Below, one piece after another: positions 1 through 64,000 of a stretch of 64,000 bases of DNA. The stretch spans positions 186,001 through 250,000 of the forward strand of contig JAGTXK010000026.1 of the NCBI GenBank assembly GCA_019096195.1, read 5' to 3'. This stretch comes from Boletus sp. NGJ. Lineage: Eukaryota > Basidiomycota > Agaricomycetes > Boletales > Boletaceae. The position numbers were made by a program, and so were the translations under genes. A model generated the notes under the pieces. That model did no database searches. It saw only the letters and a list, made by a program, of their open reading frames with translations, and was not told the DNA's origin. Within the stretch, counting starts at the first letter, position 1. The number at the start of each line of letters is the position of its first letter.

Positions 1-1170
1 ATACTATGGACAACTCTGAATTGCTCATTCCCCTGGCAAATATTCACTGCAAAGGGCTCAACCAGAAGTGGAGCCTGCCAACACACCCCCGTCACCACCG
101 CATCTACCCCACTTTGCTAAGGAGTCTGTCATCATCAATTCGTATGGACTAAAAGATCCCCTGGAGAGGTTGGAAAGACTCTCGTTACTCAAGTCTGCCC
201 TTTGGCGATGCATGAGCAGTAGGATACAATAATTCAAAGCAAGTAAAGATTATGAACCCTTGTTTAGGGTGGAGAGGGTGTACATACTCATGGCTTCTGT
301 GAGCATCACATTGATCACCACTTCCATTTGATTTGAGGGTACTTTGGTGCCCATTTTGCTCTCCTATGCCTCCCAATAGGGTTTCTAGAAGTCACCTGGA
401 CGTTCCCGTCATGCCAAAACTGGAATCCATCACTCTAATATCTATCTTTCTATGAGATTATCTTCCACAGGACAAAGATGCAAACTCATTCAGCTCATCT
501 ATGATTGCATTCTCACTCAACTCTTGTCTTCTGAGTGACTCTCTGCAGAATAAGCTTGACTTACTCTCCGAATATTGCATGATGCTTGACAAGCTTGTGA
601 TCTACCTTCACTTCTGGCTCGAGCTAAAACCATGCCTTGTCCTTCCACCGGTTTCCTACCTTGGTCTACACTCCAATGCTGCAAAGAGACCGCATTTCCA
701 TCATCAGGCATTGGTTTCTGCTCTTGTGACCCTGATGGTGCCAAAACTCAGGGCTGTTCGGCTACTGTATACTTGTGCAGAGGAGGAGTTGCACAAAAGC
801 ATGTCTTCATTCACTGCAGAGAATCATCCTTGTCTCAGATAGGTTGGCTCTATATGCATGGGGGTTGGGATACAATATTATTACTGTAGGTTTTACCACA
901 CTTGTGTTTGTTGTACAGACCAAACTGGTGAACTTTCCATCTCCAGCTTGAACTGGTCAATGACCCACTAGGCCTGTTGGACAGAGGTGAGCTTATATGC
1001 ACAGTTGGTGAGTACCTTCACCGCTGCAGTGGGAAAGCCGACGACAATGGGCATAATTTAATCCAACCCAATTCAAAGTTGTTGCTACTCAACGAGAGGG
1101 CTGGCTACCATGGTTTCATCTATGTATAGGCGGAAGATACACCCTCTTGCCAAAGGGCTCACAAGAACAG
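1..1170. other. Unassigned degraded repeat-like DNA
   Basis: No gene could be supported here. Short overlapping frames run both ways, without introns or a recognisable domain. The DNA is CpG-poor like the mobile-element nest to its right, so it is probably more decayed repeat DNA. Homology to the 26-kb region begins only near 1170. Confidence 0.4.
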
Positions 1171-3425
1171 TGTGATATCTACTACATATGTAATGCATTC
1201 AAACACTTTGATTAATGTGTCCCGTTATATGTACCCGAGTGACAACACAACAACCACATGGGATATCTAATCAATAACTTGAGGGTCCCATAGCCTGATT
1301 CCTCCTGATGCTGATCTATTGTGAGCCTAACAATGTAGGTGAGAGGAGAGTAATGCACACCATTAGATGGACCCCCATGGGCAAGGGTTGAGATGGAGTG
1401 GTGGCTTGTTGTGTCTGATGGGAGGTGAGCTGATGTGACAAGGTCCATCATCACCAGAAGAGACACACTGAGTCAGTTCCCCTTGCATCTGTAGCACCTT
1501 GTTCACTACAAGAAGCACCTTCGTTCAGCTGCTTGGGAACAGTAGTCTTGCTGTGTGATTTATTCTATAACATGTGAGGAGTCCTGCATCCAAACTTGAG
1601 GCACAACAAACCTTTTGTTTTCTGAAGGATCTTGCAGCTACTTGCTAGAATAATATGTTAGAGACACTGCATCCAATCATGTATCAAGGAACAACACCCA
1701 CTGGAGTAAGTTGACCTGCAGCCATCCTCGAAGGTCCCTCTTGCCTGTCATCCACTCTTGCTGGTGAGTGGGAAGGAGATTGACGATCAGTAGGCTTATG
1801 TGACTTTCCAACAAGTTGACCGAGCTTGTGTGACATTGGGTCCTTGTTACTTCTCCTGAACGTTGTCTGCAGCCACCTCTTGACCCCCATAGTGCCTTTG
1901 GATGACTCGAGATTTTCCTCACAAAGTGCCTCTGCAGGGAAGGTCACTGGCGGGTACACTGATGGCTATGCTATGACATGAGACGGCAGTATCTCATCCT
2001 CCTGGGGCTCAGCAGAGGATGTGGTGGACAGAGACTCCAATAGTGTTAACATGGAAGCAAGAGGAGATTAAAGTGATCACTAACCTTGTCATAATTGAAC
2101 TCATCAATAGACATGCCCGACCACACCTCGGTCTATGCTATAGTGAGAACTCACCTCAATTGGAGAATGAATGAACTACCTCAAGAAACTTGTTGTTATC
2201 TTTGTTGTATCCCTTAGAGCCAAGTGGACTGGATTTTTCCTTTGTCATACACAATGGAGTCAGCATAACTTTTTTGGCAGCAGAATGACAATATTTTACT
2301 GCAGTGTTAGGTGCTTCAGTGTTGGGGCGGCCTGATGTTGAAGGTGGCTAGTCTTGTTGTACCTTAAGAGTAGATATCTACATGTCAACATAGGGGGCTT
2401 ATGCAACATGGTGGGACTATAAAGGCACAAATACTTACATGGAATGGACCATACAAGTCTGTGAGCACATTGCTGAGGTGACGAACAACAATTTTCCCAT
2501 TGCTTTCTCCATTCACAAGATAGCTGCTGTCCCAAGAGATGGCAATTGACTGTATCTGTTCACTTTCTTCAATGACAGGGCCAGTCAGAGAGTGAGTCAA
2601 TGTGTCCAGAAACAAGATCGAACAGTTTCCAAAGGTGGCGATGAATTTTCCATTGGAGGTGAGAGCAAGAGACTGGACACCACCAGGAATTTGCAGTTCA
2701 GCAAGCTGGGAACCAGTCAACACATCAAAAGACTTGATTTTGTCGTCCTTGGATGTGGCAAAGATTTGTCGACTGTTGCTTGACCATGCTAGATGTGGTC
2801 CCCAGTCAGAGGAATCATTGGGCCTCTGAAGGTGTTTTCCCCTCAAGTGCTGCTAGTCCAGTAATCAAACAGGTTGATTACTCGGGAACATGTCATATTG
2901 TTATCCAGCATAACACTAGAGGAGTGACTGAAGCGAATCTGGGTGTGGTGGTGTCAATGGTGATGAGCTCATTGCCATTGAGACTGTTGAAAATGTGGAC
3001 TGAACTGGCATCCCAACAAGCAGTGGCAATGTGCTTGTCATTTGGGGAGAACTAGATTCTAGTGATATAATTGTCATACTTGAGTGGGCCAACAAGTCGC
3101 TGTCCAGTGTCAATTGTCCAAATGCTCGCATTGAAAGTCTCAGTGGCAAACCGGGTCGAATCTGTGGAAATGTCCACTGCCAACACCTCATTTGATCTGC
3201 CCTCCACGTCGATAACCTTTTCATGCATCTCTCCATCCCACACACTTGCTCCCTCCTTAGTCCCATAAACTATCCACTTGCTGTTCCTCAACATGGAAAT
3301 GGCGTACACTGTCATTCCTGTTTGCTTTAAGACCTGTTGACCATCTGCAAGTCGCCATCATTGAATCCCACCGTCACTCCTGCCCAAAAGATGCTCTCCA
3401 TCAGGGTGGAATGCAACTGTGTATA
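1170..3425 (-). pseudogene. WD40-repeat protein, copy 1, 3' part (dead)
   Basis: Minus-strand frames at 3315-3052 and 2846-2385 give WD40 repeats such as WDGE, SNGKFIAT and WDSSYL, matching block by block the better copy at 26060-28450. The 3' region (about 1170-2300), with Pro/Ser-rich exons, is also shared. This part is broken into several frames. Compared with copy 2 it has lost CpG to TpG/CpA almost everywhere. A 122-bp LTR-like insert sits at 2794-2915, and the 5' end of the gene has been moved 16.4 kb away, to 19850 onward, by a Copia insertion. Repeats of this kind form a beta-propeller protein-binding platform. The native role is unknown, and this copy is surely non-functional. Confidence 0.85.
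2794..2915. mobile_element. 122-bp LTR-like insert with CTAGA target repeat
   Basis: The insert begins TGTGGT and ends ATAACA. It is flanked by CTAGA at 2789-2793 and again at 2916-2920. Its right part is nearly the same as the end of the 872-bp solo LTRs at 4686-5557 and 7121-7992. The paralogous gene at about 27895-27915 has no insert at this point, so it shows the empty site. It looks like a short derivative of that LTR family. Confidence 0.8.
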
Positions 3426-3867
3426 TAATGAGTTCAAGCAAAGTCAGGACACCACGCACTTCAGGCGTGTCTGTGCAATAAGGTCTCAGTTGTTGCACTT
3501 CAGGCAGACAGACTGTGTATTTACCTGTGTGATAAGGTCTATATACATAGTGATTAGACATGGTTTATGTAGGTATCGAGTGGTAACTGCTCACCTCAGT
3601 TGTTGCGCTTCGGGCAGACGGACTGAGGTGTTGTTCTGAATACATCAAGTTTATATACAAAGGGTAAGAACAATGAAGGAGAAGTATCATATGGCATTGA
3701 TTTGGCAAATGGACGCAACAGAGCATAGAGAATGAAGAATTATGTAGTAGAAATGTATACCGAGCGGTCTCACAGTGCCTCAGCACTTTCCATGCTCCCA
3801 GTTGACATGTGGGTGATATGGTGATGTTTCACTGTGCAGCTGCGCGCATGCTTGCTTGATTTCAACA
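3426..3867 (-). repeat. Copia LTR (3' LTR in element sense)
   Basis: This 442-bp block is a direct repeat of 19408-19849. On the minus strand it starts TGTTGAA. The outside flank is GTATA at 3421-3425. It has lost more CpG than its partner in the half nearest 3867. Confidence 0.92.
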
Positions 3868-4031
3868 CTCCCCCTCAAGCCATGCATAGGCTGAGTTCGT
3901 TCGCAAAGTGTTTGACCTTTGGTGATGGCAACACCTTGGTGAAAACATCAGCTATCATGTCATTGGTGGGGCAAAATATTAGTTGTAGTTTACCGTCGTC
4001 AATTATCCATCAAATAAAATGGAAACAGATG

Positions 4032-4685
4032 TCAATATGCTTGGTATGAGCATGGTACTGATGGTCTTTTGGGAGTGTGATTGCTGATTGATTGTCGGAA
4101 AAAAGACTGAGTGCAGTTTTGAGTGGGAAAAATACTTTGTTGAGGAATGAATAAATATGAATGTTGTGAAAGTGAGAGGAGATGCTCCTGGCAGTTGCGC
4201 ATGACTTCTATTCTGAGAAGCCAGTGCAGTTTGCCAAGGTCCGTCACTTCAACATGTTTATGCATGCTCATTTTGGTAGCAGCAATAAGAGCAGGAGACG
4301 TGGCAGTGATGGTGCAGTCATCGACATGGACTATAATGATTACTAATGACTTTTCTGACCATTTGATGAAGACAGCTTGGTCAACTTGGCACTATGTGAA
4401 TCCCATTCGTGAGACAAGGATTTCAATGAGTTTTTGATACCATCGTCGGCCACTTTGTTTGAGTCCGTACAACATTTTTCTGAGCTTGCACACTTTGTGC
4501 AGGTGGTTTAGGTCAGCATATCCAGGGGGTTGTCACATGTAGATGCGTTTGTCAGCAGCTAGTTCTCCATTTGGATATGTACCTTTCACATCAACTTGAT
4601 GTAATTCAAGGTCATGTTGGGCGGCAAGTGCGAGGACTGTATGAATGGATGTAAGCTTGTACCATACTATGTTTCTGGCAGCATC
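4032..4685 (-). mobile_element. Copia reverse-transcriptase block
   Basis: Minus-strand frames show Copia RT signatures (TSIHTVLALAA, LHQVDVKG and DLGKLHWLL). The block belongs to the outer Copia fossil and stops exactly at the left solo LTR. It is broken. Confidence 0.85.
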
Positions 4686-5557
4686 TGTTACGCCAGGTAA
4701 CAATGTGACATGTTTCCAAATAATCAACCCTGTTTGATTATTGGACTAGCAGAACTTGAGGGGAAAATACCTCCCAAGGCCCAATGGTTCCTCAGACTGG
4801 AGACCAACTACTAGCTTTACATAGAGTGTCCTGGTTGCCTCTACAACCAATGGTGAAGTCTTGGATTTACCTCAGTGGCACAATCCTCCGAGAAGGAAGG
4901 GCAGACTGGAATGCGGATGCCAGCGACCAAGTGTCCTGGGCTTACATGGCCTAGTGCTGGTGGCGGAGTCCTGGGCTTATACGGGCCAACCTCTGTTGGA
5001 GTTGGAGTTGCCAAAGCTTTAAAAGCAGGTTCAAACGGCAATGAGGCCACACAAGGGCAATCACCTCCAGAGCGGGAGTGAGCTTCTGAGGTGGGTGGAA
5101 CCAAGAGCTGGAGAAGCTGGGTAGATTACATGGGAAGTTGTGTAGATCTAGGTTAGAGTTACATGAAGGGCCAGTGTCCCTATATATAGGCCCTGCCCAT
5201 CTAGGGCAGGCTTCGTATCGTATATGGTAATCGTAAGTCGCAGACAGAAGATTACCATAATGGATCAAGGCATCAGTCAAATGGTAGGTTGGAATACTAG
5301 GCTGTGTGCGAGAGAGCACAGCTGAGGAGGCAATGTCTATGATCAGATCAAAAGAGGTGAAATGCATGTATCAATGAAATAGGAGGGCGGTGTCCAAACC
5401 AAACAGGTAACTTCCTAGCAAGGGAGTTCCAGATGGAGTAATGCCTGAGTTGGTGTTGCAGGGGAATCTCTGGTCTGAGTCGAAGAATAAGTTGTCCCAT
5501 AGTCCTATGGGGGGTGAAGGGAGAGGAAAAGATGTACCCCCTCCTGTGACCATAACA
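4686..5557 (+). repeat. Solo LTR of a second Copia-like family, left copy
   Basis: The 872-bp repeat starts TGTTAC and ends ATAACA. It has the same length as, and is inverted relative to, 7121-7992. The flanks are GCATC (4681-4685) and TAGAC (5558-5562), which do not match each other but each match a flank of the other copy. It carries a 138-codon open frame identical in both copies, which is LTR sequence and not a gene. Confidence 0.9.
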
Positions 5558-7120
5558 TAGACAGAGAAATGATTGGAAAAATTCCGCACACCTCAAAAGG
5601 ACTTTAGTGTGTGGTGCATGACTGGGAGGAGTCTGCACATGCCGCCATTGAAATGGTCACGGTAATGGAATTACACTGTTGTTTTGGCCACATCACACCA
5701 TCTGCTGCATAACAGCTTGCTGAAAACAGGTTGGTTAGTGGACTAAAATTCGACCTGACAAAAGATGAGGGCACTTTTTGCGAGTCATGCATATATGCAA
5801 AGGCAACTTGGAAACCAATCGTGAAGGAGCAGCAGGGGGAGCGTGCATCTGCTATTGGCAACCTAGTCTGGTCAGATGTCTGGGGACTGGCACCAATTTC
5901 TATCCTATGAAACAAATGATACTATGTCAGCTTTACAGATGACCACTCCTGACTCACCTACCTGTATGTACTGTGCCAGAAGACTGAGACTTTCAAAGCC
6001 TACAAGGGTTTTGAGGCCTGGTTGGACCACTAGCTCGCTGCAAAAGTAAAGATGTTACATTCAGACCAAGGTGGTGAGTACCAAGGCCACGAATTTGTAC
6101 TATACCTACAGCAGCAGGGAACCCTGCAATGTTTTACTGCACCCAACACACCACAGCACAATGGAGTCACAGAATGGCTCAATTGAACAATTTTGGAGCG
6201 TGGACATGCTCTACTCCATGCTAGTGGCATGCCTAAATTTTTGTGGGGTGAAGCAGCATGACACATCATTTGGCTGAAAAACTGGACACCTACCAAAGTA
6301 TTGGATGGGAAGACCCCATACAAATCACCTTCAGTCGAAAGCCAGACCTGTCAAAAGTCTATGAGTGGGAATCTGAAGTTTTTGTGCACACTCAGCTAGG
6401 TAGCAAGCTTGCTTGGTGAGCTGAAAAGGTTAGGTGGATGGGAATTGACAATCAGACGTTGAATGTGTACCATGTGTATTGGCCGATGAAGTGCATCATT
6501 ACCATTGAGTGCAATGTCTACTGGCAGGACTTGCCACATGCCATTGAGGGAGAGAATGAAGGCAATGGAACAGTGATAAGCAATGCCACACCAGCCACTG
6601 CCACGATGTCAGCAGACCCCTCAATTGCCACTACACAGCCGCCTGTCACAGCACCTCCACCCATTCTCATGCCACCCATCAATAATGCCAATAATAACTC
6701 CTCCCATCCCAAACGATTGTGCCAACCGAGTTAGTGGGTACATGACATACTCACTGGGCACAGCACTGACTGCGCCCTACTACAAGGCATTCAACTCCCT
6801 GACCCAGTTCCCAAGGCCACAGGCACCCCTGCTGTGCTTGAGGGGGAGTCCACTGCAGACAATTCAGCTGCCACACTGTCTGACTACGACAACGACATTG
6901 AGTTCTCACTCGGACTTAATGAGGCCATAGCAGAGGCAGAGGCACTCGAGCCCTCTACTGTGACCAAAGCAAAACAGTGATCCGACTGGATACAATGGGA
7001 AAAAGGTATACAGGAGGAGCTCAACACACCCTCAAAGGCTAGCACCTGGAAGCTTATTGACCCACTGCATGAAGTCAATATTGTCAGCTCAAAGTGAATA
7101 TTCTGCACAAAGAAAGACGC
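5558..7120 (+). mobile_element. Copia integrase to RT start block, opposite orientation
   Basis: Plus-strand frames show the integrase zinc-binding region (CESCIYAKATWK), core motifs (SDVWG, HSDQGGEY and NTPQHNGVTEW) and the start of the RT domain near 6985-7118. The block belongs to the outer Copia fossil but reads opposite to its other parts. It lies exactly between the two solo LTRs and is broken. Confidence 0.85.
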
Positions 7121-7992
7121 TGTTACAGTTATAGGAGGGGGTACATCTTTTCCTCTCCCTTCACCCCCCATAGGACTATGGGACAACTTATTCTTCGACT
7201 CAGACCAGAGATTCCCCCGCAACACCAACTCAGGCATTGCCCCATCTGGAACTCCCTTTCTAGGAAGTTACCTGTTTGGTTTGGACACCGCCCTCCTATT
7301 TCATTGATACATGCATTTCACCTCTTTTGATCTGATCATAGACATTGCCTCCTCAGCTGTGCTCTCTCGCACACAGCCTAGTATTCCAACCTACCATTTG
7401 ACTGATGCCTTGATCCATTATGGTAATCTTCTGTCTGCGACTTACGATTACCATATACGATACGAAGCCTGCCCTAGATGGGCAGGGCCTATATATAGGG
7501 ACACTGGCCCTTCATGTAACTCTAACCTAGATCTACACAACTTCCCATGTAATCTACCCAGCTTCTCCAGCTCTTGGTTCCACCCACCTCAGAAGCTCAC
7601 TCCCGCTCTGGAGGTGATTGCCCTTGTGTGGCCTCATTGCCGTTTGAACCTGCTTTTAAAGCTTTGGCAACTCCAACTCCAACAGAGGTTGGCCCGTATA
7701 AGCCCAGGACTCCGCCACCAGCACTAGGCCATGTAAGCCCAGGACACTTGGTCGCTGGCATCCGCATTCCAGTCTGCCCTTCCTTCTCGGAGGATTGTGC
7801 CACTGAGGTAAATCCAAGACTTCGCCATTGGTTGTAGAGGCAACCAAGGACACTCTACGTAAAGCTAGCAGTCAGTCCCCAGTCCGAGGAACCATTGGGC
7901 CTCTGGAGGTATTTTCCTCTCAAGTCCTGCTAGTCCAGTAATCAAACAGGTTGATTACTCGGGAGCATGTCACATTGTTACCCAGTGTAACA
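7121..7992 (-). repeat. Solo LTR of a second Copia-like family, right copy
   Basis: This is the inverted partner of 4686-5557, with equal length (872 bp). The central several hundred bases are essentially identical, while the outer 150-180 bp at one end differ at roughly one base in ten. The flanks are GACGC (7116-7120) and GTCTG (7993-7997). Confidence 0.9.
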
Positions 7993-8880
7993 GTCTGATC
8001 CTTTGATCATGCAGTATCCTCCTGTGAATGTGCTTGAGAAACTGAGTTCATCAAGCCAACCAATCAACACAAGTGTGTATCCAACTTTGGGTGAAAATAG
8101 CACTTCAGTAAGACACAATTTCAATATGTCATACCCATTTAGGACTTCTATAATCATGTCACCAACTCCAGTGGCAGAAAACAGCTGTTTATTTGCAGTG
8201 ATAAGTGATTTGGATGTGATTGGGGTGATTGATTCAAACTGATTGCAATAAGGGGATATGTGGCGCATTGTTCCAGAATTGTACAATTCCACTCAGTGGG
8301 TGTTATCAGTGGTGTCACTGACTTCCATTGCAGTTTCACCATTATCCAGGTGAGTTGTCTTGTTGATGACTTCATCATCTGACAGATCATCCTCCTCTGC
8401 TAGTGAAAACCAATCATCTGTGTCAAGGTCTCCACCTTCTGATGTGTCCATTTTGTTGTCCAACAATTTGAACATCGGCTTTGACAGCTTGTCATGATCC
8501 TCACTTAGGGGATCGGAAACTCCAAAGACTCCATCATCGAAATCAGAGTCAGCAACTATATTGGCTGCATTGGTGGGTCCCTTCTTCTTCTCTCCTGATT
8601 TGTTGTGATATGGTGACAAGTGCTTGTCTGATCCACAGATCCAGCAGGTACACAGTCTTCAACCAGCATTTCCACCTCTCCTGGTGCCTCGGCCACATCC
8701 TCGGGCAGATGATTCTGAGGTAAGTGACAGTGCAACATCTCTGTCTTTTGAATCTCTGTTGTTTTTCACAGGGTATCGGGCTTTCTGATGATCAGCCTCC
8801 TCCGCAACAATAGAGATCAGGATGTCAGGTGACAACATCTTCATTTGGCTATATGTATAGCTGAGTGGCACCAACACCAG
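7993..8880 (-). mobile_element. Copia gag C-terminal and protease-like block
   Basis: Minus-strand frames show a zinc-knuckle-like WICGSDKH stretch, an acidic linker and a protease/pre-integrase-like segment (SATGVGD, LTEVLFSPKVGYTL). The block is part of the outer Copia fossil. It is separated from the gag N-terminal block by the KDZ transposon, and it is broken. Confidence 0.8.
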
Positions 8881-8959
8881 TACTGGCAATAATCATATAT
8901 CAAACTGTGCTACTACCACAAACACAGTGGCACATTAATCACACTTGTGAGATTCTCAT

Positions 8960-9660
8960 GAACAGTGATGTATGAATGATATATGACTACCTGCTATTAC
9001 ACCCTCACCCACTGTCCACACCATAATGTGATGTATCACTGCTTATTGGTACCAGCATAGGATGTAGTATTATATAAGGAATGATATATTACCAATGCTC
9101 CCCACTACCACCACTCATTTGAGTCACTGGCATTTGGTGATACATCAGCCTGTCATATATCAGGGATGGCTCACAGCGACAGGGACTGATACATTACACT
9201 CACATACTGATGAATTGGTGTGTGTCCCCTTCTGAATGTGATGTATCAGGCCATGGTAAGTTCATTCGAATGCATGCTGGCATCAACAACGGGACTGATA
9301 CATCACTCTTGCCCTCAACATGATGTATCAGGCATGGTAAGTTTGCTTGCATGCATGGCCCTTCACGATGGGACTGATGCATTACTCATGCAGGCCATCT
9401 CTCTATGGTTGATACATCACACATGCAGGTTGTTCTCCACTCAATGATACATTAGGGATGGCCCTCCAGGACTGATGCATTATACATGCCAATCATACTC
9501 ATTGATGCATCTGATATATCAGGTATGGTAAGTTCATGAGTGTGTGTGGTGTCGATGACAGGACTGATACATTACTCATGCAGGCCATCTCTCTACGATT
9601 GATACATCATGCACACAGGTTGTTCCCCACTAAATGATACATCACATGTGCTCGAATCAT
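8960..9660. repeat. Left subterminal array of TGATRYATCA-like palindromes
   Basis: Variants of TGATACATCA, TGATGTATCA and TGATATATCA recur about every 30-60 bp, in both orientations, roughly 15-18 times. A similar array lies at the other end of the KDZ element. Such subterminal arrays are usual transposase-binding sites, which is an inference here. Confidence 0.8.
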
Positions 9661-9836
9661 TAGTCTATTCTTGCTAATTATTGTATGTTTCACACATCAT
9701 TGTCATGCTATCAACTGCAGATGGATATATCTCACAATGTGGACAAACAAGTCTGATTAATGGGTATAAAGATACCACCATCTCAATTCACTTCATCTTC
9801 TGTTTTCTAGACCTGACGTTAGTTATGATAACAGGT

Positions 9837-11922
9837 TCACAGATATATATACTTAGATGTTGCAGGCTTGACACCATTTGCTGACGAATGTTTCCTGGGG
9901 GCAGTGGAATCTACACCTATAGAATCTGCTATGAGATTGCGTCTTGATGGTTGATGTGGGCACCTTCTACTCGTTTTCTCAGAGATGCTTGGCAAGATTT
10001 CCTCAGATGGCACAGATACACCACCTTCATTGGTGGATAGCACAAATACACTACCCTCAGTGGTGGATGGTGGAGATACACCATCCTCGGTGGTGGATGG
10101 CAGAGATACACCATCCTTAGTAGTGGATGGCGGAGATACACCACCTTTGTTGGTGGATGGCGGCAGGGCCTCCATGGCAGAGACATGAACTGCAGGTGAG
10201 GGAGCATTGTTAATGGACAGCACAAATACAACTGTGGGAGGGGGAACCATGTTGATGGATGGTATGGGCAGTGTCTGAATGTTAACAGTGAAGATGTTAG
10301 CCATGAAGGAGGGAATCTTGTAATGGGATGGTGCAGACACACAGGTCTGCAAGCCAAACAGAGTGGGGAGTAAGATACCATCTTTTGGTAGGAAAGTTCG
10401 GAGTGTTGTTTTGGACCCATACTTTGCTAGAAAGGTATTGAGTGGATCAATGGCTAAGTGGCTGCTGAAGTCATAGTTGTAGTCAACCACATCAGAGGCA
10501 CTTATTGGATAGAAGTCCATAGTGCCATTGTGCGAGGATTCTGACCAGGTTTGTAATGTGAGTGGGGCGGCAGAATTATTTGCTGACACAATGTGTGGTG
10601 AGGTTGCGTCCGTGTAACTTGGACCTGGTATGCCTGGTAGCAAGACCTCTGCTGACATAAGACTAGAACTCGCATTAGTCACATCAGTCACATTGATGTT
10701 CTCTGGTCTGGCCTCAACATCAACTGTGCTCAATGTCTTGTCAAATGCTAACGATTAGTGAGTACCAGCCAACCAAACCCCTGCTGTTCCAATATACCAG
10801 GATCGTGGCCCTTTATTACATCAGTCCCATCAATGTTGTCTGGTCTGGCCTTGGCCATGTTCAATGGCTTGTCAAACACTAATGATTCAGTGAGTACCAG
10901 CCAACCAAATCCCTGCTGTCCCAACTTACTAGGAACGTGGCTCAGAAATTCTCTATATGGCCGTATGACACCATTGTTGAACTCTGCATAGGCTCAATTG
11001 AATGTGTTGCCTAGTTCAGTAGCGCCAACATGCAAGCTGCAGGCTTTGATTTTTCCCCCAGCTTTGGGTGTAGAACCTCCCATCAAGATACTAAATGACT
11101 AACCAGTCAGCTCCTGCAAGCCCATAAAGAATTGAGCTAGTGTCGGAGCAAGTTGGTTGATATAACTGTTGGCAATGTAAGGCTTCAGTATTGTCACATT
11201 TGCCACAAAACTCACTACTGCCTATCTTTCATTTTCCAGTCATTTTTGGTTTCTTTTCCAGCAACCAGTTCCTTCCAGTGCTTGTCAACCTTAGACAACA
11301 CCTCCGGCAACTCTTTCTTGAACATCTTGCGTGCCTTGCACATGATGGTTGCTAGGTTGGGTGAGAGCCTTTCTCTCTGTGACCCGCCTGAAGTCACTGC
11401 AGCCATAGTGTTAGCCTTGCCCACTTTGTGCGCACTGTCGATGGATGGTCGCACTTTATTCTCATAGTAGAGGCTTAAGTAAGCCTCTACTTTCTGAGGC
11501 TTGCATACACAAATGTCTTTCGATTGTATCAGGTCGGCTATCAACGCCATGTAGACTCTGGCATTTGCATTCTTTGCTACTCGAGACTTTCTTTTGGCCC
11601 TCCACTTGTTTTGTAACTTGTTCCGCAATTGCTAACATAAATCCATTAGCATGATGGCCTCAACATCCCCATGCTTGGTACATACATCTTTACGGTTTTC
11701 CACTGCCGTGGCAAGCTTGTTTTTTTGTTCTGCTGACAGTTCTGTTGTGCTAGATATGTCTGGAAACAAAACTGCTCACTTGGGATATTTTGCAAACCAG
11801 TGTTTAAAGAATTGTGCCCAAAAGCTGCTATAGTCCTGCTTTGCCTGACATTGCTCAAATTGATTGAAAAATTCCTGCAGGAATAACTCCTGCTCGGGAC
11901 TCACCCATGTTGTCGGTGACAT
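9837..11922 (-). pseudogene. KDZ-borne accessory protein, unknown function
   Basis: A minus-strand coding run starts at ATG 11922 (MSPTTWVSPEQELFLQEFF) and continues through 11628-11215 (basic, helical, with KPQKVEAYLSLYYE and SSGG-like TSGGSQRERL) to 10733-9837. The last part is a Pro/Ser-rich tail with about seven repeats of a PPSTTEDGVS-like unit. In-frame stops near 11776 and 11099, both explainable by G-to-A change, and one near 11628 suggest decay, though some breaks could be introns. The protein resembles hypothetical proteins that travel with KDZ transposons in mushrooms (from memory, not searched). It lies divergent to the transposase. No TET/JBP dioxygenase motif (HxD) was seen. The function is unknown. 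Confidence 0.55.
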
Positions 11923-12904
11923 CTTCGGCTTCAGCTAGGTCCAGCATTGCATACAGTGGGAGAGAAATGTGAACATGGTGAGAGAGACGCAATGGGAGAG
12001 AAACATGGGAAATGGGAGAAAAATGTCAAAACTTGTCAGATGGAAAGGTCTCCCTTTACAAGGGAGACATGTATGGTTCCTGACTGTTTGTTGACCCTCT
12101 GATATATCATTCTGTGGACATCTTTGCTGATGAATGTGGCTAAATTGACAGGCTTGCAAGTTAACATGAAGTTTCCTGGCACCAATGTGACCGAAGACTG
12201 TTCTCAAGAACCTTCACTAATTGCCAGTTTGCTCGTCTTTCTATGAACTACCTTCACACCCTCTCTACAGGTAATTGCTCCGAGTTGTCAGAGTCACAAT
12301 GGTGAATGGCTATGTCAGTTTCAACCACCATTCCTCTACATATACCATATCATCCTGGTCACTTCAACACAGGTAATCGCCAGAGATAGATGTATGGCTG
12401 AATATGCCACAATGGCCATGAAGATCAGTAGCCATCTGATTCCACTGCAATAATTGATAGCCACCCTTTGATTCTGCCGCAAAGATCGGTAGCTTGCATC
12501 AGCAGTAGCAGATTCACAACAGGTAGGCACCCCTCACTCTGTCATTTTGGTACCCGGTTGTCAACATTATGACTTCATAAATCTTCCATTGCACATGCAG
12601 CTGGAGTCACCAGACTAAATCTCCTATCACATGAGATGACCAAGGAGACATTAGTTTTGTTCTATGAGCTCTCTTTCCATGTTGATCATATGATGGTATC
12701 ATTTGTAGTGAACATTATTTCCAGGATTAATTAATGGTACCACAAATGAACCGAACATTGTAGCCATGAGTTGCATGAGTCACTGTACTAGAGGTCTAAG
12801 CCACCAACTCCTGGTATGCATCTAGTAGTAATTATCATCCACTCTGAGTCGTGACGCATGACTTCTCTATTTGTCCAGGTGACTGTCTGACATCCTCAAC
12901 TTCA

Positions 12905-13464
12905 ACGCTCACAATGCCATGTCCAAAGGTACATGCAACTTTGCAGGAAAGGCAGTTTGCAGCTCAAGCATTGTGTGCAAAATACTATGACTGGTGAGTT
13001 TCTTTGTTTGAAACAGACTTGACCTATCTTGACACTGGAATCAAGCCATCGAGCCGAAATCAATGCAAAGGCAAGATTCAAGCGATTGAAGGGACAAGCC
13101 ACACCCAGATATGCCATTGAAAACCCTCACAGTTTTATTGCACACTTGTTGTCTTGACAGCTTCATTGATCCTTCGGATCTCCATTCGCTCATGGATTTG
13201 CTGACTTTAGACTACATCGCTACCAAGAATTACAGTAGAATCAACACCATACACACAGCCATAGAGGAGGTTGAGAAGGCTATCAGGTGTACTATTGCAA
13301 GTTTGCCATATGAATTGGAGGAGCTGTGCATCCTGCAGGCAACTATTGGAAGAACTCTCAGAGTTATGGACAATTTATTGTGCAGTGTGATGGAGGATTT
13401 GGATATTGCAGAGATGCGGCTGCACGGTGTGCTACTCTACCAGTCACTTGGAACTACATGGTAA
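12905..13464 (+). CDS. KDZ-borne small helical protein, hypothetical
   Basis: A plus-strand frame at 13111-13464 gives a mostly helical sequence (TAIEEVEKAIRC, SLPYELEELCILQ and VMEDLDIAEMRLHG). An upstream exon may begin near the ATG at 12917 (MPCPKVHATLQERQ), with a splice acceptor CTTGACAG before 13160. It resembles a coiled-coil accessory product. No catalytic motif is visible and I do not recognise the family. It lies between the other two accessory frames and upstream of the transposase. Confidence 0.35.
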
Positions 13465-13469
13465 TTCAT

Positions 13470-13980
13470 GTCCTTCTACACAGGTTGCCACAAGGATTTT
13501 CTGCCAACATCATAGTAACAAAGATGACATGACTAGCTATTGGACCTTTACATTTGGTCACCCGCAGCAAAATTGATACCAAAGTGCACTCAACTGAACA
13601 CAATCCACCTCCAGAGTTTCCACAAGTGCTAAGGTACGTTAGTTGCATCCGAGATGTGTGCAGGACAGTGCTCACAATGTAGAAGTCACCCCAAATCTTC
13701 CTCATCTTGTCTCTCTGCTGCTCGTTCAACTCAACCTCCTCAGGGACGTCAGGGAAGACCAACACTTTGACTGGCCATCTAGTCTCAAAGTCGGAGATAA
13801 GCTTGGTAAAGTACTCGAGCTGTTCCTCACTCGAGGCAAACTTCCAATTGCCTCTCTGATAAAAGTGGTCCACAATCCATGCCATCTGGTCAATACAGAG
13901 GTCAAATGGGTAAATGTTGTAAGCACACTGACTGTGCACGCTTGCTGGCCTAGCTGCAGGTAGTAAGCCTAGATGAGTTG
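13470..13980 (-). CDS. KDZ-borne accessory protein, hypothetical
   Basis: The minus-strand frame 13939-13466 encodes an acidic, globular-looking stretch (MAWIVDHFYQRGNWKFASS, QLEYFTKLISDFETRWPVKV, VFPDVPEEVELNEQQRDKMRK), then loses coding character after about 13660. Good residue composition and its position next to the transposase suggest a real accessory gene or its remnant. It has no domain I can name, and its start is unclear because more exons may lie up to 14100. Confidence 0.35.
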
Positions 13981-14183
13981 TGGGGGAGCAATTAACTTAC
14001 ATTTTTTTGGCTTGAAGGATAATCGTTAATGCTTGCTGGCAGGTCCTCACCAACTCTTTATGAGTCCCACCCAGAAGGCCTTTCTCATGTAGAAGGCATA
14101 GTCATATATCATTATTGCTAAGTGTTTCATTTTGTCTTGATCTTTGTTACACTCACTCCATCCCTTCTTTCTTCTTTCCCCAC

Positions 14184-17100
14184 ATGTCTCGCAAGCGGGC
14201 CTCCAAGAAGCCTTGCCTTGTCAAGTTTGATGACCCAATGGCTGGGGAAGAGGTGGAATACAGGCGACATCACATATTCCACGCTCGTGAAGATGGTGAT
14301 GTTTCTGTCCAAACAGCATTTATTGCCACTAAGGCATCTGAGTCAAATGTCGACAAACTACCTGCCATGGTAGACACCTTGTACAACGCTTGGCAAGAAG
14401 TTGAACAATCAGACAAACTCACTGAATCTTTGGAGACCAATGGAGATACCAATATGCAAGGGAGAAAGAAAATAGCCAGGGTGAGTGTAATTCATCAGCG
14501 CATATACTCATTTCATGTGCAACTTTTTGCCACTAACAGGACCACCCTCTACTGCAGTGGCTTCCCAAATGAAATGCTTTCCTTGATGAATTTATCCACC
14601 TCGAAGGCCGAGGAGGTGAACAACGTGAAGCTTGTGATTGTGGTGGTAATGCTTCCCCTCAATACTGTTGCGAAGATTGTTTTGGAATGGATCTAACATG
14701 TGCTGCATGTATCCTGGCATGTCATATTACCTGTCCACTGCATGGAATTGAGGTAAGATTTTTATTTTTATGTCCCCACCATTAATTTTAAATAATGCAA
14801 ATAGAAGTGGAACAGTGACTACTTCCAACGTGTAATGCTCAAGCACTTGGGACTTCATGTCCAATTGGGACACCCTCTGGGTGTTGTGTGCTATAATCAC
14901 AAACAGGCTCCTGGAGACCACTTTGTGGTAATTGACACTAATGGTTTACATGAAATTAGCTTGAATTTTGCGGGTGTGAGCAAGCGCAAACACCATACAA
15001 ACAACTCCTTCACAGGTGTTGGTTCCCTGTGACCACAACGGAGCCACATACTGTGGTGACATTCTCAGTTCTAAAGAATTTTCATTTGCTGTCGTTGGAG
15101 TCCAAGGTATCTGCTTACAAGTTTTATTACAGCCTTGCACAACTCACTGACAACATGGGGCTTGCAGAAGTTTGAGTAAATATGTTCTTTTATTTTTCAT
15201 TCCCCATTACTGACAACACACAGGATCATTATAGCACTTTCATACGGATGACATGAGAATACCGCCATCTGAAGCAACTCAAATGTGCCAGGAAAGGGCA
15301 TGATCCGAAGGGCATAGAGGCCACATAAGAAGGCGAGTGTGTTGTAAAATGCCCTGCCTGTCCCCATCCGGAGATTAACTTGCCATGGGGTTGGGAGACG
15401 AAGGATGCTTCGCAAGGGTTTGTGTTCCCTCCAATTTCATAGGTCATGGTTACTGATTAATTATTTTTAGCTGGATCTATGCTCTCTTCATCGCAATCGA
15501 TGCGAATTTTCACTTGAAATGGAAAATGGTATTGTCAGACCACACTGATCCAAGCCTCAACCACGGATGGGCATACTTCATCGAAGAGGAATCTTACAAG
15601 GCATACTTGGGGGCTCAAGTGAACGTCTGTCAAGAGGTGAGTAAATTTGGAGATGCAACAACAAATGCTGATATCCCTGATAGCAAAGTACATGTGTCAG
15701 TCACAATGCTGTCAATATGGCCAACTCAAAATTGTCGCACAGACTGGCAGCTACTGGGGTTGGGACTGTAGACTGTGCACAACATGAAATGAAGTTGCCC
15801 AACGGTGTCGGTGATCTTCAGAAGGGAGAAAGGTAAGTATGTCATCTTTGATTATTGTCATCGCACACTTATTAGACAGGTACATAAACATGGACTATCT
15901 TGTCTTCTCAGCTGTCGCACACTTTGTGCTTATCATGTTCAACTTTTCATATGATATCACATGTCAGTGGCACAAGAAGCTGTGGACCCGTGTGTCCACC
16001 ATGCCAGAACGAATCTGTCTGAAGCACGCAAGCAAGATCATCTGCTTTTTCATTTCAAAGTTCCATCTGAAGGCCCGTGTACAAAACTGTCAGACTAATT
16101 TCTTGTTTAACTTCTCATGTTGAATAGGTTGAACCAATGGAGAAGCATCTGAACATGGCTGGTCAATGTTCAACCATGTGGCTTCAAGCACGAAAGAAAT
16201 GGGACCTGGTGCACACTGTGATCACCTCGACGATCACTTCAAAGATTCTAATTGGAAGAAACAGATTGGTTTTGGTATGCGGTGTTCGTCATTAGCCAGG
16301 ATGCTAACTTTATATTCTTGCAGGTAAAAGTATGCTACGCAAATTGACTGAAGGTCTGCAGAGTGCACAGCTTCATGGTCTCGAACTTGAGGAGCTTGAG
16401 GCTACCATTAAACCAACACTAATACAAAAATGAACCATCAAATTGCAAAATCGGAAAGATGACAAGTTGAGACCCAATCCATTTGAAAACCACATAACCT
16501 GTAAGTGTTCAATACAATGGTCACATTCACATTACAGAATGTTTCGATGCTATTTAGCCATGACACAGTCCACCATCAGGCTGCATCTTGTGGAGCAGGA
16601 AGCATGTGATCTACAAGAAGAAGCAGACAAGTCGAAGCACATGGATATCTTACCCTTCATATTGATTGCATCTGGGTTGGACATTCAAGGCTTACAGTAA
16701 GTGCCATTTTTTGGTGATTGACATGAATGTACATCTAACCATCACAAGATACTGATTGGCCAGGGATAGGGATGAACTAGGATTGCATGCGACTGACCTG
16801 CAGAAGAGTAACATTACTACACATCAGAATGCTCTCCAAAGGAGAATAGATGGATGGATGCAAGCACAGTTATTATACATGCCTTCAGTGGCAGCACTGC
16901 ATTCCATGGCAAGTGACAATGCCAAACCTGACACTGCAGAGAGGGTCAAACTCTGGTTGCCCTCGGAACTTAGTCCAGGTACTCCTTGTGATGAACGATT
17001 GAGGGCCATCGAATGGGAGCTGAGGTACTTGCAAGCTAATGATGCCCTCAATGAGGTTTGTCAGGTCATTTCATTCAGTTGCACACTCATCTCACTATTT

Positions 17101-17730
17101 TCAAAATGAACAATATTCATGGTCAGCGTGCTAATACATGCATGTGTGCTACTCTCAACCATGCAGAAAGGAAAAAAACAACAAAATAAGCCCAAATACA
17201 CTGCCGCTCGTCAAGCTCTAATCGTGCTGGGCATGTCTCTCAACAAGGAGGGGTGGGAGGATTACCTTCGTCCATTGCATGATAGCGACATGAGACATAT
17301 GACCAACATGCTAGATGGTGAGACAGAGGGGACGAGAAATTTATCATGGATTTAGAAAGTACCTGGTGTTTTGGGCAACACAGATGACAGTCTTTATGAT
17401 TGTACACCCTTGCTCTTGTGTGCTTGGATGATTACTAATTCAAATTAGGTTTGCACATCAAGTGGTACAAAGCATGCGCACGAGCAGCTCACTGGGCAGA
17501 GGACGTTGTGCTTCTTAGAGAAGAAATGTGTAAGATCTTAGCATTTTTGAAATGGGAGGGCAACCTGTGGATGCAGTGTGCATCTGCTTGTACCTTCAAG
17601 AAAGAGGCTGACTGTGAGGGGTCATCAGCTTATGCTAAACAGCAGGCAGCACTCTGATTTGCTATGCTTTCTGCATTTGAGTCTACTTGGAAGGGTATTA
17701 GACAGGTGGGCGAGGTATCAAATACAAGTC
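14184..17730 (+). pseudogene. KDZ transposase with CxC cysteine cluster
   Basis: This is a multi-exon plus-strand transposase starting at MSRKRASKKP. In order it shows an N-terminal basic segment, the CxC zinc-binding cluster near 14630-14750 (CDCGG, YCCEDC, CAACI, CPLHGIE), an LGLHVQLGHPLG-like block near 14840-14890, and a catalytic core. The core has DANFHLK with DPSLNHGWAYF (15500-15600), SYDITCQWHKKLW (15945-15985), and the acidic NGEASEHGWS plus STKEMGPG block (16140-16215). A C-terminal region follows (LNKEGWEDYLRPL; LSWI; KWYKACARAAHW) to about 17730. The three acidic catalytic positions expected for KDZ seem present. At least one in-frame TGA lies at about 14570, in a context explainable by CGA-to-TGA decay, and several frames change without clear introns. 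This copy is likely inactive. Confidence 0.85.
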
Positions 17731-17814
17731 ATGAAGTGTGATAAATCATCAATAAAGTACTGTTAACATGGTCTCCGTGTGACATTTCACTGAATATGCC
17801 ACTCATGTCCTCGT

Positions 17815-18785
17815 GCCAAGGGATATATCAGTCCAATCTGATCAAAGAAGACCATCCCTAGTGTGTGATGTATCATTGATGGCAGAACCTACCATAGTAC
17901 CAGTGTTGATATATCATCGAGGGGATATAGCAGTCAGTCTCCTCACTGGTGTGTATCAGTCCCATCGTCAAGCTGATATATAACTGTGTGAGAGCATACC
18001 CACTAGCAGCACTGATATATCATTGAGAGCAGTCTCCTCACATGTGTGATGTATCAGTACAATCGTCGAGGAGGACCGCTCTAATATATCATTGGCATGC
18101 ATGGGGGTGAAGTAGTTGAACCTGCGTGAGTGATGTATCAGTCGACGGACGTGTGTGAGAACCGTACCTACCACTAGCAGCACTAATACATCATCAAGAG
18201 AGGTCCTCGCCTGTGTGATGTATCAGTACCATCGCCAAGGAGGACCATGCCTAATATACTGTGGAAAGGGTGGCTTCCCTGCACATGTGATGTATCAGTT
18301 GACGGACATGTGCGAGATCATACCTACCACTAGCAGCACTGATACATCATCGAGAGAGGTCCCTTTGCCTCTGTAATGTGTCAGTACCATCACTACCCTA
18401 ATATGGGATGGGTAAGTAGTTGAACCTGCGTGAGTGATGTATCAGTCAACAGACATGTATGAGAGCATACCTACCACTACCCACACTGATACATCATCGA
18501 GAGAGATCTCCTCACATCTGTGATGTATCAGTACCATCATCAAGGATGACTGCACCTGATATATCATGGAAAGGGTGGCTGCCTTGCATGTGTGATGTAT
18601 TAATCATTGAGCTGTGGTTGGGGTAGTAGCGTGAAGTGATGTACTGTATCTGTGAGACAATGCGCTGATGTAACTTAGTATTGTGTAATACATAACTCAT
18701 CCGCTGTGAGACTCTGCTGGAGCATCCATGAAGCTGTAATATATCACTGATGTATTACTGGTGTGGAATGGCAGTAATGTACCAC
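17815..18785. repeat. Right subterminal array of TGATRYATCA-like palindromes
   Basis: About 20 variants of TGATGTATCAGT and GATATATCATCGA alternate in orientation. Longer units also recur, with spacers such as CATACCTACCACTA at about 18165, 18325 and 18465. It mirrors the left array at 8960-9660. Confidence 0.8.
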
Positions 18786-18833
18786 ATTCGGATGTTAATT
18801 ACCATATATTTCATACATCATTATCGCGCTATC

Positions 18834-19380
18834 AACTGGCACCAAGGTGGATTGAGGCAAAGTTGGCAAGGGAATTGGGGAGGGACTTGATGATGGTGGA
18901 TCAGTAATCCTTCTCATTGATTGTGATGCCGATGGCCGCTAACTCTTCTCGTTTGGTTCTTAGGCCATCCAGAAATTGGCAAACATCGCCATCCTTCGAC
19001 AATTTCGATTTGAGAAATTCTGTATGAAGGTCGGTCTGAGCGTAAGCCCCTTTTTCTGTGTATTCCTTGCTAACCTCCACTGCACTTGTCAGAGAGCGGA
19101 TACGCAATGCAGTTGAATCAGGGATTTGTTGAGTAAGCAAATTTTTGGCCATCTTTTCATCTTTCTTCCACTTCGCTAAGGCAGCCATCTCATTAGCTGT
19201 TGGGGTAGGCTGGGACATTGTTGGTTCCACTGACATTCCATCCAGGTGCTCCCATAAGTCCTTCACATCTACAGCCATCTGAAAGCAAAAAAGAAAGATT
19301 GCCCAGTTGGATCCATTGATCTCAAGCTTGGGCATGTTGCTCGGCAAAGTATCAAGGGTAAGAGGTGCATTCATCATCAT
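18834..19380 (-). mobile_element. Copia gag N-terminal block
   Basis: The minus-strand frame 19380-18901 reads as a Copia gag N-terminus (KLEINGSNWAIFLFCFQMAV; WEHLDGM; LAKWKKDEKMAKNLL; DGLRTKREEL). It ends at the KDZ insertion. It belongs to the outer Copia fossil, which is broken. Confidence 0.85.
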
Positions 19381-19407
19381 AGCTTCAGAGAAGCAGGGCT
19401 CATAACC

Positions 19408-19849
19408 TAATGAGTTTGAGCAAAGTCAGGACACCATGCACTCCAGGCACATCTGTGCAATAAGGTCTCAGTTGTTGCACTTCAGGCAGACAGACTGTGT
19501 ATTTACCTGTGCGATAAGGTCTATATACATAGTGATTAGACATGGTTTATGTAGGTATCAAGTGGTAACTGCTCACCTCAGTCATTGCGCTTCAGGCAGA
19601 TGGACTGAGGTGTTGTTCTGAATACATCAAGTTTATATATGAAGGGTAAGAACAATGAAGAAGAAGTATCATATGGCATTGAGTCGGCAAATGGACGCAA
19701 CGGAGCATAGGGAATGAAGAATTATGTAGTAGAAATGTATACCGAGTGGTCTCGCAGTGCCTCAGCACTTTCCGTGCTCCCGGTTGACATGCGGGTGACA
19801 TGGTGACATTTCACCGTGCGGCTGCGCGCGTGCTTGCTTGATTTCAACA
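19408..19849 (-). repeat. Copia LTR (5' LTR in element sense)
   Basis: This 442-bp block is a direct repeat of 3426-3867. The outside flank GTATA (19850-19854) matches 3421-3425. Its half nearest 19849 keeps CpG sites that the left LTR has lost. Confidence 0.92.
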
Positions 19850-20605
19850 GTATACATAGCCGGAGTGACTGGCAAGGACTATTGCTTGGTCTTACTAAAT
19901 GGTTAGCATTGCTCAATCACACCTTGGAGCTGCTACCCACCAGTGTTCGTCGACGACATCCTCCCAATGGTACGCAGTTGTCGGCTTCAAAGAGTGGAAG
20001 AACAACGTGTTTCGGTCTACTCGCCGTACGCAAACTTGTTCCGTAAACACCTTTCCTTATTCTTAAGGTCTGTTTGAATTCGCACACTACTGTCTTTGGC
20101 GCTGATTCTTATTTGGTCACCGTGAACCGGTTGTGACGACCAGGTAAACAGTCAACGTCGGCGACACCTTCCGTCGTTTCCAAGCACAATCTATGAATGC
20201 TTGTCGTGTCTACGCTGCGAGACTCTATTCACGACAACTGTACAATCCGCATTTGTCCAACTTTGAATTCACCATATTCTGCGCAAAGGCACCACTTAGA
20301 ATTCATTCTACATCCTGCAAGGTGGTTGCCTCGTCGAGATGTCCATCGAAGAGATCAAGACGCTTCATACACCCGTTTCCGTTGTCTTTTGCAAACCCAG
20401 TTAAATGTCGCCCTCCACGCGTCGCACTTTCCCCTCGGCCTATAATATGCGCTCGACAATGTGACTGATCGTCCTGCTCAGAATATCAAGTCAGTCGCAT
20501 CATCTGTTTCTTCGGCCACGCGGTTGTCGATGTCAGGGAGTTCATCTCGCATTCCACCTCAGCAAACGAGAAATGTAAGCTCGACAGACCTTTATCCGGA
20601 TGCGC
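19850..20605 (-). pseudogene. WD40 copy 1, 5' end and upstream region
   Basis: This stretch matches the upstream side of WD40 copy 2 (28430-28975), including the TTTGGTCTTACTAAA strip and a block ending at the ATTCCACCTC repeat. Relative to copy 2 it has about 200 extra bases near 20090-20300. It is CpG-rich, unlike the other half of the same gene at 1170-3425. It marks the far side of the Copia insertion site. Confidence 0.8.
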
Positions 20606-20635
20606 TCTTGAGGGGAAACGAGTAGCAGAAAGACT
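20549..20635 (+). repeat. Dispersed ~80-bp repeat, copy a
   Basis: The unit starts GCATTCCACCTC and contains GAAATGTAAG and TATCCGGATGCGCTCTTG. Sister copies begin at 21026 and, shorter, at 28910. Confidence 0.75.
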
Positions 20636-22239
20636 CGTGAGCATCGGCCTTCGTCGGCACGTAGACGCGGGTTTTCGGGCTTGGATGTCGATGGGCGATA
20701 TAAGGCGCAATCACGCCATTGCGCATCTTGATCTGCTTCCTCGACGTCCGCTCGTCTTTCCTTCGCCTCACCGTACACTCTTTCGCCCATGGAGGGCTGG
20801 AGTTCGCCGCTCCGGCTCTCTGCACACCCCGGCCAGTCAGCACAGGTCCCCAGGCACGGATCTCTCGGCTCGGACCTGTCCTGGGCTGCGGATCCCACCC
20901 ATGGAAGGCCTGTCTCACGGGCGGACCACTACAGACTCATCATGCACAGACTCATATATACCTAGGCTCTAGCACACCCCTGTACTCACTCATGACTCCA
21001 CTCCCTGTGACGTCTCTAGCTTGAAGCATTCCACCTCGGCGACCGAGGAATGTAAGGTCAACATCTATCCGGATGCGCTCTTGGGGAAACGGCAGCAGAA
21101 AATCGCTGTCGTTTGAGAGTACGGAGAGCAGTCAAGTTCACGTCCTTGTGATCTTGAAGCTGGGAGGAGCCCATGGATGGCCTCGGAAACGTACAGTGGA
21201 TGATATCCTCCCAAACCACTCTCTGTGAAGTAACTCAATTGTTGACCCCTACACAAACCATCCCCGATATTCCATTTGGCGATCATTTAACATGTAGGGT
21301 GTGACGGTAAAGTAGGTGCACCGAAACCCGACGGATGCAGGTGTTTAACTGGGCCATAGTTTTAACTTGACAGGAGACGCAAGCTCGCAGACAAATCCAC
21401 CGATTGGAGGACGGCATTGGACGCTAATCATGCCACATTTACAAGTGCAAGTCCACCTGTGCACTTCACAGCAATACGCTACTACGAGCTGGTCACAGTG
21501 TTGCATGCGAGTAAGATGATGATAAATTATTCCTGTGGTTATTACGGCGTGTAAGGATGATGGCCCTGTGTATCACTGACGTACCTCCATCAAACCGTCC
21601 ATGTGCCAGTGCCAGTGGCCGGTGCTCGCTACAACCCGATTGAAAGACAACCGGCGAATGGAGTCGCCGCCTCTACCGAACGACGATCAATTGGCGACCA
21701 AATATCGGCGCAAGTCCATTCCCTGCGGCGAAAGAATGGAGGAAGCTAAAAAGCCATTGCAACAGAGTTACTACCGCGATGTACGACTAAAATTTGGTAC
21801 ACCAAGTCATACTCATCGCCGGGTCACTTTAGTGAATCGATTCCTCGTGGCTTCACAAGAAATGATGCATGATGAATCGAATCGCGGCTAATCACTGCTC
21901 TTCAACATCGCCTCAATTCATTTCAGGTTGCGGGTTAGTCACGTTAGCTTGGCCACATGCAGCTCGTGCCCGTCACGTTCTCCACTCTATCATCCACTGT
22001 TGCTGGGCCCTGGTATCGCCGGCACGGCCTATGGGTGCATTTACCAACCCAATCTTCGAATCGGCGTGGCACTGCGACGGAGGGTGAGCAGATTTTTGGT
22101 CCCTGCCTCATTCGGGGACGTTACTCAACCGTTTGCTCCTCCAAATTCGTGTTTCGAATCTGAATCTGGTCGTTCACACAGCTATACGTGCTCGGCGGTT
22201 CAATCATCGCAAATCTGATCCGCTGACTCTCCCGTAACG
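20636..22239. other. Intergenic DNA upstream of the synthetase
   Basis: No gene is supported. The stretch includes a second copy of the GCATTCCACCTC repeat (21026-21105), about 480 bp after the first. Short frames on both strands lack conserved domains. Confidence 0.5.
21026..21105 (+). repeat. Dispersed ~80-bp repeat, copy b
   Basis: The unit GCATTCCACCTC...GAGGAATGTAAG...TATCCGGATGCGCTCTTG matches 20549-20635 with small differences. Its third copy lies upstream of WD40 copy 2. Confidence 0.75.
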
Positions 22240-22246
22240 TATAAAG
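22240..22246 (+). promoter_or_regulatory. Possible TATA box of the atromentin synthetase
   Basis: TATAAAG lies 110 bp before the favoured start codon at 22356 and 60 bp before an earlier in-frame ATG at 22305. No other core element stands out. Confidence 0.4.
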
Positions 22247-22355
22247 GGTGGGAGTTCAAGCAGCCTGATGCATACAATCCAAGTTCTTTCTCCTAGACGG
22301 CGACGTGCACTCATCATACCTCTCAACCTACCTTTGTACACCTCCATCACTACTC

Positions 22356-25300
22356 ATGGCCCCCGTCGCTGTTTCTTCGCCCGTCGCCCCTGTCGATGCC
22401 ACTCTCTCGAGCTCAATCGCCCGAGAGACCCTTCTTGATGTTCTCTCTCGCGCTGTCCACCAATACCCTCACCATCAACTCGGCTTCGTCTCCTCCTCAG
22501 CCCATGACTCTTCCATTCAAACAAAGACTTTCTACGAGTTCAGTCAACATGCCCTCTCCCTGGCAAAAGCTATTCGTGCCTGGGGAAAGCCAGCTGGATC
22601 AGTAGTTGTCGTCTACCTCACCGAGCACGAGGACAACATGGCGGCCGTTTGGGCCTGTCTCCTCGCTGGCTACGTGCCTTGCTTGCAGCCCGCCTTGAGT
22701 GCTCAGCAGGCCCACAAGGAGGGTCACGTCGCTCATATCAAGAACCTTTTCTCTTCGGCAACCTGGTTGACAAACGAGAGCGGCGCTGACCAAGTACAGT
22801 CCATCCCTGGCCTCGACATCCACTTGCTCTCCGAGCTGAAAGCTTCAGCCGAGACATTGGGCGCGGACTTTGCTGTCCACGTCCCCCAAGCCTGACGATG
22901 AAGCCATCCTTTTCTTGACTTCCGGGTCGACTGGTTTCTCCAAGGCTGTCGTGCACACGCACCGCACTATCATCGCTGCGTGCTATGCCAAGGGCCGAAG
23001 CTACGGCCTTAGTTCAGAGTCGAAGATCATGAACTGTGAGTTTTATGATTGCCTGCCAGAGGGTGTACTAACATGGAATCAGGGGTCGGATTTGACCACG
23101 TCGCTGGATCGCTCGAAATGCATTTCACACCGCTCATATATGGTGCTTCGCAGCTGCACGTTCACGCGTCTGCCATTCTCTCTGATCCCTTGCGATACCT
23201 CCGCTTGATTGAGGAAAAGGTTTGTGATGAATGGTGCTCCGAGTTTGATGTGTCTAACTGTTGTTTAACTCAGTCAATCGAGGTCGCGTTTGCACCCAAC
23301 TTCTTGCTCGCTAAAATCACACGCGACCTCGAGAAGCGCACCGACCTATTCGGGAAATTTAACCTTACTTCTCTCAGGCGCATTAACAGTGGTGGTGAAG
23401 CAGTTGTCAGTAGCACCGCCGTCGCTTTCAGCAGAACCCTGAAGAACCTCGCGAAGAATGGCAATGCCTCGTTCGTCATCTCCGCTGGATTCGGTATGAC
23501 AGAGACCTGGTAAGTTAGAGGCGTGCATCATGGTGTTTGCAATCTAAATGGAACTTTATCAGCGCTGGATGCATCTATGACCCCATCGACGTCTTGGCCA
23601 CACCACCCGCATACGAGTTCTTGGAGCTCGGCACGCCCATTCCCGGGTGCGAGGCGCGGATCGTGAATCCCGAGGACGGTGTTACTCCCCGACCTGATGG
23701 TCAGAGCGGAGAACTCCAAGTCCGCGGTCCAATGATATTTGTTCGGTACTACAACAACCCCGAAGCGACGTCTTCCAGCTTTGTCCAGGGTGGTTGGTAC
23801 CGCACTGGTGATGTCGGCATCATCGAAAGCGGCAAGATGAGACTGAGTGGGCGTATCAAGGACACTGTCATTGTGCACGGTGTCTCGTACGGTATTCCAG
23901 AACTGGAGACACATCTGCAGACGGTCGAGGGTGTCACTCACTCGTTCCTCGCTGCTGCACCCTATCGTGCGCCCGGCCAAGAAACCGAGGGTTTCGTCGT
24001 TTTCTACTCGCCGACATTCGATCTCAACGGCGAGGATGCTCCCGGCAAGCTGTTCGCCACGCACCGTGCTCTCCGCGACGTCTCTGTGAAGATGATCACT
24101 CTTCCCCCTCAACTCATCATCCCCATCCCTGGCGATCAAATGGAGAAGACCACCCTTGGAAAGCTCTCTAGGGCTCGTCTCGTGAACCAATTCAAGCAGG
24201 GGGGACTTGCCAAGCACATCGTCCGCGCCGAGGAGTTGTTGAGCATCGCTCGCGGTGCCAGCTTCGTTACCCCATCCACTGAGACTGAGAAGACCTTGGC
24301 TCGCATCTACGCCGACATCTTCAACCTCAACGTAAGCGACATGTCTGCTGGCGACAACTTCTTCGAACTCGGCGGTACCTCGATTGACGTTATCAGACTC
24401 AAGCGCGAGGGAGAGACTGCGTTTGAGTTGCCAGAGATCCCCACTATCCAGATCCTGAAGCACCCCATCCTCTCCAACTTGGCTAAATATGTTGACTCTT
24501 TGGTTTCCAAGGACGCGAGCACGGAGGAGTACGATCCCATCGTTCCCCTCAACCTCACCGGCAACAAGACTCCCATCTTCATGGTTCACCCCGGTGTCGG
24601 TGAAGTTCTCATCTTTGTCAACCTCGCCAAGTACTTCCAGAACGAGCGGCCCTTTTACGCATTCCGTGCGCGGGGCTTCGAACCCGGGCACCCGTTCTTT
24701 GGTTCCATGGACGAGATGGTTTCTTCTTACGCAGCAGCTGTGAAGCGGACGCAGCCTCACGGTCCTTATGCCATTGCCGGTTACTCGTATGGTGGTGTCG
24801 TCGCCTTCGAAGTTGCCAAGCGACTCGAGGCAATGGGCGATGAAGTGAAGTTCACCGGTCTTATCAACATTCCTCCCAACATTGCGGACCGGATGCACGA
24901 GATCGACTGGACGGGGGGTATGCTCAACCTCTCGTACTTCCTTAGTCTCGTGAGCAAGCAAGATGCCAACGACCTCGCACCGACATTGAGGCCCCTCACG
25001 CGCAAGGAGCAGCTCGACGTCGTCTGGAAGCTGTCTCCTCCCGAGCGTCTCCTCGAGCTCCAGCTCACGCCCGAGAAGCTCGACCACTGGGTTGACATCG
25101 CCGGCTCGTTGATCGAGTGTGGTAAGACATACGACCCGAGTAGCTCAGTTTGTGGGTCGATCGTCTTTTGCTCTTTTTCCGATCCGTACTGAGATGCATT
25201 GATTCCAGCGTCGGTCGATGTGTTCTATGCCAACCCGCTCCGTGGTAGCAAGGAGGACTGGTTGAACAAGCAGCTGAAGCCTTGGACAGGTTACAGTCGT

Positions 25301-25414
25301 GGCGAGCCCGCGTACACGGATGTTCCCGGGCAGCACTACACGCTCATGGACTTTGACCACGTTCCTGGCTTCCAGAAAATCTTCCGCAACCGTCTCGAGG
25401 CGCGGGGGCTCTAG
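22356..25414 (+). CDS. Atromentin synthetase (quinone synthetase, A-T-TE), one frameshift
   Basis: This is an NRPS-like tridomain enzyme without a condensation domain. The family activates 4-hydroxyphenylpyruvate and joins two molecules to the terphenylquinone atromentin (GreA, InvA and NPS3 are known members). An adenylation domain carries LTSGSTGFSKAVVHTH (about 22918), GFGMTET and YRTGD. A carrier domain has FFELGGTSIDVI, with Ser as the pantetheine site (about 24360-24395). A thioesterase carries GYSYGGVV (about 24780) and a C-terminal DHVP histidine. Introns lie at about 23034-23082, 23220-23273, 23512-23562 and 25157-25207. The total is about 940 residues, usual for the family. ATG 22356 (MAPVAV) fits the family start, and ATG 22305 is an alternative. 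The frame breaks at a CCCCC run (22883-22887), giving TGA at 22893, while the rest is clean. This could be a true null allele or a base-call error. Confidence 0.9.
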
Positions 25415-26040
25415 AAATCTGTCTGCAATCCATCGTGAGGGTATTCTAAGGGCTTCTGCTATTCACTATTTGTTATTCGTCTTGCACACACATCACAGCA
25501 TTCTCTATCATTCCACCTTACTATGTAACGTGGCAGAAGGATACACAACACACACACACGTATATATGGTTTGCGAATAGACATGGCTCACTTTTTTTTT
25601 TTACTACTAGACACGTCACGCATGTTGTACCCTAGTGCATCGCAATCTACTATCATCAGAATGAGGCCACGAAGGATTGAAATCATGAACGGCGGATGGT
25701 CGGCATCGGATGTCATGCATTTGTCGAGTTTCGTAACGTATATGTATATGATCAAAGGTCGTCGCCATTATGGTCCGATGACTTGAATGATGTACCGGTC
25801 CGACCACATGAGCAAAAATACTCGATAATTGCGCCATCGTTTGAGAGTACGGGGTTACGTGTCTGTGATGAGGCCTATGAATGGTCTCGGAACAAGTATG
25901 CTCGATAATCTACTACCAACACCAGGGTCAGCTCAGGGCTGGGACTGTCGCAGGCTTATCGTCACACTGACTGATGGCCTGCCATATACACGAACTGAAC
26001 AACCTGCATGGTGGATGTTCCACTCGCTCGCGGTACCGTG
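25415..26040. other. Intergenic DNA after the synthetase
   Basis: No gene is seen. A T9-10 run near 25590 and a CACACACACA tract near 25547-25558 are the only features. Confidence 0.5.
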
Positions 26041-26059
26041 TAGTATCTACATGTAATGC

Positions 26060-28450
26060 ATCAATGTGTCCCGTCATGTGTTCCTGAGCGACAACACAAC
26101 AACCACATGGGGTATCTCAAGCTGCCGCTGGCAGTGATCGATAACCTGAGGGTCCCGTAGCCTGATTCTTCCTGATGCTGATCTATTGTGAGCCTAACAA
26201 TGTAGGTGAGAGGAGAGTAACGCGCACCGTTAGATGGACCCCCGCGAGCGAGGGTTGAGATGGAGTGGTGGCTTGTTGCGTCTGATGGGAGGTGAGCTGA
26301 CGTGACGAGGTCCATCATCACCTGAAAGAGACGCACCGAGTCAGCTTCCCTTGCATCCGTAGTGCCTTGTCCACCACGAGAAGCGCCTTCGTTCGGCTGC
26401 TTGGGAACAGTAGTCTTGCTGCGTGATTTATCCTGTAACGCTGTGTGAGGAGCCCTGCATCCAAACTCGAGGCACAACAAACCTTTTGTCTTCTGATCGA
26501 TCTCGCAGCTACTCGCTAGAATAATATGTTAGAGACACTGCATCCAATCATGTATCAAGGAACAACACCCACTGGGGTAAGTTGACCTGCAGCCATCCTC
26601 GAAGGTCCCTCGTGCCTGTCATCCATTCTCGGTGGGGAGTGGGAAGGAGATCTATTCTTCCTGAACCTTGTCTGGAGCCACCTCTTGATGGTGCCCTTGG
26701 ATGACTCGAGAGTTTTCTCATGACGTGCCTCTAAAGTAGAGGGTACTGGTGGGGCATCCAACTGTGATATAACAGGGGATGGGCCCAGTGGTGGTGCCTC
26801 GTCTTCATGAGGATCGGAAGGAGAGGCTGGCGATGGAGCCTCCGGCAGCGTCAACACGGAAGCAAGAGAAGGATCACCAACTTCGCCATAGTCGAACTCA
26901 ATAACGGGCGTGCCCGACCGCACCTCGTCCTAGTATCCCATCGTGAGAACTCGCCTCGCGTGGACAGCGAACAAACTGATACCTCGAGGAGATTGTCACG
27001 GTCCCGAGGTGAGTCGACAACATCGAGATTTCCCTCTGGACATGAGGAGGGCACTGGTAGGGCATTTGACTGTGATTTGACATGGGATTGGCCCAGCGGC
27101 GGTGCCTCGTCCTCATGGGGATCGGAAGAGCCTGAGGCTGGGGATGGTGTCTTCAGCAGCGTCAACACGGAAGCAAGAGAAGAGTGTAACAATCACCAGC
27201 TTCGTCATAGTTGAACTCATGAGCGGGCGTCGACCGCACCTCGGTCTACGCCATGGTGAGAACTCGCCTCGATTGGAGAACGAATGAACTCATACCTCGA
27301 GGAGCTCGTCGTCATCTTTGTTGTGTCCCTCAGAGTCGAGTGGACTTGATTTGACAGGTTCTTCCTGTTGTCGTATGCAATGGAGTCAGCATAACCTTTT
27401 GGTGCCAGAATGACAATATCTTACCGCGGTGTTAATGTTGAAACCGCCCGATGTCGAAGGCGGCTGGTCTTGTTGTACTTTAGGAGTAGATATCTACATG
27501 TAAGGGACAGAATGGGGCTTATGCAAAATGCCGGGACTATAAAGGCACAAATACTTACATGGAATGGACCGTACGAGTTTGCAAGCACACCGTTGAGGTG
27601 ACGAACCACAATTTTCCCATTGCTTTGTCCAGTCGCGAGATAGCTGCTGTCCCAAGAGATAGTGATTGACTGTATCCGTTCACTGTCCTCGATGACAGGG
27701 CCAGTCAGAGAATGTGTCGATGTGTCCATGAACGAGATCGAACGGTCCCCGAAGGTGGCGATGAACTTGCCATTGGGGGCGAGAGCGAGAGACTGGACAC
27801 CACCAGGAATTTGCAGTTCGGCGAGCTGGGACACGTCAAAAGACTTGATTTTGTCGTCGTTGGACGTGGCAAAGATTTGTTGACCATCGCTTGACCATGC
27901 AAGCGGAGTGGCTGGAGCGAATGTGGGTGTGGTAGTGTCGATAGTGATGAGTTCGTCGCCATTGTGACTGTCGAAAACGCGGATTGAACCACCCCAACAG
28001 GCAGTGGCGATTTGCTCGCCATTCGGGGAGAACTTGAGTCCAGTGACAGCATTGTCATGCTCGAGTGGGCCAACGAGTCGCTCTCCAGTTTCAATGCTCC
28101 GAATGCTCGCTTCGTTGCGGGTAGTCCTGGCAGTGGCAAACCGGGTCAAATCTGGGGAAACGTCCACTGCCAACACCGGGTTTCTGCTCTCCACGTCGAT
28201 GACCTTTGCACGTATCTCTCCGTCCCACACGTCTACTCCCCCCATAGTCGCACACGCTATCCACTTGCCATCCCTCGACACAGAAATGGCATTCACTCTC
28301 ATTCCCGTTTGTTTTGTGACCTCTTGACCGTCTGAAACTCGCCATCGTCGAATGCCATCTTCACTCCCGCCTAAAAGATGCTCTCCGTCAGGGTGGAATG
28401 CAACTGCGTATACTTCGTCAGAGCGACCGGTGTCAAGTACTGTTGTTTGG
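26060..28450 (-). CDS. WD40-repeat protein, copy 2
   Basis: A main exon from about 28440 to 27560 encodes successive WD40 blades (YAVAFHPDGEHLLGG; GIRRWRVSDG; VDVWDGE; GLKFSPNGEQIATACWGG; LAWSSDGQQIFATS; LAPNGKFIATFGDRS; ISWDSSYLATGQSNGKI). Downstream, smaller exons give Pro/Ser/Glu-rich sequence with a tandem duplication (26750-27240) and a basic tail (KTTVPKQPNEGASRG). The first exon and start codon were not fixed, since the acceptor before VLDTG is ambiguous. The family is large in Agaricomycetes, acts as protein-binding beta-propellers, and individual roles are unknown. Codon-level conservation versus copy 1 suggests this copy was functional longer. Whether it is intact to the 3' end is uncertain. 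Confidence 0.65.
26750..27240 (-). repeat. Tandem duplication inside WD40 copy 2 (~300-bp unit)
   Basis: About 26755-26965 and 27065-27275 share long matches (AGCGTCAACACGGAAGCAAG; GGTGAGAACTCGCCTCG-like). In the coding sense both give SLASVLTL, then SDPHEDEAPPLG. One unit is therefore an extra copy of an acidic, Pro-rich exon with its intron edge. Confidence 0.75.
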
Positions 28451-28909
28451 TCTTACTAAACGGTTAGCATTGCTCAATCACATCTTGGAGCTGCTACCCA
28501 CTGGTGTTCGTCGACGACATCCTCACCAATGGTACACAGTTGTCGGCTTCGAAGAGTGGAAGAACAACGTGTTTCGGTCTACTCGTGGTACGCAAATATA
28601 CTCCGTAAACATATTTCCTTATTCTCAAGGTCTGTTTGAATTCGCACACTCGTGTCTTTGGCGCTGGCAGAAAATATGGCACTCAGGATTCATTCTGCAT
28701 CCTGCAAGGTGGTTACCTCTTGAGATATCCATTGAAAAGTTCAAGCCGCTCCATACACCCGTTTCCGTTGTCTTTTGCAAACCCAGTCCAATGTCACCCC
28801 TCCCGCGTCGCGCTTTCTCCTCGGCCTAAAATATGCGCTCAACTGCTTAGAATAACAAGTCAGTCGCTTTCTTCTGCCACGCGGTTGTCGATGTCACGGA
28901 GTTCGTCTC

Positions 28910-28975
28910 GCATTCCACCTCGGTAAACGAGGAATGTAAGATCGACAGACATACTTATCCGGATACACAAATAAA
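28910..28975 (+). repeat. Dispersed ~80-bp repeat, copy c
   Basis: GCATTCCACCTCGGTAAACG lies at the upstream end of the segment shared with WD40 copy 1. It is shorter than copies a and b. Confidence 0.7.
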
Positions 28976-31900
28976 TCTCTGAACCCACGTTTCAAAAAGT
29001 CTCTCCCACACCCGCGAGGGTGTCACAAGGTAATTATACAAACAGTAATCTCCTTGTCCTCGGAGGCTGTCGAGCAGCCGCCATCCGGTGGAAAGACTTC
29101 CCCTCGGTCGCTTTCGCGATGCGACGCTCAGTTACACGCCTCATCGCCACTTACCCCCAAGTGTTGGCTGGCAATACCTCTTGCTGTGTCCCCTCCTGAG
29201 CCTGAGTATTCGTGGCTTTGTCTCAGGTCCCCTCGTAGCAGGGATTCTCATCTCCCCCGGGCTGCTGCTGCTCGCATCTCTGCTGGTAGTCTGGACGCAT
29301 AGTACACGCACGACTGTAGCTGGTTGGTGTAAAAGGGTTGATCTCTGCTGAAGAAGCTTCTGACCTCATGTATGGAGGTGCGATCACCGTCTTACCCAGA
29401 ACATCTTACAGTCCCTCTGGTACTTCTCTATCTCTAACCGAAACAGGTGCGGAGACTGGTTTACAATTGAAGGCTCTCAAGTCACAAACCAACAGAACAG
29501 AGGATGACGATCTGTATACACTCATCGACACCATATCGGCTACGATCTATTATTTCCGTGTTGGCATGCTTCTCCACGGGTCGGGAGTCAGGGAGATGCA
29601 TATTGTGTAGTGAAAGATGCACGATCAACGAATTGCACAAGGAGACGGTCATCAGGGTGCCATGGTTCATTAGTCAATCTGTGCGTGCGTGACTGAGTTG
29701 GGTGTTTTCCTGTCCGTGCAAACATGTCGTCTCAGATTGAGGAACTTGGACCGTGTGTAGTATGTTGTAGCCCTATGATATTGGTACGTATTGTTCCTGG
29801 ATACTATCCGACAGCGATGCCATGACGAGAATCTCTCATTCTCCCTGCCATCCGCAAGCGACTCGTGGTTTCACTCCCCGTCTCATAAACTTGAAAGGGC
29901 GTCTTCAATTAATCAAGCTAATACAACGGTAAGCTCTGGCCCTGCTCACGTCGCCCAGCCGTTGTTAGTCTATCCGTTTCGGCTCCCTCAGCCGGGACGG
30001 CCACTGAACTCGGTGTGCATGCTGGCGGGCCCAGAAAGATTTCACTTCGTGTTGTTGAGTCAAGTGCATCGGCTTAGGCTTTCCCTGTCAGTCTGATTGC
30101 GGTAAATAATTTGAGTAGAGGGATGTGAGGTGGCTAGATTGAAGTAGACGGCTGGGTACTAGGTCCTGTCCCCTCCACCGATTCCTTCGTTCTTCTTTTC
30201 TCTCACGCATATTGGTTTTCAGCGTCTGTTTGACTGTAGCCAGCTAATCCAAACGTAACATGCGGCTGTATGCGCAGTGACAGATCACCCTTTTCCTTTT
30301 CCCACCAATCTGTGCATTGCATTGCATCGATATCTGCGCCGCTCCATCTTTCCCAGGTTCAGTACTGTAGTCCTTCGGAACGCGGCCCAGATGGCCATCA
30401 TGAAACACGTTGTATGCTTTGTATTCTGAGCTGAACGGTGTGGATGTACGTACAAATATTGATCCAGCTGTTTCGATCGGAAAAAGAAGAACACGGACGT
30501 CGTCGCAACGCGGTATAGTATCTCTTCCATTCGTTGGCGCGGTTGATCTCATAGCTGTAATATTTCAGGAACTACACACAGCACAGAGCTAAAACGATGA
30601 TCCTGGGTACCTGTGGTCTCCAACGTTTCGACTGCAAGCTGACCATATCCCGGAAATGTCCATCAATTCTGCCCTTCACTCCGTTCTGTTGCACCTTCCT
30701 TTAGTGCGCAGTGACGTCTGACAGTACATGGCTCTCATCCCATTTTATTAGAAAACCCGGTGGTGATACCCGTATCCTCCTCAATTGTATTCAGAAAAAC
30801 ACACAACGCCCCGCCTGTCACGTCAATCAGGAGTGGGTCTTTGCGGGAGTAGCGAGGTACCCAGTGACGATATCAAGGTATCCCATCCAAAGAGGATGGC
30901 CAGGCAGACACTCAGGAGAGGGAGAAAAACCAGGCTAACCTTCCATCGTCAGTGAGATGCATCTTACGTGTTCGAGTTCAGATCCATTCTTATTTACACA
31001 TCACTCAAGACTCCGTCCCAACCTCCACCCTACTGATGGGGAAGAAGGTGCAGCGGAGGCCATATTCGACGAGAAGGGTATGTATGTAGTATGTGTGGTG
31101 CGAGTTATGTCTGCGAGGATTTGTCGGTAAGGGTGCGAGTGTGATCAATCACGCCATCGGAGGGTGATGGCGATGCGCGTTGGGTGAAACAATGAAACAT
31201 GATTGGTGAGTGCAATCATGGTGTCCAAACATCGGGGGGCTTATTCCTCAGTATCGGCGAAGACAAAGAGACTCGCGTGGAAAGGGATGCGAGACACTCA
31301 CATAACGCTTTGATAGTTGGCGATGAGGCAGAGGTGACATGTCGTGGTACAGGGAATGGCACAGGTAAGGCCAGATTTTTTCCAGCATTGCAAATTGGGA
31401 GAAGATGTTGCTGTGGCAGTGTCTCGATCATATCTTTCATCCTGACTTGGGCCATCATGGTCCCATGATGAATCTCAGGAAGCAGAATCCCATTCAGCCG
31501 CGACGCACTTCTTGATAATCACCGTTCGAAGAAGTGACTGTAGTTTTCCGCATTGCTTTCGCACCCTCCCTCTAAACAAGCCCGGATGTGACTCGGAGGG
31601 TGGATGTTTTCGAGAATTACGACTCAAGATTCTCTTTGGTTCCACAACTTCAAGGCAACCAGAGAACTAATTATATGATATGATCATTACTCCGATTTTA
31701 AAACATGAGTCCATCAGTTTCCCGCAAATAACCCAAGATCTCGTGCCACCCTCCATCACCAATGCTCCATCAGGCTGTATCGCGTGTTTGTCGGGTATAG
31801 AAGGATCATGATCATACCATCACTCAAAGTTCCAAACTAGTCTTCAAGAAGCGAATGTTAATACGCCGGGTAGAAGATATAACTCAAAGGTGACCCAAGA

Positions 31901-32008
31901 CAGAACCACTACCAGTGACGACCTCCCTCCAATCGACTCTCAATATTTCTTTCTCATTAAACCCATCACTGGCATACACTTCAATTCATCTTCTACGGTA
32001 CCTGCAAT
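28976..32008. other. Gene-poor 3-kb stretch
   Basis: Only short frames without recognisable domains or convincing splice patterns were found, on both strands. I could not identify a gene, RNA gene or complete mobile element. It may hold unannotated non-coding transcripts or decayed repeats. Confidence 0.5.
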
Positions 32009-33822
32009 GTCCTCCGACTTACAATTTCTTCTGAAGCTCCTCCGGGTGGATTATTATACATCCCGTATGGTCACTCTTTTTGGTCGATGATCAATCTAAT
32101 CGATCAGGGCAGTTGTTGCTGTCACTGCGGTTACATACGATTATTGTGGGTGATACTTATGTGTATGCCATCCTTTGTGTTCTGAAGTGACTGTTGCAAT
32201 CCTACCACTGCAGTCCTCACGTTTTCGAGCGAGGTATGTTATTTCGCTCTCGACATCTTATTTGTTGACAAAGAATTCACAGATAAACTATATATGGGTA
32301 CTAAGAAAACCTCAATCATCGAGTGAGCAACAGATCCCTGACAATCCCATTGACACAGTGCCGACCCTGGACCTGGGTCTCAACCATCTTTGTTCTCGTA
32401 TGTATAAAACCTCTGTGTCAGCTTTCTTACAGATGCTTCCCAACTGACATTTCTGTAGGTCCGCTATGGCGGTCTTACTTGGATTATGTAAGTCGATTGT
32501 CGCTATGAACATGGGTAATGCTAAATCCGTGCTTAGTCTCATGGCACTCCGTATGTTAAAATTCAATTAGAGGTTAATTGAGCTGATTAGGTACATTCAC
32601 ACAGTTGGTACTCCCTTTCTCACTGGATCTGTCAAAGTCAGTGGCTCTGTTTTGTATCTTGTTTCATGTCTGTCATTAATGATCATCTTCTCATCTCACA
32701 GATGTGTGCATAGTATAAATTGTGATTGAAATGGATATTGATAATGGTTCTCTAGGTGTAAGTGGGTTGATTTACTGCCGTCTATGAGGTTTGTATGAGG
32801 CATGAATATTCCAAAGGCACTGCTGTTAATTGGGTAACCGTCTGGGCATTCCTAATATTTCTTAATGCTGCCGATTGTGAGTGACTGTTCCGCCTGTTTC
32901 CATTGCTGTTGACTGTGATTTCAATTACTACAGTAGTCATGATTTTGCGGGTGTATGCAATGTGGAATCGATCCAAAAGGATCCTTTATTTCCTTCTGTT
33001 CATTTATGTGCCACAGGTCATCGCTACCTGTATTATTGCAGGGGTCTACAATTCCAGTCTATATGTCACATGTATGTCCCGGATAAACTTCACGTGTCAC
33101 TCCAATCTCACCCAGATTGCCCTTCATCTTCTGCAACCTTTCGTTCCAGTCATAATTGTCCAAGTCACAGATTTCTCTTTTTGCAATGTCTCGGCGACCA
33201 ACACATACATGATTGACGTGTATGATGAACTTCCACGATTTGTCCTCAGTGCTACACTTTTGATCCTTGCTGTCACTCAAACATTGAAGCAGTCAATTAG
33301 CATGTACAAAGCAACGAAGCAGTGGCAGCCTAACAGGTACATGGAACGACTCGCGAGAGATGGCATTCTTTATTTCCTTGTGTACGTTCCTCCTCTCTCT
33401 CGTTCCCATTTATCACTGTCACGTTCTCCCGCTCATCTTGCTCTCGAACAAACTAACCATTCGGTTGTTTTACTACTAGGGTCATGTTTTTCAATATTTC
33501 TAATGTGGTCGAAAGCGTGGATTCAGGAATGGACGCTTGGGCATACTTCCTGTACATGTTTTCTGGCATAACGCTATGCCCCATGATGCCTCGGTTCATC
33601 ATCAGTGTGCGGGAGCTGTATGATCGTGACGTCCGTCGTGGGCAGGGAGTTGACACCGGGTTCGGTGTGTCGTCGCAACCCAATGCAAGTCAAAACGCAG
33701 CTGTGTCTGCAATTGCATTCGCGGATGTTGTCCCGGGGCAGGATCAGGTCGTGGAGGGGGCCGCGGACGAGTCGGAGGCAATTCGACTTGAACCGTTGGG
33801 AGATAATATGCATGGGGTTTGA
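32009..33822 (+). CDS. DUF6533-type multi-pass membrane protein
   Basis: Many short exons join cleanly. MSSDLQFLLKLLRVDYYTS splices to VVAVTAVTYDY, then FLTFSSE, INYIW, CRPWTWVSTIFVL and VRYGGLTWIM. This is the N-terminal DUF6533 pattern widespread in Agaricomycetes. Later exons give hydrophobic helices (VISITTVVMILRVYAMWNRS; ILYFLLFIYVPQVIATCIIA; FVLSATLLILAVTQ; VMFFNIS) and a polar cytosolic-looking tail ending at 33822. About seven membrane segments are expected. The role is unknown, and receptor-like topology is only a guess. All joins use GT-AG introns and no frame break was seen, so the gene looks intact. Confidence 0.75.
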
Positions 33823-34254
33823 AGGAAGAATTTGGGTAGAGACGGGGGATGAACATCGATGAACACAAACGCGGAGGGATTGATAAATAGTGCAGAATGG
33901 CAGTGCTTAAAACAGTGACTCGCATATTTATTTTACATGCATACTGTACGCCACCTTTTCTGAGCTCGATGTATGTATTATGTATTTCCGGCGACATTGC
34001 ATTGTCTCGAGGGAGTTTTTCATCCCAGTGTATGTGCAATGCGGTTCTGTGCTGCAAACATTTCTGGGACTAGTACCAGAGGTCCATATATACATGGTAG
34101 TCGCCATCGTAGTGGTAGGACGGCGCCATAAAACGTCAGGACGTTCAGTGCATCCGTCATCAGCGTCACGTCCTCTCCTTCACATCTGTTGTCCGAGGCC
34201 CACGTCCGTCAGCCAGTCCTAAACAAATAACGACGACATGGAGACGTTACCGAA
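33823..34254. other. Intergenic, nothing recognised
   Basis: No gene or repeat could be supported in this stretch. Confidence 0.4.
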
Positions 34255-34410
34255 TCTGGATAATTTGTTGGATGTCAAAACCCGGGAGAAGACAAAAAGA
34301 TTCGTTGTGCCTCGTTTGTATGCAGGGTCTCACTATACATGTACATCACAGAATAAACCAGCTACTAAGACCACTGTTCCCAAGCATCCGAACAAGGATG
34401 CCTCAAGGAT
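34255..34410 (+). pseudogene. WD40-family 3' fragment
   Basis: The plus strand encodes a stretch with KTTVPKHPNKDASR, matching KTTVPKQPNEGASR in the 3' exons of WD40 copy 2 (about 26400-26480) and its DNA. It stands alone with no blades upstream. It is a detached fragment. Confidence 0.65.
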
Positions 34411-35429
34411 CAGGCGATGCTACCTTTCATACTTAATTATGACTCACGACAAAGTGACCGATATGGGGACGGCTGGATGCTCGGTGCGTACTACGAATGG
34501 TCACGTTGACGACACGTGGTTATGATAACTTTGGAGGCACCATTCATCACTCGGAAATACGATTTTACCTCCCCAGAGGCAGGCACATATATCTCGCGCA
34601 ACTATTGATCCACGTGTCCACCTTAATTAGGCGGGTGTATGGCGCTTTAAATTTGCTTTGGGAAAATAGTATGAGAAGACGAGGTGCACTCGATGACACT
34701 GCCTTGCATACGTATTGGTGGACTCCACTTCCAAGAGCGCAGGACTTGGCAGTGATCTCTAGCATATCTGTGGGTTCCATATGAATGCCTGTGATATGCC
34801 TGTGATACAGTCTACCCGTGAACTTATGGCTGGGCGTCCAAAGGGATTACTGGTGTAGACGAGGTGTAAGAGCCCCGGATAGACATGTACTTACATCTGC
34901 GATGTCCACCTGTCCGACGTGTATAGCAGCGAGCGCGAGCTATTCCAGAGTGTCGACATATGAATATAACAAGCTGTGGTAGCGAACGGACATATATTCG
35001 TCTCCCACCTTGTCGAGAAAGGAAGTATGAGCGGTCCTTGATCGAGAGCATCCTGGTATGGACACGTGTTTTGCAGGCGGTAGTTGCAAGCGGGTCTAAT
35101 GCGGATTGTACGCTCGTGATGAACCGGGTCGTGTAGTGTAGGCGAGGTATGAGGCGAAGTCGACTGCTTGGTTAATCGTCGCAAGAATGTGACCCAGCCG
35201 GAGTAAGAATAGCGCCCAAGACATGAGGCACCTGTGTGAAGAGTCTACCTAGTATATTGAGAATACAGAAACGTATTTATACGCAACTCTGCGCACCAGG
35301 AGTAAACTGAAACACCTCGTTCTTTCACTTTTCCAACCCCACGACTGTGGACCGTTTGTGAGGATGTTGTCAATGAATACTTGTGTGTAGCAATTCTGCG
35401 GTGAGTGTGCGATGCTGACAATTCAGTAA
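34411..35429. other. Intergenic, nothing recognised
   Basis: Only short frames without domains are present. It lies between two displaced fragments of the WD40 family. Confidence 0.4.
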
Positions 35430-35815
35430 GACCCAACAATAGTACTCGAGACCGGTGGCTCTGGCTATGTATACGCAGTTGCGTTCCACCCTGACGGAAA
35501 GCATCTTTCTGGCGGGCGTGAGGATGGGATTCGACGATGGCGACTAGCAGATGGTCAAGAGGTCGGGAAGCAAACAGGAATGAAGTTGCGCGCCGTTTGC
35601 GTATCGAGCGACCATAAGTGGATAGTCAGTGGCAGTGGGACTCGCGGTGGAGGCGCAAGTATATGGGATACAGAGATGTATGCACAGGTCGTTGATGTGG
35701 AGGGCACAAAGACGGTGTATGCCGTCAACGTCTCCCTAGTCTCGACCAGGTTGGCCACCGGGACTGCGAGCGAAGCGAGCGTCTGGAGCATAACGAGTGC
35801 GACTCTGAATCGTTG
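35430..35815 (+). pseudogene. WD40-family 5' fragment
   Basis: The plus strand encodes IVLETGGSGYVYAVAFHPDG, then GIRRWRLADGQE, ASIWDTEMYAQVVDVEG and ASEASVWSI, parallel to the first blades of copy 2. It stops abruptly at about 35815. With the 3' fragment at 34255 lying upstream on the same strand, the family pieces are in scrambled order. Confidence 0.75.
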
Positions 35816-35854
35816 GCCCGCTCATATGTATGTGATGAAAGGTCATCGCCAATG

Positions 35855-36340
35855 TGTGCAACCATCGAAAAAAGTAGTCGTCCATCAAGAAGTTTCCCCA
35901 TGTGCGTCGATGCAAACCGCATGCCTTTCTTGCGAAGGCCTGCAAGTGCTTTTTGGCCGACCCTCGGAGGGATGAGCCCGTCGAGCCCAACATTAATGTC
36001 CCCTCTGCTTTTCATGTTCCTTGCATGCACGCAAAGGAAACGACACAGCCGGATGTACGTTTCGTAGTCCTTCAGGTACAGTTGCTCGGCAAACACGTTC
36101 AACTGATCCATAAGACGCCGAGGAAGAACCCGCTCGGTGGGAACGGCAGGGATACTGTACAAAGCAAGGCCATCGCATGGTTTCATGGACTTGGTAACGC
36201 GGGATGTGTACAGATGGAAGTGAACATTCTTGCTCGACCTGATATACGGCATCAAGAGATTGGCTTCGCAAGGGCTCAAAATGACGAGCACTTCGTTTTG
36301 ACCTCCTTTCCCAGAAACAACCGTAGACACCGTTATCAAT
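35855..36340 (-). pseudogene. Fragment of a large fungal protein (possibly DUF3638/DUF3645 type)
   Basis: A minus-strand open frame gives STVVSGKGGQNEVLVILSP, NVHFHLYTSRVTKSMKPCD, QLNVFAEQLYLKDYETYIRL and GMRFASTHMGKLLDG. It has no ATG at its upstream edge and no extension on either side, so it is an internal or C-terminal piece. The pattern recalls the end of very large agaricomycete proteins, and I am not certain of the family. It meets the WD40 fragment tail to tail. Confidence 0.5.
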
Positions 36341-36633
36341 AACGTGCAACTCGAAGCACGAAGCTGCTACAGATAGCCGTTGTGCCTTTCAGTGTTCGCA
36401 ATCCTCGGCACAGGACTGCACCCAGCAACTCCGGTGCGGTGATTATTTTCGAGTGCTCGATTCTATGCAGAGGACGATCAAGACAAAAATTCCACAATAC
36501 AAAATAGATACAACTGCATGTTACATCTACTCCAAAGCAAAAAAAAAGCGGATATCATCAAAACGATCGTTCGAAAAAAAAGGGAGCATCGAAAATGAAA
36601 ATCCAAAACCAACAAAAAAAAGAACACCGTCCA

Positions 36634-39600
36634 CTAAATCGCAACATACTGAAGCGGCCTCGACGTCGGATCGCAATACATCCTGTGCACCTGATGCAAC
36701 ACCTCCGCCTCCAAGCCCCTTATCCGCAAACACTTCTGAAACAACTTCTTGTCAATCGTGAATTGTACCCGGCTCGCGAGGTGTTGTCCTGCAACCAGAT
36801 CCTTGATCGCCCCAGCAATAAGCCGTTGCTTGTGCACGTTGATCAGTGGCTCGAGTTGCATCGACGGCGGGAGCGGCGTGAGAGGTTCAAACACTGCCGG
36901 ACGACAGGGCGAGTCAAAGCTGACGGTTTGTGCGTCGATGGAAACAGGTTCGTTGGGCGCCGTTGGATCGATGAGGTCAGGGAGCTTGCTATAGCGATAC
37001 AGCTGAGCGAGGTAGATACCTAGAACCCGCCGTCAACTTTCTCATCACGAACGCGACAAAACCCGATGGTCGCTCACCAATAAACGGCACACAAGCAGAC
37101 GGTGTGCTCCCCTCAGTGGACCTGCTGCGCGATTGCGAGTCCGAGGTACTACTGCTCATGATCGTCGACGCGTGCGAACGCACATCAATCGGCTTCGCAT
37201 CCACCATGGCCGAGATCGCCTCTTGCATCGCCTTGAAGTCATCTTCCGCGTTCACGAATTGCGACAACTTTTGAAAGATTTGCATCTCCCGTGGACCCAC
37301 GCGACCCCAGTGCCGATGCATGACCTTGTTGACCCACTTGTTCCGCAATCCCGCAAGAACGGCCGCCAACGTATGAAAGTTGCTTTGACTATACGATTTC
37401 TGTAAACGACCCAAGTCAGCACAACGTCTCCCCACCCGAACCACACGCGTACAAACGCAATCCGGATAAACTTGCCCACCAGCGTATGTCGGTCGCCAGG
37501 CGGCGTCAATACGATCTCGGAAGCGACGAAATTGGCCATCAAGTTGAAACGACCCCGAACGGCAGCCAAGGCGCTCGTCTTTTCGCTGTTTCGTGATTCC
37601 GCTTTCCACTGCGCCCGCTCTTTGAGGTATTGTGCCCAGTCGAGTACGTTGACATCTTGACACGACATCCAATCATCCATGATGAGTTCCTCGGGTTTGA
37701 TCCCCATGAATAACTCTCGGTCGATCATGGAGAATTGTTGTGCCAACACGTCGGCTCTGACGTTCAACACCCAAGATCGATGTGATTTACGACCCGTCGG
37801 CGACAGGACCTTCGTAGGCGACGTGAGGGCAGGGCTCAGCGCCGGAGTCGTTCCCGCCATTGGAGAGCCATGCGACGTCGACGGTCGAGAAGTCACAGTC
37901 ACCCGACTCTGCAAATTTTTTTTCGGAACCACGTCTTCCGGTGCAGGCTTCGCATCCACTCCTCTCATCGGTGAACCAAGTCCCAACGACGCCACCGCAT
38001 CAACCGGCGTCAAAGGAAACCCAAACAACGACCCCGAAGCAGGTGCAGAGTTGAAATAATCCTCCAATTCCGAAGCCACCGAGACTTGAATCTGGGACGG
38101 CGTCGCAGGCAGCGAGTCCCGGCTCACCGAGCTTCGCCTCGCGGTCCCCGTCTCGTGCTGATCAATGTCATACACGTCGTCTTCCTCTTCTTGGTCTTCC
38201 CCCTTCAAAGAACCGCGGACGCTCGTTGCCAAAATCACCCGCTGCCATACGTTCCTGGATTGTCCGCACCCATCCGTCGACTTTGAGCGCCCTTTCCTTT
38301 CGTCTCTGAGGATTGATCTGGCCCTCGAGACGTCTCAACGCTTCGTCCACACCTCCATCTCCACCGTCCTCGGTCAACGAATCGACGATCGCGTTTACCT
38401 GCCATTGTTGAATTCCATTCCCAAGGCCGCCGCCCCCAAACGACACCGCCGAGTTCTCAGATGCGACCGAATCCCGCGACCGAATCCCCATCGACGACAC
38501 ACTCTCGCCCGACCTCCGGATAAACTCGAAATCTCGACGTAAAGGAAGCTTGCGCGGCACCTTCCTCAACCCAGGCGGCAGAGGTACGCCCGCATTCTCC
38601 CCGTGCAACTCCGAAGACGTATCCGACAGATCCAGGTCGTCAATCGACACCACATCAAACCGCCATGGCGGTTGTGCCTGCACCTGCGCCACCAACGGGT
38701 TCAGTCTTGACCGTGAAGACAGGATCGAGCCAAACGACTCCGTAGAGTGCGTCCGCGTAGACAACGACGCCCTCGAGACCGCGGATACGCCGGACTTGTA
38801 CGACAACCGCCTCTGACTCGTCGTCGCTGTTTCAGTGGGTTCTTCTTCCTCTTCCGTTACCTCGGACACGGACCGCAAGTGATGCGAAGTGGAACTCGTA
38901 CTCGGGATCTTGCCTTCTTCCGCATGCGACGTGACGTCCATCATCGGTTTCGTCTCAGGTTCCGCACTGACAACAAGCGACGTCACGGGAGACGGCGGTT
39001 CAATCATCTTCAAATATTGCTCCACGCCACCACGTACACCCAACAAATCCCCGCTCAGCTCGAGGTCAAACGCTGACACATTCGCAGGGACGGCAATTCC
39101 CGTGTCCACCGTTTGTCTCGAGTTCAAAACACGTCTCCACCGTCCCAGACGTCCGATCGTCTTGACGAACACACGAGAGAGAGCGCGCTGCGGAAAGGTG
39201 ATAGGCGGCGGGGACTGGGCCAAAATAGGCGCTGCGCCAGGGGTAACTGAGATGCTGGCTCGGCTCTGCTGGAGAATATTCCGCTGGAGGGGCTGTTGGA
39301 GAATGGCAGTCGATGCGGAAGCAATCGCACTCGCCCTGGGCGGCGATGACACGCCACCCGACGACCCAAATGCGAACGCGTTCCCTGATTCCCCACCGCT
39401 CCCAAGGAATACCGATACACGCTCTTCTGGCGCGAAATCGAGGTCTACGTCCGAATCGTCTTGGTCTTTGGAAATCGCCTCTGCGAATTTTTCCCCGAGA
39501 ACGTGCGTCGGTCGTGGCTTGGTCGAAATACTATGGCGCGCAGAGGACGTGCCATAACGACGGCGGGTATGCGCCTCTTTACAGTCCTTGACGACCTTGA

Positions 39601-41851
39601 TCAACTTGCGTACGATGCTCTGCGACCTCACTGGTTAGCATCGGTCACGAAGGCAAGAGATCATTCCCTAGAGGACCAAACTCACCAACCCGTCCTGGTG
39701 TTGCTTCAGCACCGGATCCTTGACCAACGTGTTCAACCAACTCGCCAACAACAACCTCAACTCCCGATTTGGAAAGAAATCCATCACGAAGAACGTCAAC
39801 AACCAATACCTAATGGCGACAAACGTCCGAACCCTCACGATCTTCCTTGCTAAATCATCCTGTTTCGTCGCATGTCCACTCAAACTCCAATGGAATCGAC
39901 AAATCAGTAAATGACACAGGTCGACGGCGGAGATGTATGTACGGTAGGTGAGGAAGAAGTTGAGAAGTTCGTCATAATTGAAATCGGAGGTCAATTGGGC
40001 GATCCAACGTTCGATGGTGGCAGCTAGGAGGACGCGACGGCTGTTCGTGTTGGCATTCAAATCGTCTATTGAGATACGCAGGCTAGGGATGTCGACGGAG
40101 GGTTTGCCGCGGCGGGAACTGGTCGGGGAGGAAACACCAGTACGACTGCCTTGAGAAAGGGAGAGTTCATCCGTGTCTACGTCGGGGTTCAGATGCATCT
40201 CTCCCCAGAGGACGAACCGAGGGTCATCACGTGGGGCTGCACTGTCATCTGCACGCAGTGACATCTTGATCGTCGTCTCCCCCGCAGAATCGGGGAATAA
40301 ACGGTCCAAAAGAGGAAGACCACGATAGGTTTGCAGCACATCGAATACCTCGGGGGAGTACCGCGAGTGCATACTCGTTTCCGGGAGTGGCGCAAGCGCA
40401 GGATCAGGCGGTGGAATATCAGAGTCGTCACCAAAGGGAGAGACGGCGAGACGAGGCGGCGGTGATGGCGAGTCTGCATGTTCGGACTCGGGTGTGAGAT
40501 CGGTGTCCCGAGGAGATACCGGACCACTCCCAACGCATCGCATCATGTCGTCAGCACGCGCAGTGAGGCCAGACTCGAAAGACTGCATTTCGCGGAGAGC
40601 ACGAGGCAAGGGAAGGAATACTGAATCATCGCACGTAGTGGGTGAGTCGAAAGTGATCCCTGGACCAAAGGGATGTGGGATGTAACTACCCCCGGAGGAT
40701 CCAGATACAGAAGGCGAAGGGGGTACAGATCCACTGAGCCACTGCATTGTCTCACTAAATATGTCACCAGAAGGCTTAGGTTGATCCGCGGGGGGAACCT
40801 CCGAGGAGAGCGAACTGGGCATGTCAACGCCCGTTACGCTATGCGAATGAGTACGGCCCGTAGGTGTAGGCTGCCTCGAGGGGGACTCGGAAGAAGACAT
40901 ACCGACCGCAACGCCAAACATGTCTGGGATAGATTTCGTGCGTCTGAGGAATTTCCGCGCCGTACCCGCATCCTGTGCGGGCGTCAGCTTGGGAGCAGCA
41001 ACAATGGGCTTGAGTTTGTTCTGCATAAGGATGTTATGCACGCTCATACGCGATCTACTTCTGAATGAACGTCCGTGTGCCTGGGACATGTCGATGGAAG
41101 TCGATACTTTCTGCGCTATCGACTCTGCTTCTGCAGCTGGTGCGACCGCATCACGGTGTCTAGTTCAGTTGTCATAATTTAGTCCGTTCAAGGAGCAAGG
41201 ATATGGATCTAGCACTGACCCGACGCGATACATTGATTTTCCGTGCTGGTTGACAAAGGCAGTGATCGCATAAGGAGAACGGATGTCTTTACCAACACCC
41301 AGATGCTGATCATATCGTCTTTTGAGCTCCCTCGCAGCGGGGCCTGACGAAGTTTCGACAAAACTTCCGTCGGCTGAAAGGTGATCCCAGGTTGGTTTAG
41401 TATCAATGAAAGCGAGATAGAGAACCCGAAATATTGGCTTATTGACAAGGGCCGACACGCGACGAAGAATAAAAGGATGTAGAATGCAGAGTTACTCACG
41501 CGCAATGGAAATGTCCGCCGTGGCCACTTCGGGCGGCAGGGAGCCCCAGTCGTCTTCAGACGTGACGATGGCATGAGAAAATACAACTGAGGATTGTGAT
41601 TTGTTGAGGGAGGGTGTTGGTATGGGGAGGATAAGATGGGGAGGAACGTCGGACAGGAGAAGCGACGGAGGTCTTGATGCCGAAGGTGTTGATTGCGTTA
41701 TTGTCTCTGATGGTTCCATTATTGTTTCGGTGGTAGGGTGATCTAGGGGTGATGATGATGATGATGCTGTCGGTAATAATACAGTGGCGTCAGGGCCCAG
41801 GGAAGGGACTGGGGTGGATGGAGAAGACTGGTCGTCGTGATCCGTGGACAT
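36634..41851 (-). CDS. Ras guanine-nucleotide exchange factor (RasGEF_N + RasGEF)
   Basis: The protein exchanges GDP for GTP on Ras-type GTPases at membranes. It starts at ATG 41851 (MSTDHDDQSSPS). A low-complexity N-terminus is followed by a RARELKRRY / PYAITAFVNQHGK segment and a Ser-rich linker. The RasGEF_N domain lies at about 40060-39690 (NYDELLNFFLTYRTYISAVDLCHLLI). A long disordered linker follows, then the CDC25-type catalytic domain from about 37750 (VLAQQFSMIDRELFMGIKPEELI; KFIRIAF; NFHTLAAVLAGLRNKWV; PFIG joined to IYLAQLYRYSKLPDL). GT-AG introns include about 37020-37077, one between IRIAF and KSYSQSN, and one between HQDGL and SIVRKL. The stop is at 36634. Length is about 1500 residues. 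No SH3 domain is evident, unlike classic Cdc25. It is divergent from ASF1. Confidence 0.9.
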
Positions 41852-42269
41852 CTTTGAGACGTGTGATGCGTTTGTTCCAACGTTAAAGCGATATCATGCA
41901 GGTGAGCAAAACCGAGAGTAAGGGAGTCAAACAGCGGGCGAAACGACGTGTCGAAAATACGCTTCACCCCCGGACGAAGAACAAGAACAGACGGTGAAAT
42001 CGAATGCGAGGTTCGTGAAATGCCTGGTGGAGGCGTCGGTGTCGAAAGAGGAATCCGCTGAAGATTTATGTGGTGAGAGCGAAATAGTCGTCGTCGTCGT
42101 CGTCGTTGTCGTTGGCGGCGTTGGATGGACGTCGACGCCGTACGCGAAATGAGAGTCTAGAAGTCTAGGGAAACAAAAGACAGTATCCAGTCACATGACC
42201 TTCTCTTCTCACGTGATCCCCTCACGATTGTTCAGTGACTTTCGTAGGAGATAACAAGCGACTCAAGAC
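41852..42269. promoter_or_regulatory. Divergent promoter between RasGEF and ASF1
   Basis: The 418 bp separate the two start codons. It contains a GTC trinucleotide run (about 42088-42112) and several CG-rich palindromic bits. No TATA box is obvious. Confidence 0.5.
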
Positions 42270-43013
42270 ATGTCCATCGTCACGATACGCGTGCGTCCGT
42301 TCAACACACCAACCACGAAAAACTGACCGCCCAACAGAACGTCGAGTTTCTCAACAACCCCGCGCGTTTTCTTGACCCGTACAAATTCCGCGTCACGTTC
42401 GAGTGCATCGCGCCGCTCAAGGACGGTAAAACGCCACCTCTCTTACCGCAACGTTCGCCAACTGACACCGCACTAGACCTCGAATGGAAACTCATCTACG
42501 TCTCGTCTCCCGGAAACGAAGAGCTGGATCAGGAACTAGACGACTGTCTCGTGGGACCCGTCCCCGTCGGCGTCAACTCCTTTGACTTTGAAGGCGTCCC
42601 ACCCGACCCTTCCAAAATACCCCCAGAGGACGTCCTCGGTGTCGCCGCACTCATACTCACCGGCTCGTATAATGACCAGGAATTCGTCCGCGTAGGATAT
42701 TACCAGAACACCGAGTATGACAACGAGGAGATGAAGGAGAATCCGCCTCAGAAGATCGTGTTTGAAAGGTTGGTCAGGGACATGAACACCAAACCACGCG
42801 TGACGCGCTTTCAGATAAAATGGTCGGTCATATCTTTTGTTTAGTATTGTACGAGTGTGCTGATGCCCCACTAGGGACGTGTCCCCATCCTCACAGGGCG
42901 CTGCCGGTGCTGGTGCTGCTGCGTCCGCTGCAGTACCCTCGGCAGATGACCTGGATGGTCCAGACGAAGACGCCGATATGCACCCACACCCAAAATCAAA
43001 TGGCGTTCCATAA
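42270..43013 (+). CDS. ASF1: Histone chaperone ASF1
   Basis: ASF1 binds H3-H4 dimers and hands them to CAF-1 or HIR in the nucleus. Exon 1 (MSIVTIR) splices to NVEFLNNPARFLDPYKF, FRVTFECIAPLKD, DLEWKLIYV, DQELDDCLVGPVPVGVN, EDVLGVAALILTGSYNDQEFVRVGYY and KPRVTRFQIKWDV. These cover the whole conserved immunoglobulin-like core (about 155 residues). A short Ala/Asp-rich acidic tail ends at TAA 43011. Introns lie at about 42291-42337, 42425-42476 and 42827-42880. The last intron has an unusual GTCGGT donor but restores the invariant WDV. It converges on UBP6, 148 bp away. Confidence 0.95.
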
Positions 43014-43161
43014 CCATGTTTTATTATTGTAGCCCCGTTCGCTGACCTGCACTTCACAATGATAAACCGCATACCACGGTCTCATTTTATCACCTCGAAA
43101 AAGAAACCACGACATTTGGGTTACAGATAATTGATATACTTCTAAGCTCATCATGCTAGAC

Positions 43162-45365
43162 CTACACGAGCGGCTTGCTCTTGTACAACAGCACATATGC
43201 CGACGAGTCTTCACCTCCACCGTCGATTGTCGACAACTTTTCCTTTGGGAATATAGACACCTTGTCGTCATCAAATTTGTACCAGTCCTCGTCGTCCTCG
43301 TCAAACTGCTTCTCAGACGTCGACGCTTGCCCAGATGCAGTCACGACGGACGGCTGGGGCCCGTGGAACACACACTTCTTTACGAATCCGATGTAATGAC
43401 CGGAATCAGCTTGCGCACCCTTGTGTGTCACGATGGCTGAGCATCGTTAGCATCAATCCACCTCGCGCTGGACGCAAAAGGGGACTCACCGACGAGTTCA
43501 TACAACCCCGTCACACTACATCCGAAATCTGCCTTCAACTCCGGGTCAACAAGTGCCTCAAGCTCGCTCAGCTCCCTCGCACGATATACGCTCTCATCCT
43601 CCAACTCGCCAACCGTCGAGGGGGCCGATGGCTCGTCGACGTTCATGTTAGATTCTGCGGTGGGCGGGAGAGCAGGCGCATTCTTGGTTCGCTTTCGAAC
43701 TTTCCTCCTCTCGGACCGATCCCTTTCAATTTCTTTGACGCGCCGAGAAATGGGGGTCAGTTTGTCCTTTAGCTCCGGGCTGACGATATCCAGCGCATCG
43801 AATTCAGTCGCAAATTTGACTTTACGCTGTGGACGGATAAGCCAGAGACCTTAGTAAGATCGGCGGTCCGATGGGATGAGCCACTGACCATGATTTTGGC
43901 TTTCTTCCCGATGTCACGACGCCATGCGAAACGAGCCATGTGCACTGTGAGGTAACTTGGGAGCCGGGACAAGCGAGATGTCTGGCTGTAAGTAGCTTCA
44001 CGATCCAAAGAAGGGGAGTTCTTTGTAAGCTTGGAATTTAAAGACTGTGGCCGTGAATCAGACTCGACGCGGTCAAACGACTGTCACTACCGGGAGAGGC
44101 TCACGTCCATGATGCCTGTATGCATATAGTTGGTCGAGATGGTGATGTTACACTCGATTTTGAGTACGCGTTCGACTGTGACGGTGGATGGTTCTTCGGG
44201 GGATTCATCACATTTGAGCCTGAAATCGCGATCAAGGTCAATGTATGCGCAACGTCGGATGAGAGGCGGCCTACTCCCGACGCATTTCGCCCACCAAGAA
44301 CTGGTCGACAAATTTTTTACTTGCAACAGAAGCACCGGATGGATCAATTCCTGGAACGTCCTTGAGCGCATTGGTCATCTGACTCCAGCATTCTTCCGCG
44401 TCTAAAACGGAAATCAATAGCATGTAAGGGCGATCAGCTCCGTGGAGACGTTACCTTGTTGGGCATAGCCCATCGTCGGCCCAGACTTTGACCTGTCAAG
44501 CTCGTTGAACTGGGGGACGGCATGTCTGAGGACGGTCAAGAATGTGTTGGGAATGATGCTGTCGGTGGTGCGGGACATGTTCGAATATAGGTCGCGGAGA
44601 GCTCTGGGGAGGACATCCAAAGGAGATGATCTGGAGATAGGCGTCAGATGCAGGACAAGAGAGTGATGGTGTGAAACTTGCGTGCTCAAGGCAATCCGAA
44701 GCTCTGGTATTGCTCGCATGGCTTGCACCGTGGAATTCATGTAACAAGTGTTTCCAAGACTTGCGTGGCGTTATCATCGGCAGGAGTTGAGATGGTCTGT
44801 GCTTACTTTTTGAGCCCAACGGGGAGTGCGAGCTACAAGGGGATCAGGGGATCGTCACTGTGGACAACGGTGTGCATTACCGCTTCTGCCATCTCTGCAT
44901 CATCCATATCTGGCGCATACATGAGGTGATTAGATGAACGTGTATGGACTAAGCATCCCTTGATCTTACCCTCGAGGAACACGACTGGTTTCTCCGGGGG
45001 CTTTGGCAGCTCACCCGCGGCACCGATTACGGTGAATGTTTGGCCCTAGATCGAGAGCCCGTCAGCAGGATGAAGACACGTGAGAACATGTGCGCGCTGC
45101 GAGCACCCACCACTTTTGGTGCGACTTTCGACCAGTCGGTATCGTCCTGAACACAGAGAAGCGTTGCGTCAGACCCATTGTAGGCGCAGACGAGAGAGAG
45201 GGAGACCTTGAGCATGCCACCCTTGATCATGACCTTCATTCTGTCGGGGGGTACACCTGTGAGCTGATAAACGGCAACCTTGAATGCTGTAGGGGGCAGA
45301 TCTGGGTCGAGCTGGACGTCGTAGGACTTTCCTGCATGCTTGATGTGGACTGCCAGCGGGGCCAT
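43162..45365 (-). CDS. UBP6: Proteasome-bound ubiquitin hydrolase UBP6/USP14
   Basis: This enzyme trims ubiquitin from substrates on the 26S proteasome. The start MAPLAVHIKHAGKSYDVQL opens an N-terminal ubiquitin-like domain (about 1-75, with MIKGGMLK) that docks on the proteasome base. The USP catalytic domain follows: Cys box LPVGLKN joined to LGNTCYMNSTVQAM, then LRDLYSNM, TMGYAQQ with DAEECWSQM, and the His box ADSGHYIGF. It ends YVLLYKSKPLV. A tiny 26-nt exon (ALPVGLKN, about 44815-44840) precedes the Cys exon. Length is near the family norm of about 500. Its start codon is only 113 bp from that of BAP31. Confidence 0.93.
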
Positions 45366-45478
45366 GGCTGCGTTGAATAACGACGCTGGAGTGACGCGTC
45401 ACGGATGGGAATGGATTATATAATGCAAGGGTGACGTCGCGTCGAGCTGCGCGAGCTTGCACGCAGACCAGCACGACC
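45366..45478. promoter_or_regulatory. 113-bp divergent promoter, UBP6/BAP31, with CRE-like sites
   Basis: The perfect palindrome GTGACGCGTCAC (45391-45402), a TATATAA strip (about 45417-45423) and a TGACGTC site (about 45432-45438) lie between the two start codons. TGACG-type sites are bZIP (CREB/ATF-like) targets. A bZIP role here is inference. Confidence 0.55.
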
Positions 45479-46425
45479 ATGACAATCTAGTAAGTCAAGT
45501 CTCGATACCAGCGCTGCTCTCTGACCGCTTCGACAGCTACTCCCTCACGTTTATGCTGCTCGCAGCAGAGGTGTGTCCATTCTTCTAGTCAAATCCGCAC
45601 CCTAACCCCTGCAGATGATCACCTTCTGCGTCCTCGTGTTCCCCCTTCCATACACCATCCGCAAAAACCTCTTTCGCTTCTTTTCCGAGAATAGTATCGT
45701 TGCAAAAATCGCTTATGGTCTCAAGATATCATTCATGTACGCCCCCGTGTTCTCGTCCAGCCATTGCCCGCTCATTCTGCGTTTCACTCAGTTTCGTCGG
45801 TGTTCTCTTTGTGGATGCCCTCCAGCGCATGTTCCGCGTCGCCGCCGAGTTTGAAACAGCTCGCGCAGAGCACACCGTCCATGATGCCCGTACCGAATCC
45901 ACCATCGCCGCGCGCAAGTTCTAGTGAGTCATTGTTGTGCGCAGTCGACGCGCTTTCTTATGTTCTTGCCCCTCGCAGTGCCCAGCGGAACATGTATCTC
46001 ACAGGGTTTTGTTTGTTCCTCTCCCTCGTCTTGACACGTACCTTCTCCATCGTGCTGGATCTCATCCAGACACAGGAAGACTATGCCAAGTTGAAGAAAG
46101 CGGCAAGTGTTCCAGTCGATTTCCTTTATGAGCCTGTTTGAGAATGCGACTCACTAGACGGCAACCACCTCCAAGAACAACGTCGTGTCCGGTGACCAAG
46201 CAAAGCAAATTGAGGAACTCAGGAAGAAATTGGCAGACAGCGAGGCCAGGAACCGTGACCTCGGTTCGTGTATCTGCTCTCCCACCCACATCATTCGCTT
46301 ATCCTTTGGGAATCGTCACAGCGATCTTGAAAAAGCAGGCCGCGCAAAATGCAGAAGAATATGACCGTCTCGCCACAAAGTTCAACGAAGCGACCGGCCA
46401 GACGTCCAACAAAAAGACAGATTAA
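45479..46425 (+). CDS. BAP31/Yet-type endoplasmic reticulum membrane protein
   Basis: BAP31 family proteins are ER cargo and quality-control factors. The first exon MTIY splices to YSLTFMLLAAE, then MITFCVLVFPLPYTIRKNLF, a second membrane span, FVGVLFVDALQRMFRVAAE, RNMYLTGFCLFLSLVLTRTF and a C-terminal coiled coil (QAKQIEELRKKLADSEARNRDL; ILKKQAAQNAEEYDRL). It ends with a KKTD tail, close to the dilysine ER-retrieval signal of the family. Three membrane segments and about 210 residues match the family. It has about five short introns. Confidence 0.88.
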
Positions 46426-46737
46426 GTATATCTTGGCAAAGGAGTGTGACTTTCTCCTCTCTTGGTCTCGTCTTGTATTCTTTACCATTTCGCATGTTCT
46501 CTGTGTAATCCTCGTCATTCAGTCGTGCTGATGGACTGTATTTATTCCAAATGGTAACAAACAGTGGCTCACTAGGCTTGTTCTCCCTTGCTTCTTGCGT
46601 GAGCCATGTCTATGGTTTCTGGGTGATACGACACACTGGCTTGGAGAAAGTGTCTCTACTACAAGTGGTCGTATTCCTAGAGACTTGCCTTTTTCGTGCA
46701 GCTGATTCAGACGGCCACCACTTTGCAAACAGTGGTG

Positions 46738-48106
46738 ATGCCCTCGTACTTTTCGTCGTGGTTCCCCCGCAAAGACAACCCAGACAACACAAGTGCCTCC
46801 ATACCGCGCAAAACATCCCAGTCGTACAATGTCCCGACCGTTTTTGACGCGAATCCCGTCTTTGATTCTCGCTCGCTATGGACCCGCCTACGGACACGCT
46901 CCGATGAAACGCCAACAACGGACCATGTCCTCATATTCGCGCTTGGGGCCGCGTCAGGCGCCGGAGCCATACTCGCATGGCGTCGCTGGGGAATGAGACT
47001 TCGAACCGCCGAATGGGTCACCCCCAACGAGCTCGCGCGACGGCGATGGGTACGCGGGGTAGTCACCAGGTAAGACCTCCCACTTGCACAATATATATAT
47101 CTATATAAACGCAAGTCCGTCGTGACGGACTGCCAACGTGCCATCCTGAGCTGAAGCTGAGTCATTACGGAAATACCATCATTGACACAGCGTCGGGGAT
47201 GCGGACGACTTTCGGTTGTATCACACGCCGGGGTTTTGGTTGGCGATGGCCGCTCAAGATCAGGCGCGTGCCGACGAGGCGGAAAGGTGGGGTACTCTAT
47301 TTCTTGCATCCTATCCCTCGTGACGAATGGGTGATACGAACGATGCGGCGTGGTAGATTTGAAAGACGAAACGATACATGTTCGGATCGCTGGGGTGGAC
47401 GCACCCGAGGTACGCCATCATGTAACGCTCACCGTATCAAAAGTGTTGCTCATGGCGGTGCTTTCGTAGGGCGCTCATTACGGTCGTTCTGGGCAGCCCC
47501 ACGCCGAAGAGAGCTTGGCATGGCTCAGGAAACGTATCCAGGGAAGAACCCTCTACTGCCACTTTGTCCGCAAAGATCAGTATGGTCGTGTCGTAAGTTG
47601 CTTACCTGCCTCAGGGGCGCCTGATTGTTCACTCTCACTCGCCGAACGACTGTACGGTTCCCGTATAGGTCGGAATCCCTCTTATTCCCCGCCCGTTCCT
47701 ACCCTTGCTCCTATGCAAGTACTTTGGTAGTCCACTCGCGCTCGAGATGCTACGGGCGGGTACTGCCACCACCTATCAAGAGAGCGGCGCAGAGTATGGA
47801 CCGTGGGGACGCGAAAAGTTTCTGCGCGTCGAGGAAGAAGCAAGGTGATTGTGGTTGTTCCGCCCTGTCTCCGTCTGCTGGCATGTATTAATTGGTGTGC
47901 CGTGTTCATTATCTAGAGCGGCGAGAAGGGGGATGTGGAAAGATGGCGTCGGCATCGAAATGCCTGGGGAGTACAAAAAGCGGTACTCTGCCGCGCTCGG
48001 GGCATCGGCACGCAAGGAGGACGTGTCGGTCAATGGCAGTGGGGCCGATGACGAGGGAGGTCAAAAGAGCGGGTTGTTGTCGAAGCTGTCGGCAATGTTG
48101 AAATGA
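46738..48106 (+). CDS. LCL3: LCL3-type membrane-anchored staphylococcal-nuclease-like endonuclease
   Basis: ATG 46738 (MPSYFSSWFPRKD) begins a soluble N-terminus, then one membrane helix (DHVLIFALGAASGAGAILAW). The SNase fold follows: VGDADDFRLYHTPG, HVRIAGVDAPE, AHFGRSAQPHAEESLAWL and KDQYGRVV. The Arg and Glu in RIAGVDAPE and the Arg in YGRV match the catalytic residues of the fold. The end (EYKKRYSAALGAS) is polar, with stop at 48106. LCL3 proteins sit in mitochondrial or other membranes, and their substrate is not settled. The length of about 300 is usual. Introns are frequent and GT-AG. Confidence 0.88.
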
Positions 48107-48467
48107 ATTCATTTTAACGTTTCACTTGATGACGGTCCGACTTTGGGGATAGTGCATCTTCTGTTCCTGCCGTGAGCTTCCACGACTGCGAGGTATCTCC
48201 CACTGTGAGAGGGCCTCTCTCTCTCAAGACTTGGCTGGATGACCGTACGTACTCGACGTGGTCACCAGTTTTGGGTCAAGTACTAATGGGCCAAGTCACG
48301 CAAGGGGTATCAGATGATGCAGGCTCTCTATGACCCGCTGCTTATTTTATCCCCGTCCAGGTGCTTAGCAGGCTCCGCAGCAACTACGCACCCGAATTTT
48401 ATGTATTTAATTCACGGCCTCCCTCTCCTCTCGCCCACGTCCAACACGATACTCGCTACGAGTAGCC

Positions 48468-49030
48468 ATGAAGTTCACGCACCTCGTAACGTTGACGGCC
48501 CTCCTCGTGCCCTACGTCTACGCCTCTCCGCAGGCCACGCCCTCCGGCATACCTGGGTGAGTACATACCCCCATCTCTGCTCAGCGCACACGCCCTGACC
48601 CCCACATGTGCACCATTCCCCCAGCACGAGCGCTCTCCCCAGCGCTCTCCCCACTACGTTCACCTTTGACACGACCGGCGCCCTCTCCATCCTCTCCGAG
48701 CTCTCTTCCCTCATCTCCTCCGAATCCATCGCTCTTAGCTCGCCGCTCACGTCCATCTTTCCATCGTCACCCACCGCCTCTTCTGGCGGCACCAACACCT
48801 CGTCCGTGTCTGCCACTCCAGCTTCGAGTGCAGCGACGGTGGCGACGACAACGACGACGACGCCCGTCACGACGCTCCCCACCACGGTCATCGCGTCGAG
48901 CAGCCTACCGGCGGTCGCCAGCACCACCGCCAGCACGACCAGCGGGGCCCACAGCTTGAGAGATATGAATCTCCGGTCGAGTGTGATTGCGGGTGTCGTG
49001 CTTGGTGCCGCTGTCGCCGCCCTGGTCTAA
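48468..49030 (+). CDS. Secreted Ser/Thr-rich surface protein, probable GPI anchor
   Basis: MKFTHLVTLTALLVPYVYA is a clear signal peptide. One intron follows (about 48557-48627), then about 110 residues very rich in Ser, Thr and Ala (TTTTTTPVTTLPTT), and a C-terminal hydrophobic tail (SSVIAGVVLGAAVAALV) after a small-residue site. This is the layout of a GPI-anchored or cell-wall mannoprotein. No catalytic domain is present. The function is unknown. Confidence 0.75.
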
Positions 49031-49195
49031 GCCTCCCCCCATGGTCAAAAGTGACGGGCGATGTTCGCCGTACGTCCGTCTCCCTCAAACAGTGACAGTT
49101 TCGTTTTTCTTTTCATTTCGGTTTTTTTAAATCTCTCGCGCCTGCTATGTATACATACGCACGAAGGACGAGTCGACGAACGTGCCAATCCATAT

Positions 49196-49850
49196 TTATG
49201 TAGTGGATGTTAACGGCAACTTCAGTCGTTCAGCGTAGTAACATGCCAGTCCGCAATGGCACCACATACCCACCGATGGCTTCATAGTAGGCTCGCCTCC
49301 CTGCAAAAACGTCGATCGACAACGCGGACGGGGATAACATCCGAGAATCACCAACCTGTGCAAAAATGTCACGTAACCGAATGCCATCGCAAAACACAAC
49401 GCCACCTCGGATGCCATCAGACACCGCCCGGCCGCCCATGAGTCTCTTGAGGCGCCAGGGTCGACATGTGGCGCAATAGACAGCGGGAGGGGATTGTATC
49501 TTTCCTTTTCTTCTCCAGGCATTCGAAACATGTCGTGGCAGTACTGTCCACAGTCGATGATGGGTTGGAACATGTTACCCAATCGACGCTAGCTCTGCAG
49601 AGGGGAGCGACAGAAAACAGGTCGACGCGGAGGAAAGCACTCGCGTCGTGGACGATGGTATGCCTGACCAACATATCCCTGTACTAGTAGTTCTAGTTTT
49701 CCGCGCGAGCTGAGTGGCTTGACTTGCGTACTGCGAATGAAAAACACGTATTGTGCCAATGATATGCACCTTGAACCCGTTCGTCACGTGGCTGGAGACG
49801 TCCTCCGTGGTCTGCGACAAGATCAAGTCCATCGGAAAGATATTCATGGC
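49196..49850 (-). CDS. Doubtful hypothetical gene
   Basis: Overlapping minus-strand frames (49847-49575, 49582-49196 and 49439-49230) could be exons of a small gene. One frame contains a hydrophobic run (ALCFAMAFGYVTFLHRLVIL). Splice sites do not give one clear model, and no domain is recognised. It may instead be non-coding spacer between the Ser/Thr-rich gene and RAD6. Confidence 0.2.
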
Positions 49851-50042
49851 ATATGAACAAGACAGTACCAGACCGAATGCTCACGACAACCATACCGCAC
49901 TACTACAGTATCCAAGAAGGAGGGCAAAAAAAAAAAATTGAAAGGAACAAGCACCAAATAAAAGGGGGGGGAAACATCTATCCTGTCCGATCCAAGCACT
50001 GGAGACTGCCACCTTGTCCGACAGTCCAACAGCCCATCGGGC

Positions 50043-50663
50043 CTAAACCGCACCCCCTTCATCGACTTGCATCTTTTGTCGTTCCTCCGGATCTAACCAA
50101 CTGTCCTCGACCGTCGCCTTCACCCTCCGTACGTACTCCTTCATGTTTTCTCTGTACAATTGGGCGGCTTCCGCATTTGCGGGACTGTTTGGATTCGGAT
50201 CATGCAGCAGACTCTGGATGGACGTGAGGATCGCGGCGACGTCGTACGTAGGCGACCATCGATTTTGGAGAATGTCGAGACAGAGCTCGCCATTGGCGTA
50301 TACGTTGGGATGAAACATGCGTGAAAGGAATTTCACGGTGGGTGGTTTGTTGGGGTAGGACTCGTCAAATGTCAGCAGGAGCTTGAACGTGCCGTCCTCA
50401 AAGGGTGTATCGGCTAGTCAGGATTAGGATGAAGATGCCGGATGAGTCAACTGAAGCGACATCAAGGAAAGACAAAAACTTGCCTGGGCCAAATATCACG
50501 GCGTTCCATACCATGATATTATCGGGACATGGGCTTCCTGAGACACCACTCGGCGGGTCACTCGACAATCGCTTGAAGTCGCGGATGAGGCGTCGTCTAC
50601 AGTTTGTAGACTAATGTCCGAGTTGTTGATTTGGAGGACGTGATGAAGCGAGAAACGCACCAT
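50043..50663 (-). CDS. RAD6: Ubiquitin-conjugating enzyme RAD6/UBC2
   Basis: RAD6 is the E2 for H2B and PCNA ubiquitination. The model has three exons. Exon 1 is the start codon only (50661-50663), followed by a 50-bp GT-AG intron (50611-50660). Exon 2 (50484-50610) gives [19 protein letters not shown] to NAVIFGP. A GC-AG intron (50414-50483, donor GCAAGT) follows. Exon 3 gives [35 protein letters not shown] and the active-site block [11 protein letters not shown] (Cys), ending GGAV at TAA-sense 50043. The joined start [16 protein letters not shown] matches the invariant RAD6 N-terminus, which is why this start was chosen. An ATG at 50842 does not join in frame. The length is about 165 residues. 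Confidence 0.95.
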
Positions 50664-50834
50664 GATTGATATATACGAACGAGTGCTACAAGAGGGATAA
50701 TACAAAAGCCAAATTGTGCGCGGTGGACAAGATCAAGAACGGAACCATACTTACGCGGCACCTTGCCCGAAGTGGCTGCATTTGTCAGCCACCCAGACCC
50801 TAACCCCACTCTAGGGTTCCCCGTACTTTCTGTC

Positions 50835-51858
50835 TTAGACATCTTCCGGCTTATTCAACAATCTTCCTTCCATCCCACCTTCGACCATCACTACTTGGCC
50901 AGTAACGTGACCGGATACCGTCGATGACGATAACACCACAATCTGATTCGCAATGTCCAAGGGGGTCGCGACTTTTTTGAGAGGAGTCCTGCGAGCATGG
51001 CATTGAGGAGCTGGCTAACAATGTACCAGTAAATTGGCCACTCACGTAGCAAGGGCACGGTAGACCACGTTAGGGTCTGCCAAAGCGCTCTCCGCCATAA
51101 GAGTTCTCACCCAACCCGGAGCGACCGTGTTCACTCTGCCTTTCGGCGCGATCTTCACGATCTCGTTCTTCAACGACATTGTCAACCCATACATCATTGC
51201 TGGAAGAAAACCCGACGGTTAGATAGGCTTGACATAACATAGACAGACACTCACCGCTCTTCGTGACGGCATAGTCAGCATGTCCTGCCTCGCCGTATTT
51301 GCCAGCTGTACTTCCGATCAACATTATCGCTGCCTTTTCCTTCACCTCTGACGTTGCGCTCCTCAACCGTTTCAAATATTCACGGCAGACCAAAAACGAC
51401 GAGGTGAGGTTGGTCGAGATGGTATGATTCCATCGTTGAAGGGTCAGGTCCGCCACAGGGACGTCCTCCGTGGGCCAAATCCCGTGGTTCACCACCAGGA
51501 CTTGCACAGGACCGGCGTGCGCGATGGCCGTGAACATATTCGCGACGGATGTTTCATCGGAGAGGTCGGCTTGAACAGCTTGAAGATTAGCGTAGGCGTT
51601 CGAGAGGCTCTCCAATGGCCCATATTGGGTGTTATAATGGGCAGTCACCTCGGCCCCAAGCGCTGCCAGGTTAGATTGCTTAGATAGCATAATGAAGCAC
51701 AAGGACGGGGGGCTTACAACAGTAAAGTTTGGCGGTCTCGAGACCAATCCCTCCGCTTGCACCTGTCGATCCACGTGTCAATCAACTTGATCGAGTGGGT
51801 CTATCGGCAGTACTGTACCTGTAACGAGGACGTGTACATCTTTGAGTCCAAAGTCCAT
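50835..51858 (-). CDS. Short-chain dehydrogenase/reductase
   Basis: ATG 51858 (MDFGLKDVHVLVTG) opens the NAD(P)-binding Rossmann fold, spliced to ASGGIGLETAKLY, which carries the GxxxGxG-type loop. LVVNHGIWP (NxG motif), IMLIGSTAGKYGEAGHADYAVTKS (catalytic Ser and YxxxK) and APGWVRT follow. The end (SGHVTGQVVMVEGGM) is the classical C-terminal SDR sequence. Length is about 260, usual for the family. The substrate is unknown. It lies 170 bp downstream-to-upstream of RAD6 on the same strand. Confidence 0.85.
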
Positions 51859-51979
51859 GATGTTTCGTTTAAAATGTAAGGCGCTGTCAATGGTGGTCGT
51901 ACGTGGTGAAAATGATTCGACGCTGTTAATTGGGCTCGATGTGCCTTGCGGCGTGAACAAAGACGGTTTTAGACGCATC

Positions 51980-52470
51980 AGCTGAGCCCGGGTACCTATG
52001 GTCGTTCACCAGGTTTCGGCCTGGGAAGTGTCGCTCACTGTGGAAATCATAATCTGGTTTGGCTGAAAAGAGTAAACATAAAGCGAAAGGTACACACCTT
52101 TATTAAGACCGTTTGGTCATGGCAAAACCAGAACTTTCCCGGCCAAGATTGGTCTGACCTGGAAAGGAGGCCGGCGTCTTGATTAACTGCGTACTCGGTC
52201 AGCTGAAATCATACTCACCGATTAAATTCCCTCACAACTTCGCCATTGGTGAGAGACCACATATGGGCCTCCAAGACATTTGCCTCACTGGCACTAGCAA
52301 TAGCAAAGAGAAGCAGCTCCCCAGCCTGGATTCCGATGACCGTCACGGTATAGGATCCCTACCACTGGAGATCGCTACCAAGAGGCTCGTGGGAATCACG
52401 TGGCGTACAGACGCATTTTTGTACGACTGCGTGTCTTTTTGCTTTGTTTCAAACCATCAGCTTTGGAGAC
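51980..52470. other. Intergenic between SDR and OPI3 starts
   Basis: This is a shared divergent promoter of about 0.6 kb (51859-52473). An open plus-strand frame at 52179-52577 overlaps the first OPI3 exon in another frame and is not believed. Confidence 0.5.
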
Positions 52471-52473
52471 GGT

Positions 52474-53289
52474 ATGGACGCGTTTTCTTCCATTATAGAC
52501 ACTTCAGCAACGTCGTTGTACATCTCCCTGCTGGCCATTGCGTTCAACCCCACCGCATGGAACATCGTCGCCCGTAACGGTAGGACAAAACCCCAGAAAC
52601 TCCCTCTCGGCCCGGATACTGAACCTGGGAGCAGAACACACGAACAAAACAATCACCCGCATCTTTGGCGGTAACGCACGTCATGGTTGTTACTTTCTCG
52701 CTCTATTGATTTTCTCGTTTGGGATGTTGCGTGACCACTTGTGCGTCTTTCCCTCCCTTGCCTATTTTGAAATCTCACTTTGACGCGACGTTGAGCATAG
52801 GTACCAGCGTGCGCTGAACGACCAGCCTCGCGTGCCTTTCCTTCCAGAGCCTTATGCAACCATGGTCCCTATCATCATGTTTCTGACCGGTCAAACCTTT
52901 GTCCTCACCTCCACATACGCGTTGGGGATCACGGGGACGTTCCTCGGGGACTATTTCGGGATTTTGATGAACCATCGCGTGCAAGGATTCCCTTTTAATG
53001 TGTTGAGGGACCCCATGTACGTCGGAAGCACGTTGTGTTTCGCTGCAACCGCTCTCTGGTAAGCCAGTTTCTCCTTCGTTGCCTGCTCTTCAAAGCTAAC
53101 TTCGTGTCTTGGAGGTATGAACGCCCGGCTGGTTTGATGATCACGCTGTACGTGTATGTTGTATACATCGTCGCCTTGCGCTTTGAAGGGTATGTCGTCC
53201 GTGTACCTCGCCTCTGCGCCAGTCATTGACACACTCATAGGCCATTTACTGACATGATCTATTCCAAACGCGCGACGAAAAAGGAGTGA
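52474..53289 (+). CDS. OPI3: Phospholipid N-methyltransferase, OPI3/PEMT type
   Basis: The enzyme methylates phosphatidyl-monomethyl- and dimethylethanolamine to phosphatidylcholine in the ER. It starts MDAFSSIIDT at 52474, then AIAFNPTAWNIVARNE spliced to NKTITRIFGGN, GCYFLALLIFSFGMLRDHLY, TSTYALGITGTFLGDYFGIL, FPFNVLRDPMYVGSTLCF, YERPAGLMITLYVYVVY and RFEGPFTDMIYSKR. GTFLGDYFGI and the ERPAG / EGPFT blocks match the S-adenosylmethionine-binding parts of the family. Four to five membrane helices are expected, and about 195 residues. It has four short introns. It converges on a lipid phosphatase gene 161 bp away. Confidence 0.92.
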
Positions 53290-53450
53290 TTTCTCGGCGA
53301 CGTGTGTCCATTAGGATTGCTCGCTGACCTATATATATTCTTTCCGCGGCTCTGCCACCTTGTGTGGTTACCCCAGCGGTATACGACATAATGGCGGATG
53401 AATAGAGGGTATTAGTTCTACTTCACCCTTTGTGGTCATTCGAAGTAAGT

Positions 53451-54924
53451 TCAGGTACGGCAATCATTCTGAGGTTTCCTGCTCCCGCCGATCAACCCCA
53501 CTTCTTCATTGACATTGGCATCATCCTCCGTGAAAAAGGCCGTCTCATTGTCCATGTTGTATTTGGCTTCGTCGAAGCGCGTAGTTAGTGGTATATGAGC
53601 TGTCTTGGAAGCAAGGTGAGGGTAATATTGCCTGTATGAAAAGTAGGCGACGCCAAGGCCGAGCGCAGACCCGGTGAACACGTCTTCCCAATGGTCTGTC
53701 ATATCGGTACGGAAATAAGAACGGCACTGAGTAACATTGGGTAGAACGCACGTCGGAAATCCATCGTACGCGACAGCGCCACCCAGGAGGCGATCCCGAG
53801 GGGTACGAGCAACAGCCACACCTTGCCCTGCATAGGGATAACGACGATTCAGCGTTCCGTTTCTCTTGTTCGGAATTGCATGCTTACAGCGTGTCCACGG
53901 GTATCGAACAGGTGGAGCTTGCCAGCAAGGTAGAACGTGAGGAATCCAAGTCCAGCAAAGGACACTTTTGAGCGCCTTGGGTTAGTCGCGCATCTGAGTT
54001 ACGAGGTAGACGGACTTACGGCTGGAATGACCGCTTGGGAAGCTCCGCCAGCCATCTTCGAGGATGTGTTTTGACGTTTGTGTGCAGATATCGACTGTCG
54101 ACAGACCCCACAGTGGATCCTCAGAACCGGCCAAGGGTTGGCAGCGCGAGATGACGTCTATTGGAATTAGCACAGGTCACCAGGGGTAATCTATCCGAGC
54201 ACGCTGAACCCACCGGGGCGGGGACGACCAACGGTGACCTTGACGATTTGCGTAATGGAGCCGGTGAGGGTGACCGACAACCACACTGAACGGTGGGCGA
54301 CGTCAAGAGACATCAAGGCACATGAGAAAGGAAAGAGGCGCACGACCAAGAGCGCTATGGTGGAAATCCCACCATGATCGTATGAACAGCAGATTGACGA
54401 TGATTTGCACGCCTAGGGGGAGCACGAAGCTGAGGAGCTCAAGTACATTCGTCTGAGGGATCCTAATAAGAGTGTAATGTGACAGGAACGATGGTATGAC
54501 GCACGCTAACACGTTGATGAACTGCATGGCTAGAATGAAATGGAAGGGTCCCTGATGAACGCGAAGTATTGACTCGAAAGACCTGACTCACGGGTATTGC
54601 AAACTGCCAGTACATGTCAGGCTCGACGATGATGCGACCATCAAACAAGGGAAACTCACGAGAGGTCTGTGAGCGCAAAGTGTCTCTTGAACCCAGTGAC
54701 ATGATGGCTGATATAGGAGAAGATCTGCCTGCCTACATCGTCGGCACGGTTTCCTGCAGCTCATGAACAAGATTGTGCGTACCACAAGATACTTGTGATG
54801 AGCCTGAAAATTGCGTGGTAAGCTGTAAAACCATCTCATGAACCTCGCACAGGTTCGCTCACCAATCCGGGGCATAGGAAATGAGGACTTGACGAAGACT
54901 GGGGCCTCTAGGGAATCGATTCAT
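53451..54924 (-). CDS. PAP2-family lipid phosphate phosphatase (DPP1/LPP-like)
   Basis: The enzyme removes phosphate from phosphatidate or diacylglycerol pyrophosphate. It starts MNRFPRGPSLRQVL. The three PAP2 signature motifs are visible: KVTVGRPRP (KxxxxxxRP, about 54230), RSFPSGHSS (PSGH, about 54040) and ALSRTMD leading to TDHWEDVFTG (SR...H...D, about 53700). HVTGFKRHFALTDLS is the usual N-terminal loop. SLQYP comes from a microexon of about 12 nt (near 54590-54602), a rare feature. Six membrane helices are expected, and the C-terminal tail is acidic. Many introns are present. Length is about 310 residues. Confidence 0.88.
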
Positions 54925-56496
54925 CGTCGGTCTGATGTGGGAGGAAGAGGAAAGAGGCTGATGGCTCGTATGCGTAATTATCACACATGTTCTTGACAAC
55001 CCGCCACTATCATTGACACGTTCGTATGTCAACGAGATTCATTTGGACGCCAAGTACCTACTAAAATGGCCGCAACACTTTGTCCATTCACGCCTAAAAA
55101 GTGCGCTGCTGCCAGTTGTTCCCAGAGCGCTTCACCGCTGATCGATAAGTTCGTCTCGACTCCTGCATGCCAGCGTTTGCGTACCCACGACGCTCGGCAA
55201 ATGCGGCCCTACCTCGGTTGATAAGGCATGGACGGCCCACTGGCAGAATAACCTCATATGTACTTACCCTCTCTTCAGCTGGCCTGGTGGGGGAACTGGA
55301 AAGAGTCGCCCGATAATGACTTTTGTCTCCCGAATCGGGTACCTTCCAGTACTTTGGGTTGACCGTAGATCAATCCTTCTTGCTCAAACACATCACAACG
55401 GTAAGAAGGGGCCAACCGGTTGCTGATTGGTGACTATCCCGACAGCTGGCAAGGCATGCAATTCTTTGTCGATTTGGCAAAGAGCCCGACGGTCATGGAC
55501 GCATGGTCATAGAAACCGGCGTCGGTAGGTCCTTATTCGCCACCTCGACTGCTTCTCAACCCACATGCACCTTTCCGTTGGCATATCTCTTGACGTGATG
55601 CGACCCACACCCAGTTTCGATTTCAAAGTACATCAAGTACGTTACCTTGTCGACGGACACCAGTGCAACTCATCGACCCCACACATTATCACCCGCACTG
55701 CCGTGTCTCGCGCGTTCCTCTGAAAATATACGAACAGATGTCGGTATCGAATGGTCCAAATCAATATTAGGTTGTCTTTGTGGGAGGTTGATCGATAGCT
55801 CGATAGCTCCTTTCTTCCCAATATCGATGCAGGCCATGTGAATGTTCCAATGAACAGGGAACAAAGACCATGTATCTGAGTCGACCGTATGATAACCGCA
55901 CTTCCATCGAGTGATGAAGACGAAAAGTATCAGGATCACCCTCACCATCAGAACAAAAAATCGACGCAGCATCGACTTCGAGTCAATGTACGAGCCACAT
56001 AAACGATTTTGACCTTGGACGTGTTGCAGAGGTATTTTCTAACCTCGGTATCTTCTGCTAGATAAGCCCTGCCTGACAATCAAGACAGAAATTATCACTG
56101 GAATGTGGCGCGACCTGCATGGAATTCACTGCAAGCCTCTTCTGGATCACGATGATTGAACAGGATTCACACTGAAAACCAGTTTAGCGTGCTGAGTATT
56201 TTCCCATTCGCTGGATGAGTGGAACAAAAGTAGAATAACTTGCTTGAGGTTTTATGGAATTGATCCTCAATACTATTGTCTCAGGCAAGTCCTGCACGAC
56301 AGTCGTTGCTTGCTCGCTTGCACAGGGAGACGCATTCACGCTCGGCACAAGGATATCGAACAGCCATGAATTAAGTCTTTCTGAGCCTCGGAAGAAAATT
56401 AAGTACTCAACAAATACATATATAATCTATCTGCACCTGCATTCAAAGAGATAAAAATAATATAGACAAACTTAAGGGGATAATCCCGCTCTTGCT
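54925..56496. other. Gene-poor stretch
   Basis: No gene could be supported. A 100-codon minus frame at 55972-55670 starting MLRRFFVLMVRVILILFVF has a signal-like start but no domain and no neighbouring exons. Nothing else stands out. Confidence 0.45.
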
Positions 56497-58763
56497 TCAT
56501 GGCGCTGCATACCACCACAACGTGGTGACACCAACGGGGAACGTGTACGTCGCCTAAACGTCCTTAAATCAGCACAGGACTGGCATCATGAAACAATCCC
56601 GCTCACCTGCATACCCCTAAACTCGATGGTCGCCGTGACAGGCTGTGGGTTCCACGTTGTGGACGCACTGTCGTCCCTGCCCACCGAACGGCTCAACGTT
56701 TCAACCTGGTTCGAGTGCGGAGGGGACATACCAGTTCAACACCACGAGACTATATCTGTTCCAGTCGGTTGAGGAAATTCGACCCGTGACGTATGCGCCT
56801 ACAACGAGGGCCCAATCGAGGCTACCTCCAACACTCACACCTATCCGCTGGCCCCACGGTCCCCCACTGTCACGCGGTAAGATGGCCTTGGAAGCCTGAG
56901 CCATAGCGTAGAATTCTTGGTTGACACTCCAGGTGCCATCATTGTTGATTTGGACCACGCCGCGGCATCCGCCACCACAGCTGTTGGATCCAGGGAGCTC
57001 AGCACCACCGGTACCATCGAGCGCAAGATTCCACATTAGCCCTGTTGAGGACCCATAGTTGATACTGCCGATGAAGCTAAGGGACGGTTTGGTCCAATCA
57101 ACGAGAAAAATCCACTGCTACTAGACCCACAGATTATCCATATACCACTTGGGTGCATGTCAGTCTGTGTTCTCGTCAAAAACTTTGGAGAACGTACCTT
57201 AATATCACTCCACCAATTAGAGCCGATGGTGCCTGTACACTCCGTGAAGAATACTTCCTAAGGAAAATCTCAAAATGAATATCATAATGATTCAATTCCA
57301 ATCATACCTTGCTGGGATACTGAGAAGTGAAATACGCTTGGTCACTCACAGTGCCCTCATAGCAGTGGAAAGAGACCCCATCAAAGGCACTTCCTGCTTG
57401 CTGCATCTGGAGCAAGGTAGGTCAGCAACAGATTCCAACCACACGTCAATCTCATCACGAACGAGTTGAACAGGGTAATTCGCGGCATCAGCCCAATTAT
57501 GTTCATATCCGATGATCTTGGTGCTCGAGAAGCCATTTGAATCCATTAGGTTGCGTAACGCGATCCCGATTTGTGCCTCTATAGACACTGGCATACTACA
57601 TGAAGGGTATGTTGGATTGCTGTTTTCGGGCTCGTTCTGCCGGATATGCATCAATTGACCATCACGTTCGTGTATATCGGTCAATGGCGTCTCACCTGAA
57701 CTCCGATAGCGTAGATATGGATCCCTTCGTTTGAGAAGCCTTGAAGACTCTTCAAGAGGTAATTCGCCACTTGAACATACGGTTGACGGAAGCATCTCAG
57801 CAGATCGGTTCAAGGTACTCACTGATAGCGACATACGCTGTATTCAAAGAACCACCGTCCATGGTTCCGCTCTTCATCCACCCAGGCTAATCGAACTGAG
57901 GAGTCGTTCTATGTGGTAATAGCACGCATATACTTACAGGTGACCAGGGAACGACGTAGACTCTCAACCCTGAGTTGATCGAAAAGATATCTTTGAGGGT
58001 CGAAAACACGTAGCTTGGCGCAGCGCCGATATTGAAATCGTTGAGGTTAACGTCTCCACTGGTGTCATCATAACTATATGCTGTTCAGATTGTATGTCAA
58101 CAACGTGTTCGTGGTGAAAGAATGAGCCGTACTGTTTGCTGAGAAGTCCGTCGCTCCAAGAGGAACCCGAATGTACGAGAAGCCCGCAGAGTCGGAGGCA
58201 TCAGTGACTAGACCATCGGAATAATCAGCGGGTTTAGTACACGATACTCGGATGCGTGCTCACTATTGAAAAGATAATCCAGCAGTTGCCAGTAGCTGGT
58301 TGGGTTCCGGGACTAGAATAGCATTCGGTTTAGCCACGTGATTAACACGCGAGGCTTTGAGGGTCTGGTTCTTCGCACCTTGAGAGTGTTCAGAAGAGAC
58401 GCAGACGAGTCAGCTATGCTTGATCGTTAATCTCCGTTGTGGTTTCGCAAATACATTGATCACCCACTCAACGTAGCGCCGAAGCCGTAGATAGTCTGGT
58501 AAATGGCTGAGTCATTAACGACTATATCCGCACTACCGATGGGGCCAGGCGTCACGAAATCAATCGGATCGGGAGTGGGCTGGAAGTAAGTGAAGAGCAT
58601 CTGCCTGTCCCATGTTGTCTGCCACTTCGCGAGGAAAGAAATTCGTATGCGAGTGAGGGCCTGAGCAACGACAAGTGTCCTCGATACATACAATGTCATA
58701 TATCTGTTGACAAGCCACTGTGCCCAGGACTCCGAGCAAAAGGACTGCTGAGGCCAAGCGCAT
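56497..58763 (-). CDS. Secreted GH30 glycoside hydrolase (probable endo-beta-1,6-glucanase type)
   Basis: MRLASAVLLLGVLGTVACQQ is a signal peptide. Then come SAIYQTIYGFGATLS, SYWQLLDYLF, FSYIRVPLGATDFS, VVPWSPPGWMKS, the acid/base motif QNEPENSNP (about 57630), IIGYEHNWADAA, FDGVSFHCYEG and the nucleophile motif VFFTECTG (about 57230-57255). MWNLALDG, GCRGVVQIN, a beta-rich C-terminal domain and the end TTLWWYAAP follow. Both catalytic Glu are present. The gene has over ten small introns and codes for about 530 residues. Fungal GH30 enzymes cut beta-1,6-glucan of cell walls. The exact substrate is inferred. Confidence 0.88.
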
Positions 58764-59794
58764 CGTCGGCCCCAGTGAGTGATTCAGTAAAGGGATTAAG
58801 AGAATGAAAGACGTACGTGGCAAGCTTGGGGGCCATTAAATGCCAAAAGCAATGTGAGGCGGTCCAAATGGAATTTGCTCTTTCGCGACGGAAAGGAGTG
58901 AACCCATGGAGCACACAACGAAGCACAATGGTAGCGGGCTTGATGGTGGCACGCAACTGAAGGGCACATGGGCTATAATTTTCCACTTTGTCCACTTCAC
59001 AACGCGGTGGCACCAGCTGGCGAGGCAGCGCCAACGGATCAATATGGATACTGTCAGCATTGAATGCCCGGCGTGTGGAATATGGCTGAACAAAAAGCGG
59101 CAATGAGGCCCGATCGTTTGGAAGAAAGAATACAGAAGGAAGCTATTCAACCTAAATGAACCAGAAAAGCGAAAGACTTGAATACCAAGAAAGTGCGGCG
59201 GGTTGACGGAACTGCACTCACCAACCTTAAGTGAGAAAAAGTCTTTTGATGGTAATGGAATGCCTAAAGAGCAATAGAGCAAACAGTGAATTGAAGCGCA
59301 TTTACAACGCGTGGCATCAGTAGGGGAAGCGATATTTCACTCACAGCTGTGTAAAGCAATGTGCTACGTGCCATTTACTGCGGCAGAGGCCAGATGGCAC
59401 GACTTCACGGCGGAAAGGAGACGTGACGATCGCGGAACCAAAGTGATGTATATTTGCTGGAGGATGGCGACTTGCAGTCGGTCTCGTCAGCTTCCGTTCC
59501 CGAACTCGACGATTGGGCAGAGAAAGCGCGCCACTGATACTCTACGCAGACATTCCATCAGGTAGAGCTCCGAGGTGATGGCTCAGGTTATAAGTAGAAA
59601 AGAAAAGCTAAATTTCCAGGGCGAACTGTCGCAGTGGCACTGACGACTATATTGGGACAACTCGACCCCCAACGTCCCAACAACCGCCAGCACACCAACC
59701 GGAGCTCCAGCTCGGAGGTATATGTGCCTAACAAATGCGAGCCTTCAAAGAGCAGTTGACACAAGGTCGGATGTAATACATATTCGCATGTTTA
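58764..59794. other. Intergenic between GH30 and AP-1 beta
   Basis: This is the promoter side of GH30 and the 3' side of the adaptin gene. Overlapping frames at 58836-59282 on the minus strand lack a domain. Nothing else is supported. Confidence 0.45.
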
Positions 59795-62383
59795 TCAGAA
59801 CAAGCCAAGCAGGTCCTCCTGTGGTTTCTGGGTAGTGGTTGGAGATGCGAAGCTTTCCAGAGGGGAAGCAACATGACTCTCCCCGGGTGGTGACATGCTC
59901 CCAAAACCACCAAAGGCATTCTCTACTACCCCACTTGCACTCATTCCCCCAAAGATTGACACTAAATCGTCCAGCGGATTTGCCGAAGTTCCAGACAGGA
60001 AATTTGCCGCAGCGGGTGTGGAGGGTAGGATCTGTGTCGCTGCGAGACCAGAGGGTTGTCCTTCTTGTGTAGGGGCGTCGTCGAAATCGAGTAAGTTTTC
60101 CGCTTGTTGGCCAGCCACGACTGTCTGGAGAGCCTTTTGCGCAGTGAAGTGATCGTCTGATAGCCTGCATGCTACACTCAGCGGGAACTCGACATACAAA
60201 GAAACAACGAACTCTGATCCCTTGCGTTGAACCGAGTCCGCACCTATCCGGCCATGGCCAATGAACGTTTCGGCTGGCTTGTGGTAAACGCTAGCTAGAC
60301 TCGAGACTTCTCCCAGGAGTTCTTCTAACAACGCTGGTGGCACCGTCGTTCGCGGAATCGATATCGGAGGTCTGTGCGCCAGAACGACGGCCTACAGGTC
60401 GCAGATATTTATCAGCTCGACCCCGTAGACGCCGCCTGTAGAGTCATACCTTCGCTGCACCGGGATCCGTGGACAACAACCTCCAATAGATGTACGCTCG
60501 GTCGCGCACGTCGGGTGAGTCGCAATCTTTCGTTGCTGTATTCAGCACCTCTTGCACCACACCCTGTGACGAGTCAGGCTTCTTCAAAAAGAGTTTGACA
60601 ACTGCTGTCAAAGTTTGCTGTTGCACCTAATAAAGCGCTTCAGTAGTTTTACATCACTCACTTACAGGCGTGCGCACCTGATACGATTCCTCGGTGAACG
60701 TTTCCACAAATGTACTCAAGAGTTCATCTGCGTTATCGATTTTCTCTGCATACTCCCCTATGATCCATATCAGCGATGCTTTCGCTTCTGGTTCGTCCAG
60801 TTCCTCGAGGTTGGCACACAGTATGGGTATGACGCCTTCGTAGGTTAAAGGGTACTTCCGGAAGATGTCCTGTGTCATTCTCGTTAGAAATCGCAACTCA
60901 TTCACCTCGTAAACCGTACACACCTTCATCACCACCACAGCTTCCTGGACGACGTAGCTTACGCGGGTTCCAATGAGGTCTAAGAGCACGTTGACGCATC
61001 GTTCAGCAGCACTCTCGATACTAATGGCAGTTTGCCCTATTGCTTTAATGCTCTTCCGTACGAAATCGACATCAACTTCCGAAGCATACCTGTCAAGACA
61101 ACATTCGAGATCTGGGCAGCGGCAGCAGAGAGGGTACTGACTCCTTTAGTTCGCTTAAGAGCGCATCAACGTTGTTGTCGTTCGCTAACCGCACCATAAT
61201 GTCCAACTTCTCGACCTTGACGTATAGTGGATCATTGTACTTGCAAAAGAAGACTCTCATCTCGTTTGAGAGCAAGTCTGGTTGTTTTTGGAGAAGAAGG
61301 TTGACATTGCGCAACGCAACCCACTGAACCTCCGGAGGTGATGACAAGAGGGTAACTAATGGCGGTGCCATCTTGCGGACCAGCTGCTTTGAGAGCTCCT
61401 CTCGTCTTATGCTCCGCATGTGTATCATAATCACCTGAACAAACATACGTCAGCGTGGCGGATGTGATGGGACTTTGATGAACTCGCTTTGACAGCCGCG
61501 AGTACAACACTTCCGTTAACGTGCTGGAATTGAGGGACGACACGTTCACAAATGTGTTCGCTTTCTTTATCATCTTGGGCAATATAGCGTGCCAAGGCGT
61601 TTAGGATTGCGACGCGACCCCATTCCGAGCATTCATTTAGTGCAATCAATAGTTTGCTCAGGACTGATGACGTGATAGTAAAGATAGCTGGGTCAGAGGA
61701 TGAAGGTGGGGGATGATTTGAGGTGGCGATTGTGTGGATATCCGTCAAAGCTGCGACCGTGTTCGCGACGACCTGCGCGATTGTCAGCATGGTCCGTGCT
61801 CGAAAAGAACAGAACTCACCATGGGATTGCTGTCCGAAACCATCTCGTGCAGCTGTTCGAGGAAACCATTGTCGATGACCAGCTCGGGTTTGAGATCATA
61901 CAGCTTGGCGACACAGAGTGCGGCTGTCTTGCGAACGTAGGGATTCTCGTCCTTGAGAGCACGTTGTAGCGGATCACATAGGTAGTCGATGATCTTCTCC
62001 GCGCGCAAACAGCCCATCGTTCGGATGGCGAGAGCCCGAACGAGAGGGTTAGGATCTTCGGAATCCTTGACGAACGTGTTCACGGCCAATATGACGAGCT
62101 CGGGTTGGGTCTTTGCATAATTCACGAGATACAGATACACGAGTTTCTTCTGCTCGAGGTCATCTGTCTGCATGTTTTTGAGGACATCGGGAAAGAGACC
62201 AGACACGTCTGTCCGAAATGTCGGTTGGAGTGTAGAATATCCAAGACAGATTGGCGCACCTTTGCCGACGGTCATGGATGCTATGACTCTCTTGATTGCA
62301 TCCTTGCGTTTATCGCGGTACTCGCTGTTGAGATCGACGCTGAGCTCGTAGTTTTCGCCTTTGCGCGGTGCCCGTATACTCAT
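59795..62383 (-). CDS. Beta-adaptin, AP-1 clathrin adaptor large subunit
   Basis: This subunit links clathrin to cargo at the trans-Golgi and endosomes. It starts [20 protein letters not shown] at 62383. The Armadillo/HEAT trunk includes [92 protein letters not shown] and [18 protein letters not shown]. Then come [12 protein letters not shown] and a hinge with NLLDFD (a clathrin-box-like motif at about 60090). It ends EDLLGLF. The far C-terminal ear typical of animal beta subunits is short or absent, as in several fungi. Introns are about 50-60 bp. Length is about 730 residues. Beta-1 and beta-2 are hard to tell apart, and AP-1 is favoured. Confidence 0.92.
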
Positions 62384-63284
62384 GGGCGTTGGTGTGCCGG
62401 TGATTCACAGAGGAAGTACAACTTTGAAGTGTGACCGTCGGCGCTGAGCACGAATGCAATGGCGTCGCTGTTGTGATTGTTCGGATGTCGACGTTCGGTA
62501 CCGCAAACTATGGTGGTGACGGAACAGCTGTGATAATGCGTCGACCCCGCGGTGCGGGGTCTCAACATGGTTGACCGAGTACCGCCCCGACCAACAGTAC
62601 CTCGTAAGGAGGACCGGCCGCCTCTTTTCTCAATGTCTCGAACGCGAATCCAGCAATCACCTTGGCAGCTATGATAGATCTTACTCTTATCGTACGTCGC
62701 TGCCATCAAAGGTTCATCTACCTCTCGGGAACTTGTCTCTACAATGATATTGGTTCTGATATGGGATAGAACTCTATGTGGGTGTCCCCGTCATCCACCT
62801 CACCCGTTCATGGACCATCAGAGACACGTCTGCCCGACGTGATACCCTGCGGACTTCGGTCTAGCCAGTTCATACCTGTCGCTAGACGTTTGTTGGCCGA
62901 GGTATCGATCCGGCCCCGAGAGGCCTTGCTAGGCGGCACTCCTGGTCACGACGAGTAAAGTAGTAGTAAAGCGATTAAAAGGGTCGTGCATCGTCGATTC
63001 GTACGGTTACGTAGACTCGCCTGTGCACAGTCTTCGCAACAATCCCTGCAAGGTATAAATCGCAGAAGACATTTGCCAGAGCGTATAGGCAAAACAGGAC
63101 GCAGTCCAGGGTCATAGTACTTGGCTGAACGGTGTCCTACTATTTCATAGCGGTAAATGGGTAACCGACTTTTCCGTCGGGATTTTACGGAGGCTTTTTA
63201 CCAAGTTGATGAGTGCAAGATGACATCGCTGTTTTGGGCAAAGTGCTTTCACTCGGTTCCCGAGGTTTCCACACTGTTACCACC
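62384..63284. promoter_or_regulatory. Divergent promoter region, AP-1 beta / TAH18
   Basis: About 900 bp separate the start codons. No reading frame here is convincing, and no clear core promoter motif was found. Confidence 0.4.
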
Positions 63285-64000
63285 ATGATGGCGGCTGGTG
63301 CCCACCATGCCAAGGTTATAAAGGACCCTGTGGACGACGAGAATGAACTCTCCGACCGCAAGCTCTTAATTTTGTACGCAACGGAGACCGGAACGGCGCA
63401 AGATGTCGCTGATCGGATTGCGAGAGAATGCCGCAGGGGTTGCTTTCACTGTCGTGTGTGTAACATCGAGTCTTATCCCCCGGTACGTAGCTTGGTGACC
63501 TCCTGGTGAATAATTCTCATCCTTTTTCTTAGGAAGAGTTGATCTCGGAACTCCTCGTCATATTTGTGGTCGCGACCACAGGGTCAGGTATAGAGCCGCG
63601 TGCGATGACGCCCATCTGGAATTCTCTGCTCCGGTCGAATCTACCCGATGATTTGTTCGAAGATATGAACTTTGCTGTCTTTGGGCTAGGCGATTCTGCC
63701 TATGAGAAATTCTGTTGGCCAGCAAAGAAATTGGCTCGTCGGTTAGCCAGTCTCGGAGGACGTGAATTTTCTACTAGAGGGGAAGGGGACGACCAGCATC
63801 CATTAGGGTAGGTTTCTAAGCTTAGCAGCGGTATGTAACATTGTTGATCGGGAACCCAGCATAGAAGGTGCACTAGACCCGTGGATAGAACATCTGATCA
63901 TGAAATTGCTGGAGCTATACCCGTGTGATGATTCACTCCAAGTACTTCCAAAACTTCGGACTTGGAGACCCCCGCCTCGCGTCCAGACAGTCACTCTTCC
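63285..64000 (+). CDS. TAH18: NADPH-dependent diflavin reductase TAH18/NDOR1, N-terminal part
   Basis: TAH18 passes electrons from NADPH via FAD and FMN to Dre2 for cytosolic Fe-S cluster assembly. The window holds the flavodoxin-like FMN domain: LLILYATETGTAQDVADRIA (phosphate loop), VIFVVATTGSGIEP, WNSLLRSNLPDDLFEDMNF, AVFGLGDSAYEKF and GEGDDQHPLG, spliced to EGALDPWIEHLI. Introns lie at about 63483-63532 and 63809-63860. The start at 63285 (MMAAGAHHAK) is one of several Met codons, and 63222 is another. The FAD/NADPH half lies beyond the window edge. Confidence 0.9.

What the first reader, a model, noticed from the sequence alone, without database searches (positions are those of the whole stretch)
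8882..18841. KDZ transposon with accessory genes inserted in a retroelement gag
The roughly 9.9-kb insert has KDZ transposase hallmarks (CxC zinc cluster, DANF, SYDITCQW, STKEMGPG) and a 7- to 8-bp target repeat (ACTGGCA). It carries at least three non-transposase frames on both strands. The KDZ superfamily in mushrooms is known to travel with epigenetic genes (TET/JBP), but none was seen here, so the cargo may be a different and little-described set.
Basis: partly seen in the sequence, partly recalled or inferred. Interest (0 to 1): 0.75.

Follow-up and report, generated by a model that had tools for sequence, protein, structure and literature searches.

The report
Dead mushroom Kyakuja-type transposon, two genes
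A 10-kb fungal jumping gene of the known KDZ group, now broken, sits inside an older retrotransposon; beside its transposase it carries a second gene whose relative also lies beside a KDZ transposase in one other contig, so that gene may be a real partner rather than random cargo.

Summary
Real, with corrections. A CxC2-KDZ DNA transposon lies at 8875-18838 (9,964 bp) in a copia-type gag. The target duplication is GCACCAA (8868-8874/18839-18845), not ACTGGCA; the ends then read 5'-CA..TG-3' without inverted repeats, as reported for Kyakuja. Both arms carry a palindromic 10-mer, TGATRYATCA (9 and 12 copies, 1 between, none elsewhere in the window). The spliced transposase matches KDZ 217/217 and CxC2 107/107, but a frameshift and about ten in-frame stops make this copy dead; CpG is depleted two- to fivefold. 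A relative of that gene, with an intron at the same place, stands in the same divergent order beside a KDZ transposase on one other contig (L007), filed under a lichen cyanobacterium but probably fungal. It has no convincing Pfam or solved-structure match. No TET/JBP was detected. No other copy from this genome could be examined, so co-mobility within the species is untested. A new member of a known kind; the partner gene is the interesting part.

The parts
8875..18838 (+). Kyakuja-type KDZ DNA transposon, whole element, 9,964 bp, 5'-CACCAGT...TCAACTG-3', no terminal inverted repeat
8868..8874 (.). left target site duplication GCACCAA
18839..18845 (.). right target site duplication GCACCAA
9029..9644 (.). 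left subterminal array: 9 copies of the palindromic 10-mer TGATRYATCA
   Evidence: first-order Markov mean 0.08, maximum 2 in 1000 simulations
17866..18566 (.). right subterminal array: 12 copies of TGATRYATCA within longer degenerate direct repeats
9672..9717 (+). 46-bp near-copy (80%) of the element's own right end (18793-18838), same orientation; origin unexplained
14184..17720 (+). CxC2-KDZ transposase gene, pseudogene; ten exons modelled from 14184 to about 17060, further coding pieces to about 17720 not modelled; in-frame stops at 14570, 15173 (may belong to a splice site), 15254, 15326, 16121, 16130, 16431, 16753, 17353, 17655 and a 1-nt frame change near 14960
9840..11922 (-). divergent accessory gene A, pseudogene: N-terminal half from 11922, intron 11685-11632 (GTATGT..TTAG), stops at 11778-11776, 11101-11099, 10996-10994; Ser/Pro-rich tail with 30-bp tandem repeats 10006-10161
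   Evidence: the exact frame joins and the tail as part of the same gene are inferred
12914..13461 (+). weak accessory frame C (167 aa when read by hand across one GT-AG intron and one frame change)
   Evidence: length not significant
13469..13996 (-). weak accessory frame B (176 aa open); short similarity to gene A (score 60, shuffle maximum 47, 0 of 1000)
18846..19425 (-). copia-type gag of the host retroelement, upstream part, interrupted by the transposon
8293..8867 (-). continuation of the gag region on the other side of the transposon (with a frame change)
3426..3867 (-). LTR of the host retroelement; outside flank GTATA
19408..19849 (-). other LTR, 93% identical; outside flank GTATA

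Best explanation
A dead copy of a Kyakuja-type KDZ cut-and-paste transposon. Inferred mechanism: the CxC2-KDZ transposase excised and inserted the element with a 7-bp staggered cut (only the 7-bp duplication is shown), recognising ends that lack inverted repeats and instead carry arrays of a 10-bp palindrome (the arrays are shown, binding is inferred). A second, divergently transcribed gene (A) belonged to the element and was probably a helper of transposition, possibly the protein that binds the arrays (inferred; its place beside a KDZ transposase is shown in one other locus). After landing in the gag of a copia-type element that is itself inserted in a duplicated region, the nest lost CpG, which fits methylation and deamination, and both genes gathered stops.
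For: Domains over their full length. 7-bp duplication, CA..TG ends, no inverted repeat, the features given for Kyakuja in PMC12730594 section 3.2.1. TGATRYATCA: 9 + 12 in the arms, 1 between, 0 in the other 54 kb of the window. L007: transposase blocks collinear with 14546-17726; KDZ 3.5e-35 and CxC2 1.4e-40; gene A relative on the opposite strand upstream (Smith-Waterman 94 against a shuffle maximum of 65, 0 of 2000; BLASTP 5e-7; tblastn against the whole window 2.4e-4) with an intron at the same position. L007's last 200 bases hold a cluster of short GTTAAACTA-type repeats. CpG observed/expected 0.18-0.46 in the element's parts and 0.31 and 0.52 in the retroelement flanks, against 0.98-1.08 in three blocks from 20 to 64 kb. 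LTR differences: 30 transitions, 1 transversion, 16 of the 30 in CpG context.
Against: Only two loci support the pairing of transposase and gene A, and L007 breaks off inside gene A. Identity in gene A is low. The structure prediction was poor (mean pLDDT 51), and no homeodomain, Myb or other DNA-binding family was listed, so the helper role is a guess. Of the seven stops lying in blocks aligned to L007 only two (14570, 15254) face an arginine, so CpG decay (CGA to TGA) is not shown for the rest. Pfam scores the joined gag alike for both candidate duplications. The Marasmius oreades paper says that it characterised a TIR motif of KDZ and Plavaka elements (PMC8290104, passage); which group is not said in the passages seen, and no inverted repeat is found here. 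Kyakuja was not told from Zisupton or Dileera by a transposase tree.
Confidence: 0.85

Rival explanations
1. The accessory frames are not part of the transposon: gene A (and frames B and C) came with a separate nested insertion or a captured host gene, and only arms plus transposase are the element.
For: A near-copy of the right end at 9672-9717 lies just inside the left arm, which could mark a separate or rearranged unit. Frames B and C have no counterpart in L007 at tblastn E 0.01.
Against: Gene A's relative lies beside a KDZ transposase in the same divergent order in another contig. If 8875-9717 were its own insertion, 9718 should begin with GCACCAA; it reads CAGATGG.
Confidence: 0.15
2. 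L007 is not a fungal contaminant but a real cyanobacterial acquisition of a KDZ element.
For: The contig is filed under a Rhizonema genome.
Against: The gene A relative has a GT-AG intron and the transposase blocks fall in three different frames, as introns would give. With KDZ, only G001 itself matched among 217 genomes of its family and 388 drawn from its order; with CxC2, only G001 among 388 drawn from its class. The sample name Dictyo3468 suggests a Dictyonema basidiolichen (inference).
Confidence: 0.03
3. The element is a Zisupton-like rather than Kyakuja-like KDZ member.
For: CxC2-KDZ domains alone do not tell the three apart, and the repeat across the junction is 9 bp, so an 8-bp duplication can be read.
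Against: Zisupton has 8-bp duplications and terminal inverted repeats (PMC12730594 introduction, passage); read as 8 bp the ends here are not CA..TG, and no inverted repeat is present.
Confidence: 0.12

Closest known systems
Kyakuja DNA transposons of Agaricomycetes (Kyakuja-1_LB, Kyakuja-2_LB and others; PMC12730594)
   Same: KDZ transposase, 7-bp target duplication, 5'-CA..TG-3' ends, no terminal inverted repeats
   Different: The families described there carry a TET/JBP dioxygenase; none is detected here, and a different divergent gene is present. The word 'subterminal' does not occur in that paper's main text; its supplements were not seen.
Zisupton (KDZ)
   Same: KDZ transposase superfamily
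   Different: 8-bp duplications and terminal inverted repeats
Plant CACTA/EnSpm and Ac/Ds (recalled, no call)
   Same: Short motif arrays under the ends, bound by an element-encoded protein
   Different: Unrelated transposase, and they have terminal inverted repeats; a parallel in working, not kinship

Membership tests
KDZ superfamily (PF18758) | KDZ transposase domain over its full length | tested here: met
   1.3e-54, 1-217/217, on a hand-spliced reading with X at stops
KDZ superfamily (PF18758) | associated CxC cysteine cluster | tested here: met
   CxC2 1.2e-40, 1-107/107
Kyakuja | 7-bp target site duplication | tested here: met
   GCACCAA; one insertion only, and the repeat extends to 9 bp
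Kyakuja | 5'-CA..TG-3' termini without terminal inverted repeats | tested here: met
Kyakuja | place in the Kyakuja branch of the transposase tree | not tested
   no reference transposases were at hand
TET+ Kyakuja | TET/JBP dioxygenase gene | tested here: not met
   no Pfam match in six frames at E up to 1; a split or PE-type gene could escape
Zisupton | 8-bp duplication with terminal inverted repeats | tested here: not met
   no inverted repeat at the ends
Copia LTR retroelement (host) | copia-type gag between two LTRs with a 5-bp duplication | tested here: met
   pol not examined

The most novel reading that the evidence does not exclude
Many KDZ elements of mushrooms are two-gene systems: a CxC2-KDZ transposase and a divergently transcribed, undescribed helper protein that recognises palindromic arrays under the ends in place of inverted repeats, with TET/JBP as an optional third gene.
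Probability: 0.3. Interest if true: 0.6.

Novelty: new member of a known kind. Interest (0 to 1): 0.4.

Why it matters
KDZ elements are known chiefly for carrying TET/JBP genes. A conserved partner gene of another kind would mean that the group has transposition machinery beyond the transposase, and would give a setting to a protein family without a Pfam entry. The palindrome arrays offer a concrete binding-site prediction for elements that lack inverted repeats.

Tried and rejected
ACTGGCA as target duplication: rejected. Three independent accessory genes: reduced to one supported gene; frames B and C kept as weak. Helper as homeodomain or Myb: no such Pfam match listed at E up to 10 (best 0.07, unrelated families), no solved-structure match for the window protein at E up to 1 and none below 0.08 for the L007 relative; fold prediction too poor to search with. 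More relatives: six scans of viral contigs and tblastn of plasmids and phages with an L007 stretch gave none. The five stretches, the seven and the six genome contigs matches other than L007 were read around the match and do not look like KDZ; only L002 among them was also scanned with Pfam (three forward frames, no KDZ). The gag join as a judge of the duplication: Pfam scores both joins alike. 8875-9717 as a separate small element: its right-hand duplication does not match. The weak match of frame C in G001 (E 0.61) was not followed.
Full report
What is there. The window holds a nest of mobile elements in a eukaryotic genome, by its elements most likely a mushroom (inference); no whole genome is held for it. 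A copia-type LTR element lies between LTRs at 3426-3867 and 19408-19849 (93% identical; both outside flanks read GTATA). It interrupts a sequence whose copy, 75-88% identical in pieces, runs uninterrupted at about 26060-28964. The KDZ element sits in the gag of this retroelement. With the transposon and one duplication removed, the gag reads on in one frame through the junction and scores Retrotran_gag_2 at 5.8e-20. The gag has a stop of its own and a frame change downstream, so it is dead too.

Ends. Twelve exact 7-mer pairs exist between the two 200-bp boundary regions; one, GCACCAA at 8868-8874 and 18839-18845, gives an element beginning CA and ending TG. Of 300 random region pairs drawn, 13 were skipped as too close; 251 of the other 287 shared some 7-mer and 3 had one with CA..TG. 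The repeat extends to 9 bp, TGGCACCAA. The two ends show no inverted repeat. PMC12730594 (section 3.2 read whole, section 4.2, passages; supplements not seen) gives 7-bp duplications, 5'-CA..TG-3' and no inverted repeats for two TET+ Kyakuja families of Laccaria bicolor.

Arms. The palindromic 10-mer TGATRYATCA occurs 9 times in the left arm, 12 times in the right arm, once between and not at all in the 54 kb outside. First-order Markov simulations of each arm gave at most 2 in 1000 trials. The motif was picked after seeing the repeats, so the simulation is a description rather than a blind test; its absence outside the element is the better control. A 46-bp near-copy of the right end stands at 9672-9717 in direct orientation, which I cannot explain.

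Transposase. Joining ten exons at nine GT-AG introns of 47 to 59 bases gives an 806-residue reading, X at stops and at the frame change, that matches the whole KDZ and CxC2 models. Stops stand at ten places, one of which (15173) may belong to a splice site, and there is a 1-nt frame change near 14960. Seven of the stops (14570, 15173, 15254, 15326, 16121, 16130, 17655) lie in blocks aligned to L007; two of these (14570, 15254) face an arginine, as a change of CGA to TGA would give. This copy cannot make a working transposase.

Accessory gene A. On the minus strand, frames from 11922 downwards read as one gene. Its N-terminal half is homologous to a sequence in L007, a 6.3-kb contig (JAQYWP010000513.1) filed under Rhizonema sp. 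PD38, found by the one genome-contig scan, with a pattern for YDIACQW (7 matches, the other six not KDZ by their reading frames). L007 holds a KDZ transposase with CxC2 whose blocks are collinear with 14546-17726 of the window. On the other strand, upstream and running off the contig, lies the gene A relative: Smith-Waterman score 94 against a maximum of 65 in 2000 shuffles. Both copies have an intron at the same place: window 11685-11632, 54 nt, GTATGT..TTAG; L007 198-151, 48 nt, GTTAGT..TGTAG. Gene A has three stops in the window. Its tail, the 305-residue frame 10754-9840, is longer than any stop-free run in 200 simulations; it contains 30-bp tandem repeats, and its attachment to gene A is inferred. 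From memory, not from any call, proteins of this look are common in mushroom genomes as hypothetical proteins.

Frames B and C. B (13996-13469, -) has a 44-residue similarity to gene A (score 60, shuffle maximum 47 in 1000; BLASTP 2e-4), noticed by eye before it was tested; it has none to the L007 relative. C (12914-13461, +) has none to gene A (618 of 1000 shuffles reach its score). Neither has a counterpart in L007 at E 0.01, a Pfam match of note or a significant length.

Decay. CpG observed/expected is 0.18-0.46 in the element's parts and 0.31 and 0.52 in the two retroelement flanks, against 0.98-1.08 in three blocks from 20 to 64 kb. The LTR pair differs by 30 transitions and 1 transversion, 16 of the transitions in CpG context. 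This fits methylation and deamination of silenced repeats; methylation itself was not measured.

How it probably worked. Shown: domains, ends, duplication, arrays, the second gene and its neighbourhood in one other locus. Inferred: excision and insertion by the transposase with a 7-bp stagger; recognition of the arrays by the transposase's cysteine cluster, by gene A, or by both. The fold prediction of gene A's N-terminus was of low confidence and all-helical and is no support.

Literature. In the listings of searches of the held library, and in the two papers opened, I saw no description of a non-TET partner gene of fungal KDZ elements. The founding paper (Iyer et al. 2014, recalled; cited in PMC8290104) is not held, and most subscription journals are missing, so this is weak evidence of novelty. 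The Marasmius oreades paper (PMC8290104, passages only) says that DNA elements make up 6% of that genome, about half of them KDZ or Plavaka, calls them understudied, and says it characterised their TIR motif.

Noticed in passing
4685-5557 and 7121-7993: Inverted repeat with 873-bp arms, 96.7% identical, inside the retroelement; its ends read about GTTAC..GTAAC. A 128-bp piece at 2788-2915 matches its ends and interrupts the similarity to the copy at 27.9 kb, so it looks like a small related insertion.
   Followed up: partly
1211-3425 / 19850-20601 and 26060-28964: Duplicated sequence, 75-88% identical in pieces, of which one copy is split by the LTR element; a third partial copy lies inverted at 35155-35824.
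   Followed up: no
about 20400-64000: DNA with CpG near 1. Among 42 chosen open frames of the whole window, Pfam matches include AMP-binding, thioesterase, adaptin, WD40, short-chain dehydrogenase and RasGEF (listed by family, not by frame).
   Followed up: partly
9672-9717: Near-copy of the transposon's right end just inside its left arm, same orientation; no matching duplication beside it.
   Followed up: partly
L007:6130-6337: Cluster of GTTAAACTA-type short repeats at the contig's end, possibly the subterminal array of that element.
   Followed up: partly
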